From assembly GCA_025350325.1 (NCBI GenBank), contig JANXYB010000076.1, positions 1 to 64,000 of the forward strand: a stretch of DNA of 64,000 bases, given 5' to 3'. The translations under genes and the position numbers were made by a program. The stretch is from Acidobacteriaceae bacterium (GTDB lineage Bacteria; Acidobacteriota; Terriglobia; Terriglobales; Acidobacteriaceae). Shown here piece by piece: positions 1-64,000 of the stretch. Under the pieces are notes generated by a model that saw nothing but the letters and a program-made list of their open reading frames with translations, was not told the DNA's origin and did not search any database. Position 1 is the stretch's first letter; every line of letters starts with the position of its first letter.

Positions 1-29
1 CCTCCAAAAAATGGTCGCGATCACTAATT

Positions 30-218
30 CTACCCGGGGAGAACTGACACAATGCTGTCGACCTCAAACCTGCCCGGCAAACTGATTCCGAGAAGCGCGT
101 GCTTTGATTTGCCGGTGCCGTTGAGTACGCAGCCCATCACCGCGAACCGGGATGCCGACTGCAGAAGAACTTGTCGCGCGGGATAGCTTATTATGGCGAA
201 CTGTTCATTTACGATCAA
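30..218 (-). pseudogene. ispG: Degenerate C-terminal fragment of 4-hydroxy-3-methylbut-2-enyl diphosphate synthase (IspG/GcpE)
   Basis: 62-aa ORF contains FAVMGCVLNGTGKSKHALLGISLPG, close to the IspG signature VAVMGCVVNGPGESK..DIGISLPG; the rest of the enzyme is absent. Confidence 0.7.
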
Positions 219-479
219 TCACCCCAAATGTACGACTGCTCAAACTTCCGCCACAGGTCTTCACGGGCTCGGTCAGGCCGTTTTTCCTAGGCCGCTGTTT
301 TTCCTAGGCGGGGAGTGCACAAAGAGCCCCTTTGCACGCTAGCGCTTGTGAAAAAGCTTCCGTTGTCCTGGATAGCAATCTTTCTGTCGCCTTGAATGCG
401 GTCTGCGATTCGTCCGAATGCATCACAAATCTGTGAGGCCGCAATATGCAGACGGCCAGCGTCGGAAGGAACATCAAAA

Positions 480-1367
480 ATGGCGACGAATCCTGAGATT
501 ACTGTTGAAGCTGGTCGCGGAAAGTCGGCGACGATCAATTTGGAGCCGCTCGAAGAAAGCCTGCAGAAGCTGATCCATCAGGCCTTTGCCAGCGGCGGCC
601 CGGCTGGACAGAAGCTTAAAAGCTTCTTGAACGGAACGTGGCTCGGTGAGCCGCTCCACGTCATTCTCACCGATATCCCTATTGGCGCATGGACCGTCGC
701 TCTGACGTGCGATGGCCTCGAAATATTGACTCAGCAGGGCGAGTTCGCAACGGCCGCCGACACAGCTATCGCAATTGGGCTCGCCGGTGCCGCTGGCGCG
801 GCCATCACCGGCATCACGGATTGGCAAGATGTCGACCCGCCGGCTCGCAGTATCGGCATAGTCCATGGCCTACTGAACGTCGGCGCCACAGCCCTGTTCG
901 CGATCTCTCTCGTGTATCGACGACGCAAGTCGCGGACCAATGGCCGCATTTTCGCCGCCCTGGGATACGCCGCAATGAGTGTGGCTGCGCATCTCGGCGG
1001 GAAGATGGTGTACGAACACCGCGTTGGGGTCGACCGCACCGATGGCCAGGCGCTTCCCGACAAATTCGTCCCTGTGCTGCCGGAGTCTGCGCTGCCTGAA
1101 TCCACCCCAACGCATGCCGAACATGACGGCGTGCCGATCCTTCTCGTCCGTAGCGGAGACAAGGTCTTCGCACTCGCTGCCACCTGCTCCCATTTTGGAG
1201 CGCCGCTCGCTGAAGGAAAGCTCGTCGGCGAAAGCATTGTGTGCCCGTGGCACGCTTCGCGATTCGCGCTCGCGGACGGCCGCGTGCTCGACGGTCCCGC
1301 CGTTCATCCGCAGCCATGCCTCGAAGTTCGCGTGCGGAACGGGCAAATAGAAGTTCGCAAGCCTTAG
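480..1367 (+). CDS. DUF2231-like membrane protein with C-terminal Rieske [2Fe-2S] domain
   Basis: C-terminus has Rieske motifs CSHFGAPL and CPWHASRF; N-terminus hydrophobic with DUF2231-like pattern; ATG at 480. Confidence 0.85.
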   Translation: MATNPEITVEAGRGKSATINLEPLEESLQKLIHQAFASGGPAGQKLKSFLNGTWLGEPLHVILTDIPIGAWTVALTCDGLEILTQQGEFATAADTAIAIGLAGAAGAAITGITDWQDVDPPARSIGIVHGLLNVGATALFAISLVYRRRKSRTNGRIFAALGYAAMSVAAHLGGKMVYEHRVGVDRTDGQALPDKFVPVLPESALPESTPTHAEHDGVPILLVRSGDKVFALAATCSHFGAPLAEGKLVGESIVCPWHASRFALADGRVLDGPAVHPQPCLEVRVRNGQIEVRKP

Positions 1368-1539
1368 CGTGGCCTGGCCAAAGAGGCGGGCAAAAGCAGC
1401 ATGGCTATCAGACGCAGGAGTGGAGAACAGTCTGGCCCAGTTGTAATGAGGCGTCAATAATTCACTTCAGAGCGCGTGACCACAGGGCCGAGGGGGTACT
1501 AGCCTGATAGAGGCGCTCCCCTCGAACTTGATTGCGGGA

Positions 1540-1746
1540 TCATTTCTCCTTTTTACCGATAGCCGGGTATTTCTTCTTCACCGCACGCTTAACCTTGGCT
1601 TTTTCTGCGGGTGTTCCTGATTGTGCAACCCGTGCCAACGCGTTCTTAGCGTGTGATTCATTTTCGATTGGATATTTCCGTTTGTCAGGCTCTGCGAAAG
1701 CGCTGGTGGGGAGCGCCTTTCGTGCGGCAGTTGACAGTTTCGCCAT
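1540..1746 (-). CDS. Small basic protein (DUF6582-like), hypothetical
   Basis: MAKLSTAARKALPTSAFAEPDKRKYPIENESHAKNALARV pattern. Confidence 0.65.
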   Translation of the reverse strand: MAKLSTAARKALPTSAFAEPDKRKYPIENESHAKNALARVAQSGTPAEKAKVKRAVKKKYPAIGKKEK

Positions 1747-2076
1747 TTGTGACCTCACTCATTTTTGGAATAGACGTTGCAATATGAGTCGGTGCCAAAT
1801 AAAACAGCATCAGCGCCTTTGTTTGCAACGTAAACTTTCGCAATTCTTAGGATGCCGAAAATAACCGCGCGAGTAGAGATTATTCATTGCAAAATTGTGT
1901 GTGCAACTAGTTCCCAGGATCCGGTAACGCTCAGTTCAATCACCACCATGGAGCCACAAAGTCATATTTAGTCCCCGGCGCTGTTGTTTCTGGAATCCAA
2001 ACAGCGATTGAGTCACTGACTTGCGATAAATTACATCTAATCCAATCAGAAAGTCGCTGTTGAGGTTTGCCAAGGT

Positions 2077-2931
2077 ATGACCGAGAGCGTTGCGAGCCAG
2101 ATTACGGGCGACGACATCATCTCTGAGCTGATCCGGAATGCCGATGCCGGGCGATTCAAGGTTCGCTATACCATTCTCGTGCCCTGCATCTTCAATGTGT
2201 ATTTGCATCCACGCGACTATGAACTTATCCAGCCCATCGCCGAGCTCATCCAAGAGGAAGCCGTGCGCGCTCTCAATGAGCACCTCTCGGACCTGAACAA
2301 ACCCCGCACTGCACATCCGCTCGTAAAGCGGCTCGGCTTGGCTGGCGAACCCCGTGCTGAGTACAAGATTCTGGAGAAGCAGTGGATAGTCCAGTTCCAT
2401 AGCGATCAAGAGGAGCGGCTCCGGCCTGGTGAGATCGAGATCTACTCGGAACTGGGCAGCGCTCGTCCCAAGGACTTCGGCGCAGGCGCTATGACCACAT
2501 TGATCACGCGACATCCTCCATCGGACACAGCAACCGTCGCCAGAAGTCGCGAGGGCGCTAACCACCCGGTCCTCGCAAGAGTGCGCTATCGCGATGCTGG
2601 AAAGGACAAGACTTTCGTGATGACCAGTGAAGAGATCATGATTGGGCGTGGTGGAAAAGCTGTCTGGGTAGATCTGAAGCTGGACGGCCCTCCCGATGTG
2701 TCCCGGGAACACTGCCGCATTCGCTGCGACCCGAAAACAGGAACCTTCTTCATCAAAGATCTCAGCCAATTCGGCACGACGGTGAACGGGATTTCCATGC
2801 CCAAGAGTGTCGAGCGGGTCGAAAGCGATGATAAGGTCGATCGTAACCGCGAGGTGCTTTTGCCGTCGCCTGCGAAGATCACGCTCGCCGATGTCTGCAC
2901 GTTGGAATTCGAGGCAGAGCCCTTAGAATGA
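2077..2931 (+). CDS. FHA domain protein with FhaA/DUF3662-like N-terminus
   Basis: FHA core VSREHCRIRCDPKTGTFFIKDLSQFGTTVNG; N-terminal IFNVYLHPRDYELIQPIAELIQEEAVRAL resembles DUF3662. Confidence 0.88.
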   Translation: MTESVASQITGDDIISELIRNADAGRFKVRYTILVPCIFNVYLHPRDYELIQPIAELIQEEAVRALNEHLSDLNKPRTAHPLVKRLGLAGEPRAEYKILEKQWIVQFHSDQEERLRPGEIEIYSELGSARPKDFGAGAMTTLITRHPPSDTATVARSREGANHPVLARVRYRDAGKDKTFVMTSEEIMIGRGGKAVWVDLKLDGPPDVSREHCRIRCDPKTGTFFIKDLSQFGTTVNGISMPKSVERVESDDKVDRNREVLLPSPAKITLADVCTLEFEAEPLE

Positions 2932-3026
2932 CCTCCACTTTGTTCTGGCTCCGCATCCCGTTTCTTCTCGGATTCATCACCATCGTTCTTTTCCTGGTGT
3001 GGGCGTTCGTGCGCCGCAGAGACTAG
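2928..3026 (+). CDS. 32-aa single-pass membrane protein
   Basis: ATGA overlap with upstream FHA gene; translation MTSTLFWLRIPFLLGFITIVLFLVWAFVRRRD; stop 3 nt before the PP2C ATG. Confidence 0.6.
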   Translation: MTSTLFWLRIPFLLGFITIVLFLVWAFVRRRD

Positions 3027-3029
3027 ACC

Positions 3030-4592
3030 ATGTTTGCAACTTCGCAATTGCTGGTTGGCGGCCGTTCTGACGTAGGGCGCAAGCGAACCGAGAACGAAGA
3101 TCGCTTCTTCATCGATGCGCAACGTGGCATCTTTCTGGTTGTCGATGGGCTCGGCGGGCATGCAGCGGGCGAGCGAGCTGCGGAGATTGCGGTCGACATT
3201 ATCTGCACCCGGCTGTCGCGGCGCACTGGGGCAACCGACAAGCGCATCCAGGAAGCGTTCGCGCTTGCCAGCACGGAAATCTTCGACGCCGCCTCTCGCC
3301 ACCCCGAGTGGGCGGGAATGGCATGCGTCGCCACTGTCGCATTGATTGAAGAGGGTCAGGTTACGATCGGGCACGTAGGCGACTCGAGGCTCTATCTGCT
3401 CACCCCCGGAAAGATCGAGAAGATCACGCGCGACCACTCGCCGGTAGGTGAGTTAGAGGACTCGCAAAGGCTAAGCGAGGACGACGCCATGCACCATCCG
3501 CGGCGCAACGAGGTGTACAGAGATCTCGGGAGTACGCCTCACACGCCCACCGATACGGAGTTTGTTGACATTCATTCCTTCGCTCTTCCATCCTCGGCGG
3601 CGCTCCTGCTCTGTTCCGACGGCCTTACAGATCAGGTGACAGCTTCTGACATCCGACACATCATCGAGCACCATGCAGGAGATCCAGAATTGGCCGCCCG
3701 CGCACTCGTCGACGCTGCGAATGAAGCGGGGGGTAAGGACAACGTCACGGTGGTATTGGTCGAGACAAAGGACTACGCGGGTGTATCTGCTGCGAAACCC
3801 GGTCAGGGTTCGGCTAATCACCCTTCTCGGTGGCTCTGGTTCCTTCTCGGCCTTCTCATGGCATCTGCCCTGTTCGTGGCAGCGCGGCCGTACTGGGAGG
3901 ACTCTACATCTGGATTTAAGCTTCGCTTTGGGTTGGTGAGCGCACCTCGGACCTGGACAGTCGGTCCAAATGGCATCCCCACAATCGGAGCGGCCCTGGA
4001 AGGAGCGCGACCGGGAGACACTATTGCAGTAAGCCCTGGGGACTATCACGAAGATCTACATCTGCGCAGCGGCATTTCTGTCGTAAGCACCGCGCTGCAC
4101 GGCGCCCGGATCCTTTCGCCCGATGTGGCGGTGTTCGCTGACAACATTCATAACACGCGTTTCGTTGGTTTTGACATTCCCGGTCCTGGCCGAGTGGGCA
4201 TTCGCATCGCAGACTCCGATCTACAAGTCACGGACCTGCGAGTGAGTGGTATGCAGAACGTCGGCATCGAGATCACCGGCAGGGGTGAGTCTGTAATCCA
4301 GGCCTCCGAGCTTGCGGACAATCCCGGCGTGGGGGTTTCGGTCCGCGCAAACGCTCGCCCCCGCCTTGACCACAACCTCATCCGGCACAACGGACATGGC
4401 GCAGCGATGCTGCCCGGAATTCTTGTCGAAGGTTCAGCCGCCCCGACCCTCTTTGGGAACATCATTGAAGAGAGCGGAGCCGAGCAGATATGGGTCTCGC
4501 CGTCTTTTCATGTAGGCAGTCTGTTGACTGACAATGTGGTGGGCCCCGACCGGCACGCTAAGAACAATCAGCTCAGGGTAAAAGCTAAATGA
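3030..4592 (+). CDS. PP2C-family Ser/Thr phosphatase with TM segment and C-terminal right-handed beta-helix domain
   Basis: RTENEDRFFID, VVDGLGGHAAGE, GHVGDSRLYL, CSDGLTDQV, GGKDNVTVVLV; TM WLWFLLGLLMASALFVAA; NosD/pectate-lyase-like repeats after it. Confidence 0.92.
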   Translation: MFATSQLLVGGRSDVGRKRTENEDRFFIDAQRGIFLVVDGLGGHAAGERAAEIAVDIICTRLSRRTGATDKRIQEAFALASTEIFDAASRHPEWAGMACVATVALIEEGQVTIGHVGDSRLYLLTPGKIEKITRDHSPVGELEDSQRLSEDDAMHHPRRNEVYRDLGSTPHTPTDTEFVDIHSFALPSSAALLLCSDGLTDQVTASDIRHIIEHHAGDPELAARALVDAANEAGGKDNVTVVLVETKDYAGVSAAKPGQGSANHPSRWLWFLLGLLMASALFVAARPYWEDSTSGFKLRFGLVSAPRTWTVGPNGIPTIGAALEGARPGDTIAVSPGDYHEDLHLRSGISVVSTALHGARILSPDVAVFADNIHNTRFVGFDIPGPGRVGIRIADSDLQVTDLRVSGMQNVGIEITGRGESVIQASELADNPGVGVSVRANARPRLDHNLIRHNGHGAAMLPGILVEGSAAPTLFGNIIEESGAEQIWVSPSFHVGSLLTDNVVGPDRHAKNNQLRVKAK

Positions 4593-6448
4593 GCCAGGAG
4601 ACCGCAGGCCGCTTCATCCTTCACCGCAAACTGCCGGCAGGCGGTATGGGCCGCGTCTTTGAGGCTGAGGATCCGGTTGGGCCGCGCCGCGTCGCGTTAA
4701 AACTAATCGATCTGGGGACCGACCCCGACAGCCTTCAGATCGTAAGTGCAGAGCGGCTTGGGGCCAAGTTGCAAACGCAACTCTGCGCGATCGACAAGCG
4801 TGTCACCGCGATATATGAGTCCGGCGAGATGCCGCGCTACTTCTACATCGTGATGGAGTACGTCGATGGGCACGACCTGTCGGAGCTCTATTCCGGCAAA
4901 GGTCTCGAACCAATGCTGGCCGCGCACATCGCGCAGGACATTCTTGAAGTCTTGGATCACGCCCATAACTTTTCGACTACTCTGGACGGCCGCTCCATCC
5001 TGGGTATTGTTCATGGTGACCTGAAGCCGCGCAACATCCGTCTCACTCCGACCGGCGAGGTTAAGGTACTCGATTTCGGCATCGCCAAGGCGCTCTCGTT
5101 GACACGCAACTTCACGCAGAACCTTTTTGGCAGCGTGCAATATTCCTCCCCGCAGCGGCTCCTCACGGGAGAGGTCGACGCTGGCGCGGATCTCTGGGCT
5201 GTGGGCGTCATGCTGTATGAAATGCTGGCGGGTCTTCCGTACTTCCAAGCCGAGAACGGATCGAAGCTCGAGCACATGATCCGCAACTATGACCGCGTGT
5301 CGCCTTTGCCGGAAGCGTTGCCACCGAGCCTCCGTAACATTCTCGAAAGAGCTCTCCATCCTGATGTGCGGGTACGCTACCAAACCGCTGCAGAATTTGC
5401 CAAAGACCTTCAAGCATTTCGAAATGGCATTGCGGTTGCGGGCCCGGCAGATGTTGAAGCCACACGCCGAGTGCCGCTCACCGACGACGCTACCAAACGC
5501 ACGTCTCGACCGGAGCCCGGCCCACCTGCGCCGGTAGACGCGACACGAAGAACCGTCCCTCCGCAATGGAGGCCCGTACAAGCCCACCAAGTGCCCAGCC
5601 GCAGGCCGAGCTTGGTACGCACGATGCTGCGCACCATCGCCGCGTTCTTGCTCGCGGTCACGTTCTTTGTTGTCTATCTGATGGTGAATGAGTACCTGGT
5701 GTGGGGCAGCGCTCACCAACTGGCACGGGACTTGTCCAGCGAAAAGCAGCAGAATCTCGATGCCGCCTGGCGTCAATACCAAGGCCTCGCGTCGCGCTCC
5801 CATTTTCCGATCAGCCTGTGGGCGGCTCGATCCGAGTTGCAGAAACACCTCGTCTCGGATGCCGACAGCACCATCGTGAAGTTCCGCGCGCCGGACGCTC
5901 CGCCTGTGTCAGAGACTGACTGGATTCACGCCCGTGACGATCTGTCCCGTGCGATCGATCTCGCCCCCGGCGACAAGACACTCCATGGCAAAATCCGTCT
6001 GGTCGATGGCCATCTGGCTCGTCTGCGCGGCACCGCCGAAAAAGATCCTCGGCTGCTGGAGAATGCACGCCAGGACTTTCAGGCAGCAGCCCTCTCCATG
6101 AAAAAATCGCCCGACCCATGGCTCGGCTTAGCTCCTCTGTACATCTACTCTCTGCACGACTTGGCGCATGGCGAAGCAGCGATTCGACAGGCAAGCCATC
6201 TCGGTCACCCGGCCGGTAAGCGCGAAACAGCGGAACTCGCAGATGGTTACCGCGACCGGGCTGAGCGCAACATCGCATTAGGAGATCAGGCGACCACGAC
6301 AAAGCAGGCAAGTCACTATTATCGGATGGCAGCTCCCGACCTTGGACGTGCGCGCCGCCTCTATGAGAGCATCCTGCCGTGGGACGGCGCATCCGCAAGC
6401 CTTAAACAGGTGGTTGATTCGATTGACCGCATCTCAACCATGAAATAG
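4589..6448 (+). CDS. Membrane Ser/Thr protein kinase with C-terminal TPR-like extracytoplasmic region
   Basis: VALKLI, HGDLKPRNI, DFGIAKAL, DLWAVGVMLYEMLAG; TM at IAAFLLAVTFFVVYLMV; ATGA overlap with PP2C gene. Confidence 0.93.
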   Translation: MSQETAGRFILHRKLPAGGMGRVFEAEDPVGPRRVALKLIDLGTDPDSLQIVSAERLGAKLQTQLCAIDKRVTAIYESGEMPRYFYIVMEYVDGHDLSELYSGKGLEPMLAAHIAQDILEVLDHAHNFSTTLDGRSILGIVHGDLKPRNIRLTPTGEVKVLDFGIAKALSLTRNFTQNLFGSVQYSSPQRLLTGEVDAGADLWAVGVMLYEMLAGLPYFQAENGSKLEHMIRNYDRVSPLPEALPPSLRNILERALHPDVRVRYQTAAEFAKDLQAFRNGIAVAGPADVEATRRVPLTDDATKRTSRPEPGPPAPVDATRRTVPPQWRPVQAHQVPSRRPSLVRTMLRTIAAFLLAVTFFVVYLMVNEYLVWGSAHQLARDLSSEKQQNLDAAWRQYQGLASRSHFPISLWAARSELQKHLVSDADSTIVKFRAPDAPPVSETDWIHARDDLSRAIDLAPGDKTLHGKIRLVDGHLARLRGTAEKDPRLLENARQDFQAAALSMKKSPDPWLGLAPLYIYSLHDLAHGEAAIRQASHLGHPAGKRETAELADGYRDRAERNIALGDQATTTKQASHYYRMAAPDLGRARRLYESILPWDGASASLKQVVDSIDRISTMK

Positions 6449-6462
6449 GAGAAGGGGAACGA

Positions 6463-9400
6463 ATGGCGGTAACTCGCAGCACATCGGTCGAGCGGGCCGA
6501 TAAACCTCGCCCCCCCATAGATGCGCGCGCCCGGGCGCTGGAACGCATTCTCTTACTGCTGACCTCGGTCCTGATCGTTGCTGCGGTGAGCCTCACAGCG
6601 GCAGCGAAAATGGCTCGGATCGGTGGCTCGGATAGCGCGCGCCTCAACCTCTCCACCCTGGACAGACGCGAACAACTCCTTCCCTTCTTGCAATGGATTG
6701 CTTCTCCTGCCGAGCGCCAGTACATCGCCGGCGAGATATTCGAGCATGTCCGCAACGGCAAGGGGTCGGTGTCGCACATTGGAGAGCTCGGCCAAATCCG
6801 CGTCCCCATCAAGGATGTGCTGCGGACGCATGGACTCACCGGATTGCAGGCACGTGCCCATGAGGTGCAATCAGCGCGCCCCGGGGCGGAGTCCATCCTG
6901 CTTCTCGACTCGAGGGATGTGGCGCGGCTGAAGCCATCCTTCGTTGTGCGGGACACGTCCCAGTTTCGCAAGCAGCTCATCTTGTGGACTTTTCTTTTCT
7001 TCTGCTCATTCGCGGCCGTGCATATCTTTTGGTCGTTCCGCGGAGTCGGCGGCCCGCAATACGTGCTGCCGTCCGTTCTGCTGCTGAGTGGCGTCGGATT
7101 GACGCTGATGATCACCCTGCGTGACCCGGTGCGAGATACGCTTGCCTTTTCAAGCTTTGCCCAAGGCGTGGCCGGTGGCTGTATCGTGTTGGCTCTTGCC
7201 AGTGCGTTGGACTATCGCCGCATCAGCGGAAAGCTAAGCTACGTTTTTTTGATCGCTAGCTTTCTGCTCTCGGCCGCACTCATCCTCTTCGGTTCCGGGC
7301 CCACCGGCAGTGATGCAAAAGTAAATCTCCTCGGATTTCAACCTGCCGAAGTAATCCGCGTTTTAATCGTTTTCTTTCTGGCCGGATACTTCGCCGAGCG
7401 ATGGGAATTCCTTCGCACATTGCGCGAACAACGCAAAGAACTCAAGAACATCTCGCGTTGGGTGGATGTGCCCAGGCTCGAGTATTTGCTGCCTGTGCTT
7501 GGCGGCGTGGTCGTCTCACTCGCCTTCTTCTTTCTGCAGCGGGACCTTGGACCGGCGCTGCTCATTGCCTGCCTGTTTCTCGCTATGTACGCAGTTGCCC
7601 GCGACCGGTATCCGCTTGCGCTCATGGGCCTCGTAGTGATCCTCTCCGGTTTTGCGTCGGGCTACTACCTCGGTTTTCCCAAGAACGTGGCTGGCCGGGT
7701 CTCGATGTGGCTGTCACCATGGGACAACTCTGTTCGCGGCGGCGAACAAGTGGCCCATTCCCTCTGGGCGTTCGCCACGGGGGGAGCGTTCGGCACGGGT
7801 CTTGGCCTAGGCGATCCCCAGTGGATGCCCGCAGCTCATACCGATCTCATCCTCGCTGCGCTTGGCGAAGAATGGGGATTTCTGGGCGTGCTCGCTGTGC
7901 TTGCACTCTATGCTGGCCTCGTTTGGTTCGGCATGCGCGTCGCGCTGCATGCACGTTCCGATTACAACTTTTTTCTCGCGCTTGGGCTCACCCTGGCTTT
8001 TGCTCTCCAAATCGTACTCATTGCGGGCGGCGTGCTCGCTTTAATCCCCCTCTCAGGGGTTGTGGTTCCCTTCCTCAGTTACGGCAAAACCGGTCTCATC
8101 ACCAACTTCGCGATCATCGGAATTCTATTCTCCCTGAGCAGGGATGTTTCCCATGCGCGGGATACGACCGAGCCGTTTCGCGTCAGCATGCGGGGCATCT
8201 CCTACGTGATCGCCGGGCTCGGCGTCTGCCTGTTGCTCAAGGCGTTTTACATCCAGGTAATCCGTCCCGACGCCACTGCTGGGGCCGGTGCGCTCGCGGT
8301 GCAGGCAGATGGAGAGCGCCGCTATGAATACAATCCTCGTCTCCTCGCGATTGCGCACTCTATCCCCCGCGGCACCATCTACGACCGCAACGGACTCCCG
8401 CTCGCGACCAGCAACTGGGAAGAGATTGCGCAAAACCGCGACCGCTATGTCGCCATGGGCCTGACCGTGGGTCAACAGCCCACCCCGGGGGAGGCGCGCC
8501 ACTATCCGCTAGGGCCAGCGGCATTCCATCTTCTTGGAGATCTGCGGACGCGCGTCAATTGGTCCGCACACAATAGTTCCTACGCAGAGCGTGATTTCAT
8601 GCTCACACTGCAGGGCTACGACGACCGCGCCAGCGTTGTAGAAGTGGTCGACCCGCGTACCAAAACTTCGCAGCATATCCTGCGATTCGATTACCGCGAA
8701 CTGCTGCCCCTGCTGCGCCATCGCTGGCAACCCAATCATCCTGACGTTAAGAAGATCCTTGAGCGCGATCGCAATCTGCACATGTCCATCGACGCTCGCC
8801 TGCAGTTGAAGACAGCGGACCTGCTAGCGCACCAACTTCAAAAAGTTGGTCGTACCAAAGGCGCGGTCGTAGTGCTCGATCCTGAGAACGGAGACTTGCT
8901 CGCATCCGTAAGTTATCCGCTGCCAGACCAGTCCCTCTCCAATCCGGCGTCGGATCAGGATGCCGCCTTGCTTGATCGTGCGCGCTATGGACTGTATCCC
9001 CCCGGCTCGTCTTTCAAGATCGTGACGGCCATCGCGGCTCTCCGCAAAGACCCCGCCAACGCTAATCAGGTCTATGAGTGCAAGCGCCTTCCAGACGGCC
9101 GCACGGGCAACTACATACAAGGATGGTCGCGCCCTATCCATGACGACGTCAAAGACACTGCGCCGCACGGAACCATTTCAATGGGCGCGGCCCTGGCCGT
9201 CTCGTGCAACGCATATTTCGCGCAACTGGGCACGTACAAGGTCGGCCCGGAAGCACTGCTCGATACTGCCACTCGGCTCGGCATCTCCGTAGCGAATCCG
9301 TCGAACGTGAAAACTCTGCGTGCAGAGATGCCGCAGACGTCCTACGGCCAGGGTCAAGTGGTGGCCACTCCCTTCCAAATGGCGCGCGTGGCAGCCACGA

Positions 9401-9780
9401 TTGCCAATGGTGGCTCAATGTCCTTTGGCCGCTGGGTTACAGGCCAGATGAACCCGCGACAGGACCAGCCACAAGCAATTCTAAATCCGGACCTATCGGC
9501 GCAGGTGGGCCTGTACATGCGCAGCGTCGTCACCTCTGGTACCGGTCGCAGCGCAAATTTGCCGGATATCCCGATGGCCGGCAAGACAGGGACGGCGGAG
9601 CTCGAACATGCTCCGTCGCACGCCTGGTTCATCGGATTTGCCCCGTATGGCGGATCGCATAAACTGGCATTTTCCGTCCTGATCGAGAATGGTCAATACG
9701 GCGGCACTGCCGCCGCTCCGCTTGCTGCGGAGGTGATGCAGGCAGCCAAGACACTTGGCTACCTCGAAGGAGCGCCATGA
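6463..9780 (+). CDS. SEDS glycosyltransferase (RodA/FtsW) fused to class-B penicillin-binding transpeptidase
   Basis: 1105 aa in one frame. SEDS motifs LQRDLGPALL, HTDLILAALGEEWGFLG, PLSGVVVPFLSYGKTGLITNFAIIG; PBP motifs PPGSSFKI (SxxK), SCN (SxN), AGKTGTAEL (KTG). Confidence 0.95.
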   Translation: MAVTRSTSVERADKPRPPIDARARALERILLLLTSVLIVAAVSLTAAAKMARIGGSDSARLNLSTLDRREQLLPFLQWIASPAERQYIAGEIFEHVRNGKGSVSHIGELGQIRVPIKDVLRTHGLTGLQARAHEVQSARPGAESILLLDSRDVARLKPSFVVRDTSQFRKQLILWTFLFFCSFAAVHIFWSFRGVGGPQYVLPSVLLLSGVGLTLMITLRDPVRDTLAFSSFAQGVAGGCIVLALASALDYRRISGKLSYVFLIASFLLSAALILFGSGPTGSDAKVNLLGFQPAEVIRVLIVFFLAGYFAERWEFLRTLREQRKELKNISRWVDVPRLEYLLPVLGGVVVSLAFFFLQRDLGPALLIACLFLAMYAVARDRYPLALMGLVVILSGFASGYYLGFPKNVAGRVSMWLSPWDNSVRGGEQVAHSLWAFATGGAFGTGLGLGDPQWMPAAHTDLILAALGEEWGFLGVLAVLALYAGLVWFGMRVALHARSDYNFFLALGLTLAFALQIVLIAGGVLALIPLSGVVVPFLSYGKTGLITNFAIIGILFSLSRDVSHARDTTEPFRVSMRGISYVIAGLGVCLLLKAFYIQVIRPDATAGAGALAVQADGERRYEYNPRLLAIAHSIPRGTIYDRNGLPLATSNWEEIAQNRDRYVAMGLTVGQQPTPGEARHYPLGPAAFHLLGDLRTRVNWSAHNSSYAERDFMLTLQGYDDRASVVEVVDPRTKTSQHILRFDYRELLPLLRHRWQPNHPDVKKILERDRNLHMSIDARLQLKTADLLAHQLQKVGRTKGAVVVLDPENGDLLASVSYPLPDQSLSNPASDQDAALLDRARYGLYPPGSSFKIVTAIAALRKDPANANQVYECKRLPDGRTGNYIQGWSRPIHDDVKDTAPHGTISMGAALAVSCNAYFAQLGTYKVGPEALLDTATRLGISVANPSNVKTLRAEMPQTSYGQGQVVATPFQMARVAATIANGGSMSFGRWVTGQMNPRQDQPQAILNPDLSAQVGLYMRSVVTSGTGRSANLPDIPMAGKTGTAELEHAPSHAWFIGFAPYGGSHKLAFSVLIENGQYGGTAAAPLAAEVMQAAKTLGYLEGAP

Positions 9781-10565
9781 GTAGACTGCACGATCTAGAG
9801 CGCCGCATCGATGAAAAACTGCGCGGCATGCTGCGCCCTTCGTCCCCGGATCAGAAACGCGAACTGCTTGAAGTCCATCGTGCCATCCTCGACGATGTCG
9901 CTGCGCATGTCGACACATTGCCGCGCGGTAAGCAGGCGTTCGTCTACACGCATTTAGACGTGCAAATACTTCTCCCTGACCCCGCGCTGCGACGGTCTTA
10001 CGAACTGGTCTTCGTCGAGGCCGATGCTCTCGCTCGGGATATTCGGCTGCGGCTCGAAGATCAGCGCATAGAACTCCCAGAGCATCTGGCGGTGCAGGTG
10101 GAGCTAGTGCCGGAACTGCCGCCCGATGTAGCGGCGCGCGGCTTTGATGTCCACTATGGAAGCATTCCCTCCGTGCAGCCCTCCGAGGAGCTAATGGAGG
10201 TTCGCTTTACCATCATCGCCGGGTCTGCCCAGCAACCAGAACTGTGTATGAAGAAGAGGCGCATCAACCTCGGTCGTCTGGCCGAAGTTGTCGATGCGGA
10301 TGCGCGGCTCACGCGACAAAACGACGTAGCATTCCGCGACGACGCCCAAGCTCCCAACCCGTCCGTCTCCCGGGCGCATGCCCACATTGAATTCGATCCG
10401 GGGAAGGCGGTGTTCCGCCTTTTCGATGATCGCAGCGCCCATGGAACCACGGTCATCAGGGATGGCTCCGTGATTCAAGTCCCTCAGGGCCCCAGCAAAG
10501 GCGTCGCCCTGCAAAACCGGGATGAAATCGTGCTAGGACAAGCCCGTCTCCGCTTCGAATTATAG
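9777..10565 (+). CDS. FHA domain protein
   Basis: C-terminal FHA core SVSRAHAHIEFDPGKAVFRLFDDRSAHGTTVIRDG; ATGA overlap with upstream gene. Confidence 0.88.
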   Translation: MSRLHDLERRIDEKLRGMLRPSSPDQKRELLEVHRAILDDVAAHVDTLPRGKQAFVYTHLDVQILLPDPALRRSYELVFVEADALARDIRLRLEDQRIELPEHLAVQVELVPELPPDVAARGFDVHYGSIPSVQPSEELMEVRFTIIAGSAQQPELCMKKRRINLGRLAEVVDADARLTRQNDVAFRDDAQAPNPSVSRAHAHIEFDPGKAVFRLFDDRSAHGTTVIRDGSVIQVPQGPSKGVALQNRDEIVLGQARLRFEL

Positions 10566-10893
10566 CGGCGAGCAGCTAGATTGTTGCGACCAGTTGCAAG
10601 CTTATGCAGACTGATTGGTAGCGTGCGAAAGAGCCAAAGTTGGCTTCTAAGCCGATTAGATTGGCCTCATCCAATTCATGACGTAAGTCGCCAGCCACGT
10701 TGGCTTTGCCCAGACCACGCCATAGTTTGGCGAATGAGTCGAGCTCGCTAATTGGTTCCCGTCCATTGTGCGACCGGCGCTGTGAGCAAAGTAGAACAGT
10801 CTAAATCGACCCAATGTGAAATGATAGGGAGATACTGATAACTATGTCCCTTATTAGAATTCAGGCCAGCAATATTGGCGGGTAGAGGTGGCA

Positions 10894-12339
10894 ATGATCG
10901 CAAAGAAACCAGCCAAAACTCTTCTCATCGAGACTCAGCCGGTAAAGGCTCTCCAGATCCGAGAGATGCTCAACGGCCAGGGCTCGCATGTGCTTGATTT
11001 GGCCGCTGTCGAGACCTTAGCCGAGGCCGAAATCCATCTCGTGGCCCATGCGCCAGACATTGTCTTGCTTGACCTGGAATCGGTCGAGCCGTCAGGCCTG
11101 GAAGCAGTGCAGCGGGTACGCGCCGCCGCGCCCTCTGCCTCGCTCGTGTTGCTGTCGAGTGTCAAAGATGAGCCTATCGCTATCAAGGCAATGCAGGAGG
11201 GCGCACAGGACTATCTCATCAAGGACGAAATTGAGCCGCGCGAACTCATCAGAGCGCTCCTCAATGCCGATCGGCGCAAGAAAGTCGAAGGCGTTCAAAA
11301 CATCGAAAAGGAACGCGCCCAAGCCACGCTCGACTGCATCGGCGATGCGGTAATTTGCACCGACACGTCAGGCAACATCACATATCTAAATCCCGTCGCG
11401 GAGACAATGACCGGTTGGGCGCTGAAAGATGCGGTCGGCCAGCCCATGGCGCACTGTGCCCGCATCGTGGACTCCAAGACCCGCCAAAACATCCTGGATC
11501 CGATGGCGAAAGCTTCTTCGCAAGACCGCACAGGAAATTTACCGTTAAACAGCGTCCTTATCCGCCGTGACGGCCACGAAGTATACATCGAGGATTCGGT
11601 GGCCCCCATCCACAACCCGGAGGGGCAGGTGACCGGAGCAGTCATCGTGTTTCGCGATGTGAGCGCAATGCGAGCGTTAGAGAAAGAGCTGACCCAATCC
11701 GCGCAACTTGACCATCTCACCGGATTGCCGAATCGAAACCTGCTCAAGGATCGGATTCGTCAGGCGATACTTCTTGCCCGCCGGAACGGATGCCATGCCG
11801 CGGTATTGTTTCTGGATTTGGATGGATTCAAACAGATCAACGACTCACTAGGACATCCGATCGGCGACAAGGTCCTGCAGTCCGTCGCCAAGCGGCTGCT
11901 GGATTGCGTGCGCTCCCCAGACACCATCATCCGATTGGGCGGGGACGAGTTCATCGTGGTGCTTCAAGAGTTGAAACGGGCGGAAGATGCCGAAGTTACC
12001 GTACGAAGACTGTTGAAGAAGGTGGCGGAACTTCACCTCATCGAGCAACACCAGATTTACGTTACAACGAGCATCGGTGTGAGTGTCTACCCGCGCGATG
12101 GCCAGGACGCGGAGACCCTTATCAAGAATGCGGACACCGCCATGTATCACGCAAAAAGGGATGGTAAACACGACTATAAGTTTTTTAGCCTGGACATAAA
12201 TGACAAATCCCCGGAACACTGGACTACCGGGCAAGAATTATGGCATGCCCTGAATTGGTACGAACTCACAGCAGGACTAAAGAACATTGAACCTGACATG
12301 AATCGTGATCGACCGACTTCCGCGAAGTCGCGGCGATGA
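10894..12339 (+). CDS. Receiver-PAS-GGDEF diguanylate cyclase
   Basis: Receiver-like N-terminus, PAS domain, RLGGDEFIVVL active site and RSPD I-site 5 residues upstream. Confidence 0.92.
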   Translation: MIAKKPAKTLLIETQPVKALQIREMLNGQGSHVLDLAAVETLAEAEIHLVAHAPDIVLLDLESVEPSGLEAVQRVRAAAPSASLVLLSSVKDEPIAIKAMQEGAQDYLIKDEIEPRELIRALLNADRRKKVEGVQNIEKERAQATLDCIGDAVICTDTSGNITYLNPVAETMTGWALKDAVGQPMAHCARIVDSKTRQNILDPMAKASSQDRTGNLPLNSVLIRRDGHEVYIEDSVAPIHNPEGQVTGAVIVFRDVSAMRALEKELTQSAQLDHLTGLPNRNLLKDRIRQAILLARRNGCHAAVLFLDLDGFKQINDSLGHPIGDKVLQSVAKRLLDCVRSPDTIIRLGGDEFIVVLQELKRAEDAEVTVRRLLKKVAELHLIEQHQIYVTTSIGVSVYPRDGQDAETLIKNADTAMYHAKRDGKHDYKFFSLDINDKSPEHWTTGQELWHALNWYELTAGLKNIEPDMNRDRPTSAKSRR

Positions 12340-12558
12340 CCACCAACGCACTCAAAAAAGAGACCCGCAACTGCGATGGTAGCGCCAGTCATTTAGTGTC
12401 GCGTCTCAGCAGTTGTTGCCATCTAGATGTGAAGTTTCAACAGGTGGTCCGTTCGATCTGAACGACGCTGGTTGTGACGAGCAATCAGATTTTCAGAAGA
12501 TGATCGAATGGACGAACAGCAAAATGCCCGATTGACGATTTATAGTCGGCATCACGGA

Positions 12559-15024
12559 TCATTTGCCTGCTTCAGGCGCAGATGAAATCCTGGCGTACTC
12601 CTGTTTGGCGCTTTTCAACTCCGGAATATCCCTGTCGCCATCAGCCCAGAGTGTCAGGAATTGTTTGTAGGCGGTCCCGGACTCCAAGCGTTTTCCCGAC
12701 AACGCGAATGCTCGAGCAAGGCCCAGTTGAGCCAGTGCGTGGCGTGGAGAGGTTACGTCTATCCCCGGATGATCGATGATCTTTTGAAACTCCGCTGCGG
12801 CGTCGCGTCCTTGCCCAAGTTTCAGAAAGGCGAGTCCGCGGATGTAAACCGGTCCCAGACTCACAAATTCGCATAAATCGTAGGGAAGCGTATCGGCCAG
12901 CAGTTGAACGGCGCGCGCTGGACGACCGGATTTGACTTCTACGCTTCCCAAGACTGTTGGGAGCGAGGCCATCCTCAACGGGATATGAAGTGGAAAACGA
13001 CGGCTTAGATCGTTAACAACAATACGAGCGTGCGCACCCCCACCAGCCAGGGCAAGCGCCTGAGCGGCGGTCTCCTCCGTGTCGATCCCATAGCCGAGCT
13101 TCAGCGCCCGTTCCGCTTGCGACTGCGCCGCGCGAAGTTTTCCGAAGTCTGCTTCAACGACCGCCACGCCGGCCATTGAATAAGCCTCATCCTCTTTATT
13201 TCCGCTGCGACTTTCTGCATCCCAGGAGCGCCGAAAGATTGTGAGAGCGGACTTGAGGTGGCCGGACGCTGCTTGCGCAAAGCCTTCCGTAGCTAGCATG
13301 TCGTTTGGCCGCGGAGATGTGGCTCCCCACAAATGTTCGCGTAGCATGCCGGGCGCATCGCGCTCAAGAAAAGCGAGGTCGAAGAGCACTTCATGAGTAT
13401 CGAGACTGTCTCTGTGCCTTGTCTGGGCACTCTCCGCAACGCGTTTGGCGTCGTCAAAGCGCCCCAGCGCAAGATAAGACCGAGCCAGATTGGCATAAGG
13501 TAAATAATGGTTTGGCTGCAGCCCCAATGCCTCCTCTGCGGCTACTGCGGCCTTCTCGTACTCTCCGCTCACTTGATATCGAGCCGACAAGGTGTTGAAC
13601 GGACGCCAGTCCCGAGGGTAGATCTGCGTCCACATCTCAGCCGTTTGGATCGCCTTATCCGTGTCGCCTACCACTACCAGGTCATAGCGAATGGTCAGGA
13701 AAAGCTTTTCGCGCTCACTGAGATGATCGCGGAGCGCATAGGCTTTTCTCAAGTACCCGGCAGCTTTTTCAGACTCTCCGAGATTGTTGTATTCGATTCC
13801 GAGTTGCGTATACGCCATGGCAAAGCCGGGGTCGAGTTCCGCAGCATGCTCGAAGAGAAGAATGGCTTTGCTTTCCTCCCCACGCGTGAGCTGGTCGATT
13901 CCAACCGAGTAGGCCTTCAGGGCTTCGAGTGAGACCGTGGTGACCTCATCCAAGTGAAGATCGAACGCACGAATTGAGGCGACCGATTCGCCAAGCTGTT
14001 TCCGCAGCTTGGCTGAAATCTGTCCCAGCGCGCGCAAGACATCCTCTTTGTTTGCTACCTCGACTTGCTCGTGGGCCAGGGTATGCCCATCTCCGCAATT
14101 TTGAGCTTCCAAGGCTAAGATATAGCTGTTGCCGATGCGCGCGACCAAGCCTCCGATAACCACCTTTGCGCCGGCCCGCTGGCAGACTTCTCTAGCCAGA
14201 CCTCGACTGATTGGCTCTTCGGCCGATCGACCCATGAGCCGCAGGATTTCGCGATCCCTGTCTCGGGAGACGATATCGAGAAACGGTGACTGGCCCAGTT
14301 CAATTTCCAACGCGTTCTTGAGCGCCCCATCGAATACCGGCTCGCTCGTAGTGTTTTGGAAGTCCGCCAGTAGCACTGAGTCCTTCTGGGTTAATGCCGC
14401 CTGGACCGGTGGTCCCCGATGCGCAATGAACCCCGCTCCGGCTGCAAGTACCGCCGCGACCACCGCGAGTGTCGCCCATCTTCTCCACTTGACGGTTGCC
14501 GGCCTGGTTTCCAAAGCCGCTATTGTTACGGATGCATCGAATGCTGTCGGACGCTGTTCCTCGGGCCGCATGGACGGCAGCCTGAAGTCAGACGCGCTGG
14601 GCGCCGCTTCCAAAGGCGCTAGCAATCCATCGGCAGCTTCCAGTCCGGGACTGGCACGCGCTCCCGTCTCCAATGGCTTCGCCGCCGCCGGTGGATTCAG
14701 CTCAATTCTTGCCTCGTCCTGTGACACTGCGCCGATGAACCTATACCCGTACTTGGGGATGGTCTCGACATACTTCGGATGCTCCGGATCATCTTCCAGC
14801 GCGCTGCGAAGTCTCTTGATTGCTGTATTCAAACTGTGATCGAAATCGACGAAGGTGTCCACAGCCCAAAGCCGGTCAAAGAACTCCCTGCGCGTCACAG
14901 CCGTCCCCGGGCGCTCCAGGAGCAAGCCGAGAACCTGCAGCGGTTGCCCGCTTATCTTCAGTCGAATGCCATGCTTACGGAGTTCGCGGCCAGCGCTGTC
15001 CAATTCGTAGGGGCCAAACCGCAT
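12559..15024 (-). CDS. CadC-like winged-helix transcriptional regulator with TM and TPR repeats
   Basis: N-terminal Trans_reg_C domain (RFGPYELD...IKRLRSALEDDPEHPKYVETIPKYGYRF), hydrophobic segment, TPR-rich C-terminus. Confidence 0.9.
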   Translation of the reverse strand: MRFGPYELDSAGRELRKHGIRLKISGQPLQVLGLLLERPGTAVTRREFFDRLWAVDTFVDFDHSLNTAIKRLRSALEDDPEHPKYVETIPKYGYRFIGAVSQDEARIELNPPAAAKPLETGARASPGLEAADGLLAPLEAAPSASDFRLPSMRPEEQRPTAFDASVTIAALETRPATVKWRRWATLAVVAAVLAAGAGFIAHRGPPVQAALTQKDSVLLADFQNTTSEPVFDGALKNALEIELGQSPFLDIVSRDRDREILRLMGRSAEEPISRGLAREVCQRAGAKVVIGGLVARIGNSYILALEAQNCGDGHTLAHEQVEVANKEDVLRALGQISAKLRKQLGESVASIRAFDLHLDEVTTVSLEALKAYSVGIDQLTRGEESKAILLFEHAAELDPGFAMAYTQLGIEYNNLGESEKAAGYLRKAYALRDHLSEREKLFLTIRYDLVVVGDTDKAIQTAEMWTQIYPRDWRPFNTLSARYQVSGEYEKAAVAAEEALGLQPNHYLPYANLARSYLALGRFDDAKRVAESAQTRHRDSLDTHEVLFDLAFLERDAPGMLREHLWGATSPRPNDMLATEGFAQAASGHLKSALTIFRRSWDAESRSGNKEDEAYSMAGVAVVEADFGKLRAAQSQAERALKLGYGIDTEETAAQALALAGGGAHARIVVNDLSRRFPLHIPLRMASLPTVLGSVEVKSGRPARAVQLLADTLPYDLCEFVSLGPVYIRGLAFLKLGQGRDAAAEFQKIIDHPGIDVTSPRHALAQLGLARAFALSGKRLESGTAYKQFLTLWADGDRDIPELKSAKQEYARISSAPEAGK

Positions 15025-15191
15025 CTGCTACATCCTCTATGGGCGGTGTTGCCCAGCGTGTGCTGAATTCTACTCCGTCGAATCAATAACTCGGCTACTC
15101 ACCAAGCTTTCACCTGGGAATCACCTCGCGTGTATTGCCGTGGCCGCCAGCGAATGGTCTGATCACCGCTGTGATTTAGGAAGAGGGCCGG

Positions 15192-16643
15192 ATGAAACTC
15201 AATTGGAGCAGCCGAAGCATTGTCCTTGTCTGTGCATGTGCATCTCTCACCGCGATCGCAGCAGTCAACGCTTCGATCCCGAACCTCAAACGTTTCTTCG
15301 ATCCAACCGGCGAGGTCGCCACATTCAACAGTGGTGGCGATCTTGACCGCAGCACCGCTTTCTTCCAAAACTTGGGTACCAACGGCCGCACCTGTGAAAG
15401 CTGTCATCAGGCAGACCAGTCGTTTAGCCTTAATCCCGCCCACGTACGGGAACTTTACGACCGCACGCACGGCACGGATCCGTTGTTTGCTTCAATCGAC
15501 GGGGCCAACTGCCCAGAAGCGGAGCCGCATGACCGGCAAGCTCACAGCCTGCTTCTCAGCCGAGGTCTGATTCGCATCCCTATTACCCTGCCGTCGAATG
15601 CGGAATTTACCATCGTCGCGGCGCATGACCCCTATGGCTGCGCCATCCGCTACGATCCCCTGACCAATCAGCAGATTATTTCGGTCTACCGGCGTCCTTT
15701 GCCAACCACAAATCTTCGCTATCTCAGCACGCTAATGTTCGATGGCCGCGAGACCGTCAGTCCGCTGACGGACTCAATGACTATGGCCGCAAATCTCAAT
15801 GCAAACCTGACCCACCAGGCAATTGCTGCGACCCAGGGACATGCCCAGGGCGCTATTCAGCCCACACCCGCGCAGCTTGCTGAGATCGTCAACTTCGAAC
15901 TGGGCCTTTCGACAGCGCAGATTCGTAGCAACCGTACTGGATACCTCGCTAATGGACAAGCGACCGGGGGACCTCTGGCGCTTTCGACGCAACCCTACTA
16001 TCCCGGTGCGAATGACTCCCTGGGGCATGATCCCTCCGGAAAGGCCTTCAACCCTGGCGCCTTCACCCTCTACACTGCCTGGACAAACTCCGGCGACGAA
16101 GAGAAGAGAGATATCGCCGCAGGCGAGGTTGTCTTCAACACCGCCGTGGCTACAATAACCGACGTACGGGGGTTGAACGACAATCCGGCGCTCAATAGCC
16201 CAGCCTCTATCGCCGGCACCTGCACTACCTGTCACGACTCTCCCAATGTAGGCAATCACACTCTCCCCCTGCCGCTCGACATCGCGACGAGCCGCCAATC
16301 GCTGATGGAGACAAATCCAAGCATCGTCGCCGGCTTGCAGCAGCTCACGCCGCCTGATATGCCGGTGTACGAGATTCGTGGATGTCCCGATCCTCAAAAT
16401 GTTGGCAACACGCTGGTCTTCTATACCTCTGATCCCGGAAAGGGAGTCGTTACCGGGCGATGTGTCGACGTCGGCCGTGGCAAGGGGCCGATTCTGCGCG
16501 GCCTGGCAGGACGTGCGCCATACTTCCACAATGGATCGGCAGCAAATTTGAAGCAATTGGTCGACTTCTACAACCTGCGCTTTCAGATGAGCCTGAGTGA
16601 TCGGCAGAAGCACGACCTGATCGCCTTTTTGAACTCGCTCTAG
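15192..16643 (+). CDS. Di-heme cytochrome c peroxidase/MauG-like protein
   Basis: Two CxxCH motifs (CESCH, CTTCH), signal peptide, GPILRGLAGRAPYFHNGSAANLKQLVDFYNLRF. Confidence 0.88.
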   Translation: MKLNWSSRSIVLVCACASLTAIAAVNASIPNLKRFFDPTGEVATFNSGGDLDRSTAFFQNLGTNGRTCESCHQADQSFSLNPAHVRELYDRTHGTDPLFASIDGANCPEAEPHDRQAHSLLLSRGLIRIPITLPSNAEFTIVAAHDPYGCAIRYDPLTNQQIISVYRRPLPTTNLRYLSTLMFDGRETVSPLTDSMTMAANLNANLTHQAIAATQGHAQGAIQPTPAQLAEIVNFELGLSTAQIRSNRTGYLANGQATGGPLALSTQPYYPGANDSLGHDPSGKAFNPGAFTLYTAWTNSGDEEKRDIAAGEVVFNTAVATITDVRGLNDNPALNSPASIAGTCTTCHDSPNVGNHTLPLPLDIATSRQSLMETNPSIVAGLQQLTPPDMPVYEIRGCPDPQNVGNTLVFYTSDPGKGVVTGRCVDVGRGKGPILRGLAGRAPYFHNGSAANLKQLVDFYNLRFQMSLSDRQKHDLIAFLNSL

Positions 16644-17066
16644 TAACGAAAAGACTGTGAGCCTCCAGCCGAATCTCAGAAGATGCGCTCTTTAAGCACG
16701 AGAAAATTCCATTCATCTCGAATCTTCGCCTCCCGTGGGAAAGAATCCGCGGGAGGTCCCGTCCCTCGGAAAGGCCTGCTGAGCATTTGGCTTCGGATCG
16801 ATTCGTCCGTGCGCCTTCGGGTCCGAGCCACGCGGGCCGGGCCGCTTGCAATTCCCGCGGCCACCGTGATCGAGCCGGGAGTTACACGCAAAGTTAATCT
16901 CGGTCGACGGTGAATCAACCATGAGCTAAAGACAGGAGCCGACCCGGTCAATCTTTCGGGACAACCACCCGGCGCTCCCTCCCATCCATTTCTGCTCAGA
17001 CAAAAAACAGTCCCGCAGGCCGACCGAGCAGCACGGCGTGCGTTTGGCAGACAGGTCGGATTGCCC

Positions 17067-18109
17067 ATGAACACTCTCTCTCGTCGTACGTTTCTCGGCA
17101 CGTCGGCCGCCGCCTCTTTGGCTAAGGCGGCAGGCGCTGGACCGATGTCCCCGTACATCTTTGGGGACGATCAGCGCGCCTTGCCTTCCCCCCAGAGCTC
17201 GGGTATCGAACACATTGTTCTGGTCACGATGGAGAATCGTTCTTTCGATCACATCCTTGGCTGGCTTCCCCATGCCAACGGCCGGCAGCAGGGACTAACT
17301 AATTACGACAAAGCAGGAGCTTTCCATCCCACCTATCATCTGACGGACTATCAGAATTGCGCCCTTGCTGACCCCGACCACTCCTCGCCGCTGCCGGAGT
17401 TGACGGCAGATATTTCTACAACGCCATTCCGTTCACCGCGTTTTGGGGATTGAAATACTTGGGGATCAGTCGTCCCTATTCCGAGTTTCTAACTCTCTGC
17501 GCAACAGGCCTGCTCCCCCAGGTTTCCTACATCGACCCGCGCTTCGTAGACGAAGGCAGCGGCACGTCCAACGACGACCATCCGCACGCCGATATTCGCA
17601 ATGGTGAAGCGTTCCTCAATCAGGTCTACTCCGCTATAACGAAAAGTCCGGCGTGGCAAAGCACGGTTCTCATCATCACTTTCGATGAATGGGGCGGCTT
17701 CTTTGACCACGTGCCTCCACCGCTCGGGCCGGTGCCTTCTACCGACGCGGCTCTGGGCAGCGACGGTCGGCTTGGGTTCCGCGTGCCCGCGCTGATCATC
17801 TCCCCTTTTGCGCGTAGACGCAGCATCGCCCGTACCCGCTCCGATCACACCTCGGTGTTAAAACTCATCGAGTGGAGATGGAATCTAGCTCCGCTAACGG
17901 TTCGCGATGCCAGTGCCAATAGTCTTGCGGCAGCTCTCGAATTCAACGAACCACACCTGCATGCACCCGTCTATAACGTCCCCATCGGCCCGTTCGGAGG
18001 GGCATGCACTTCCGGGCTGCCCGGCGGCCTTCCTCAACCCAATAGCGAGGAAACCGAATGGACCGTCGTTCAGAAACTGGCTCAACAATACGGATTTCCC
18101 ATCCTATAA
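17067..18109 (+). pseudogene. Phosphoesterase (phospholipase C/acid phosphatase family) disrupted by internal out-of-frame deletion
   Basis: N-terminal half (SSGIEHIVLVTMENRSFDHILGWLP) in frame of 17061 ORF; C-terminal half (LLAAAGVDGRYFYNAIPFTAFWGLKYLGISRPYSEFL...NDDHPHADIRNGEAFLNQVY...FDEWGGFFDHVPPP) in frame of 17450 ORF, joining near 17380. Confidence 0.8.
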
Positions 18110-18196
18110 CGGCCGTACGCAGCGCGCCCGCTAGCAGAGACCGCACTGCATCAATAAGGCACGGCGGCCGCTGCGCCCCGACCGGCGGTATGGGGC

Positions 18197-18297
18197 CGCG
18201 ACGCTGCGTTCGAGTTGAAAGAAGCGATATCTGGCGCGACGCTGCGTTCGAGTCAAAGCGACGATATCGGGCGCGACCCCGCGTTCGAGTTAAAAGC
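18197..18297. repeat. Imperfect ~37-38 bp tandem repeat, about 2.7 copies
   Basis: cgcgacgctgcgttcgag / cgcgacgctgcgttcgag / cgcgaccccgcgttcgag starting at 18197, 18235, 18272, with gatatc-containing spacers. Confidence 0.75.
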
Positions 18298-18301
18298 TTG
18301 C

Positions 18302-18378
18302 TTTGTAACAGGGCATAACTTCAGTCGTGCCGATAAAGGTAATAACATCGACGGGGCTTTAGCCCCTGGGGACGCCAT
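18302..18378 (+). repeat. Divergent copy of intergenic hairpin repeat
   Basis: gggcataacttcagtcgtgccgataaaggtaataac... then ggggctttagcccc; similar module at 59712. Confidence 0.55.
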
Positions 18379-18876
18379 TCAGCGTCCAACTAGCCCATGC
18401 TCTTCCCTGCCCATTCAGCCCTGCCAACCTCCCCTGATCCTCAAACGGCCTTCAGATGAGAATTTTGCAACCAATCGAGCCGCGCGTCAGCCAAAGATAG
18501 GCGATTACGCCAACCATCCAGACCCGGACGCTCAGCAAATGAGGTCACTCGTTCAGTGCTGCGAAAGGTTGCCGCGGCCTGGAGCTACTCGACCTTGGCC
18601 CTTTCTGAAGCCTGCCCAGGTGTAATCGCCTGTCACCTTGATGTGTTCCCAGCCCCGCTAGTCGACCAATGCGCCAAGGCGGCGATCACATACCGCCCGC
18701 TGGCTACAGCGCGTTTAACTAAGGGCCTTGCATTGTCTGCGCACTTTGTGATATAATACTAAAGGTCCGTTGATGAAAATGCGGTCTGGTAGATTGGCAT
18801 TTCAAAACATCCCGTAACATGGCCCGCGTCGGGCTACCACAGCGCGACCCGGTTCCTCACCACGCACAGGAGAAAT

Positions 18877-19290
18877 ATGAGCCAACAAGTTAAAGAGTTT
18901 TTCAAAGCGTATGAAAGATCAACCTCTACCTCAGATACATCGGCAATCGGCGACTTATACGCGGCTACATTCATGTTCGGCGCGGTCAACGGAGTTCAGG
19001 CGGTCACACGGGAAGACTTCCTCAAAGTCGTACCGAGAATGAAGGCTCACCTCTCTTCGATGGGGCTTTTCGAGACCCAACTTCGCAACGTTGAAGTGCA
19101 TACAATAAATTCCAAATATCTAATCGCCAACGTCGATTGGAGAATGCAGATTCGGAGTTCATCGACCTGCAAGCATGTAGACGTATGCGCGACTTACGTA
19201 CTGATGCGAGGGCAAGACGATGCACTCTCGATCGTTTTCCAGATCGATCATCAGGATTTGGCAACTCTCATTAAAAATCAGCAAATTTGA
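18877..19290 (+). CDS. NTF2/SnoaL-like protein
   Basis: KEFFKAYERSTSTSDTSAIGDLYAATFMFGAVNGVQAVTREDFLKVVP pattern; RBS aggaga upstream. Confidence 0.65.
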   Translation: MSQQVKEFFKAYERSTSTSDTSAIGDLYAATFMFGAVNGVQAVTREDFLKVVPRMKAHLSSMGLFETQLRNVEVHTINSKYLIANVDWRMQIRSSSTCKHVDVCATYVLMRGQDDALSIVFQIDHQDLATLIKNQQI

Positions 19291-19535
19291 GCGGTGCGTA
19301 CGGGCTTGATAAGAGGAATGGCACATCCGACGCAAGCACTTTCAAAGATGCGATTCGGCAACATAAGCTAATCGACCAAGTCATCCAAACATCTGAAAAT
19401 TTCTTCAGATAATTTGCAAGACATGCGAGCTCGACTATCGAACCGCAATCTCATCCCAGACAAGTCCCAATCGAACAGTGCGCAGGGTCGCGCCACGCCA
19501 CTAGCCCTGAGCCACACCCGCCTTCAACCCAGCCG

Positions 19536-21914
19536 TCAATGACCGGCGACTTCAACCACCGCACTGTCTTGCACGCTCCAGGCCGCCGCCCCCTCATGCG
19601 TGAGTTGCTGTTTTGCGTCATCCCAATGCAGCTTGGTGATCGATCCCGCGCCCTTTTCATACGCGTAAGTCATGCCATCGTCATTGAAAAGCGTGAAGCT
19701 GGCGTCGCCCCCCGGATACACCCGCACCTTCGCGATGGCCTGCACCTGGTGCGTGCTTTCCACTTCCGCTCCCATGGGAATAATCGAACCCGCGCGCACA
19801 AACAAGGGCATGGTATCGATGGGCGCTGCCACCGTAACGGTCTGGCCGCCCTTCAGTTTTTCATTGGTCCAGTAGTTGTACCAGTCCGGACCCGCGGGTA
19901 GATACACTTTGCGGCTGGTCGCGCCCTGTTCCGTTACAGGAGCCACCAAAAACGCCGGTCCGAACATGTACTCATCGCGCAGATCGGCAACATTCGCGTC
20001 GTTGGGAAAGTCCAGCGGCAACGCGCGCATAAACGGCGCACCGTTGAGCCACGTCTGATATCCCAGCGAATAAATGTATGGCATCAGTTGATAGCGCAGG
20101 CGCAAATACTTTTCTAGAATCGGCTCCGCCTGCTTGCCATACGACCACACTTCATTGGTCCGCCTGCTGCCGTGCGAACGGAAAATCGGCAGGAACGAAG
20201 CGTATTCAAACCATCGCGTATAAAGCTCCGGATAGTCGTCGTAGCCGCCCACATTGTCCCGCGCATCCGACGGATCGAGCAGTGGCGTGTGCGCCGGATG
20301 ATGCTCCTCGGGTAGATACTGCCAACCGCCCGTGTCGTTCGACCAGTAAGTAATTCCCGAAGCCGCGAAGTCGAGGCCAGTCGGTACCTGACGCTTTAGC
20401 GTGTCCCAGGTGGGATAGATGTCAGACGACCACACAATCGCCCCGTTTCGCTGCACTCCAAGGTACGCATCGCGCGATAAAATCAACGCCCGCTTTTGCG
20501 GTTCGTCCTTACGAAATCCGTCGTACAGCGCCGCCGTGTGAAACAGCGGATAGACGTTGTAAAACTGCGTTCCCGGCCCAATCTTGTAGTAGGCGCCATT
20601 GGGCGGCAAATCGGGTTCCGTCTCATCTGCCCACAGCGAATCGAAACCCTTGTTGAGAATATTGTCGCGAATCGTTTTCCAGTACCACGCCGCAGCGTCG
20701 GGATTGGTTGTGTCGATATCCGAGCCCGCACGATCGTACGGCTGCCCATCCAGCGGTTTTCCATCCGCCGTGTGAATGAGCCACCCCTTCTGCAACAGCT
20801 CCGGGTAAAAACGGCTTTCGGGAACAAAGCGCGGCCACACGCTGATCATGGTTTCAAAGCCCATAGCGTGCAGTTGCTTGTTCATCGCCGTAGGGTCAGG
20901 CCAGGCCTTGGGGTCGAGATCCATCTGCCCCATCTTGGTGTAGTAAAACCAGTCCACTACCATCACATCCGCGGGCAAATGCCGGTCGCGATAGCCCTTC
21001 GCAACCGAGAGCACTTCTTCCTGGCTCGAGTACCGCTGCTTGCATTGAATGTAGCCATACGCAGCCTTGGGCAGCATCGGCGTCGGACCGGTCAGCAAAC
21101 GATATCCGGCGTAAAGTTCATCGGCTGTTGCCCCCGCGATCACAAAAAATGAAACCCGATCACCCACTTCAGACGACCACGTGGTCCGCTCGTTAAATCC
21201 CGCAACGATTGTTGTTTTCGACGGATTGTCCCATATCAGCCCATAGCCCTTGTTGGTCACTAAAAATGGAACGCATGTCGTCGGCGCAGCGGGAGACGTG
21301 TAGTCATTCCAGCAACGCACCGGGTGACCGCGATGATCGAGAAAACCTTCGTGATTGTCGCCCAGGCCGTAGTAGTGCTCATCGTTTGGAGAGACAAAAT
21401 CCGCACCGACCGTATAAAACTCCGGGTCGGTAGATCGCCGATCATTGAGCAAGCTGGCCGTGCCGTCTTTGTGGTTGGGCACCGACTGCGACCAGCCTGT
21501 CATCTCAAGCAGCTTCTTGCCCTCGGGCGTGGTGAAGGTGATATGCGCGCCCGGAGTCGACCCATTGAAAAACTTAGCGATGTCGACCTGCGTGTGCAGC
21601 CGTGGCTCGGCAGGCGGATGCGCGCGCTCTACGTTCACGACCATGCGCGACGACCGGTAAACCTCCGTCTGCTCCGTCTCTGTCTTGCTCCACCCATCCG
21701 CGCCAGGCTTCGCCACGAACCCATAACCCGGCCCCGCCAGCGCTGATTCTGGCTTAAGACTCAGCGTTACACGCAGAATATTTTGCGCGTATGGTTCGAG
21801 CACAATCGTTTCGCCCTTGCGATCGATTTGCATCCGCTGTGCTGCCGTCTGGGCAACACCGCTGACGGTCAGCACCGCAGCAAAGACAGACAGGGCGATT
21901 GAACACCTTTTCAT
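19536..21914 (-). CDS. Glycoside hydrolase family 31 (alpha-xylosidase/alpha-glucosidase-like), secreted
   Basis: FDSLWADETEPDLPPNG catalytic region, YGYIQCKQRYSSQEEVL, signal peptide from internal ATG MKRCSIALSVFAAVLTVSGVAQ. Confidence 0.93.
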   Translation of the reverse strand: MKRCSIALSVFAAVLTVSGVAQTAAQRMQIDRKGETIVLEPYAQNILRVTLSLKPESALAGPGYGFVAKPGADGWSKTETEQTEVYRSSRMVVNVERAHPPAEPRLHTQVDIAKFFNGSTPGAHITFTTPEGKKLLEMTGWSQSVPNHKDGTASLLNDRRSTDPEFYTVGADFVSPNDEHYYGLGDNHEGFLDHRGHPVRCWNDYTSPAAPTTCVPFLVTNKGYGLIWDNPSKTTIVAGFNERTTWSSEVGDRVSFFVIAGATADELYAGYRLLTGPTPMLPKAAYGYIQCKQRYSSQEEVLSVAKGYRDRHLPADVMVVDWFYYTKMGQMDLDPKAWPDPTAMNKQLHAMGFETMISVWPRFVPESRFYPELLQKGWLIHTADGKPLDGQPYDRAGSDIDTTNPDAAAWYWKTIRDNILNKGFDSLWADETEPDLPPNGAYYKIGPGTQFYNVYPLFHTAALYDGFRKDEPQKRALILSRDAYLGVQRNGAIVWSSDIYPTWDTLKRQVPTGLDFAASGITYWSNDTGGWQYLPEEHHPAHTPLLDPSDARDNVGGYDDYPELYTRWFEYASFLPIFRSHGSRRTNEVWSYGKQAEPILEKYLRLRYQLMPYIYSLGYQTWLNGAPFMRALPLDFPNDANVADLRDEYMFGPAFLVAPVTEQGATSRKVYLPAGPDWYNYWTNEKLKGGQTVTVAAPIDTMPLFVRAGSIIPMGAEVESTHQVQAIAKVRVYPGGDASFTLFNDDGMTYAYEKGAGSITKLHWDDAKQQLTHEGAAAWSVQDSAVVEVAGH

Positions 21915-22044
21915 TAACGGCTCCATGAATTTCGTAGGCACTACAGGCGCGTGAATAATTGGCTGCGAAATGAGTGTAAACCGATTCACTGGCTCTGTCT
22001 CACTCGCTCCGCAATCCGCGCCGCAGGAAACGATACGATAAGGC

Positions 22045-22932
22045 GTGGCGCAAGCGAAGTTGATCTGGGAATCAAAAACCGTGCTCCTCCTTGTGATGCC
22101 TTTCGTTGCCGCCAGCGCAGTGCTGCTGACGCATTGGTGGGCCGTCCAGGTTCCTTCTGTCGCAATCTGGACTGTCGGCCTCAGCCTGCTGCTCGGCATC
22201 ATTGCTCTCCAGACGCGCTCTGCCACACCGGGCGCGGCCGCAGCCGGCGCTGCCATCAACGCATGCCTCATGTTCTCGACAACCATGTTTCCCTACCAGC
22301 CGTGGCACACCGCCGTCGTACCGCTTGCGGCCGTACTGGTACTCACATCGCTGGCGACGCGTTTCGGCCACAAACGTAAAGAGCGCCTCGGCACCGCCGA
22401 GAGTCGTCGCGGAAGATCCGCATCGCAGGTAGCGGCCAACCTCGGCATCGCGGTCATCGCGTCCAATGATTTGATTCAGTCGTGGATGATGAATCAACGC
22501 TGGCTCGCCCTCACGCGGCAATCTCCCTCCGCCTTCTTTACGATTGCCCTCGCAGCACTCGCCGAGGCCGCAGCCGATACCGTCTCTTCTGAACTAGGCC
22601 AGGTCTTCAGCACGCATCCGCGCATGATCACAAACTTGCGGCGCACTGACCCCGGCACCGACGGTGCCATCAGCCTCGGCGGCACCTTCGCCGGAACTTT
22701 TGCTGCGGCCATCGTCGCCGCCGCAGGCTCTCTGGCGCTGCACGGAGGTCTATCCATGATGGCAGTGAGCTGGGCCGGCGGCGTCTTCGGTCTGTTCTTT
22801 GACAGCCTGCTCGGCGCCACATGGGAGCAGCGCGGAGCTCTCAACAACGACGCCGTCAATTTTCTATCGACCGCCAGCGCCGCCGCCTTCGCACTGGTAT
22901 TGATGGCCTTTCTTCCACATGTGAGGGGATAA
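22045..22932 (+). CDS. DUF92 family membrane protein
   Basis: Hydrophobic; AEAAADTVSSELGQ, GTDGAISLGGTFAGTFAA, GGVFGLFFDSLLGATWEQRG motifs; GTG start. Confidence 0.85.
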   Translation: MAQAKLIWESKTVLLLVMPFVAASAVLLTHWWAVQVPSVAIWTVGLSLLLGIIALQTRSATPGAAAAGAAINACLMFSTTMFPYQPWHTAVVPLAAVLVLTSLATRFGHKRKERLGTAESRRGRSASQVAANLGIAVIASNDLIQSWMMNQRWLALTRQSPSAFFTIALAALAEAAADTVSSELGQVFSTHPRMITNLRRTDPGTDGAISLGGTFAGTFAAAIVAAAGSLALHGGLSMMAVSWAGGVFGLFFDSLLGATWEQRGALNNDAVNFLSTASAAAFALVLMAFLPHVRG

Positions 22933-22935
22933 CAA

Positions 22936-23050
22936 AAGGCGGGTGCCCCATCCTTGACGCAGTCAAGGGTGGGAGAGCACGAACATTCATCTCTCCATTT
23001 GTCATCTTGAGCGTAGCGCAGGTAGTCGAAAGACCTGCGGTTGCTTCTAG
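22936..23050 (+). repeat. Intergenic repeat cluster (families B and A)
   Basis: gcgggtgccccatccttgacgcagtcaagggtgggagagcacgaa then catcttgagcgtagcgcaggtagtcgaaagacctgcggttgcttct; related copies at 27080-27530, 28048, 36796, 59634. Confidence 0.85.
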
Positions 23051-23164
23051 CAATTCAACGTCAAGCCGGGCACTCCATTCGTGACCGCAGTGTCATCGCG
23101 TGCATGAGTGGGATACCCCGAAACCTCACCCGACCATGATTCGGTGTAGGAAGAAAAGTGAACC

Positions 23165-23785
23165 TCACCCCAAATGCAACCGCCAAGCCGTATAGGTCAC
23201 AATCTCGTGCACGACGCGCTGTGTCTCTCCTGCATTGCCCTCGATCTGCACGCGCGGACGCGGCGACGTCAATACATCCAGCCCATTGGCCGAGCAGATT
23301 TCATGAATGCGAAAAAGATGTGTGGCATCACTCACCACGACCAGCCGCCGCAGCCCGTTTGCCCGAGCGATTACAGCCACGCGGCGCGACGATTCCTCAG
23401 TATCTTTGCTCTCGGTTTCAGCGATGATGTCCGACGCCGGAACGCCGGCCCCGATCAAATATTCGCGGCCGACCGCGCCCTCTGAATACTGATCGCCCCC
23501 GCCACCGCCCAGCGTAATGATCAGAGGAGCGATGCCGCGACTATAGAGCGACTCCGCATGATCCAGCCGCGATCTAAAAACCGGCGAGGGATGGCCGTCA
23601 TATTCCGCCGCGCCAAAAACCACAATCGCATCGGCTGGGGCTGCCATATCCTCTGAAGCATAGCGCTCGATCTGCACGTAGACCCAACGACACCAGCCCG
23701 CAATTCCGATCCCAACCATCAGTAGCAGCAGAAGAATCGCACGCCAGATTCTGCTGCTCGACTTTGGTCTTGGCGACGTCCGCAT
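23165..23785 (-). CDS. YdcF-like DUF218 protein, membrane anchored
   Basis: ADAIVVFGAAEYDGHPSPVFRSRLDHAESLY...LIITLGGGGGDQYSEG...SKDTEESSR. Confidence 0.9.
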   Translation of the reverse strand: MRTSPRPKSSSRIWRAILLLLLMVGIGIAGWCRWVYVQIERYASEDMAAPADAIVVFGAAEYDGHPSPVFRSRLDHAESLYSRGIAPLIITLGGGGGDQYSEGAVGREYLIGAGVPASDIIAETESKDTEESSRRVAVIARANGLRRLVVVSDATHLFRIHEICSANGLDVLTSPRPRVQIEGNAGETQRVVHEIVTYTAWRLHLG

Positions 23786-23794
23786 CAGGGGGTC

Positions 23795-24439
23795 TTACCG
23801 CTGCATAACCATGACGATTTCGTGCGTGGGGATAGCGCCTTCGCGAAGAATTTCCCACCGCCCCTCGCCCAGCGAGAGGTCGACTATCGTAGTCGGCAGC
23901 GCACGGCCCGTCGGACCGCCATCGATGATCAGGGGAATGCGGTCGCCAATCTGATCGCGAACGCAGGCCGCATGCGTGCACTCCGCCGCGCCCTGCAGGT
24001 TCGCGGCTGTTGCCGTGATGGGCAGGCCAAACCGCTCCACCACAGCGCGCGCAATGGTCGCGTCGGGTACGCGCAACGCCACGTTGCCCGTGTTTGCCGT
24101 CGAACGCAGTGGCAACTTGGTGCCGGCTCGCACAATAATCGTGAGCGGCCCCGGCCAGAATTTGTCAGCAAGCTTGTCAAGCATCGGATCGGTGTCACGC
24201 GCCAATTCATACGCCTGGGCCAGGCCGGAAATCAGCAGCGAGAGCGGCTTATGCTTCTGCCGGCTCTTGATCTGGTAGATACTCTCGACCGCATGCAGAT
24301 TCACCGGGTCGACGGCCAGGCCGTAGAAGGTGTCAGTGGGCAACGCAACAACAAAGCCTTTGCGCAGACACGAAACGATGTAGTCTATCCGGTCTGGTTC
24401 GGGTTCATCGGGATGGACGCGCAAGATTTCCGCGGACAA
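23795..24439 (-). CDS. tsaC: L-threonylcarbamoyladenylate synthase (Sua5/YrdC/TsaC)
   Basis: GFVVALPTDTFYGLAVD, IYQIKSRQKHKPLSLLIS, KFWPGPLTIIV. Confidence 0.93.
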   Translation of the reverse strand: MSAEILRVHPDEPEPDRIDYIVSCLRKGFVVALPTDTFYGLAVDPVNLHAVESIYQIKSRQKHKPLSLLISGLAQAYELARDTDPMLDKLADKFWPGPLTIIVRAGTKLPLRSTANTGNVALRVPDATIARAVVERFGLPITATAANLQGAAECTHAACVRDQIGDRIPLIIDGGPTGRALPTTIVDLSLGEGRWEILREGAIPTHEIVMVMQR

Positions 24440-24699
24440 GAAGGTCTACCTCGGTTCCCTCAAGCGATTCACACTCGCCTTTTTAAATGAGCGTCGCAGG
24501 ATCGTAGCGCTCAACACCCTCAGGACCCTGCCTCTGATCGACGTAACGCAACCTCATGGTGAAAACGCAAATTTTGCATCCGCCAAACTCGGAAGCTATC
24601 ACAGCACCGGCCATGGTGCAAGTGAACTGCCGCACGCCATACGGCCACTCCTCACTCAGACGGCTTAAAATCGGCTAAGCGTCGGTACGCATTCCACAA

Positions 24700-25539
24700 A
24701 TGACTACCAGAATTGTACATAGTAAGCAGAATGCCCGCCTCAAACAATTGCGCCGCGCCTTCGCCCACCCCGGCCGCGGTCAGCAAAACCTCGCGGGAAT
24801 CGAAGGGCCAAACCTGCTGGCTGAAGCGTTGCATGCAGGCCTCCACATCGACTGTGTCTTCGCCGCCGCCCCTGAGGGTGAACAGCTCATCAAGGCAATG
24901 CACTTGCCCTCGCACATTGAAGTACTCGTGATGCCCCGCCCCTTGCTCGACTCCGCTCTGGGCACCGAAACCCCGCAACCCGTCGCCGCCCTCGTCGAGC
25001 CGCCCGATTGGACGTGGGCGCATGTACTCGGCATCCACAAAAGCACCGCGCCCCTCCTCCTCGTCCTCGCCGGCCTGCAAGACCCCGGTAACCTCGGCAC
25101 CATTGTCCGGTCCGCTGAAGCCTTCGGCGCCGACGGCATCATCTGCCTCCCCGGAACCGTCAGTGCATGGAACCCGAAAGCCGTGCGCGCCTCGGCCGGC
25201 AGCCTCTTTCGCCTTCCCCTCCTCACCGTCCCCGCGGCCGAAGCATTCGCCCACCTGCGCGAGGCTGGCTTGAAAATATTCGCGACCACGGCCACCGCCG
25301 GGCATCCCGCACACAGTGAAGACCTGACCTTGCCGACCGCCATTCTCATCGGCAACGAGGGCAACGGCATTCCCGCTGAACTGGCCGCCCTCACCGATGC
25401 CGCACTCACCATTCCCTGCCCCGGCCCCGTCGAAAGCCTCAACGCAGCGGTCGCTGCGAGTGTGCTCCTTTATGAGGCGTCGCGGCAACGTTCAACGGGC
25501 ACACTCGCCCCTCCCGCGCATCGAAAGAAGCAGCCATGA
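24700..25539 (+). CDS. TrmH/SpoU family RNA 2'-O-methyltransferase
   Basis: LAGLQDPGNLGTIVRSAEAFGADGIIC, ILIGNEGNGIP, ESLNAAVAASVLLYEASRQR. Confidence 0.93.
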   Translation: MTTRIVHSKQNARLKQLRRAFAHPGRGQQNLAGIEGPNLLAEALHAGLHIDCVFAAAPEGEQLIKAMHLPSHIEVLVMPRPLLDSALGTETPQPVAALVEPPDWTWAHVLGIHKSTAPLLLVLAGLQDPGNLGTIVRSAEAFGADGIICLPGTVSAWNPKAVRASAGSLFRLPLLTVPAAEAFAHLREAGLKIFATTATAGHPAHSEDLTLPTAILIGNEGNGIPAELAALTDAALTIPCPGPVESLNAAVAASVLLYEASRQRSTGTLAPPAHRKKQP

Positions 25540-27077
25540 GCCTTTTCGACGGAATCCCCGAGGGCTTTGAAAAATCTTCCAGCGGCAAGCCCCTCGTGGG
25601 CGCGCCCCTCGCTGAGCGCATGCGTCCCCGCACCCTCGAGGAATACAGCGGTCAGGAACACCTGCTCGGTCCCGGCAAGCCTCTGCGCGTCCAAATCGAA
25701 GGTTCCGAATCGACCACCAGCACCAGTTCCATGATCCTCTGGGGACCTCCGGGCGTAGGCAAGACCACACTCGCTAAGATCATTGCCGAAGCCACCCGCG
25801 CCAACTTCGTTGAGTTCTCCGCGGTCATGAGCGGCATTAAAGAAATCAAGCAGGTCATGGCTTCCGCCGCGCAGGCCGCTGAAATGCACTCGCGGACCAT
25901 CCTCTTTGTCGATGAAATTCATCGCTTCAATAAAGCCCAGCAGGACGCGTTCCTGCCCTACGTCGAGCGCGGGACGATTCGCCTCATTGGCGCAACCACC
26001 GAAAATCCTTCCTTTGAAATCATCTCCGCATTACTCTCCCGCTGCCGCGTCTACGTGCTCCATCCGCTCAGTGAAGGGCGCATCGTCGCTCTCCTGCGCC
26101 GCGCCGTCGAAGATAAGGAACGCGGCCTCGGCTCGCTCGGTCTAACCGCCGACGACGACGCCCTCGCCCTGATCGCCAGCTACTCCAACGGCGATTGCCG
26201 CTCTGCCTACAACACCCTTGAAGTAGCCGCGCAACTTGCCCAGGAACCGGCTACAAAGGTGTCCGAATCCATTGCAGATCCAGACGCAGATTCCGGCGTG
26301 CCAGAAATTGCGCCAAGCAAAGACGGCGCTTTGGCTTTCACGACAAAGGCAACCTCAAAGTTGCACATCCAAACTGTCGGCGTGCCTGAGGAAGGCGCTT
26401 CTGTCTTTACTTCAAATGCAACCGCTAAGTTGCATATCGACAAAGCGCTTGCCACTGAGGCCGTGCAGCAGCGCGTATTGGTGTACGACAAATCCGGCGA
26501 AGAGCATTACAACCTCATCTCCGCGCTGCACAAGAGCGTGCGCAACAGCGATCCCGACGCCGCTCTCTATTGGCTGGCGCGCATGTTTGCCGCCGGCGAA
26601 GATCCGCTCTACCTCGCGCGCCGCGTCGTGCGCATGGCCGTTGAAGATATCGGCCTCGCCGCGCCTGAGGCCCTCAATCTCTGCCTTTCCGCCAAAGAGA
26701 CGCTCGACTTTCTAGGATCTCCGGAGGGCGATCTAGCGCTGGCCGAAGCCGTTGTCTATCTTTGCCTCGCGCCCAAATCCAATTCGGTTTACACCGCCTA
26801 TGGCGCCGTGCAGCAAGAGATAGAACACACCCGCCAGGAGCCAGTTCCGCTGCATCTGCGCAACGCTCCCACGCGCATGATGCGTGAGCTCGACTACGGC
26901 AAGGGCTATCTCTACGCCCACGACGAAGAGGGCCGCGTAGCCGACATGGACTGCCTTCCCGATTCGCTCAAGGGCCGCAGCTACTATCAGCCCACGCAAG
27001 AGGGCCGCGAAAAAGTACTAGCCCAGCGCATGGAAGAAATTCGCCGCATACGAGCTTCAAAACACTCCAAGCCGTAA
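25536..27077 (+). CDS. rarA: Replication-associated recombination protein A (AAA ATPase)
   Basis: GPPGVGKTTLAKIIAE Walker A, VDEIHRFNKAQQD, LIGATTENPSFE, YNLISALHKSVRNSDPDAALYWLARM. Confidence 0.95.
   Translation: MSLFDGIPEGFEKSSSGKPLVGAPLAERMRPRTLEEYSGQEHLLGPGKPLRVQIEGSESTTSTSSMILWGPPGVGKTTLAKIIAEATRANFVEFSAVMSGIKEIKQVMASAAQAAEMHSRTILFVDEIHRFNKAQQDAFLPYVERGTIRLIGATTENPSFEIISALLSRCRVYVLHPLSEGRIVALLRRAVEDKERGLGSLGLTADDDALALIASYSNGDCRSAYNTLEVAAQLAQEPATKVSESIADPDADSGVPEIAPSKDGALAFTTKATSKLHIQTVGVPEEGASVFTSNATAKLHIDKALATEAVQQRVLVYDKSGEEHYNLISALHKSVRNSDPDAALYWLARMFAAGEDPLYLARRVVRMAVEDIGLAAPEALNLCLSAKETLDFLGSPEGDLALAEAVVYLCLAPKSNSVYTAYGAVQQEIEHTRQEPVPLHLRNAPTRMMRELDYGKGYLYAHDEEGRVADMDCLPDSLKGRSYYQPTQEGREKVLAQRMEEIRRIRASKHSKP
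26325..26438 (+). repeat. In-frame duplicated 45-bp coding repeat (two copies, 69-bp period) inside rarA
   Basis: Copies 26325-26369 and 26394-26438 encode GALAFTTKATSKLHI and GASVFTSNATAKLHI; each holds a GCAAC-N6-GTTGC inverted repeat. Confidence 0.8.
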
Positions 27078-27079
27078 CG

Positions 27080-27530
27080 TGTGTGCCGGGATGGGTGGGA
27101 AGCACGAACCGGAAACACGGCCTTGAATCATCTAGCTTGAAGGGGCACGGCTTCAGCCGCGCCATAAATGCCGGGTGCCCCACTCGTGACGCAGTCATAA
27201 GTGGGAAAGCACAAACCCAAACACCGACTTGATGAACCCAGCTTGCAAGGGGCCCGACTTCGCAGGCTGCCGAAAATCTCCCAGCCACTCAATAAATGCT
27301 ACATAGAGCTGAAGGGGCGCCGCTTCAGCCGCGCCATAAATACCACATAGAGAATGTGGCTTTAGCCCCCGAGGGAAATCCACGTCGTGTGCGGTGCCAG
27401 TTGCCCATCCATGACCGCACTCATAGGTGGGAAATCACAATCTTCATCTCTCCGAGTCATCTTTAAGCGAAGGTCAGGCTGCGACCGCAGCGGAAAGACC
27501 TGCGGTTGCTTCTGCAACCCAGGCCGCACC
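27080..27530 (+). repeat. Cluster of intergenic repeats (families A, B, C)
   Basis: cgggtgccccactcgtgacgcagtcataagtgggaaagcac, aaggggcacggcttcagccgcgccataaatgc and gaaagacctgcggttgcttctgcaaccc modules. Confidence 0.85.
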
Positions 27531-27616
27531 CGAACTTTGTTTTCTTCTGTGTATCCGTGGTGATTTTTCCGCTCGTTGCGATCCGCATTTTGTAATTTAC
27601 AGGGCCGATAAAATAA

Positions 27617-27652
27617 GTCCCCGGCATGTTCCTGCATGCCGGGGGTTCGTTT
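27617..27652. terminator. Perfect hairpin, likely intrinsic terminator for the minus-strand small ORF
   Basis: CCCCGGCATG-ttcctg-CATGCCGGGG, T-rich on both sides, immediately after stop of 27653-27847 ORF. Confidence 0.65.
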
Positions 27653-27847
27653 TTAAGATTCGCGGTCAACGACTTCCGACCCTCTAACCTTCTGCGGAGG
27701 ATCTCTTTCAGGGGACGTTTCGTTTTGGCGCATCGGTATCGGTCCGGGGGTCTGATCGTATGCACTGCGTGCGATCACCTTATGCGAAAACGTCGCGTGC
27801 TTTGGAGAGAGATGCGTTTTTAAATCGGATTTGTGTCCAAAGATCAT
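27653..27847 (-). CDS. 64-aa hypothetical protein
   Basis: MIFGHKSDLKTHLSPKHATFSHKVIARSAYDQ..., GGAG RBS upstream of ATG, hairpin right after stop. Confidence 0.5.
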   Translation of the reverse strand: MIFGHKSDLKTHLSPKHATFSHKVIARSAYDQTPGPIPMRQNETSPERDPPQKVRGSEVVDRES

Positions 27848-27994
27848 GATTGTCTCCAATCTTTCCTTTGGTCTTTCGTTACAGGTGCTCGTCTGCAGCA
27901 AGTCGTCATCAGCTACAGGCGAGGAATAGGTACCAACTTGCCAGCGAGTATACGCGCTCCTTCGAACCAATGCTTGCCCAATCTTTTGGCTATT

Positions 27995-28034
27995 TAGATT
28001 GTTGGTGTACCGCGTAGATTGTTGATGTAGCGCG
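27995..28034 (+). repeat. 20-bp tandem duplication
   Basis: tagattgttggtgtaccgcg / tagattgttgatgtagcgcg. Confidence 0.8.
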
Positions 28035-28047
28035 GTCGATCGAAAAA

Positions 28048-28118
28048 TGCATTGTCATCTTGAGCGAAGGTCGCTAGGCGACCGAAGTCGAAAGACCTGC
28101 GGTTGCTTCTAAAACCCA
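28048..28118 (+). repeat. Family A intergenic repeat
   Basis: cattgtcatcttgagcgaaggtcgctaggcgaccgaagtcgaaagacctgcggttgcttctaaaaccca. Confidence 0.85.
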
Positions 28119-28515
28119 AGCTGCCCCGTGCCCCATGCCTCCGCGCCCTTTGCGCATGGGTGGATTGCACCGTTCCTATCCACGACCACACCTCCTATGT
28201 CGAGCCGCCTTAAGCGATACCAGACTCGACGCGACGACCTCGACTATCTCGAGGCGCACAATCATTTTGCAGATCATTACCCTCGCCCAAGGCACAATAA
28301 TCACGTGGATATTAGCGGGGACAAATCACGCGAATCGTAGGTAGTAACTAGCAAACAGCGGCCATTGCACCACTAACTCTTTTAGAATCAAATTTCTGCG
28401 AATAAGTCTAATCGAATCAAATTTTTAGCGGTGACCGCCACTCGTAACCTGAACTAATGAAATAACTTCCATCCAGAAATAGGGGGGGAGGGGGAGGGGT
28501 CGTCAGGATGAGAGT

Positions 28516-30678
28516 TCAGTGCCCTGCCCGCACCCTCGCCACCGCATCGGTCACAATCCCGGCCGTCAGCACTTCCGGCAGCATCTCAGGATTGGCCTTG
28601 CCCGGCGCATACAGCGCATACGCCGGCACGCCGCTGCGGCCCAGAGACGTCAGCGTGTTGCCAATGGCTTCGTCCTGTTGCGTCCAATCCGCGCGCAAGA
28701 GCGCCACGTTGGCGTCCTTGAATGCCTTCTGCACGGACGGCTGATTCAGCGCCACTCGTTCATTCACCTGGCAGCTTAGGCACCAGCTAGCGGTGAAGTC
28801 CACAAACACTGGCCGCCCCTGCGCCTGGTAGCGCGCCACCGTCGCAACCGACCACGGTTCCCATTTGCCGGCGCTTGGCCCGGACGAAGTCGCACCCTGC
28901 GCAGCCACAGCAAGCCGCCGCGGTGCGACCACGCTCAAAGCAATCACCGCGAGCACAATCAGCGCCGCAACCACTGTGGCCCAACGGGTCGCAGGCCAGC
29001 GCCCCAGAAACCATCCCGCCATCGCCAGCAGCAGGAAGCTTGCCAGCAGCGCGGCCAGTACGCTCGCGCCATACGCCTGCGCCAGCACCCACGCCAGCCA
29101 GATTACAGTGGCAAAGATAGGCACCGAAATCGCCTGCCGCAGCACTTCCATCCACGCACCGGGCCGCGGCAACACCCGCGTCCATGCCGGTTGCAGTGTC
29201 AACGCCACGTAGGGCGCGGCCAATCCCAACGCCAGGGCAGTAAACACGGCGAACGTCACCGCCGCCGACTGCGCCAGCGCATAGCCGATGGCTGGCCCCA
29301 TCAGTGGAGCGGTGCACGGCGTCGCCACAATCACCGCCAGCACGCCGGTGAAAAAGCTCCCCGTGTACCCCTGCTTTTGCGCCAACGCCCCCCCGGCACT
29401 GGTGAGCGTGAGACCGATTTCAAATTGCCCCGCCAGCGACAGGCCAAGGAAGAACAACAGCCCCGCCATCAGCGCCAGGAACACCGGCGACTGAAATTGA
29501 AATCCCCAACCCAATCTCGCCCCCGCCGCACGCAACCCAAGCAGCAGCGCAACCAGCGCCCAGAACGAAACCAGGATCCCCGCCGCGTACACAAATCCGT
29601 GGGTGCGCAGCCTGTTGCGCTCCTCATTGCCTGACTGCACCAGCGCCAGCCCCTTGAGAAACAGCACCGGAAACACACACGGCATCAGGTTCAACAGCAG
29701 CCCGCCGACAAACGCCAAACCGGCTGCCTCCAGCAACCCCGGGCTCCGATGTGACGGCGCAACCGGCTCTGGAGCAATAGGTACTGCGGACGCCACGGAC
29801 CCAGTCACAGGCAACGATGCCGCCCCGGGCGCAGGGGCCGTCGGCGGCCCTTGCAGCGCAACGAATTCAAAAGCGCGTCCACCCGACAACTCGATTACCC
29901 CAGACAATTGTGCAGGGCTGGCTTTAAGATTTGCGTCCTTTTTGAGATCGAGCGTCAAGCCTTTGGCGGTAGCCACAACCTTCTGCGGCGCTGGATTGTC
30001 GAAGACATCGGCCTGCGCCGGAAAGAACGCAGCCTCCGTCTCCCGTTGTCCACTCTCGACCGTCAGCCGAATCGATCCGGCGTTGTTCTGAAATCCAACC
30101 CTGAAGGTCGTCGGCATCGGCTTCGGAATTCGCTCGGCGAACTTCTGGAAGACCGCAGCATCTGCTTCCAGCGGCGCAGACTTGCCTGAGGGCTCGGCCA
30201 CATTCCTGCTGATTTCCAGTTCCGTCTTCTCAGGGATGCAACTGCCGCGGCAGACCAGCCAACTGACTTTTGCGTGGAGCGCGGCAGGCGCTTCGCTCGC
30301 CGAGTTCGCCACGTTCAGCGTCAGAGGGAACAGCACTTCGTCCTCGTACCCGAAATCCATGAGCGGACCGAGAGGCAGGCGCTTGGGCGCAGGAAATTGC
30401 AGCGGCCCCGCAGTGATTCCGGCAGGCAGAGTCCAGCGAACGCGGGGAGGCTCCCCGGCGTCTCCCGGATTCATCCAGTAGACATGCCACCCCGGTTCCA
30501 GTTTGAAGTAGATGCCCGCCTCCGCCGCTCCACCGCGATCGAGCGCCTGTGGCAGCACCATCAATTGAACATGCACATGCGGCAAGTCAGCGGAACTTGA
30601 ATCGGCCAACGCAGACAGCCCCGCGCCAAGCAGCACCAAACTCGCGAGCAGGAGACGTGCAATCCGCATGGCCTTCAT
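28516..30678 (-). CDS. dsbD: DsbD-like thiol:disulfide interchange protein (DsbD-alpha-like, multi-TM, thioredoxin)
   Basis: N-terminal CRGSCIPEKTEL, TM core NLMPCVFPVLFLKGLAL and ATPCTAPLMGPAIGYA, C-terminal FTASWCLSCQVNE. Confidence 0.93.
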   Translation of the reverse strand: MKAMRIARLLLASLVLLGAGLSALADSSSADLPHVHVQLMVLPQALDRGGAAEAGIYFKLEPGWHVYWMNPGDAGEPPRVRWTLPAGITAGPLQFPAPKRLPLGPLMDFGYEDEVLFPLTLNVANSASEAPAALHAKVSWLVCRGSCIPEKTELEISRNVAEPSGKSAPLEADAAVFQKFAERIPKPMPTTFRVGFQNNAGSIRLTVESGQRETEAAFFPAQADVFDNPAPQKVVATAKGLTLDLKKDANLKASPAQLSGVIELSGGRAFEFVALQGPPTAPAPGAASLPVTGSVASAVPIAPEPVAPSHRSPGLLEAAGLAFVGGLLLNLMPCVFPVLFLKGLALVQSGNEERNRLRTHGFVYAAGILVSFWALVALLLGLRAAGARLGWGFQFQSPVFLALMAGLLFFLGLSLAGQFEIGLTLTSAGGALAQKQGYTGSFFTGVLAVIVATPCTAPLMGPAIGYALAQSAAVTFAVFTALALGLAAPYVALTLQPAWTRVLPRPGAWMEVLRQAISVPIFATVIWLAWVLAQAYGASVLAALLASFLLLAMAGWFLGRWPATRWATVVAALIVLAVIALSVVAPRRLAVAAQGATSSGPSAGKWEPWSVATVARYQAQGRPVFVDFTASWCLSCQVNERVALNQPSVQKAFKDANVALLRADWTQQDEAIGNTLTSLGRSGVPAYALYAPGKANPEMLPEVLTAGIVTDAVARVRAGH

Positions 30679-30681
30679 TCC

Positions 30682-31122
30682 TTAACCCAATCCGCCGGCG
30701 GCGAAGCGCGCATGTTCGCGGAAGATGCAGTCGTCCTGCACGCATTTGACGCCCGCTTCTCGGGCACGCGCGATGGCCTCTTCGTGAATGACTCCATCCT
30801 GTAGCCACAGATAGGGAATCCCGAGTCGAATGACATCGTCGACGATCGGCGGAACATTTTCAGAAGCGCGGAACACATCGACAAGGTCTATGCCTGCGCC
30901 ACTCTCGGTCTTAGCCACAGCCTGCGCTGCCTCAAGAGTTGCATAGCACTTAAGTCCATCGATTTCACTCAGCGTCGGATTTACAGGAAACACTGTGTAC
31001 CCCTGGCTGGCCAGATAGCGCCCGATGTTATGGCTCGCGCGCCATGACTTATCGCTCATTCCTACGACGGCGATCGTCCGAGTCGCACGCAACATTTCAT
31101 CGATAATGGTTGGATCATTCAC
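30682..31122 (-). CDS. CoA-binding protein (YccU-like)
   Basis: TIAVVGMSDKSWRASHNIGRYLASQGYTVFPVNP, DVFRASENVPPIVDD, LWLQDGVIHEEA. Confidence 0.92.
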   Translation of the reverse strand: MNDPTIIDEMLRATRTIAVVGMSDKSWRASHNIGRYLASQGYTVFPVNPTLSEIDGLKCYATLEAAQAVAKTESGAGIDLVDVFRASENVPPIVDDVIRLGIPYLWLQDGVIHEEAIARAREAGVKCVQDDCIFREHARFAAGGLG

Positions 31123-31163
31123 TTGTAACTCGGCTCCCCTCAGCTCATTTTACGTCTGGTCAA

Positions 31164-32301
31164 CTAAGTGTCTAACTCATCGTCGGGTGCGGCGGATACG
31201 GCCGTCCCTCGGCGTTTGGCGAGCAGAAATCCGCGAAGAAACGGCTCAAGATAACCGTCAAGCACCTTGTCCACGTCTCCCACCTCAACCTTGGTGCGAT
31301 GATCCTTTGCTATGCGATACGGCTGCAAAACATAAGAACGAATCTGCGAACCAAAATTAATCTCAAGCTTCGAGTCTTCAACTTTCTTGCTGACGGCGCG
31401 CTTCTTTTCTAGTTCGTATTCATAGAGCCGCGAACGAAGCATCTTCATCGCCTTTTCACGGTTCTTGTGCTGCGACCGCTCGTTCTGGCATTGCACCACG
31501 ATGCCTGTCGGCAAATGTGTCATGCGCACGGCGGAGTCCGTCGTGTTCACGTGCTGACCGCCCTTGCCGCCAGAGCGGTAAGTGTCAATGCGCAGGTCTT
31601 CGACCTTCAGATCAACATGAATGGTTTCGTCGATCTCAGGCGAAACGTAGACCGAAGCAAACGATGTGTGCCGCCGTTTGGCCGAATCAAACGGTGAGAT
31701 GCGCACCAGTCGATGTACGCCACTCTCTCCTGCCAGCAAACCGAATGCGCACTCGCCCATGATGGTGAATGTCGCGGATTTGATGCCGGCCTCCTCACCA
31801 TCCTGATAGTCATTCATCTCGGTCTTGAATCCCTGCTGCTCAGCCCAGCGCAGATACATGCGCAGCAACATTTCTGCCCAGTCCTGGCTCTCGGTTCCGC
31901 CGGCCCCGGGATGCACCGTGACGATTGCATTGAGAGGATCGGCCTCACCATTGAGCATGGTCCGCGCCTCAAGCTCTTCTGAAAATATGCTCAGGGCATT
32001 GATGTCGCGCTCAAGATCGGCGAGCACATCTTCACCCTCGCGCGCTAACTCGAAGTAGGCTTCAATGTCACCGGTGCGGCGCACCAATGCTTCGTCGTCC
32101 GCGATCATCGCCTCGAGCCGTTTGCGGTCGCGCATCAGCGGCTTGCTGGCGCCGGAGGCTGACCATAAGGATGGATCGGCAAGTTTTGTTTCGATTGCGG
32201 CTAGTTCTCTGCTGAGGCGGGCGGGGTCAAAGATACTCCCGCAGGTCGCGCACTTGATCGCGCACCGGAGCGTAGGCGTATTCGAGATCGCTTAATGCCA
32301 T
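31164..32301 (-). CDS. prfB: Peptide chain release factor 2 with programmed +1 frameshift
   Basis: GGQHVNTTDSAVRMTHLPTG; short 5' frame MALSDLEYAYAPVRDQVRDLREYL-UGA joined via CTTTGAC at 32226-32232. Confidence 0.95.
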
Positions 32302-32303
32302 AT

Positions 32304-33962
32304 TTAGCTCGTATGACCTGACTTATGTTGAAGTATGCGTCGCAGACTAACTCGTAACGACCAGCCAACTACGCCCAGACTTAGTATCACACAACCCCAG
32401 GCAAATACGTCGCCGTGCGCGGTATAGAACGTGACGTCGTCGCGAAACCCATAGCGAGCCGGCAGCGCATCGATCTGGTGACGCGCTATGCTCTGCCTCA
32501 CCCTCCCGTAGGGGTCGATTACCGACGTGACTCCATTGTTAGTGTCGCGCAGCAGCCAGCGGCGATTTTCAATGGCACGCATGCGCGCCATATTCAAGTG
32601 CTGCCACGGAGCGCTGGTGTCGCCATACCAGCCGTCGTCGCTGATATTCACCAGCACCTCTGCGCCTAATTGCGAGAACTGTCGCACCTCGTCGGCAAAT
32701 ACTGCTTCGTAACAGATAAAAATGCCGTAGCGATGCCCATTAAGCCGAAATACCTTTCGCCGCTCACCTGGAGTAAATCTTGATACCTTGCCGGTAAGCT
32801 TATGCGCAAAAAAAAGCAATCGCTGAAACGGCACGTACTCCCCAAATGGAACCAGGTGGATCTTGTCGTACCGCCCAACCCTGCCTCCGTCCGCTCCAAC
32901 GACAATGGCGGCGTTGTAATCGCGCCACTCGTTTTCTTCCGTCGAATAATCTGCAGCAAGACTGCCCACAATCAAAGGAGCCTGAACAGCATGCGTAAGA
33001 TTGACCATCGCTTGCTGGAACCGCGGATCGCCCTCGAGAAACGGCGAGGGCGCCTCGGGCCACACAACTAAGTCAGGGTGCGTCGCGTAGGGCGGGCAAA
33101 CAATCTCTCCCGTCGCAGCGCCTGACTGCGGCATTCCGGCGGTGTATGTCTTGCATTGCTCCCCGGCAAGTTGTGTGAACTGCGCAATGTGCTGATCCCA
33201 CTCCCCCGGCGCCGTCCAGGCGTTGTCACCACCCACATCGAGATTGGGTTGAACGAGCACTGCTGTCGCCACGCCGGGAGGCCGGGGCACAGCCATGAAC
33301 GTACCAGCCGTTCCAACCGCAGCGAAAATCAGCCCGATTACTGCGGCCAGCCCCTTCCTTGTGCCGCGCGTGAGCAATAAGCCGGCAGCCAGCAACGCAT
33401 TCACAACAACCAGCACAAAGCTGATTCCGTACACACCGGTCCAGGGCGCGAGCTGGTTCACCACTCCGTTGTCGACTTGCGAATAACCCAACTGATCCCA
33501 GGGAACGCTGGTGATGCGCGCAGCCGCCAATTCAAGCGCAGTCCACAAAAAGGGCGCAGCAATCAATGCCAGCCGCGTGCTGCCGGTGACTCGCCGTACC
33601 AACATGATGCTGAGACCGAAGAGACCAAAATACAGACCCAGAACCAGGCTGAACCCAATGAGAAGCAATACCGGAGCGATGGCCGGCATATCTCCGTAGC
33701 GCATCATTGTGTCGCGAACCCAGTAGCAATTGCCGCAATACCAAAGCACACCGCATAAGTACGCGAGCAGGAAGCTGCGCCGCAGCGGGCGAACGGCGTC
33801 TATTGTCGCGGGGGAGAGAATCGCCCAAAGCAGCGGAACCAACCCAAACCATGCGAACAAACTGCGCCATACCGGCAGCGGACCGGCGATCGGAAACGGT
33901 AGCTCAAGCAATCCAGCGGCGAGCCCCGCAGCCGCCCATAACTTCAATGAATCGCGTTGCAT
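32304..33962 (-). CDS. lnt: Apolipoprotein N-acyltransferase
   Basis: Multi-TM N-terminus plus nitrilase domain: VVWPEAPSPFLEGD, KIHLVPFGEYVPFQ, ICYEAVFADEVR, NISDDGWYGDTSAPWQHL. Confidence 0.94.
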   Translation of the reverse strand: MQRDSLKLWAAAGLAAGLLELPFPIAGPLPVWRSLFAWFGLVPLLWAILSPATIDAVRPLRRSFLLAYLCGVLWYCGNCYWVRDTMMRYGDMPAIAPVLLLIGFSLVLGLYFGLFGLSIMLVRRVTGSTRLALIAAPFLWTALELAAARITSVPWDQLGYSQVDNGVVNQLAPWTGVYGISFVLVVVNALLAAGLLLTRGTRKGLAAVIGLIFAAVGTAGTFMAVPRPPGVATAVLVQPNLDVGGDNAWTAPGEWDQHIAQFTQLAGEQCKTYTAGMPQSGAATGEIVCPPYATHPDLVVWPEAPSPFLEGDPRFQQAMVNLTHAVQAPLIVGSLAADYSTEENEWRDYNAAIVVGADGGRVGRYDKIHLVPFGEYVPFQRLLFFAHKLTGKVSRFTPGERRKVFRLNGHRYGIFICYEAVFADEVRQFSQLGAEVLVNISDDGWYGDTSAPWQHLNMARMRAIENRRWLLRDTNNGVTSVIDPYGRVRQSIARHQIDALPARYGFRDDVTFYTAHGDVFAWGCVILSLGVVGWSLRVSLRRILQHKSGHTS

Positions 33963-34140
33963 CCTTGGCCGAGTTTACTTGATTTGAGCGCAAGCCTTGA
34001 ACAGGCCCGATGTCGTCGCCTTAATCCGGAGGATTATTGATACCTTTGTGCGAGTTACTTGACTTGAAAAATACGCTCCGCGGCAGAACCTAGATCAACT
34101 TCATTGCGCTGAGAACTTTGAATGCCGTTACAATAAATTT

Positions 34141-34266
34141 ATGCACTTCGCGACCTACGTAATTCGACTGCTTGAACTCATGTTCTTCGTTGGCCTGGCG
34201 GGGTCGGCAATCGTCGTAATCATCAGCTTTATCGAGGACGGCAAAGAGCTGTTCGGAGACGAATAG
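34141..34266 (+). CDS. 41-aa single-pass membrane protein
   Basis: MHFATYVIRLLELMFFVGLAGSAIVVIISFIEDGKELFGDE. Confidence 0.5.
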   Translation: MHFATYVIRLLELMFFVGLAGSAIVVIISFIEDGKELFGDE

Positions 34267-34409
34267 CGCATCTCTTGCAGGGCCGGTCACTAAACCCATT
34301 TATTCCCATTGACTGGGGCGCTGTTTAGACATACACTCAGCGTTGGGCGGACGGTAATTTCGCTCTCAGGACATTGAATGGCCGAGTTCACTGATCCGGC
34401 CCCTTCGTA

Positions 34410-36776
34410 ATGGCATCTACTCGAACGACCGTCGCCCCTCCCTCCGACCGCGTACGTCTTATTGTGGCGTCCTCCGTGATGCTCACATTCATATCCTTCT
34501 GGCGTGCGGCCGCCATCGTTCTCAATGATCTAGGTTCCTCAGCATTTTATGCCGGCGGCATCGCAGAGCACGCAGTTGGAGCAGCAGCGCCCTGGTTCAT
34601 CCTGGGCATCATGTTGTTCAGCTTCGCCGTGCGCGCTGTCTACGTCGAAAGCTGCTCGATGTTTACCCGGGGCGGCGTGTACCGGGTCGTCAAAGAGGCA
34701 CTAGGCGGCACCTTTGCCAAGCTTAGTGTTTCAGCGCTGATGTTCGATTACATCCTCACCGGCCCGATTTCCGGTGTGTCCGCCGGGCAATACATCACCG
34801 GGCTGATGAACGAGATGATGGTTGTGGCCAACACTAGCCACTGGCTTCCTCCCGCTCTGATGGACGCGCAGGGCCACTCCTTTCAGTTCAACATGAATTC
34901 CACCGCTGCGGTTTTTGCGGCGGCCGTGACCATCTATTACTGGTGGCAAAACATCAAGGGCATTGAGGAGTCGAGCGATAAGGCACTGCGCGTCATGCAG
35001 ATCACCACCGTGATGGTGGTCATTCTGTTCGCGTGGGGCGGATATTCAGTCATTATGCGTGGCTCACATCTGCCGCCAGCCCCTATTCCTTCGAACCTCA
35101 AGTTCAGCGACGACGCTCTTGGATTTCTTAAAAATTCCGGACTTCCCATCTTCGGCCTGTTTGGCATTTTGATGGCGTTTGGCCACTCGATTCTGGCCAT
35201 GAGCGGTGAAGAGAGCCTGGCGCAGGTCAACCGCGAGATCGAGCATCCGAAGCTGAAGAATCTAAAGCGGGCGGCAATCGTTATCGCCATCTACAGCCTG
35301 GTCTTTACCGGCGGCGCTACCCTGCTGGCTTCCATGCTCATTCCCACATGGGAGCGCACCAACATTTACCAGAACAACCTCATCGCAGGCCTTGCCATGT
35401 TCATGGTAGGTCCCATGTTCTGGCGAATTGCGTTCCGTATCTTCGTCGTTGTGGTCGGCTTCCTGATTCTTTCCGGAGCCATCAACACCTCCATGATCGG
35501 GTCCACCGGCGTGCTGATGCGGGTCGCTGAAGATGGCGTGCTGACCGACTGGTTCCGCAAGCCCCACGCCAAGTTCGGTACCAGCTCTCGTATCGTCAAC
35601 CTGGTCTTCGGTCTGCAGATGTTCACCATCATCGTGACCCGGGGCAACGTCATCACCCTCGGTGAGGCTTATGCCTTCGGCGTCATCTGGTCATTCACCT
35701 TCAACAGTCTCGCCATGCTCGTCCTGCGGCGGAAATACCACGGCGAACGCGGCTGGAAGGTTCCTCCAAATATTCGAATCGGCAAAACCGAATTGCCCGT
35801 CGGCCTGTTCTCGGTCTTCCTCGTGCTGGCCTCCACAGCCGTCGTCAACCTGTTTACGAAGTCGATCGCGACGGTAAGCGGCATCCTTTTTGCGGCTATG
35901 TTCTTCATCATTTTCAGCGTCTCCGAACGGCAAAATCTGCGTAAACATGCCGCGACAGCGCGCCAGATGAAAGACCATTTTCAACTGGAGCACCAGGACA
36001 CCATCAGCCGAGAGTCGGTGGCGATTCGCCCTGGCAGCGTGATGGTTACCATGCGTGACGCGGCCAATCCTCTGGCTTTAAAGTGGGTACTCGCGCGCAC
36101 CAAGACTGAAGACCGCGACGTTGTTGTGATAAGTGTGCGCATGATGGGCGCCGGTGGCCCTGAATATCTGAGCGCCGAAGAACAAAGCTTCAGCGAGCAT
36201 GAACAGATGCTCTTCACCAAGGCCGTGTCGGTAGCTGAGAGCTTTGGAAAAAAAGTTGCCCTGCTGGTAGTACCCGCTGGAGATGTATTTGCCGCGTTAG
36301 TGCAAGGCGCAAATTCGCTTGAAGTTGATTCAGTGGTTTCGGGCCAGTCTACTTCGATGACCGCTGAAGATCAGGCGTTTCATCTCGGGCAGGCTTGGGA
36401 AGCGCTGCCCGAACCGAAGCGGCAATTCAATTTCTACGTCATCGGTTCAAACGGCGAAACCAAAGTCTTTTATATCGGACCTCACGCTCCTGCCCTGGGG
36501 CCGGACGACGTGCAGTTAGTGCACCGCCTGTGGTTGAATATGCGCCGTGACCCTTCCGTTCAGGACCTGCATCATAGCGACATAATCACCTACGCCCTGA
36601 CACGCCTCGCCGGTAATTATGCACGCGAAAAGGTGGAGATACTTCGTGACTTGCGCAACTATCGTGCAGCCGAGGCGCCGAACCTGCGAATTGGCGGGCA
36701 AGGTCTAACCGATATCCCACCGGCTCCCGCACCGACGGACGTCCCACCCGCCCCAAAGACTCCCCGCGGCGTCTAA
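34410..36776 (+). CDS. APC-superfamily permease with C-terminal cytosolic USP-like region
   Basis: Multi-TM; ESCSMFTRGGVYRVVKEALGG, AMSGEESLAQVNREIEHPKLKNLKRA; ~270-aa soluble C-terminus. Confidence 0.88.
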   Translation: MASTRTTVAPPSDRVRLIVASSVMLTFISFWRAAAIVLNDLGSSAFYAGGIAEHAVGAAAPWFILGIMLFSFAVRAVYVESCSMFTRGGVYRVVKEALGGTFAKLSVSALMFDYILTGPISGVSAGQYITGLMNEMMVVANTSHWLPPALMDAQGHSFQFNMNSTAAVFAAAVTIYYWWQNIKGIEESSDKALRVMQITTVMVVILFAWGGYSVIMRGSHLPPAPIPSNLKFSDDALGFLKNSGLPIFGLFGILMAFGHSILAMSGEESLAQVNREIEHPKLKNLKRAAIVIAIYSLVFTGGATLLASMLIPTWERTNIYQNNLIAGLAMFMVGPMFWRIAFRIFVVVVGFLILSGAINTSMIGSTGVLMRVAEDGVLTDWFRKPHAKFGTSSRIVNLVFGLQMFTIIVTRGNVITLGEAYAFGVIWSFTFNSLAMLVLRRKYHGERGWKVPPNIRIGKTELPVGLFSVFLVLASTAVVNLFTKSIATVSGILFAAMFFIIFSVSERQNLRKHAATARQMKDHFQLEHQDTISRESVAIRPGSVMVTMRDAANPLALKWVLARTKTEDRDVVVISVRMMGAGGPEYLSAEEQSFSEHEQMLFTKAVSVAESFGKKVALLVVPAGDVFAALVQGANSLEVDSVVSGQSTSMTAEDQAFHLGQAWEALPEPKRQFNFYVIGSNGETKVFYIGPHAPALGPDDVQLVHRLWLNMRRDPSVQDLHHSDIITYALTRLAGNYAREKVEILRDLRNYRAAEAPNLRIGGQGLTDIPPAPAPTDVPPAPKTPRGV

Positions 36777-36795
36777 CACTTACCTTGCCATGGCT

Positions 36796-37035
36796 GCCTA
36801 CCTTACGAGTCCAGCAAGCACAAACCCAAACACGAGAAGATGCGACCCAGCTTTGAAGGGGGCGCGGCTTCAGCCGCGCCATAAACGCAATATAACAAGC
36901 GTGGCTTTAGCCCCTGAGGGAATCTACGTCGTGTGCGACGCCGGGTGCCCCATTCATAACGCAGTCATGGGAAAGCACAAACCTAAACACGACGAGATGC
37001 GACCCAGCTCTGAGGGGGCGCAGCTTTAGCACCCG
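36796..37035 (+). repeat. Intergenic repeat cluster (families B and C)
   Basis: ggcgcggcttcagccgcgccataaacgc palindrome and gccgggtgccccattcataacgcagtcatgggaaagcac. Confidence 0.85.
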
Positions 37036-37236
37036 AGAATATGTCAATCAAAGGATAAGTTTGTCAGCAGTCTGGGTCACTATAGGTACTTATAGCTATT
37101 TCAAAAAAGATAATTAGTTGTAAAAGATTCTACCCTTCAGTATCTTGTTTTTACAAGCACAAGTGTTCTCGACAATCAACTTCTTGAGGTCCATGACGGG
37201 GATGGGATCACTTATGCATGCGTTCGAGGAGGAACC

Positions 37237-37470
37237 GTGGGAGTTTCAGAGATACTAGCTCAGATTGATCTGGAAATTGCGCAACTGCAACGCGCGCGTG
37301 TACTGTTAGGCGGCGCGATCGCAACCAAGATTAGAAAACCAGCAGCTGCTGCAGCCAAGAAAATAACAAGAAAGAAGAAAAGGAATCTGACTCCGGAAGG
37401 TCGCGAGCGAATTGCTGAGGCCGTGAAGCGTCGTTGGGCCGAACAGAAGAAAGCTGCCCCCGGAAGGTAA
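37237..37470 (+). CDS. 77-aa basic protein, possibly nucleoid-associated/DNA-binding
   Basis: Coiled N-terminus, AT/KP-rich linker, LTPEGRERIAEAVKRRWAEQKKAA C-terminus. Confidence 0.75.
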   Translation: MGVSEILAQIDLEIAQLQRARVLLGGAIATKIRKPAAAAAKKITRKKKRNLTPEGRERIAEAVKRRWAEQKKAAPGR

Positions 37471-37485
37471 CTAACGGTTACGTAA

Positions 37486-37509
37486 AAGGCTGGCCACCAT
37501 GCCGGCCTT
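37486..37509 (+). terminator. Hairpin downstream of 77-aa gene
   Basis: aaggctggccaccatgccggcctt. Confidence 0.45.
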
Positions 37510-37540
37510 GTTATCTCAAACTGCTTAGGCCGAAATGCTT

Positions 37541-38245
37541 CTAGATCGATTCGCCTGGCTCGATCCGTACGACTTTTACGTTTGCATCGACCAACGCAGC
37601 TAATTGTTCCGGAGTTCCGGTCAGTTGAGGAAAGGTCCCGAAATGCAGCGGAAGCACCGTGTACGCGCCCAACAACTTCGTGGCGACGGCAGCCTCTTTC
37701 GGTCCCATGGTGAAGTGTCCACCAATAGGTAGCATGGCTAACTCGGGACGATATAACTCCTGGATCAACTTCATATCTCCGAATACGGCGGTATCCCCCG
37801 CGTGATACAGCACCGGGCCGCCTGATACCGCTAAGATATATCCGGCCGCAACACCGACGTAGTGCGTCCCATCATCGTCCTGCGCGCCCGAGGAGTGTTT
37901 TGCATCGACCATTGTGACAGCTACGTCTTCTAACTGAACCGTCCCGCCCAGATTCATTCCGACCGTATCTTTCACACCTTGTTTACCGACAAAAGCCGAT
38001 AACTCGTACATGGCAACTACCGTGGACTTATGCTTTTTCGCCACCGGAACTGCGTCCGAAATGTGATCGCTGTGTCCGTGGGTCAAGAGTATGTAATGAA
38101 TCTTTTCAGGGAGTTTAAAGCCTTTAGGGTATTTCGGGTTTTGTTCGATAAATGGATCGATAAGGATGTTAGTTCCCTTGGCAGTCTGGACGAGCACGGT
38201 CGCGTGACCCAGCCATGTTACGCGCGTGCCCTTCAACGAAGTCAT
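37541..38245 (-). CDS. UPF0173-type metal-dependent hydrolase (metallo-beta-lactamase fold)
   Basis: VTWLGHATVLVQT, ILLTHGHSDHISDAVPVAKKH, YHAGDTAVFGDMKLI, LPIGGHFTMGPKEAAVA. Confidence 0.94.
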   Translation of the reverse strand: MTSLKGTRVTWLGHATVLVQTAKGTNILIDPFIEQNPKYPKGFKLPEKIHYILLTHGHSDHISDAVPVAKKHKSTVVAMYELSAFVGKQGVKDTVGMNLGGTVQLEDVAVTMVDAKHSSGAQDDDGTHYVGVAAGYILAVSGGPVLYHAGDTAVFGDMKLIQELYRPELAMLPIGGHFTMGPKEAAVATKLLGAYTVLPLHFGTFPQLTGTPEQLAALVDANVKVVRIEPGESI

Positions 38246-38317
38246 AGTTCCTCCCATTACGATCTAACCCCACAAAGAGTTGCTGGTTGGATGCTTTGGA
38301 ATTGATTTGGATGGCTT

Positions 38318-38968
38318 CTAGCGGGTGATGAGAACTTCAGAGATACTGTCTTTTGCCAGGAATTGGCGAAACCCTGACCACTGGTTAAAGAGGGTTTGGA
38401 TGCTGCGGTTGGTAAAGACGCGCTGTATTGGAAACGGGTGGGTCAATTGCATATCCACGTTATCGCCCTCCGTAACATGGAAGCGGCAATGCTGCGTCTC
38501 TTCGGGATTCTTTCGAGTATGAAAGAAACCCAGCACCTGTCCGCCGGGGTTCATCGCGGAAAACAAATGAGCGACAACCGCCGGCACCAGCGGTTCAGGC
38601 AAGTAGTCGATGGCCGTCCACAGCAGCACCACATCGAAGGTCCGGCCAGCGAAATCGAGGGTTTGCTTCAGGTATCCCTCAATGCTCCAAATCGTCTTGT
38701 CGTCTTCGTCTTTGCCTATCTGCCACGGCCCATTCCAAGCTTCGGTCACGAGATCGCTGAGAAAGACACTGTGTCCCAGGCTAGTAAGGTAATTAATATT
38801 GGTCGGTGAAGTGTTGCCGCAATCGACCACACGCAGTCCGGGCTCGGCCTGCAAACGCTTGCGCAAGGCCGACCATCCCCCGGAATGACGAGCTATCCTG
38901 GGGCCCGAGACGCCCGAATCGGAAGCCGAGGGATTGCTGTCGTGCTTCTTCTCAAACCAACGGCGCAT
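38318..38968 (-). CDS. Class I SAM methyltransferase-like protein
   Basis: FDVVLLWTAIDYLPEPLVPAVVAHLFSAMNPGGQVLGFFH. Confidence 0.65.
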   Translation of the reverse strand: MRRWFEKKHDSNPSASDSGVSGPRIARHSGGWSALRKRLQAEPGLRVVDCGNTSPTNINYLTSLGHSVFLSDLVTEAWNGPWQIGKDEDDKTIWSIEGYLKQTLDFAGRTFDVVLLWTAIDYLPEPLVPAVVAHLFSAMNPGGQVLGFFHTRKNPEETQHCRFHVTEGDNVDMQLTHPFPIQRVFTNRSIQTLFNQWSGFRQFLAKDSISEVLITR

Positions 38969-39030
38969 CAGTCTAGATTTCCTCTTAGGGCCTGGCTAGG
39001 GCGCGGTGCGCTGTCTGCCCGTGGCCGATG

Positions 39031-39411
39031 TTAGGAGTTGCTGACGGAGCTCGCCGCCAATGCAACTTCGGGTGCTTTGGCTCCCTGAGTCAAATCCACC
39101 TTGCCGCGGAACACAGCGTTATCTTCGACGGCCAGACGGAGCGCCCTTACATCGCCTTCAACCACGCTGCCGGCGCGCAACTCCACACGACCCGTAGCCA
39201 CAATATTGCCCTGCACCTGGCCCAGGATCAAAACGTCTTTGGCGGTAAGGTCTGCCGCGACGCTGGCGGTTGGACCAATGGTCAAGCGGCTCTCGATGAG
39301 GGTAACGGTACCCTCCACGCGTCCATCCACAATCAAATCTTCACTGCCCTTCACTTCGCCGCGGATTACGACGGACTTGCCGATCCGAGCCTGACCATTC
39401 TCCGTTGCCAT
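39031..39411 (-). CDS. Bactofilin (polymer-forming cytoskeletal protein)
   Basis: ARIGKSVVIRGEVKGSEDLIVDGRVEGTV...LILGQVQGNIVATGRVELRAGSVVEGDV. Confidence 0.94.
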   Translation of the reverse strand: MATENGQARIGKSVVIRGEVKGSEDLIVDGRVEGTVTLIESRLTIGPTASVAADLTAKDVLILGQVQGNIVATGRVELRAGSVVEGDVRALRLAVEDNAVFRGKVDLTQGAKAPEVALAASSVSNS

Positions 39412-39641
39412 TGTGCAATTCCCTTCCAAGTCATTTGTAGTTTCGCTGGTACGCGCAAAAGGCGTTCCTCGAGCAGAGCCGTCCCCTTTATGATCGCACC
39501 CGCTCGTCGACCTGATAGACGGTCCTGGGGATGCCTGAGAATTAAGAAGGCCCTGCTCGAACTATACGCAAGGCGGCCAGTCTGTTCAATTCAAGAAACT
39601 ATCGCGCGCTAGAATCATCTAAAAAGCACCGGGAGCAGACC

Positions 39642-40529
39642 ATGCATTGGGAGAGGAGGGCGAACGCTAAGCTATTGTCAGTGCTCTGCTTTGTTTCTGC
39701 AGGACTGACCTTATCGCCCGGTCTGAACCCACAAGCACCGCCGCCGTCTCCCGCGTTAGACCGGTCAGACGCCTTGGTCAAGCGCGCCCTGGCCACCGAG
39801 TTGCAGTCTGCCCAGGATACCCGGCATCCGATGCGCTATCGGCTTCGCAAGTCGAGCCCTCGTCTAACCTCGACGAAGGAAATTTACGAGACGCGCGATG
39901 GCGCCGTGGCCCACCTCATTTCCGTCAATGACCAACCCCTGACGAATGCGGACCAGCAGCAAGAACAGGCGCGCATCGACTTGCTGCTCAGCGATCCCAG
40001 CCGGCAACGCCATCGCAAGCAAGTTGAAGAGGATGATGCAGTTCGGGCGCTGAAGATTCTGCGTGCACTGCCTAGAGCGTTCTTCTATCAATTCGTGGAT
40101 ACGCGGGAGGGCCCGGCGGGTATGATTGCACGTTTCAGTTTCAAGCCCAACCCCCACTTCCACCCGCCTGATTTCGAGACCCAGGCTCTAGTCGTGATGA
40201 CGGGAGAAATATGGATCGATGTCGCACAGGAGCGTGTCACGCGTCTCGAGGTCCATCTGCAGCAGGATGTCGACTTCGGCTGGGGCATCCTCGGCCAATT
40301 AAACAAAGCCGGTTGGATCATCATCGAGCAGGCGCCCATAAGCGAGGGACAGTGGCGCATCGTCCACTTCCAAATGAAAATGAATGGCCGCGCTTTTTTC
40401 AAAAGTAAGACCTTTGACACGACTGAGGAACAGACCCAATTCGCTCCACTGCCGGTGGGCCTCGGCTATCAGGACGCTATCCGCATGATGCGCACCGATC
40501 AGATTGCCGTTCCACGCGATTCCCACTAG
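39642..40529 (+). CDS. Hypothetical secreted protein
   Basis: 295-aa intact ORF with signal-like N-terminus; FKPNPHFHPPDFETQALVVMTGEIWIDVAQERVTRLEVHL. Confidence 0.75.
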   Translation: MHWERRANAKLLSVLCFVSAGLTLSPGLNPQAPPPSPALDRSDALVKRALATELQSAQDTRHPMRYRLRKSSPRLTSTKEIYETRDGAVAHLISVNDQPLTNADQQQEQARIDLLLSDPSRQRHRKQVEEDDAVRALKILRALPRAFFYQFVDTREGPAGMIARFSFKPNPHFHPPDFETQALVVMTGEIWIDVAQERVTRLEVHLQQDVDFGWGILGQLNKAGWIIIEQAPISEGQWRIVHFQMKMNGRAFFKSKTFDTTEEQTQFAPLPVGLGYQDAIRMMRTDQIAVPRDSH

Positions 40530-40537
40530 AAAGCGCA

Positions 40538-40587
40538 CAAAAAACACGAGCCTGCTGAGTGCAGGCCCGCTCTTGTCAGTTTTTTTC
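40538..40587. terminator. Bidirectional terminator between convergent genes
   Basis: acaaaaaacacGAGCCTGCtgagtGCAGGCccGCTCttgtcagtttttttcc. Confidence 0.75.
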
Positions 40588-40588
40588 C

Positions 40589-40888
40589 TTACTTCACTTT
40601 GAGCAGGATGATCACCAATGTGAACAGGGTAAGGGACTCGATGAGTGCCAGGCCTAAAATCAGGAAGATCATGAGGCCGCCGCGAGCGCCGGGATTGCGA
40701 GCCAATGCCTCGCAAGCCGAAGCAGTCGCCTTGCCCTGGCCAAGGCCGCAAAGGCCCGCCGCAAGCGCCATACCGATGCCTGCGCCGATCGGCACAAGGT
40801 TGATGGCAGCTGAACCACTGTCTGCAAATGCCGGAATGGCACAGCATAGAACCGCCAGTACCATGAATACAGGTTGAAATTTGCGCAT
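40589..40888 (-). CDS. atpE: F1F0 ATP synthase subunit c
   Basis: GLGQGKATASACEALARNPGARGGLMIFLILGLALIESLTLFTLVI; cleavable-looking N-terminus. Confidence 0.93.
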   Translation of the reverse strand: MRKFQPVFMVLAVLCCAIPAFADSGSAAINLVPIGAGIGMALAAGLCGLGQGKATASACEALARNPGARGGLMIFLILGLALIESLTLFTLVIILLKVK

Positions 40889-41034
40889 GTTTCTCCTGCT
40901 TCTCTTGAATTAGCTGCCAGTGGGTGGTTGAGACTCACCGTGCTGGTCCCCTCACACTTGCAGCCTGCCGTTGATCCGGAGCGGAAGCTTTCTCCGGCGG
41001 GATGAGTCTCGCCGTGGCGAGGTCAGCTTGAAAC

Positions 41035-41772
41035 TTAGTGCGCCTCGTGCGATACAGCCAGCGAGAGATAAATCATCGTCAGCAACATGAATATGAATGC
41101 CTGAATCACCGAAACGAAAGCGTGCAGCCCCAGGAATATCGACGGAATCCCAATCGGGATGAGCGAAAAGAATCCAAGCGTCAACATATCGCTGGCAAAC
41201 ATGTTGGCATAGAGACGAATCGTGAGCGACATGATGCGCGCGAAGTGCGACACCAGTTCGATGGGCAGCAACAGCCATGCCATCCACCAGATCGGTCCCG
41301 CAAAATGCTTCAAGTAGCCAATTGGCCCCTGGGCGCGAAAACCCTGATAGTTGTAGTAGAGAAATGTCGGAATGGCCAGTCCCAGCGGTACCACCGGGGA
41401 CGTGGTTGGTGCAGGCACGCCGGGGATCAATCCTACGAGATTATTCGACAGCACAAATAGAAAAATGCAGGTCACAAACGCCTGGTATTTTTCGTAGCCG
41501 TGACCGATGATCTGGTCGGCCATGCCACCTGTAAAATCGTGCACCATTTCGGCTATATGTTGCGCCGGGTTGGGTTTTTCAACTGAAAGCGTCAGCCGGA
41601 CGACCACAAAAAATGCGATCAGGCACGCCGCTACCAACAACTCTAGCGCAAACGCGTCTGTAATCGGCGCGTCTGGATAGGCGGGATGAACTCCGAGCAT
41701 TTGCAACAGCGATGTCACGACGCCGCCGAATAAATGATTTAAAAAGCGCGTCAGGGCAAGAGAGTCAGGCAT
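41035..41772 (-). CDS. atpB: F1F0 ATP synthase subunit a
   Basis: LFVLSNNLVGLIPGVPAPTTS, LPIELVSHFARIMSLTIRLYANMFA. Confidence 0.95.
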   Translation of the reverse strand: MPDSLALTRFLNHLFGGVVTSLLQMLGVHPAYPDAPITDAFALELLVAACLIAFFVVVRLTLSVEKPNPAQHIAEMVHDFTGGMADQIIGHGYEKYQAFVTCIFLFVLSNNLVGLIPGVPAPTTSPVVPLGLAIPTFLYYNYQGFRAQGPIGYLKHFAGPIWWMAWLLLPIELVSHFARIMSLTIRLYANMFASDMLTLGFFSLIPIGIPSIFLGLHAFVSVIQAFIFMLLTMIYLSLAVSHEAH

Positions 41773-41829
41773 GAAGGCTTAAGTCTTTCTGTTTCCCTTT
41801 CTTATATTTGAGGCAGAGGGCAGGCGTCC

Positions 41830-42243
41830 TCAGTCCAACAGCAGGCGGATCGCTTCCCACAGCAAGGTCAAAGCTGCCAGACCCAGGCCGCAGAGGAGAG
41901 CGATTGCCGATCCCTGGAAACACTTCAGGCTACCATAAATGACCCCTGCAAAGATGGTGAGCCGGAGCACAAAGAACACAACCACTGCCGGTGCGCTTCT
42001 AGGCGTCTTCTGGTTGTCGAGTTTGGCTTTGATAATGCGCGCCAGGCGCTGCCACTCCATAATGCTGGCGGCTGAGATCAGCGCCCCCACCATCAACATG
42101 GCCGCGTTTCGCCAACCCGAAGCAATGAGCAACGCCAGCGAGCCGGCCACGCCAACAATGAGCGAGTTGCGCATCGCGCGGCCCAGCAGTTGTTCCGCGT
42201 CAAGATCGGTCAGTTCGAGTGCCGGGTGAATGTCTTCGGTCAT
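41830..42243 (-). CDS. ATP synthase subunit I-like membrane protein
   Basis: Four hydrophobic segments, MTEDIHPALEL start, ATGA overlap with AtpZ-like gene, next to atpB. Confidence 0.75.
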   Translation of the reverse strand: MTEDIHPALELTDLDAEQLLGRAMRNSLIVGVAGSLALLIASGWRNAAMLMVGALISAASIMEWQRLARIIKAKLDNQKTPRSAPAVVVFFVLRLTIFAGVIYGSLKCFQGSAIALLCGLGLAALTLLWEAIRLLLD

Positions 42244-42557
42244 GATTTTGTGTCGGAACTTCCGCTTTCGGGTCCGCTCCCCGTCTTTATCCCAGGCCGG
42301 GAATCGCGTTCGGACGTTATGGCCATGCGGATGATATAGACGAGCCCGGAAACCGAACCAAAAATGATTCCGGCAATCGTCATCCAAGTCTGGTGAAAGT
42401 AGCTGTCGCCCCAGGCACCCAAAAGCCAGCCGACGCCGACCGAGGATGGCAGCAAAAGCGCGATTTGCATCAGCTTTTCGGCGTTCACCACAGCCTCGAC
42501 TCCGCCCGGGACCTTGGAACGCGGTTTGCCGCCGGGGATAGGTCGATTGAAAGGCAT
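42240..42557 (-). CDS. atpZ: AtpZ/AtpI family protein
   Basis: LMQIALLLPSSVGVGWLLGAWGDSYFHQTWMTIAGIIFGSVSGLVYIIRM. Confidence 0.85.
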   Translation of the reverse strand: MPFNRPIPGGKPRSKVPGGVEAVVNAEKLMQIALLLPSSVGVGWLLGAWGDSYFHQTWMTIAGIIFGSVSGLVYIIRMAITSERDSRPGIKTGSGPESGSSDTKS

Positions 42558-42629
42558 GATGGTCCCTGACCAGCATACAGTGCGAAGGAGCCACCGGGTA
42601 TACTTCCCTTTTGGCCTATCGCCCTTGCA

Positions 42630-44303
42630 ATGGAAGGAAGTACAGTGTTCGATTCAGAATTTGAGCGCAGCCTTTTTGACCTGCGCAGGGCTAAGCTGGC
42701 TGAGATCGAGAAGCTCGGCCAAGCAGCCTACCCTAATCAATTCCCTTCCTCGCATACCATCCCAGAGGTCCGTACACAGTGGGGCGAAACGCCTAACGAG
42801 TCGCTCGAAGCACACCGCACCACCGTGGCCATTGCGGGCCGCATCATGGCCATTCGCGCCCAGGGCAAGGCGGGGTTTGCGACGCTGCAACAGGGCGGCC
42901 AGCGTTTGCAAATCTACGTGCGCCTCGACGCGGTCAGCGAGCAGGGTTTCGCGCTCTACAAGCTGCTCGATATGGGCGACCACATCGGCGTCAGCGGATA
43001 TCTGTTTCGCACCCGCACCGGCGAGCTCACCGTGCATGTGGAAAGGCTCACCTTTCTTTCCAAGGCCATGCTGGCGCTGCCGGAGAAGTTTCACGGCCTG
43101 TCGGATGTGGAGCTGCGCTATCGCCAGCGCTACGTAGACCTCTTCACCAACCTCGATGCCCGCGAAGTGTTCGTCAAGCGCGCCAAGATCTTGCGTGCGA
43201 TGCGCCGCTTCTTCGACGACCGCGGCTATCTTGAGGTCGAAACCCCGATGATGCAGCAGATCGCCGGGGGTGCAGCTGCGCGGCCCTTCAAGACGCACCA
43301 TAACGCGCTCGACATGGATCTTTTTCTGCGCATTGCGCCAGAGCTTTATCTGAAGCGGCTAGTCGTCGGAGGTTTCGATCGCGTTTATGAGATCAATCGC
43401 AATTTCCGCAACGAAGGCGTGAGTACTCAGCACAATCCCGAGTTCACGATGCTGGAGTTTTATCAGGCTTACGCCAATTACCACGACCTGATGCAGATCA
43501 CCGAGGAACTGATTGAATTCGTCGCTCGCGAGGTGAACGGAACGACCATTACTCAGTTCGACGGCCACACCATCGATCTTGCCAGGTGGCAACGGCTTAC
43601 GATGCGTGAAGCCATCATTCAATTTTGGCCGGAAGAAGCGGGAGCTAAACCCGCCGCAAGCGCGTTTGAATCGACCCAGGTTCTGGAGGCACGTCTCAAC
43701 GCGGCGCTCAGTTCGCTTAAAACGGCGCAGGAAGAGGGAGCTGATCTGGCCCCGCAGCGTCGATCCGAATTGAAGACGATTCATGGCGCCCTGATTGCCG
43801 TCCACCATGACTTGAAAAAGGGCGCGCCGCTTGGCAAACTGATTTACAACTTATTCGAAACTGTCGTAGAGCCTTTTCTCATTCAGCCGACCATCATTTA
43901 CGACTACCCCACAGAGGTCTCGCCGCTCTCCAAAGCCAAGCCAGACGACCCTGCGAATGTCGAACGATTTGAGTTTTTCGCCGGCGGATTCGAGCTCGGC
44001 AATGCGTTCAGCGAGTTGAACGACCCTGTCGAGCAGGAGCGGCGCTTTGAGCAGCAGCTCGGCCAGCGCGATCGCGGCGACGACGAAGCCCACCAGATGG
44101 ACGAAGACTACGTGCGCGCGCTTGCCTACGGCCTACCGCCTACCGGCGGTGAGGGTTTGGGCGTCGACAGGCTCACCATGCTGCTGACCGGGTCCAAGTC
44201 TATTCGCGATGTGATTCTGTTTCCGTTGATGCGCAAAGAACAAGTATCGGTAAGCAAAGATCAGAGCCTGCCCGGCGAGCACGGATCAGGTACAACCGCT
44301 TGA
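42630..44303 (+). CDS. lysS: Lysyl-tRNA synthetase, class II
   Basis: [67 protein letters not shown]. Confidence 0.97.
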
Positions 44304-45097
44304 ACATCCTTTTTGTAGGCGACATTTTTGGCAGTGCCGGTCGCAGAATCGTTCGCGAGCACATCGGCCACGTGCGCGAAGCGCACCATGTCGAACTCGT
44401 CATTATCAACGCTGAAAATGCGGCTGGGGGCTTTGGTGTAACGCCGCAGATTGCCGACGAATTATTTGACCTCGGCGCCGACGTGCTGACCACCGGCAAC
44501 CATGTTTGGGACAAGCGTGAGTTGATCGAATACTTAAGCTCTGTGCCTGCCGACAGCCAGGACCGCCCGCGCCGCGTTATTCGTCCGGCGAATATGCTGC
44601 CCGGCTTGCCCGGTTATGGAGTCTTTGAGGGTGTTACGGATAGTGGCGTCGCATATGCGGTGGTCGATCTGATGGGCCGCGTATTTATGAACGGCACGAA
44701 CGACCCTTTCCACGCCGTCAATGATCTCCTCGCGGGCATCAAGGCCAAGGTGATTGTGGTCGACTTCCACGCCGAAGCCACCAGCGAAAAAGTGGCGATG
44801 GGCTGGCATCTCGATGGAAGAGTGACCGCGGTTTTGGGCACGCACACGCATGTTCCTACAGCCGATCAGCGCATTTTGCCGGGCGGCACCGCCTACCAAA
44901 CTGACGTGGGCATGAGCGGCCCTTACGACAGCGTGATTGGCGTAGAAAAGGAGTTGGTGTTGCACCGGTTCCTCACCGGCATGCCAGGCAAATTTGAAGC
45001 CGCCAAGGGGAATCCCAAAATGTGCGCCGCCTTGGTCACCTGCGACCGAGAAACCGGGCGCGCTTCATCCATTGAGCGCTTCATGCTGGGCGAGTAG
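44300..45097 (+). CDS. TIGR00282/YmdB family metallophosphoesterase
   Basis: [90 protein letters not shown] start. Confidence 0.95.
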
Positions 45098-45145
45098 TTT
45101 CGTCGCACTCAGATTTGGCCCCGTAGCACAGCAATCAGGACAACC

Positions 45146-46042
45146 CTAGTTTTTACTCTGCGGAACCTGCCATGTTTTGCGCACCGGTGTGTCATTAGAG
45201 GCGGGCCGCGCCGTTTGCAATCCCGCTCGTACGTGCGAGGCTTTCACCAGTTTGCCTTGGTGGGTAAAGGTCATCGTCCATTCCATCGGTCTGGGGATGG
45301 CCGCTGCATCATCGAAGCGGATGACTTCCTTACCTTGCGCCTGCGGTTCCACTTCCAGCATGGCGGTGAGCATTGGGATCGGATGGTCAACGGCCGGGCC
45401 AGCCAATGGCGGCAAAATTTGCGGATGCGCACCGGCCAGTGCGGCATAGCAAAGCGCGTTTCCCAGCCAATCAGAGGCGTTCTTGGTTTCGGAAGCGCTG
45501 GTACTTTGCTCTTCAGCGCGGATGTGATTGAACGCCGCAATGGTCATGGCGTTGATCGGAGCCGGTGAGAAGAGTGAGTAGCCGCGACGAAGCACAGGAA
45601 TGATCCGTACACGGCCCTCGCCGCCGCGTGGGATCGAAACTGAGAATACGGTTGAATCGCCCGCGCCGTTATTTCTCATGTATTGCAGAAAGACGTGATT
45701 TGGCAGCGCCGGACAAACCAATTGCTGGCGACTCCACGCGCGTTGGTCAAACTCAAAACCGACGATCCTCGCATGCTCTGCAATTGAAGATTCCGCGTCC
45801 GCCAATACGAGGCGATCAGCCTCTGAAATCTTGTCTTCAGACCTGAATTCTATTGAGTAGGCGGTTCGCCGCCGGGTCGTATCGGTTGTAAACGGGGCCG
45901 GAGTGACTGGGCCTGGAACCGCCCTCCCTTGAGAATACGGCGCAAGCGCTTGCTGTGCCGCGGTCTGGCCGGGCATGGGTACAGAAAAACCAGCGCAGAG
46001 AATCAACGTCAAAGTTGAATGTACAAGCTTGGGCCGAACCAT
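45146..46042 (-). CDS. Hypothetical secreted protein
   Basis: 298-aa ORF with signal-like N-terminus. Confidence 0.7.
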   Translation of the reverse strand: MVRPKLVHSTLTLILCAGFSVPMPGQTAAQQALAPYSQGRAVPGPVTPAPFTTDTTRRRTAYSIEFRSEDKISEADRLVLADAESSIAEHARIVGFEFDQRAWSRQQLVCPALPNHVFLQYMRNNGAGDSTVFSVSIPRGGEGRVRIIPVLRRGYSLFSPAPINAMTIAAFNHIRAEEQSTSASETKNASDWLGNALCYAALAGAHPQILPPLAGPAVDHPIPMLTAMLEVEPQAQGKEVIRFDDAAAIPRPMEWTMTFTHQGKLVKASHVRAGLQTARPASNDTPVRKTWQVPQSKN

Positions 46043-46087
46043 AATTTATTATCTCCCGCCAAGTTTAATTTAGCGGCCAGTTGAGCA

Positions 46088-46117
46088 AAAAGGGCAGCCC
46101 TTGCAGGCCGCCCTTTT
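46088..46117 (-). terminator. Intrinsic terminator downstream of 46144 gene
   Basis: AAAAGGGCaGCC-cttgca-GGCcGCCCTTTT. Confidence 0.75.
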
Positions 46118-46143
46118 AGGTTAAATCGTGCTAAACCACTACT

Positions 46144-47583
46144 TCAATGACCGGCTGCAGGATGATGACCAGCCGTGGGTTTGCGCACCGGTGTAGCCCT
46201 CTTCTTTTCGCCTTGCAGAGTGCCCTCTTTAAGCACGATCTGAGCCGAGGGCGCCGCTGCCGCAGTGCCTGGAACTTGCGTATAGGTGTCGTAGACTCCG
46301 TCCAATTCAGGACCGCCTTCCTTCATCAGCTTCAACTCCGAACCCACCGCAGGCACTTCCTTTTCGGTGAGCGGGGACTTCATATTGACGATGAAATCGG
46401 CTGTCTTGGCGTCTTTTGAATCCTGGGTGACTGCGACCTTGATCACAGATGTGCTTGACTCGATCACCGTTCCGGGGACTGGGGTCGGCTTATCCTTGAG
46501 CACCGACCACATCTTGTCGGCAGTTTCTTTGGTGCCTACTGCCAACACGGTTTCCTTATCGGCCAGGGCCAGCGTATTTAGGTCAGGGGTGGTCTTAACT
46601 AGGTCGTCGATCTGTTCAGCCGGAGTCTTAGCTGCAGTGATCGTCAAGGTTTCAGGCGGGAAAAGCGTGGCCTGCGATTGAGTCTTGATCTCGTCCAGAC
46701 CCTTCAGGTCGCCGTGGTACTTCTTGAAGTAGTACTCGAGCTTGGGCTCGATCTGGCTTTTGAATGCCGCCGGAGCGAAGTTCCAGGCGCGGGCGTAAAA
46801 CCAAATCGCCTGCACGTAGTCGCTACCAGCCAGGTCTTTTGCAGTTTTCGCAGCAGCGGCCAGTGCGGTGTCAGTGGGAGCGGCCTGAGCCTTGGCTTCT
46901 GCTTCCCTCTGTGCCTGCGCGTCTACCAGTTCCTGCTTCACGTAAGCTTCGGCGATTTGCAGGGTGTCAACCAATCCAGGGCCGCTCTTGGTCGCCTCGG
47001 GCGGATACATCATCAGTTCCTTTTTGTATTCTTCAATCCCGGCTTTGACGTCCTTCTTTGAGAGGATGTCGTCCAACGCGATGGCCGAGTGGAAGATTGG
47101 GTAGGTCGCGTCGGTCTGTTTCTTCCAATCCGCATCGTTGATGGCGGCCGGCTTGGCAGACGCAAGGCCCTTGGTTGCGAGAGCCGCGTCGTCATCGCAG
47201 GTCTGTGCGTCGGAAGTTTTGGCGCACTGACCCTTCTTGATGTAGACCGAAATGAAAGTGGCCTTCATATTGTCGGGATCGACCTGCAGCAGCCTGCTAG
47301 CCGCGCTCAACGTCTTATCGGCATCGCCCACCGCCTGGTAGGTATCGACCAACGCATCGAGCACTGCCTTCTTGACCACGCTTTGCGGATACTGCGTCAA
47401 GAAGCTTTCCAAAGCGGCTGCTTTTTGCTTCGGGTCAGCCTGTGTAGTCGCCATTTGATAGGCATTGAACTCGGCGGGATCTTTAATAGAGATCGTGCCA
47501 GTATCCTGCGCGCGCAGCGTGGGCGTGGCAACGAGGCTCAAGCTCGCCAACGCCATCACAGATGCAAAGACAAACTTCTTCAT
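46144..47583 (-). CDS. Secreted TPR-like protein
   Basis: Signal peptide MKKFVFASVMALASLSLVATPTLRAQ; LESFLTQYPQSVVKKAVLDALVDTYQAVGDADKTLSAASRLLQVDPDN. Confidence 0.8.
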   Translation of the reverse strand: MKKFVFASVMALASLSLVATPTLRAQDTGTISIKDPAEFNAYQMATTQADPKQKAAALESFLTQYPQSVVKKAVLDALVDTYQAVGDADKTLSAASRLLQVDPDNMKATFISVYIKKGQCAKTSDAQTCDDDAALATKGLASAKPAAINDADWKKQTDATYPIFHSAIALDDILSKKDVKAGIEEYKKELMMYPPEATKSGPGLVDTLQIAEAYVKQELVDAQAQREAEAKAQAAPTDTALAAAAKTAKDLAGSDYVQAIWFYARAWNFAPAAFKSQIEPKLEYYFKKYHGDLKGLDEIKTQSQATLFPPETLTITAAKTPAEQIDDLVKTTPDLNTLALADKETVLAVGTKETADKMWSVLKDKPTPVPGTVIESSTSVIKVAVTQDSKDAKTADFIVNMKSPLTEKEVPAVGSELKLMKEGGPELDGVYDTYTQVPGTAAAAPSAQIVLKEGTLQGEKKRATPVRKPTAGHHPAAGH

Positions 47584-47968
47584 TCAGTGCTCCTGGGAAA
47601 TGCCGAAATGAGAATCAATACATTAGCTCGCTCGCGGAATATACGTCCGTTCTGCTTGGCGGTAGATACCGGGGTGATTGGATAAACATTAACACGCGTG
47701 TCCGATGCGGTGATGGGAGGATTATAGAAACCACTCGCCACTTGTGACAAGCAGCCTTTAATCAACCCTGGTTTTTTACGCTACACTTTGGTCTCGCATT
47801 CCCCATGGTTTGTCTTGACGGAGGCAGGCACAACCTCTTTTGACATGAAGAGGGAAGCGATTCCGAGCGGAATGGAATGGCTGCCCCTGAGCACATTGCA
47901 TAATTCGCTTAGATACAAAAAATGGAAAAAGTGTTTCCTGTGTATTTATGGGCCGAACAGAAGACAAA

Positions 47969-50640
<2,672 letters not shown>

Positions 50641-50782
50641 ACATACACATGGCCATGACCTCAATTCCGTGCTTCGTTGAGTTCGACATAGATGGCAGTA
50701 TCGGCGGAAGTTGCGGTGCCTGTCAACCTGACTTTTCGGCAGGGAAGTTCCACGCGGCCAAGTTTCATTTCGATCGAGGTAG

Positions 50783-51388
50783 CTATTCTTCCGGTTTCCA
50801 GACATACGCGCCCGGTTGCGCCAGCCCGATATGGGCCAGCACACGGCAAGTAAACTGGCGCGCCATCTCAGCGGAGTCGACGGGTTTGTTATAAAACGCG
50901 GGAATCACCGGAAAGATGACGGCGCCTGCTTCCGAAGCGAGCGTCATGTTGCGCAGATGAATGCGATTGAGGGGCGTCTCGCGCACGCACAGTACCAGCG
51001 ATCGCCTCTCCTTGAGGGTGACATCGGCGACACGTGCAATCAGCGAATTGGCCAGACCGTTGGCAATCGCCGCAAGCGTCCCCATCGAGCAAGGAAGCAC
51101 AATCATGCCATTCGAAGGATGGCTGCCGCTGGCGATGGACGCTCCAATATCCGCATCTGAATGCTGCATAGTTTTGACCGGAGCGGCGTCGAGCAGTTTT
51201 GCGAGCAAATCGGTGCGGCCGTAGACACCCAATTCCTCCGCCAGCACCCGCAGCGAATTTTCCGACGCGATAAAGTGAACGCGGCCCACGCGGCTGTCGG
51301 TCTCAAGCGCACGAAGAAGTTCGCGGCACAAAACAGCTCCTGAAGCGCCCGTGATTGCAACGGTTAGATCAAGACCTTCCACCCGCAT
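50783..51388 (-). CDS. ubiX: UbiX-family flavin prenyltransferase
   Basis: LTVAITGASGAVLCRELLRAL, ASGSHPSNGMIVLPCSMGTLAAIANGLANSLIARVADVTLKERRSLVLCVRETPLNRIHLRNM. Confidence 0.95.
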   Translation of the reverse strand: MRVEGLDLTVAITGASGAVLCRELLRALETDSRVGRVHFIASENSLRVLAEELGVYGRTDLLAKLLDAAPVKTMQHSDADIGASIASGSHPSNGMIVLPCSMGTLAAIANGLANSLIARVADVTLKERRSLVLCVRETPLNRIHLRNMTLASEAGAVIFPVIPAFYNKPVDSAEMARQFTCRVLAHIGLAQPGAYVWKPEE

Positions 51389-51422
51389 ACTCCCTTTCAA
51401 AGCTCGGCACTGCATCGCGCTT

Positions 51423-51806
51423 TTACAACCCCGCTTGATGCAACTCGTTGATGAGGTTTAAATATTCTTCCGAACGGCCGACCGTTACAAACCGCTTCAT
51501 CTCTGCGAATGCCAGGTCTCTCTCGCCTGCGCCCCACAGCACGCGAAACAGCAGCAACGAGACCCGCTCGGAGCGCGGCGCCAACTGAATCGCTACCCGA
51601 CAATGCTCAATGGCTTCGCGATGCCGCTCGGAGCAGGACAATATCCAACCAAGGTACCCGTGCGCAACCGCTTCTGCTGGAAATTGTGCGACCAGATCCG
51701 CGAGAATCTGCGTTGCAAACGCAATCTCGTTTTCCTTTTCCAATTCAATCGCGTGCTTCACAATCTCTGTGACGCGCGGGTGTTCATTGTCTGGCATCTG
51801 GCTCAT
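51423..51806 (-). CDS. TPR-like small protein
   Basis: VAHGYLGWILSCSERHREAIEHCRVAIQLAPRSERVSLLLFRVLWGAGE. Confidence 0.75.
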   Translation of the reverse strand: MSQMPDNEHPRVTEIVKHAIELEKENEIAFATQILADLVAQFPAEAVAHGYLGWILSCSERHREAIEHCRVAIQLAPRSERVSLLLFRVLWGAGERDLAFAEMKRFVTVGRSEEYLNLINELHQAGL

Positions 51807-51810
51807 AGTT

Positions 51811-53121
51811 CTATTCGCCCAACACGCGTTTGAAGATGGCTTCGACATTGCCGAGTTGGCGCATGTAATCGAACGTGTGCGCCAGCTTCTCGGGGCTCAA
51901 CAGGTCTGCAATCGAGCGATCATTGGCAACCTCTTCACGAAAAATCAGATCATCTTTCCATGACCGCATGGCATGCGATTGCACCAGCCGGTAAGCGTCT
52001 TCGCGCAGCATGCCGGCCTCGGTCAGATCCAACAGCAATTGGCCACTGAAGATCAGTCCGCCAGTGCTCTCAAGATTCTTCTTCATGCGTTCTGGATACA
52101 CGAGAAGCTTGTCGATCAGATCAGTCGTCTTCGCCAGCAGGTAGTCCATCAGGATAGTGGAGTCAGGGAAAATTACGCGTTCGACCGATGAGTGAGAAAT
52201 GTCGCGCTCATGCCAAAGCGCAATATTCTCAAACGCCGCCTGCGCATTGCCGCGCAAGACGCGTGCCAATCCGCTGATCTGTTCCGAAGTGATGGGATTT
52301 TTCTTGTGCGGCATTGCCGAAGAGCCCTTCTGCTTCTCGCTGAAGTACTCCTGCGCCTCTCGCACTTCGGTACGCTGCAGATGGCGGACTTCGACGGCAA
52401 TCTTATCCAGCGTGCTGCCCATAATTGCGAGTGTGCTTATGTAGGCGGCGTGCCGATCGCGCTGGATCACCTGCGTCGCCACCGGCGCAGGCTTCAACCC
52501 CAGGCGGGCGCAAATGCGCTCCTCGTGTTCAGGCTTCAGATGGCCAAAAGTGCCGACCGCGCCCGACAGCTTGCCGACGCGCATGTCCTCGGCCGCGGCG
52601 TCGAAGCGTGCGAGGTTGCGGCCCGTCTCCGCATACCAGTTGAGCAACTTCAGCCCAAACGTGGTCGGCTCGGCGTGAATGCCGTGCGTGCGCCCGATGG
52701 TTGGCGTGTGCTTGAATTCAATGGCGCGCTTTTTCAAGACGGCCATCAGCGCGACCAGTCCCGCGCAGATGATCGTCGATGCTTCCTTGACTTGGAGAGC
52801 CTGCGCAGTATCGACGACGTCATTTGAAGTCAGACCATAGTGCAGCCAGCGCGACTCGGCGCTGAATCCTTGCGCGTTGAGACTCTCGGCGACGGCGGTA
52901 GTAAAGGCGATGACGTCGTGCTTGACCTCCGCCTCAATGGCTTGGACACGCGTGGCAGAAACCGTGGCATGTTGCGCGATTGCTTGAGCAGCCCCGAGCG
53001 GGATGACTCCGTCCTCGGCCAGCACCGTGCTCGCCGCGGACTCGACTTCCAGCCAGTAGCGATACTTCGTTTCTTCCGTCCAGATGCGGCCCATTGCCGG
53101 ACGAGTGTAGCGCTCAATCAT
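51811..53121 (-). CDS. purB: Adenylosuccinate lyase
   Basis: LTSNDVVDTAQALQ, GRTHGIHAEPTTFGLK, GSSAMPHKKNPITSEQISGLARVLRGN. Confidence 0.97.
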   Translation of the reverse strand: MIERYTRPAMGRIWTEETKYRYWLEVESAASTVLAEDGVIPLGAAQAIAQHATVSATRVQAIEAEVKHDVIAFTTAVAESLNAQGFSAESRWLHYGLTSNDVVDTAQALQVKEASTIICAGLVALMAVLKKRAIEFKHTPTIGRTHGIHAEPTTFGLKLLNWYAETGRNLARFDAAAEDMRVGKLSGAVGTFGHLKPEHEERICARLGLKPAPVATQVIQRDRHAAYISTLAIMGSTLDKIAVEVRHLQRTEVREAQEYFSEKQKGSSAMPHKKNPITSEQISGLARVLRGNAQAAFENIALWHERDISHSSVERVIFPDSTILMDYLLAKTTDLIDKLLVYPERMKKNLESTGGLIFSGQLLLDLTEAGMLREDAYRLVQSHAMRSWKDDLIFREEVANDRSIADLLSPEKLAHTFDYMRQLGNVEAIFKRVLGE

Positions 53122-53211
53122 TCGCTTGCTCCTGCCTCATAGGCCGGCAACGGTAGTCGCCCGCAGTTAGCCGACCGTGGCCAACCATCTGAGTGTAAGG
53201 GTTTGAGGCGT

Positions 53212-53469
53212 TCACAAGCGCGGAATGCCAAAGCGCTTATGCAACTCGTCGTACAGCAATCCGCGACCCGGCTTGTAGGGTTGAAACCATTCGCCGTCAA
53301 TCACAAACTGAGGTATAGCCCGCTTGCCCACGTTGCGAATAACCTCTGCCGAAGCGCTGGCATCCGCGTCAACATTGATCTCTGTGTACGCGATTCCGTG
53401 CGTATCGAGAAACTGCTTTGCAGCGCGGCAATCTCTGCACCATGGCGCTGTGTAAACCTGCACCTTCAT
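53212..53469 (-). CDS. Glutaredoxin-like protein
   Basis: KVQVYTAPWCRDCRAAKQFLDTHGIAYTEINVD. Confidence 0.9.
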   Translation of the reverse strand: MKVQVYTAPWCRDCRAAKQFLDTHGIAYTEINVDADASASAEVIRNVGKRAIPQFVIDGEWFQPYKPGRGLLYDELHKRFGIPRL

Positions 53470-53511
53470 AGACCCTATTTTACCGTGTCGGCGCTGTTAA
53501 CATCTGAGTTG

Positions 53512-53997
53512 ATGACCGCTCAGCAAATCAAAGCGCTGCTCAATCTTTATCCCCACCCCGTTGAGGGGGGCCATTTCCGGCGCACCTACACTTCAACTCA
53601 CACGATGGAACTGCCCCGCGGCACACGCTCGCCAAGCTCAGCAATTTACTACCTGCTAGAGACGACCGGTTTCTCAGAGATGCATGTTCTCGATTCGGAC
53701 GAAGTCTTTCATTTTTATCTCGGCGACCCGGCAGAGATGCTGCAACTCCACCCGGATGGGAGCTCCACTGTTATTACACTGGGACCGGATTTGGAAGCCG
53801 GCCATCAGGTCCAGGTCTTCGTCCCCGCCGGCGTCTGGCAGGGAATGCGTCTGATCGGCCATGCCGAATTTGCGCTCTTCGGCTGCACTGTGACGCCTGG
53901 CTTCAACTACGCCGACTACCACAACGCAAGTTATGCTGAGTTATCAGCGAAATGGCCTGAAGAGGCCGAGAGAATCAGGTCCTTGACCAGGACCTAA
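53512..53997 (+). CDS. DUF985/cupin family protein
   Basis: HPVEGGHFRRTYTS, SAIYYLLETTGFSEMHVLDSDEVFHFYLGDP, VPAGVWQGMRL, FALFGCTVTPGFNYADY. Confidence 0.92.
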   Translation: MTAQQIKALLNLYPHPVEGGHFRRTYTSTHTMELPRGTRSPSSAIYYLLETTGFSEMHVLDSDEVFHFYLGDPAEMLQLHPDGSSTVITLGPDLEAGHQVQVFVPAGVWQGMRLIGHAEFALFGCTVTPGFNYADYHNASYAELSAKWPEEAERIRSLTRT

Positions 53998-54449
53998 GCA
54001 AGCCGCCGCTCGCGAAAAAAGTGCCTTAACAACTCCGCTGCTTCATCGCTCAGCATCCCTTGCTCGACAATCATTTGGTGATTGAGATTGGCATGATTCA
54101 ACACCGAAAGCACTGACCCCGCCGCGCCAGCTTTAGGATCGGCCGCAGCAAACACCAGCCTGTCTAACCGTGCATGAATCATCGCTCCGGCGCACATTGC
54201 GCAGGGTTCCAATGTCACGTAGAGTGTGCAGCCTATGAGGCGGTAATTGCTTACCGCGTGGGCTGCCGCCCGCATGGCGACGATCTCGGCATGCGCGGTG
54301 GGATCGTTATCGCGGAGCACACGATTTTGTCCGCGAGCGACTATCGCGCCCTCGATCACAGCAACCGCGCCGACCGGCACCTCCCCAGCTTCCGCGGCTT
54401 TGCGCGCTTCGACGAGCGCGGCCTGCATCGCTTCGACGTCTGAAATCAT
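53994..54449 (-). CDS. tadA: tRNA-specific adenosine deaminase
   Basis: DPTAHAEIVAMRAAAHAVSNYRLIGCTLYVTLEPCAMCAGAMIHARLDRLVFAAADPKAGA. Confidence 0.95.
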   Translation of the reverse strand: MISDVEAMQAALVEARKAAEAGEVPVGAVAVIEGAIVARGQNRVLRDNDPTAHAEIVAMRAAAHAVSNYRLIGCTLYVTLEPCAMCAGAMIHARLDRLVFAAADPKAGAAGSVLSVLNHANLNHQMIVEQGMLSDEAAELLRHFFRERRLA

Positions 54450-55546
54450 TGCGACGATGGTAGCGCGGCCGGCTGTTGTTGCGTCATGCAGTGCAGCGTT
54501 CCCAAACCCCAAACGAGATCGACGCTATGGATGCCAATTACATCACGCCCGGGAAACACATCCGCGAGAATATTAAGTGCCACGCGATCGTTGCGATCGT
54601 TAAATGTTGGCACCAGGACTACGCCGTTTGCGATGTAGAAATTCGCATAGCTGGCCGGTAAGCGCTGGCCGCGAAACACAACCGGACGGGGCAGCGGCAA
54701 CTCAACAATCGTAAATTGCTTTCTGTCCGACGTGCGCGCAGCCTTCAGGCGCTCAAGATTCTCGGCCAGGGGTTCATGGTTCACGTCGCTCGTGTCGGGC
54801 TCAACGGCCGTGACGATCGTCGTCGGCGCAACGAACCGACTGATGTCATCCACATGGCCATGGGTGTCGTCGCCGGCCACTCCGCGACCGAGCCAGATCA
54901 CCTGATCGATACCGAGGTAATCGTGAAATGCATGTTCGAATTGCGCGCGGCTCACGCCGGGATTGCGCTGTTGCACCTCACCCAACAGGCACTCCTCCGT
55001 AGTAAGCAGAATCCCCTCTCCGTTGGTGTCGATCGATCCGCCTTCGAGCACTAAGCGTCGACGCTCCCCCTCCATCTGCACATAAGGCTGCCATTCCGGC
55101 ACCCCGAGCAGTTTGCCCACGCGGCCGGGAAGCTCATCATCGAGATGCCAGTCGGGGTATTTTGCCCATGCATTAAATTGCCAGTTGGTAATCGCGACCT
55201 GACCATCGACATTGCGCACAAAGATGGGCCCCGAATCGCGCGTCCAAACCCGGTCAGTCGGCCACTGGTGGAAACGCACTCGCTCAAGCTTCGCGCCGGC
55301 CCGATTGAGAATGCCGATGGCGCGCTTCTCTGCCGTCGCATCTTCGACGAGGATATGCACTAACTCACACTGCGACAGCACGCGCACAATTTCCGCATAC
55401 ACCCACGGAATGGCCTGAAATTTTCCTGGCCAATCTTCGTGGTTGTGCGGCCAGGCTAGCCAGCTAGATTCGTGGAGCTCCCACTCCGCGGGCATACGGT
55501 AGCCAAGTTCGCGTGGCGTTCCCGCAGCAGTCGTGTGCACGGCCAT
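54446..55546 (-). CDS. aguA: Agmatine deiminase
   Basis: TAAGTPRELGYRMPAEWELHESSWLAWPHN, DRVWTRDSGPIFV, EGGSIDTNGEGILLTTEECLL, GDDTHGHVDDISRFV. Confidence 0.95.
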   Translation of the reverse strand: MAVHTTAAGTPRELGYRMPAEWELHESSWLAWPHNHEDWPGKFQAIPWVYAEIVRVLSQCELVHILVEDATAEKRAIGILNRAGAKLERVRFHQWPTDRVWTRDSGPIFVRNVDGQVAITNWQFNAWAKYPDWHLDDELPGRVGKLLGVPEWQPYVQMEGERRRLVLEGGSIDTNGEGILLTTEECLLGEVQQRNPGVSRAQFEHAFHDYLGIDQVIWLGRGVAGDDTHGHVDDISRFVAPTTIVTAVEPDTSDVNHEPLAENLERLKAARTSDRKQFTIVELPLPRPVVFRGQRLPASYANFYIANGVVLVPTFNDRNDRVALNILADVFPGRDVIGIHSVDLVWGLGTLHCMTQQQPAALPSSQ

Positions 55547-55548
55547 TC

Positions 55549-56490
55549 TTACTTGCAGTCTCCGTCTGCCGGCCAGGAACTCGCCGGGTCGATATAACGC
55601 TTCGTGATCGGCTCGTACGCATCGATGCGGCGATCCCTCAGGAATGGCCAGTTGCGGCGCGTATCTTCGATGAGACCAACGTCGATTTCGCCGATGAGAA
55701 TCTCTTCTGCATCGTGCGACGCCTTGGCTATGATGCGGCCAAATGGATCGGCCAGGAAGCTGCCGCCCCAAAATTCCAGGCCCTGCCCAACCGCACGGTC
55801 TCCGCGAATGTCGCCCTGCTCCGGTCCAACGCGATTGACGCCGGCGACGTACACGCCATTGGCAATGGCATGTCCCCGTTGAATGGTCTGCCATGCGTCA
55901 TACTGCGCCGCGCCAAACTCTGCCTTCTCCGCCGGGTGCCAGCCGATTGCCGTGGGATAAAAAATTACTTCGGCCCCTTGCAAAGCCGTGATCCGCGCGC
56001 CTTCTGGATACCACTGATCCCAGCAAACCAACGTGCCGACCCGCCCAAACGCTACGTCAACGGCCTTGAAGCCAAGATCGCCCGGGGTGAAGTAAAACTT
56101 CTCGTAATAGAGCGGATCGTCGGGGATATGCATCTTGCGATAGACGCTGGCGATCGATCCATCGACGTTCAGCGTGACGGCGGTGTTGTGATATAGCCCC
56201 GGCGCACGCCGCTCAAAAAGCGACGCAATAATCACCACGCGCTCTTCGCGAGCTACCTCGCCCAGTCTTGTCGTTGATGGTCCCGGAATCGGCTCCGCCA
56301 GATCGAACAGGCGCGCATCTTCACGCTGGCAAAAGTATTGCGCTCGAAATAGCTCCGGCAGACAAACGACATTTGCGCCAAGCCGCGCAGCCTCGCGAAT
56401 GTAGCGCACTGCCGAGACAAAATTCTCCTCAGGAACAGGGCCCATGAGCATCTGCACCAGGCCAACTTTATATTTGCGTGCGTCTGCCAT
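55549..56490 (-). CDS. aguB: N-carbamoylputrescine amidase
   Basis: LPELFRAQYFCQRED, YRKMHIPDDPLYYEKFYFTPGD, LVCWDQWYPEGAR. Confidence 0.95.
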   Translation of the reverse strand: MADARKYKVGLVQMLMGPVPEENFVSAVRYIREAARLGANVVCLPELFRAQYFCQREDARLFDLAEPIPGPSTTRLGEVAREERVVIIASLFERRAPGLYHNTAVTLNVDGSIASVYRKMHIPDDPLYYEKFYFTPGDLGFKAVDVAFGRVGTLVCWDQWYPEGARITALQGAEVIFYPTAIGWHPAEKAEFGAAQYDAWQTIQRGHAIANGVYVAGVNRVGPEQGDIRGDRAVGQGLEFWGGSFLADPFGRIIAKASHDAEEILIGEIDVGLIEDTRRNWPFLRDRRIDAYEPITKRYIDPASSWPADGDCK

Positions 56491-56642
56491 CGGTTACTCA
56501 GCACTTTCGGTTAGATCTACAGGCAATACATTAAGGCCAACCCCACGGCACGGGATTGGCCTGAAAGACGGGCCCTTCGCAAAAGGCGTGCCGACCTTGC
56601 TTGCGGGCCGACCGTTGTTACAACGCGCATGCGTGCGATGCC

Positions 56643-57203
56643 CTACTCTTCGAGAATCAGCACGGCGGCTGCGATCGTCGTAGTCCACAAACCGCGTTTG
56701 TCGCCCACTGCCGATTGCGTCACGTTGCTGGTGCGAACTATTTTATTTGAGATGCGATAGATCTCCTTCTTCTCATCCCAGCTTTTGTCTGGATCGAAGT
56801 CGACGTCGAGAGTCGTGGCCAACATCTCTGCTGCCAGCTCCTCAGCGTACTCGCCGGCTTGATCTTCAGTCTCGCCAAAGCTGTGATGCTCACTGAGATA
56901 GCCGTACGTGTCGCGATCGGCGGGGATCGCCACACCAATGCTCGCAACCACGAGCCGGTGTGGTTCGCGAGTGGAGTTCTCAGCGATCACCGCGAAAACT
57001 ACTTCGCCGTGATTGAGGTACGTCAGACCTTCTTTGCGCGAGATGACTTTGCAGCGAGGTGGAAAGATTGAAGAGACGCGAACCAGGTTCTGCGAAGCGA
57101 TTCCTGCATCCCGAAGGGCTAGCTCAAAGGACGTCAAACGCTCCTTATGTTTGCCTACACCCTTGGTAAAGAAAAGCTTCTTCGGGACCATGCTTTTTCC
57201 CAA
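56643..57203 (-). CDS. Pyruvoyl-dependent arginine decarboxylase
   Basis: [15 protein letters not shown] processing site, [29 protein letters not shown] or downstream ATG start. Confidence 0.93.
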
Positions 57204-57429
57204 TTTCTATGTATCCTCCATAAGATTGACGGTCAATGATTTTTTGTAGGTACCTTATAACTTTATCGCATTGCGAAGGATCAAAACGGGTTCAAGTGTG
57301 AATTCATCAGACGTTTACCCCATCGAGCGTCGTGGCTAACCGTCCCTCCGCTGCTACGAAATCCATTCTTACCTTGGATTTTCTCGGATCGCAGCAAAAC
57401 TTTTTGGCGGGTTGAGAGTTTAACCAAGG

Positions 57430-58062
57430 ATGAGGCTGACTCTTCTATTCGGAATATCCGTTTTAAGCGCCGGACTAGGCTGCGCGTTAGCCGTAGCCCA
57501 GGAGTATGTACGACCTCTGGCCCCGGTCACGGCACAACCTGCAACCAGCCGGTCAAGCAACGTCGATTTCGACCCGGTCCCGCTGGATTGGACACCGCCG
57601 GCTCTTGAAATGTTGAGCGCGCATGCGGCTATAAAGAACTCCTTCACGCTCGACCGAACCATGCTGGGCATGGCCGCCGGGCTGGTTCCTGATTCCGACG
57701 CCGATACTCGCCACGCATTAAACAAGCTCGACGGTGTCAGCGTGCACATGCTGCGATTCGGCGCTGCCGGCATGGCAGACGAGTCGCAAGTTGAAGCCGT
57801 CCGCGCCTCCTACCACCTCCGCGGGTGGAAGCATCTGGTAACCACATCCAAGGGAAACGGCCCGCTCCACAACGGAACCACCGACGTATGGTTCGTGCTC
57901 GACGGCATGAATGTGCGTGGTGCAGTAGTGCTAGCCGAGACGCCAAAAAGCGTCACCCTCGTCACGGTTGCCGGCAATCTCAATCCGGTTGATGTGATGC
58001 ACCTGCGCGGCCACTTCGGCATTCCGCGCCTCGAGGCCGACGACTTCAAAGAAGCAAAATGA
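57430..58062 (+). CDS. DUF4252-like secreted hypothetical protein
   Basis: Signal peptide; YHLRGWKHLVTTSKG...TDVWFVLDGMNVRGAVVLAETPKSVTLVTVAGNL. Confidence 0.7.
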   Translation: MRLTLLFGISVLSAGLGCALAVAQEYVRPLAPVTAQPATSRSSNVDFDPVPLDWTPPALEMLSAHAAIKNSFTLDRTMLGMAAGLVPDSDADTRHALNKLDGVSVHMLRFGAAGMADESQVEAVRASYHLRGWKHLVTTSKGNGPLHNGTTDVWFVLDGMNVRGAVVLAETPKSVTLVTVAGNLNPVDVMHLRGHFGIPRLEADDFKEAK

Positions 58063-58137
58063 GCGCCATTGCCACCCCCAATTTGCAGGTGTTAGCCTTC
58101 CACTATCGCGCATAGAGGAAGGAACACCAACTAGAAC

Positions 58138-59538
58138 ATGCAAAAGATTTATAACGGACTGCATTTGCCGGAAGACGGCCAGGCAATCGAGTACAGCAAC
58201 GGCCAATATCAGGTTCCCGACCATCCCATCATTCCGTTCATTGAAGGCGACGGCACTGGACGCGACATCTGGAAAGCCTCGCAGCGCGTTTTCGATGCGG
58301 CCGTTGAAAAAGCATATGGCGGCAGGCGCGGCATCAAGTGGTTTGAAATCTTCGCCGGCGAGAAAGCGTTCCGCCAATTCAATACGTGGCTACCCGACGA
58401 TTCCGTAGCGGCGGCGCGCGACCTGCGCGTTTCAATTAAAGGACCGCTCACGACTCCAGTCGGCGGCGGCATTCGTTCGCTCAACGTAGCATTGCGCCAG
58501 TTGCTCGATCTCTATGCCTGCGTGCGCCCCGTGCGTTACTACCAGGGCGTCCCCAGCCCGGTGAAACACCCCGAAAAGGTCGACATCGTCATCTTCCGCG
58601 AGAACACTGAAGACGTGTACTCCGGCATCGAGTTCAAGCAAGGCAGCGCCGATGTGGCGCGCCTCATTGAGTTCATCAATGAAGACCTACTCAAAGGTGG
58701 CAAGAAGAAAATCCGCTCCGACTCCGGCGTCGGCATCAAGCCCATCTCCATCTTCGGCACCAAGCGTTTGGTGCGCTACGCCATCCGCCAGGCCATTGAA
58801 ATGGGCCGTAAAACTGTCACCCTCGTACATAAAGGCAACATTCAGAAGTTCACCGAGGGCGCATTTCGCGAGTGGGGTTATGAGGTCGCAGTCGAAGAGT
58901 TTCGCGAACATACCATCACCGAGCGCGAAAGCTGGATTCTGGGCAACGTCGATGCCAATCCTAAAATCACCGTCGAAGCCAACGCCGCTCTCATTGAACC
59001 CGGTCTTGAGTTCGGCAACCAGGCTTTCCGCGACGAACTCTATGCTGAAATTAAAAGCGTCTTGGACACCATCGGCAAAACGCACGGCAACGGTGCCTGG
59101 AAAAACAAGATACTCATCAACGATCGCATCGCCGATTCCATCTTCCAGCAGATCGTAATTCGCCCTGCCGACTACAGCATACTCGCCACCACCAACCTCA
59201 ATGGCGACTACATTTCTGACGCAGCTGCCGCGCAAGTCGGCGGCCTCGGCATCGCTCCTGGCGCCAACATCGGCGATGGCTTCGCGGTATTTGAGGCTAC
59301 CCACGGCACCGCTCCGAAGTATGCCGATAAAGACATGATCAATCCGGGCTCGGTGATCTTGTCTGGGGTCATGCTGCTCGACTTCATCGGTTGGAAAGAA
59401 GCGGCCAAGCTCATCGAAAGCTCAATGGAGAAAACCATTCAGCAGAAATTCCTGACCTATGACTTTGAACGCCAGACCGCCGGCGCAACTAAAGTCGGCA
59501 CCAGCGAATTCGCCACGCGCATCATCGCCAACATGTAA
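58138..59538 (+). CDS. icd: Isocitrate dehydrogenase (NADP-type)
   Basis: [71 protein letters not shown]. Confidence 0.97.
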
Positions 59539-59633
59539 AAGCCGCACGCCGGAACCGGAATCAATGAACGCTTTGGAACAGGGCATGACTTCACAGCTTG
59601 GTGAAAGACTTTTTGTTCGTTCTCATGCAGTGC

Positions 59634-59790
59634 GGTGCCGGGTGCCCCATCCATGACGCCGTCATGGGTGGGAAAGCACGAAACTCAACACGGAACTCGT
59701 ATCAACTTGGCTTTGAAAGGGCATGACTTCAATCGTGCCGATGAAGCTGATAAATCAAAGGGGCCTTTAGCCGCCTGAAGGATGCCCTTC
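59634..59790 (+). repeat. Intergenic repeat cluster (families B and C)
   Basis: gtgccgggtgccccatccatgacgccgtcatgggtgggaaagcacgaa, then agggcatgacttcaatcgtgccgatgaagctgataaat. Confidence 0.85.
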
Positions 59791-60366
59791 AGACTAATCA
59801 ACTCTGACTCATGCCTTTTCCGCAGCATGTTTAGCCCCTGCTAAACGACTTGCTCACAACACTCCGAACCCAACAGTCCTTGTCGTGCGGCTGAGCGAGC
59901 GCAGTCGAAGCATCCGCGGTTTTTCCCTTTGTTCACGAAGCAGCCAACGTTTTCCCCGCGCAGTTAAAGCGCCCGCAATCCCTTCGTCTCCGAATGGCTA
60001 ATCAGTTACCCAAGTCGGCGACTTGAGAAGTCGCGGCTCGTGCTTCGCTAAACAAAACTCATCCATCCGAATGCCTGTCAACCCCTCAGCGACAACTTAT
60101 CAACGTAACTTCTTCATTTCCGCTAACTCACTCCTTCTAAGATTTGCAGACTATTTCGCAGCAATCACTATCTTTGATTGTGGGGATCAGGCAGGCGACC
60201 AGCCAGCTTAGTTTGTATAGATGTCCTTAAAGCGCCTCTAACTCGTTTCCCCTGAAGACTCTGCGGACAACTCTATTATTTAGACGACTTTACACCACCC
60301 AGCCACACGCACTTAGCTCAAAACAAGGGACTTCCATCCAGAGTACGGGTGGGGGTAGGAGAAACC

Positions 60367-60861
60367 ATGTATCAGGAATGTCGCCACATCATGCCCAGCG
60401 GACTCAAATGCCACTCCCCCGCCCTCGGCAATGCATTCTTTTGCTACTACCACACCAGCCTTCACCGCACTACCGCGCCAAAAGGCAAGTTCGACAATCA
60501 GGGGATCGAAATTTCCGCGCTGGAGGACTCGAGCGCCGTTCAACTCGCGCTCACCCAGGTTCTCGGTGCACTCGGCTCCTCCAGCCTCGATCCCCGCCGC
60601 GCCGGCCTGCTGCTCTACGGACTGCAGATCGCCGCCCATCTCACAGCCCGCCCGTCCGCTCAAAAACCTGCCGACTCGGTGCGGACCGTATGCTACGCGG
60701 CCAATGGCGAAGCCCTTGCGCCAGAGAAGACCATTTGTGAACCCCCCGCCGACTGCGCCAACTGTCTCAAGCACGCCGGCTGCGACGACTATGAACTCTA
60801 CTTTGACGACGAGGGAGACGAAGAGGAGGGCGGCGAAGAGGACGAGGAAGAGGGTGCATAG
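60367..60861 (+). CDS. Cys/His-rich hypothetical protein, putative zinc-binding, acidic C-terminus
   Basis: N-terminal CRHIMPSGLKCHSPALGNAFFCYYH; ISALEDSSAVQLALTQVLGALGSSSLDPRRAGLLLYGLQIAAHL; EEEGGEEDEEEGA tail. Confidence 0.82.
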   Translation: MYQECRHIMPSGLKCHSPALGNAFFCYYHTSLHRTTAPKGKFDNQGIEISALEDSSAVQLALTQVLGALGSSSLDPRRAGLLLYGLQIAAHLTARPSAQKPADSVRTVCYAANGEALAPEKTICEPPADCANCLKHAGCDDYELYFDDEGDEEEGGEEDEEEGA

Positions 60862-60944
60862 AGCTGGTCCCATCAGCTTCGCGTTATCTTAAACAGAGTC
60901 CGAAAAACTAACTTCCAACCGCCCCACATCCGACCGCTGCGTTG

Positions 60945-61847
60945 TCAGCGCAGCTTGTCAAACAGGCTGCCCGAACCCAACTGCACAATGACCGACTCGA
61001 GCGCCGTCTCCTGCGTCTTGCTCAGGGCAAGCTGCGTCGCAATCTGCGCGATATCAGCCTGCATCAGGTCGGTCTGCGCGGTCGTCAACTGCATCTTGCC
61101 ATTGCTTACCGCTTCAGAAGCGGACCCGAGTTGCGTGATGGAATTGTCGATCGTCACGCGCTGTTGCGAAACGTAATTCAGCGCTGCCGTCAATGCTGTC
61201 GTATCGGCCGCGGCCTGCGTCGCATCGACCGTCCCAGTTGAATAGTCAGCAATCAAACTATTCAAGGTTGCAAAGACACTGCTGGTGGCGGCCGCGAAGA
61301 TTAGATTTCCCGGCACGTTCAGTTGAATCTTTTGTCCATTCGGGGTGTGCAGATAATTGACGTTTCCGTCGCCTTGATAGGTAGTCACAGCGGGCGAGGT
61401 CGACGTCGATGTCGAGAATGGAGTCGTCGAGGTCTGGCCTCCGGCGAAAATGAATTGGCCCTGATAATTGGTATTCGCTAACGACTGCACCTCGCTCACA
61501 ATGCCCGAGATCTGGCTGGAGACGGACTTGACGTCGTTCGCGTTCATCGTGCCGTTGTTCGCGCTGATCGCTAAAGAAATCGCTTTTGTCAGTTGCGAAA
61601 CCACGCTCCCCAGCGCCGAATCGGCAACCTGCAATTGCCCCGTCACCATGCTTGAGCTTTGCGTAAACGAATCGTCCTGCTGCATCTGGTCGAGCAGCAA
61701 AACATTGCGCCCCGCCGACACCGGATCATCGCTCAGCGCATTGATGCGCACCCCGCTCGACAACTGCGCAGTCAACTGTTGCTGAGCTGACTGGGTCTGA
61801 TCCAGTGCACTTACTAGGTTGGTTACGTAAAACGGATCAACCCGCAT
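60945..61847 (-). CDS. flgL: Flagellar hook-associated protein 3
   Basis: Flagellin-like termini: MRVDPFYVTNLVSALDQTQSAQQQLTAQLSSGVRINALSDDPVSAG...YQGQFIFAGGQTSTTPF. Confidence 0.93.
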   Translation of the reverse strand: MRVDPFYVTNLVSALDQTQSAQQQLTAQLSSGVRINALSDDPVSAGRNVLLLDQMQQDDSFTQSSSMVTGQLQVADSALGSVVSQLTKAISLAISANNGTMNANDVKSVSSQISGIVSEVQSLANTNYQGQFIFAGGQTSTTPFSTSTSTSPAVTTYQGDGNVNYLHTPNGQKIQLNVPGNLIFAAATSSVFATLNSLIADYSTGTVDATQAAADTTALTAALNYVSQQRVTIDNSITQLGSASEAVSNGKMQLTTAQTDLMQADIAQIATQLALSKTQETALESVIVQLGSGSLFDKLR

Positions 61848-61904
61848 TCATTTCTCCCTGGCCGTAAGCCATCGTGCAACGCGTCGCATAGTACATATCG
61901 CAAC

Positions 61905-63356
61905 TCAAGAAACCGCCGTCGCAACCCCAAGATTCAATGCCGAACTCATCAGCCTGTCTAACATGGTGAACACTTGCGACGCCGCTTGATAACTGCGCTC
62001 GATTTGCTGCATGAGTGCCGCTTCATCGTTCAAGCTGACGCTCGAAAGCGAGTTTCGCTGCGTCTGCAACTGCGTTACCGATGCCGTTTGCGCGGTGTTT
62101 TCTGTCTGCACCTGTGCCACCGTTGAACCCAGCGTAGTGACCATGCTGGAATAAAAATTAACCGGCGATTGGCCGTTGACGACCGCCTGCTTTCCCAGCA
62201 TGGCGAGGCCGATGAGGTTCGCGTTGTCTCCGGTTCCAGCACCAAATGCCCCTGCCGCAATCTGATTGGGGTCTGTCATCACTACCGCCATCGCGGCCGC
62301 GCTTCCCGCAACACTGGCTGACTGCGTGAAGATGTAAAGAGGAGTTGTTCCCGACCCAATCGTCCCGGCCGCGTTTGTCCCCGTACCTTCGACTCCGTTC
62401 AGACCTGTTCCTGAATTGTTCTGCGTGTTGACGTTGGTGCTCACGTCATGAGCGAGTTGGTCGAGAGCAGAGAGCACTGCAGGAATATCGTTATCGCGCG
62501 CGGTCAGATATCCGCCCAGTTGCCCGCCCCCGCTGGTTAGCTCCGACGTCGCGTCGTGCGTTCCAACAAAAAAGTGTGTAGCGCCGTTCACCGTGCCGTT
62601 CGTCAACGCAAAGCTGGACCCCTCCGAGACCAGCGTCTGACCGGAAGTGGTCGTGATCGAGAGCCCATTGTTCTCAGTGGTGATCTGGTTGATCCCGATC
62701 AATTGAGAGAGCGCGCTCAAGTCCTGCTGGCGCTGATCTTCAAGCACGCCTGCATCGGCACTGGGCGACGTAGATTGAATTAGCATATTGAGTTTAGCAA
62801 TCGTAGATGTCAGCGCATTGACTTGGCCCGTAACGCCGCTTGCCTCTCGATCGAGCGCCGACTTCTGCGCGTTCAGGCTGGCTGCTGCGTTTGAAATATC
62901 GCCCGCCAGCGTTGAAGCGGTTGAAAGAACCTGCTGACGGAGTGCATTGTCTGTTGGATTGGCTTCGAGTGAAGAAAATGAGTCGAAGAAGTTGCTGAGG
63001 TCGCTGCCGATATCGCCGGCTCGCGAACTGGCCTTGCCAGAATCCGGCGTGAAGAGCGATTGAACCGAGTTCAATCCGGCCAGCCGTGTGCCGGAGGACG
63101 ACGCCATCTGTTGCTGCTGATCAAGCCGCTCCTGCAGCACACGATCACGCACCGAGGTTGGCCCGGTTTCGGTAACGCCCGTGCCATATGTCACACCGCT
63201 GATCTCGACCGGCTGATTCTCTCGCCAATTGGGCACCTCCTGCGTGTAGCCAGGGGTGTTGGCATTGGCAACATTGTTCGACACAATGTTCAGCGCCGAC
63301 TGATCGGCCTCAAGAGCCGACGAGATGAGATTGAAAGCCGAACTAATCGACCCCAC
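61905..63356 (-). CDS. flgK: Flagellar hook-associated protein 1
   Basis: ALEADQSALNIVSNNVANANTPGYTQEV N-terminus; SVSLNDEAALMQQIERSYQAASQVFTMLDRLMSSALNLG C-terminus. Confidence 0.95.
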   Translation of the reverse strand: MGSISSAFNLISSALEADQSALNIVSNNVANANTPGYTQEVPNWRENQPVEISGVTYGTGVTETGPTSVRDRVLQERLDQQQQMASSSGTRLAGLNSVQSLFTPDSGKASSRAGDIGSDLSNFFDSFSSLEANPTDNALRQQVLSTASTLAGDISNAAASLNAQKSALDREASGVTGQVNALTSTIAKLNMLIQSTSPSADAGVLEDQRQQDLSALSQLIGINQITTENNGLSITTTSGQTLVSEGSSFALTNGTVNGATHFFVGTHDATSELTSGGGQLGGYLTARDNDIPAVLSALDQLAHDVSTNVNTQNNSGTGLNGVEGTGTNAAGTIGSGTTPLYIFTQSASVAGSAAAMAVVMTDPNQIAAGAFGAGTGDNANLIGLAMLGKQAVVNGQSPVNFYSSMVTTLGSTVAQVQTENTAQTASVTQLQTQRNSLSSVSLNDEAALMQQIERSYQAASQVFTMLDRLMSSALNLGVATAVS

Positions 63357-63723
63357 GTTGACTCACATTCCCGGTCCAATCCTTTTCGGGCTCATACCCA
63401 AACTGCGACCGGTCCGCACGTAATTCGCGCAAGCGATTCATCACCTTGAGATTGGCGCGTGTGGCTTCGAGAACGCGGGCAAAAATTGCCATCTCATGAG
63501 CCGACTCATTCGACTCCCGAGCCATTTCCGTGCGCCATTGCTCGTCGTCCGGGCTCAAGTCGCGGTTCAAGGCCTGGCATGAAAATGCCAGTTCCTCAAG
63601 CCGCTCTGCATCCAGGCAGGCCAGCGCCTTCGAAGCCGCTGCGATAATCTCTTTCAGCTCGGGATGGGTTCGCGCCTTCACGATCTCTGCATACTCCTTA
63701 AGTCCAACTTCGCAGTCTGCCAA
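63343..63723 (-). CDS. flgN: FlgN-like flagellar export chaperone
   Basis: Helical 126-aa ORF upstream of and overlapping flgK; EVLEATRANLKVMNRLRELRADRSQFGYEP-type C-terminus; call mainly by position. Confidence 0.65.
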   Translation of the reverse strand: MADCEVGLKEYAEIVKARTHPELKEIIAAASKALACLDAERLEELAFSCQALNRDLSPDDEQWRTEMARESNESAHEMAIFARVLEATRANLKVMNRLRELRADRSQFGYEPEKDWTGNVSQRGVD

Positions 63724-63786
63724 AACGCACGGTCGTAGTGAGCCCGACCGTCACATGCTCCGCACCGACAACGATTCTCGACACTT

Positions 63787-64000
63787 CTACTTGCGTTCCC
63801 CAGTTCCGGCCAGCATGGCATCTACTACCTTGCTGGCTATGGCGGCCGCCGGTACGTTATAGGTCCCAGCCGCCAGTGCAGCTTGAATCGCAGCTACCTT
63901 CTCCGGACGTACGCCGCCGTCCGCAGCGCTTTGCGAAACTTCTGTCCCGGCACTACTAAGAGTGGCATGATCGCCAACAAACGCGCCCTGACCGGCCGCC
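63787..64000 (-). CDS. flgM: Anti-sigma-28 factor FlgM (N-terminus truncated by window end)
   Basis: Manual minus-strand translation: ...GVRPEKVAAIQAALAAGTYNVPAAAIASKVVDAMLAGTGERK*, matching FlgM R.EKV..I..ai..G.Y.vd...iA..ml. Confidence 0.8.
   Translation of the reverse strand, partial: AAGQGAFVGDHATLSSAGTEVSQSAADGGVRPEKVAAIQAALAAGTYNVPAAAIASKVVDAMLAGTGERK

Follow-up and report, generated by a model that had tools for sequence, protein, structure and literature searches.

Does a SEDS glycosyltransferase share one polypeptide chain with a class B PBP in this acidobacterial genome and, if so, which SEDS/PBP pair does the chain represent, and what might it do? Within the window (the whole 64,000-nucleotide stretch of DNA that was analysed), positions 6463-9780 of the plus strand form a single ORF of 1105 amino acids with an ATG start and zero internal stops, and the ORF, Pfam and an AlphaFold2 model (mean pLDDT 84.7, pTM 0.77) identify it as a SEDS::class B PBP fusion. 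Following an N-terminal extension of ~200 residues, the SEDS domain spans residues 200-562 (7060-8148, plus strand, as are all parts of the fusion), with the Pfam family FTSW_RODA_SPOVE (PF01098) matching residues 237-562 (E 1.8e-55; 188.8 bits vs a cut-off of 26.4). This domain carries the motifs HTDLILAALGEEWG (residues 459-472) and PLSGVVVPFLSYGKTG (residues 529-544); its putative catalytic residue D461, in periplasmic loop 4, lines up with D262, the catalytic Asp of E. coli RodA (chain 8tj3_B), Q293 and R412 are conserved, and N288 stands where a Trp would be expected. A short, poorly conserved stretch, predicted to be cytoplasmic (residues 563-569; 8149-8169), joins the SEDS C-terminus to the PBP transmembrane helix (residues 570-600; 8170-8262), as placed by comparison with a congener and AlphaFold2; residues 563-577 are 53% identical to the congener fusion, and the junction falls in a block of lower pLDDT. 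The pedestal region (residues 601-765; 8263-8757), delimited by alignment and AlphaFold2, is followed by the transpeptidase domain (residues 766-1105; 8758-9777), where the Pfam Transpeptidase match (residues 800-1093; E 1.2e-41) lies above its cut-off by a wide margin.

The PBP motifs are SSFK (849-852), SCN (914-916) and KTG (1041-1043), so that the class B traits (SxxK, SxN, KTG, transmembrane anchor and pedestal) are all present; no GT51 domain was matched by Pfam in the fusion. A second KTG, within YGKTG (542-544), was rejected as a PBP motif because it is part of the SEDS domain. The earlier note had proposed one uninterrupted 1105-codon frame with SEDS signatures and all three transpeptidase motifs, which the ORF, the Pfam matches and the motif positions confirm. 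Its proposal of a native covalent fusion with intact catalytic residues is likewise supported, these residues being invariant across the aligned fusions, and a covalent fusion therefore fixes the two activities at a 1:1 ratio.

The host assembly is a draft in 160 contigs, and a sequencing or assembly error could in principle have merged two genes. We consider the chance of this negligible, given that the fused frame recurs in many independent genomes (single-contig ones included), lies on an annotated complete Spirosoma plasmid and is under purifying selection along its length. A congener carries the full-length fusion in one frame with 70% identity to the window fusion, and dN/dS between the two was ~0.11 overall, an estimate in which dS is near saturation. 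Wherever a part allowed an estimate, the ratio was low: 0.08-0.09 for the SEDS and transpeptidase domains and 0.2-0.27 for the N-terminal portion. These values put the entire frame under purifying selection. A low ratio does not by itself reveal whether polymerisation or cross-linking is the selected reaction. Recurrence in the congener, other genomes and the plasmid, together with purifying selection, rules out an assembly or frameshift artefact.

The earlier note had viewed the fusion against RodA-PBP2 and FtsW-FtsI; the SEDS::bPBP fusion stands, but it is neither of these canonical pairs. Both are present as separate proteins elsewhere in the host genome, which holds two more SEDS genes, one adjoining a transpeptidase gene and the other ~8 kb from another transpeptidase gene. 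In the SEDS tree and in a concatenated SEDS/transpeptidase tree, the fusion falls in the RodA-PbpA (pstP-operon) branch, separated from the canonical pairs with 100% SH-aLRT. The separate genomic copies and the trees rule out a fused canonical RodA-PBP2 or FtsW-FtsI. Among PDB sequences, M. tuberculosis PbpA (3un7) was the best match to the transpeptidase, and structural comparison agreed. Because the canonical pairs lie elsewhere, the tree position is that of RodA-PbpA and the transpeptidase is PbpA-like, the fusion is, as judged from these comparisons, a third, accessory SEDS/bPBP pair of the host genome. By tree position it belongs with RodA-PbpA; being one ORF, it is classed as a fused derivative and kept apart from the two-gene system.

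The taxonomic spread, on which the earlier note took no position, could be mapped: Acidobacteriota, Rhodothermota, one Armatimonadota (Chthonomonadales) bin and Coriobacteriia all yielded fused frames, and natural fusions were already on record. Most other matches in Actinomycetota, Bacillota and Chloroflexota had the adjacent two-gene form, often with a 4-base overlap. The window's clade had matches in 3 of 81 genomes of the genus (one a fragment), in 1 of 301 genomes in the family sample, which may be an undercount since that search scored just two candidates per genome, in 7 of 246 genomes from the rest of the phylum, and in 9 of 247 genomes in the phylum of the Rhodothermota query. In Coriobacteriia the fusion was nearly universal (116/121 genomes). 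A single clade of all fusions was rejected (p-AU 0.015, in a quick tree from which the long-branch locus L047 was omitted), and with it a single origin; as far as this tree goes, SEDS::bPBP fusions arose at least two times. The window's clade has a sporadic, accessory distribution and includes one plasmid copy: the Spirosoma oryzicola plasmid NZ_CP089545.1 carries at 5244-15800 the order FHA-PP2C-STPK-STPK-SEDS::bPBP-FHA, with two kinases and a fusion of 1323 aa.

The fusion is the fourth gene of a five-gene cassette, all on the plus strand. It begins with an FHA protein with an FhaA_N-like N-terminus (2077-2931; FHA E 2.3e-10, FhaA_N E 4.4e-06), whose position matches that in related loci. 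The second gene is a PP2C Ser/Thr phosphatase, the pstP counterpart (3030-4592; PP2C E 4e-18), with a right-handed beta-helix region as its C-terminal part (Beta_helix E 2e-09), and its stop overlaps by 4 bases the start of a Ser/Thr protein kinase (4589-6448; Pkinase E 3.3e-35). The C-terminal region of this kinase is of a non-PASTA type, and Pfam matched no PASTA domain in it. The kinase also reads HGDLKP instead of the usual HRDLKP and may be a non-RD kinase. The last gene encodes another FHA protein (9777-10565; FHA E 1e-06), which starts in a 4-base overlap with the fusion stop and is kept 3' of the fusion in related loci.

Of the Acidobacteriota loci with enough sequence to reveal the order, nearly all had kept FHA-PP2C-STPK-fusion-FHA; at the divergent locus L047, PP2C was the sole cassette partner recognised. 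Around the congener's copy, just the five cassette genes were found among the seven window genes queried, and we infer that the cassette may be gained and lost as a unit. At one locus (L046:6510-19031) the cassette is rearranged and includes three kinases, and its 1241-aa fusion has additional sequence within the PBP pedestal region. A promoter/terminator scan gave a signal no higher than in shuffles, and tRNA and Rfam scans across the window returned no matches. Elsewhere in the window, we observed a Rieske [2Fe-2S] domain fused to a DUF2231 membrane region (396-1367, plus strand) and a FlgK-like flagellar hook-associated protein (61905-63356, minus strand; Pfam FlgK_D1 E 2.5e-41).

The N-terminal region opens with a predicted cytoplasmic tail (residues 1-26; 6463-6540) containing MAVTRST, which resembles a motif, M[AS][VI]T[RK]ST, shared by many clade members. 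This Thr motif, absent from L044, L047, L048, L052 and L054, is a candidate phosphothreonine site. Two extra N-terminal transmembrane helices are common to the SEDS branch of the fusion, Coriobacteriia included; in the window's clade a periplasmic domain lies between them, whereas the Coriobacteriia fusions are without an insert. In the window this predicted insert (residues 51-164; 6613-6954) is helical, and the isolated domain was modelled by AF2 with a pLDDT of 84.9. It had no Pfam match, no significant Foldseek hit (best E 1.3) and no significant match in a PDB profile search. GspK/XcpK chains were listed by Foldseek solely at E above 4. In one relative (L052), the sole one with such a match, the insert matches HHH_3 (E 1.6e-14), and the window insert is probably derived from a helix-hairpin-helix domain. 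The inserts of the Rhodothermota (L050 / L132) and Spirosoma (L135) fusions hold a CarboxypepD_reg-like domain, not an HhH-like one.

Within periplasmic loop 2 of E. coli RodA, Trp102 and Gln111 have been described as invariant in SEDS proteins. The former has been proposed as a strand guide. W102A lowers RodA activity, and in E. coli FtsW the W138A substitution has a dominant-negative effect. In the fusion, N288 occupies the position of W102, and Asn was found there in 14/14 clade members aligned and in further clade loci, the Spirosoma plasmid fusion included; the counterpart of Gln111 is kept as Q293. Trp was found at this loop position in 24/24 canonical, 59/61 split-pair and 7/7 Coriobacteriia proteins. 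The column can be regarded as reliable because the stretch between this residue and the QP motif aligns gap-free in members such as L042. The fusion therefore departs from the reported invariance at the Trp and conforms to it at the Gln. The earlier note had named loss of the SEDS Asp or the PBP Ser as evidence that would count against it; in our alignments both are kept (the Asp in 14/14 clade members), though the reportedly invariant Trp is changed. From the profile match and the catalytic Asp, homology to SEDS is clear despite the lost Trp, which on this comparison is a conserved residue and not a family-defining one. Given the effects of W138A in FtsW and W102A in RodA, the Asn could make for a weak or altered polymerase.

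It is possible that the fusion acts just like a separate RodA-PbpA pair, with both the fusion and the Trp-to-Asn change neutral or compensated. This would be consistent with the retention of all catalytic Asp, Ser and Lys motifs, with engineered fusions of separate pairs that work, and with the split pairs of many Actinomycetota, whose 4-base overlap is one step short of fusion. However, an Asn fixed in the whole aligned clade and its further loci, with Trp kept elsewhere, looks like selection and not drift, and we consider this ordinary reading rather unlikely. A repurposed polymerase appears improbable: the fusion would then use another lipid-linked substrate or make short or non-processive strands, e.g., in stress repair or for a specialised wall, and not bulk peptidoglycan. 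The fixed change in a loop proposed to guide the strand, a clade-specific FGxGP motif close by, the variable N-terminal inserts (HHH_3 and CarboxypepD_reg among them) and the accessory distribution point that way, but Gln293, Asp361, Pro456 and Asp461 are retained in the clade, and the transpeptidase is a normal one with PbpA as its nearest match.

The reading that we favour, at a probability of roughly 60%, is that the fusion is an accessory, phospho-regulated, self-contained peptidoglycan synthase; we infer its biochemical and regulatory steps throughout. It would derive from the separate RodA and PbpA of a pstP-type operon. The SEDS part would polymerise lipid II via D461, and the PBP part, which has a helix of its own as anchor and the short cytoplasmic junction as tether, would cross-link the new strand via S849. 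The kinase, the PP2C with its sensor-like beta-helix region and the two FHA proteins may switch or localise the synthase, the switch being threonine phosphorylation of cytoplasmic parts, possibly of the conserved N-terminal tail. The lack of the Thr motif in some members and of PASTA repeats in the kinase speaks against this reading. The periplasmic insert may bind an envelope ligand or partner, and with Asn in place of the strand-contacting Trp, polymerisation would be expected to differ from that of RodA and FtsW in processivity or substrate. More tentatively, and less likely than not, the locus might be a horizontally moving, kinase-controlled synthase cassette in which the Asn-bearing SEDS part polymerises differently and the attached transpeptidase takes up the nascent strand.

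A natural clade with the Asn and its own transpeptidase offers a ready test of the proposal that the Trp guides the strand. The accessory distribution, with one copy on a plasmid, suggests that a wall synthase complete with its regulation can be acquired or lost whole, and the near-universal fusions of Coriobacteriia provide a second, independent natural case for asking why a fusion is kept.

That SEDS-PBP fusions exist as single ORFs is already known from a one-sentence mention in PMC10449877 (2023), with the Rhodococcus RHA1 genome as reference. In a literature search that covered few subscription journals, we found no study of natural fusions beyond this mention, and none that described the window's clade. 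What appears new is the kinase cassette with its sporadic spread, and the periplasmic N-terminal insert and the Trp-to-Asn change of the clade, both apparently undescribed before; the earlier note, although right about the fusion, had overlooked these unusual features. The crystallised PDB transpeptidase domains 4mnr (Eggerthella lenta) and 4jbf and others (Atopobium parvulum) match the transpeptidase half of a Coriobacteriia fusion from just past its membrane helix, and by this match the 4mnr and 4jbf domains may derive from fused genes.

Engineered SEDS-bPBP fusions work in vitro or in vivo, and D262A abolishes the activity of an engineered RodA-PBP2 fusion. The RodA-PBP2 fusion of E. coli solved by cryo-EM (PMC10449877) and a GGGS-linked fusion (PMC6207328) have the same domain order on one chain as the window fusion, but they are man-made from canonical RodA and PBP2 and are without the extra N-terminal helices or insert. 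The natural fusion cited for Rhodococcus RHA1 (PMC10449877) likewise holds both activities in a single ORF, a likeness known from the mention and drawn without sequence comparison. A similar layout is found in the Coriobacteriia fusions (loci L057-L062 and L064), in which one chain runs from SEDS to a PbpA-like PBP and the flanking genes are a PP2C and a kinase. These differ from the window's clade in their independent origin, the missing insert, the kept Trp, their near-universal presence in the class and their gene order, PP2C-fusion-kinase, unlike that of the window cassette. The actinobacterial pstP operon, which in mycobacteria comprises fhaA, fhaB, pstP, rodA, pbpA, pknA and pknB and has been tied to growth and cell shape, belongs to the same branch as the fusion, and PP2C, Ser/Thr kinase and FHA genes are clustered in both. 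There, RodA and PbpA are separate and the kinase has PASTA domains; in the window the two are a single chain, the kinase is without PASTA and lies upstream of the fusion, and the PP2C beta-helix region, the periplasmic insert and the Trp-to-Asn change are added.
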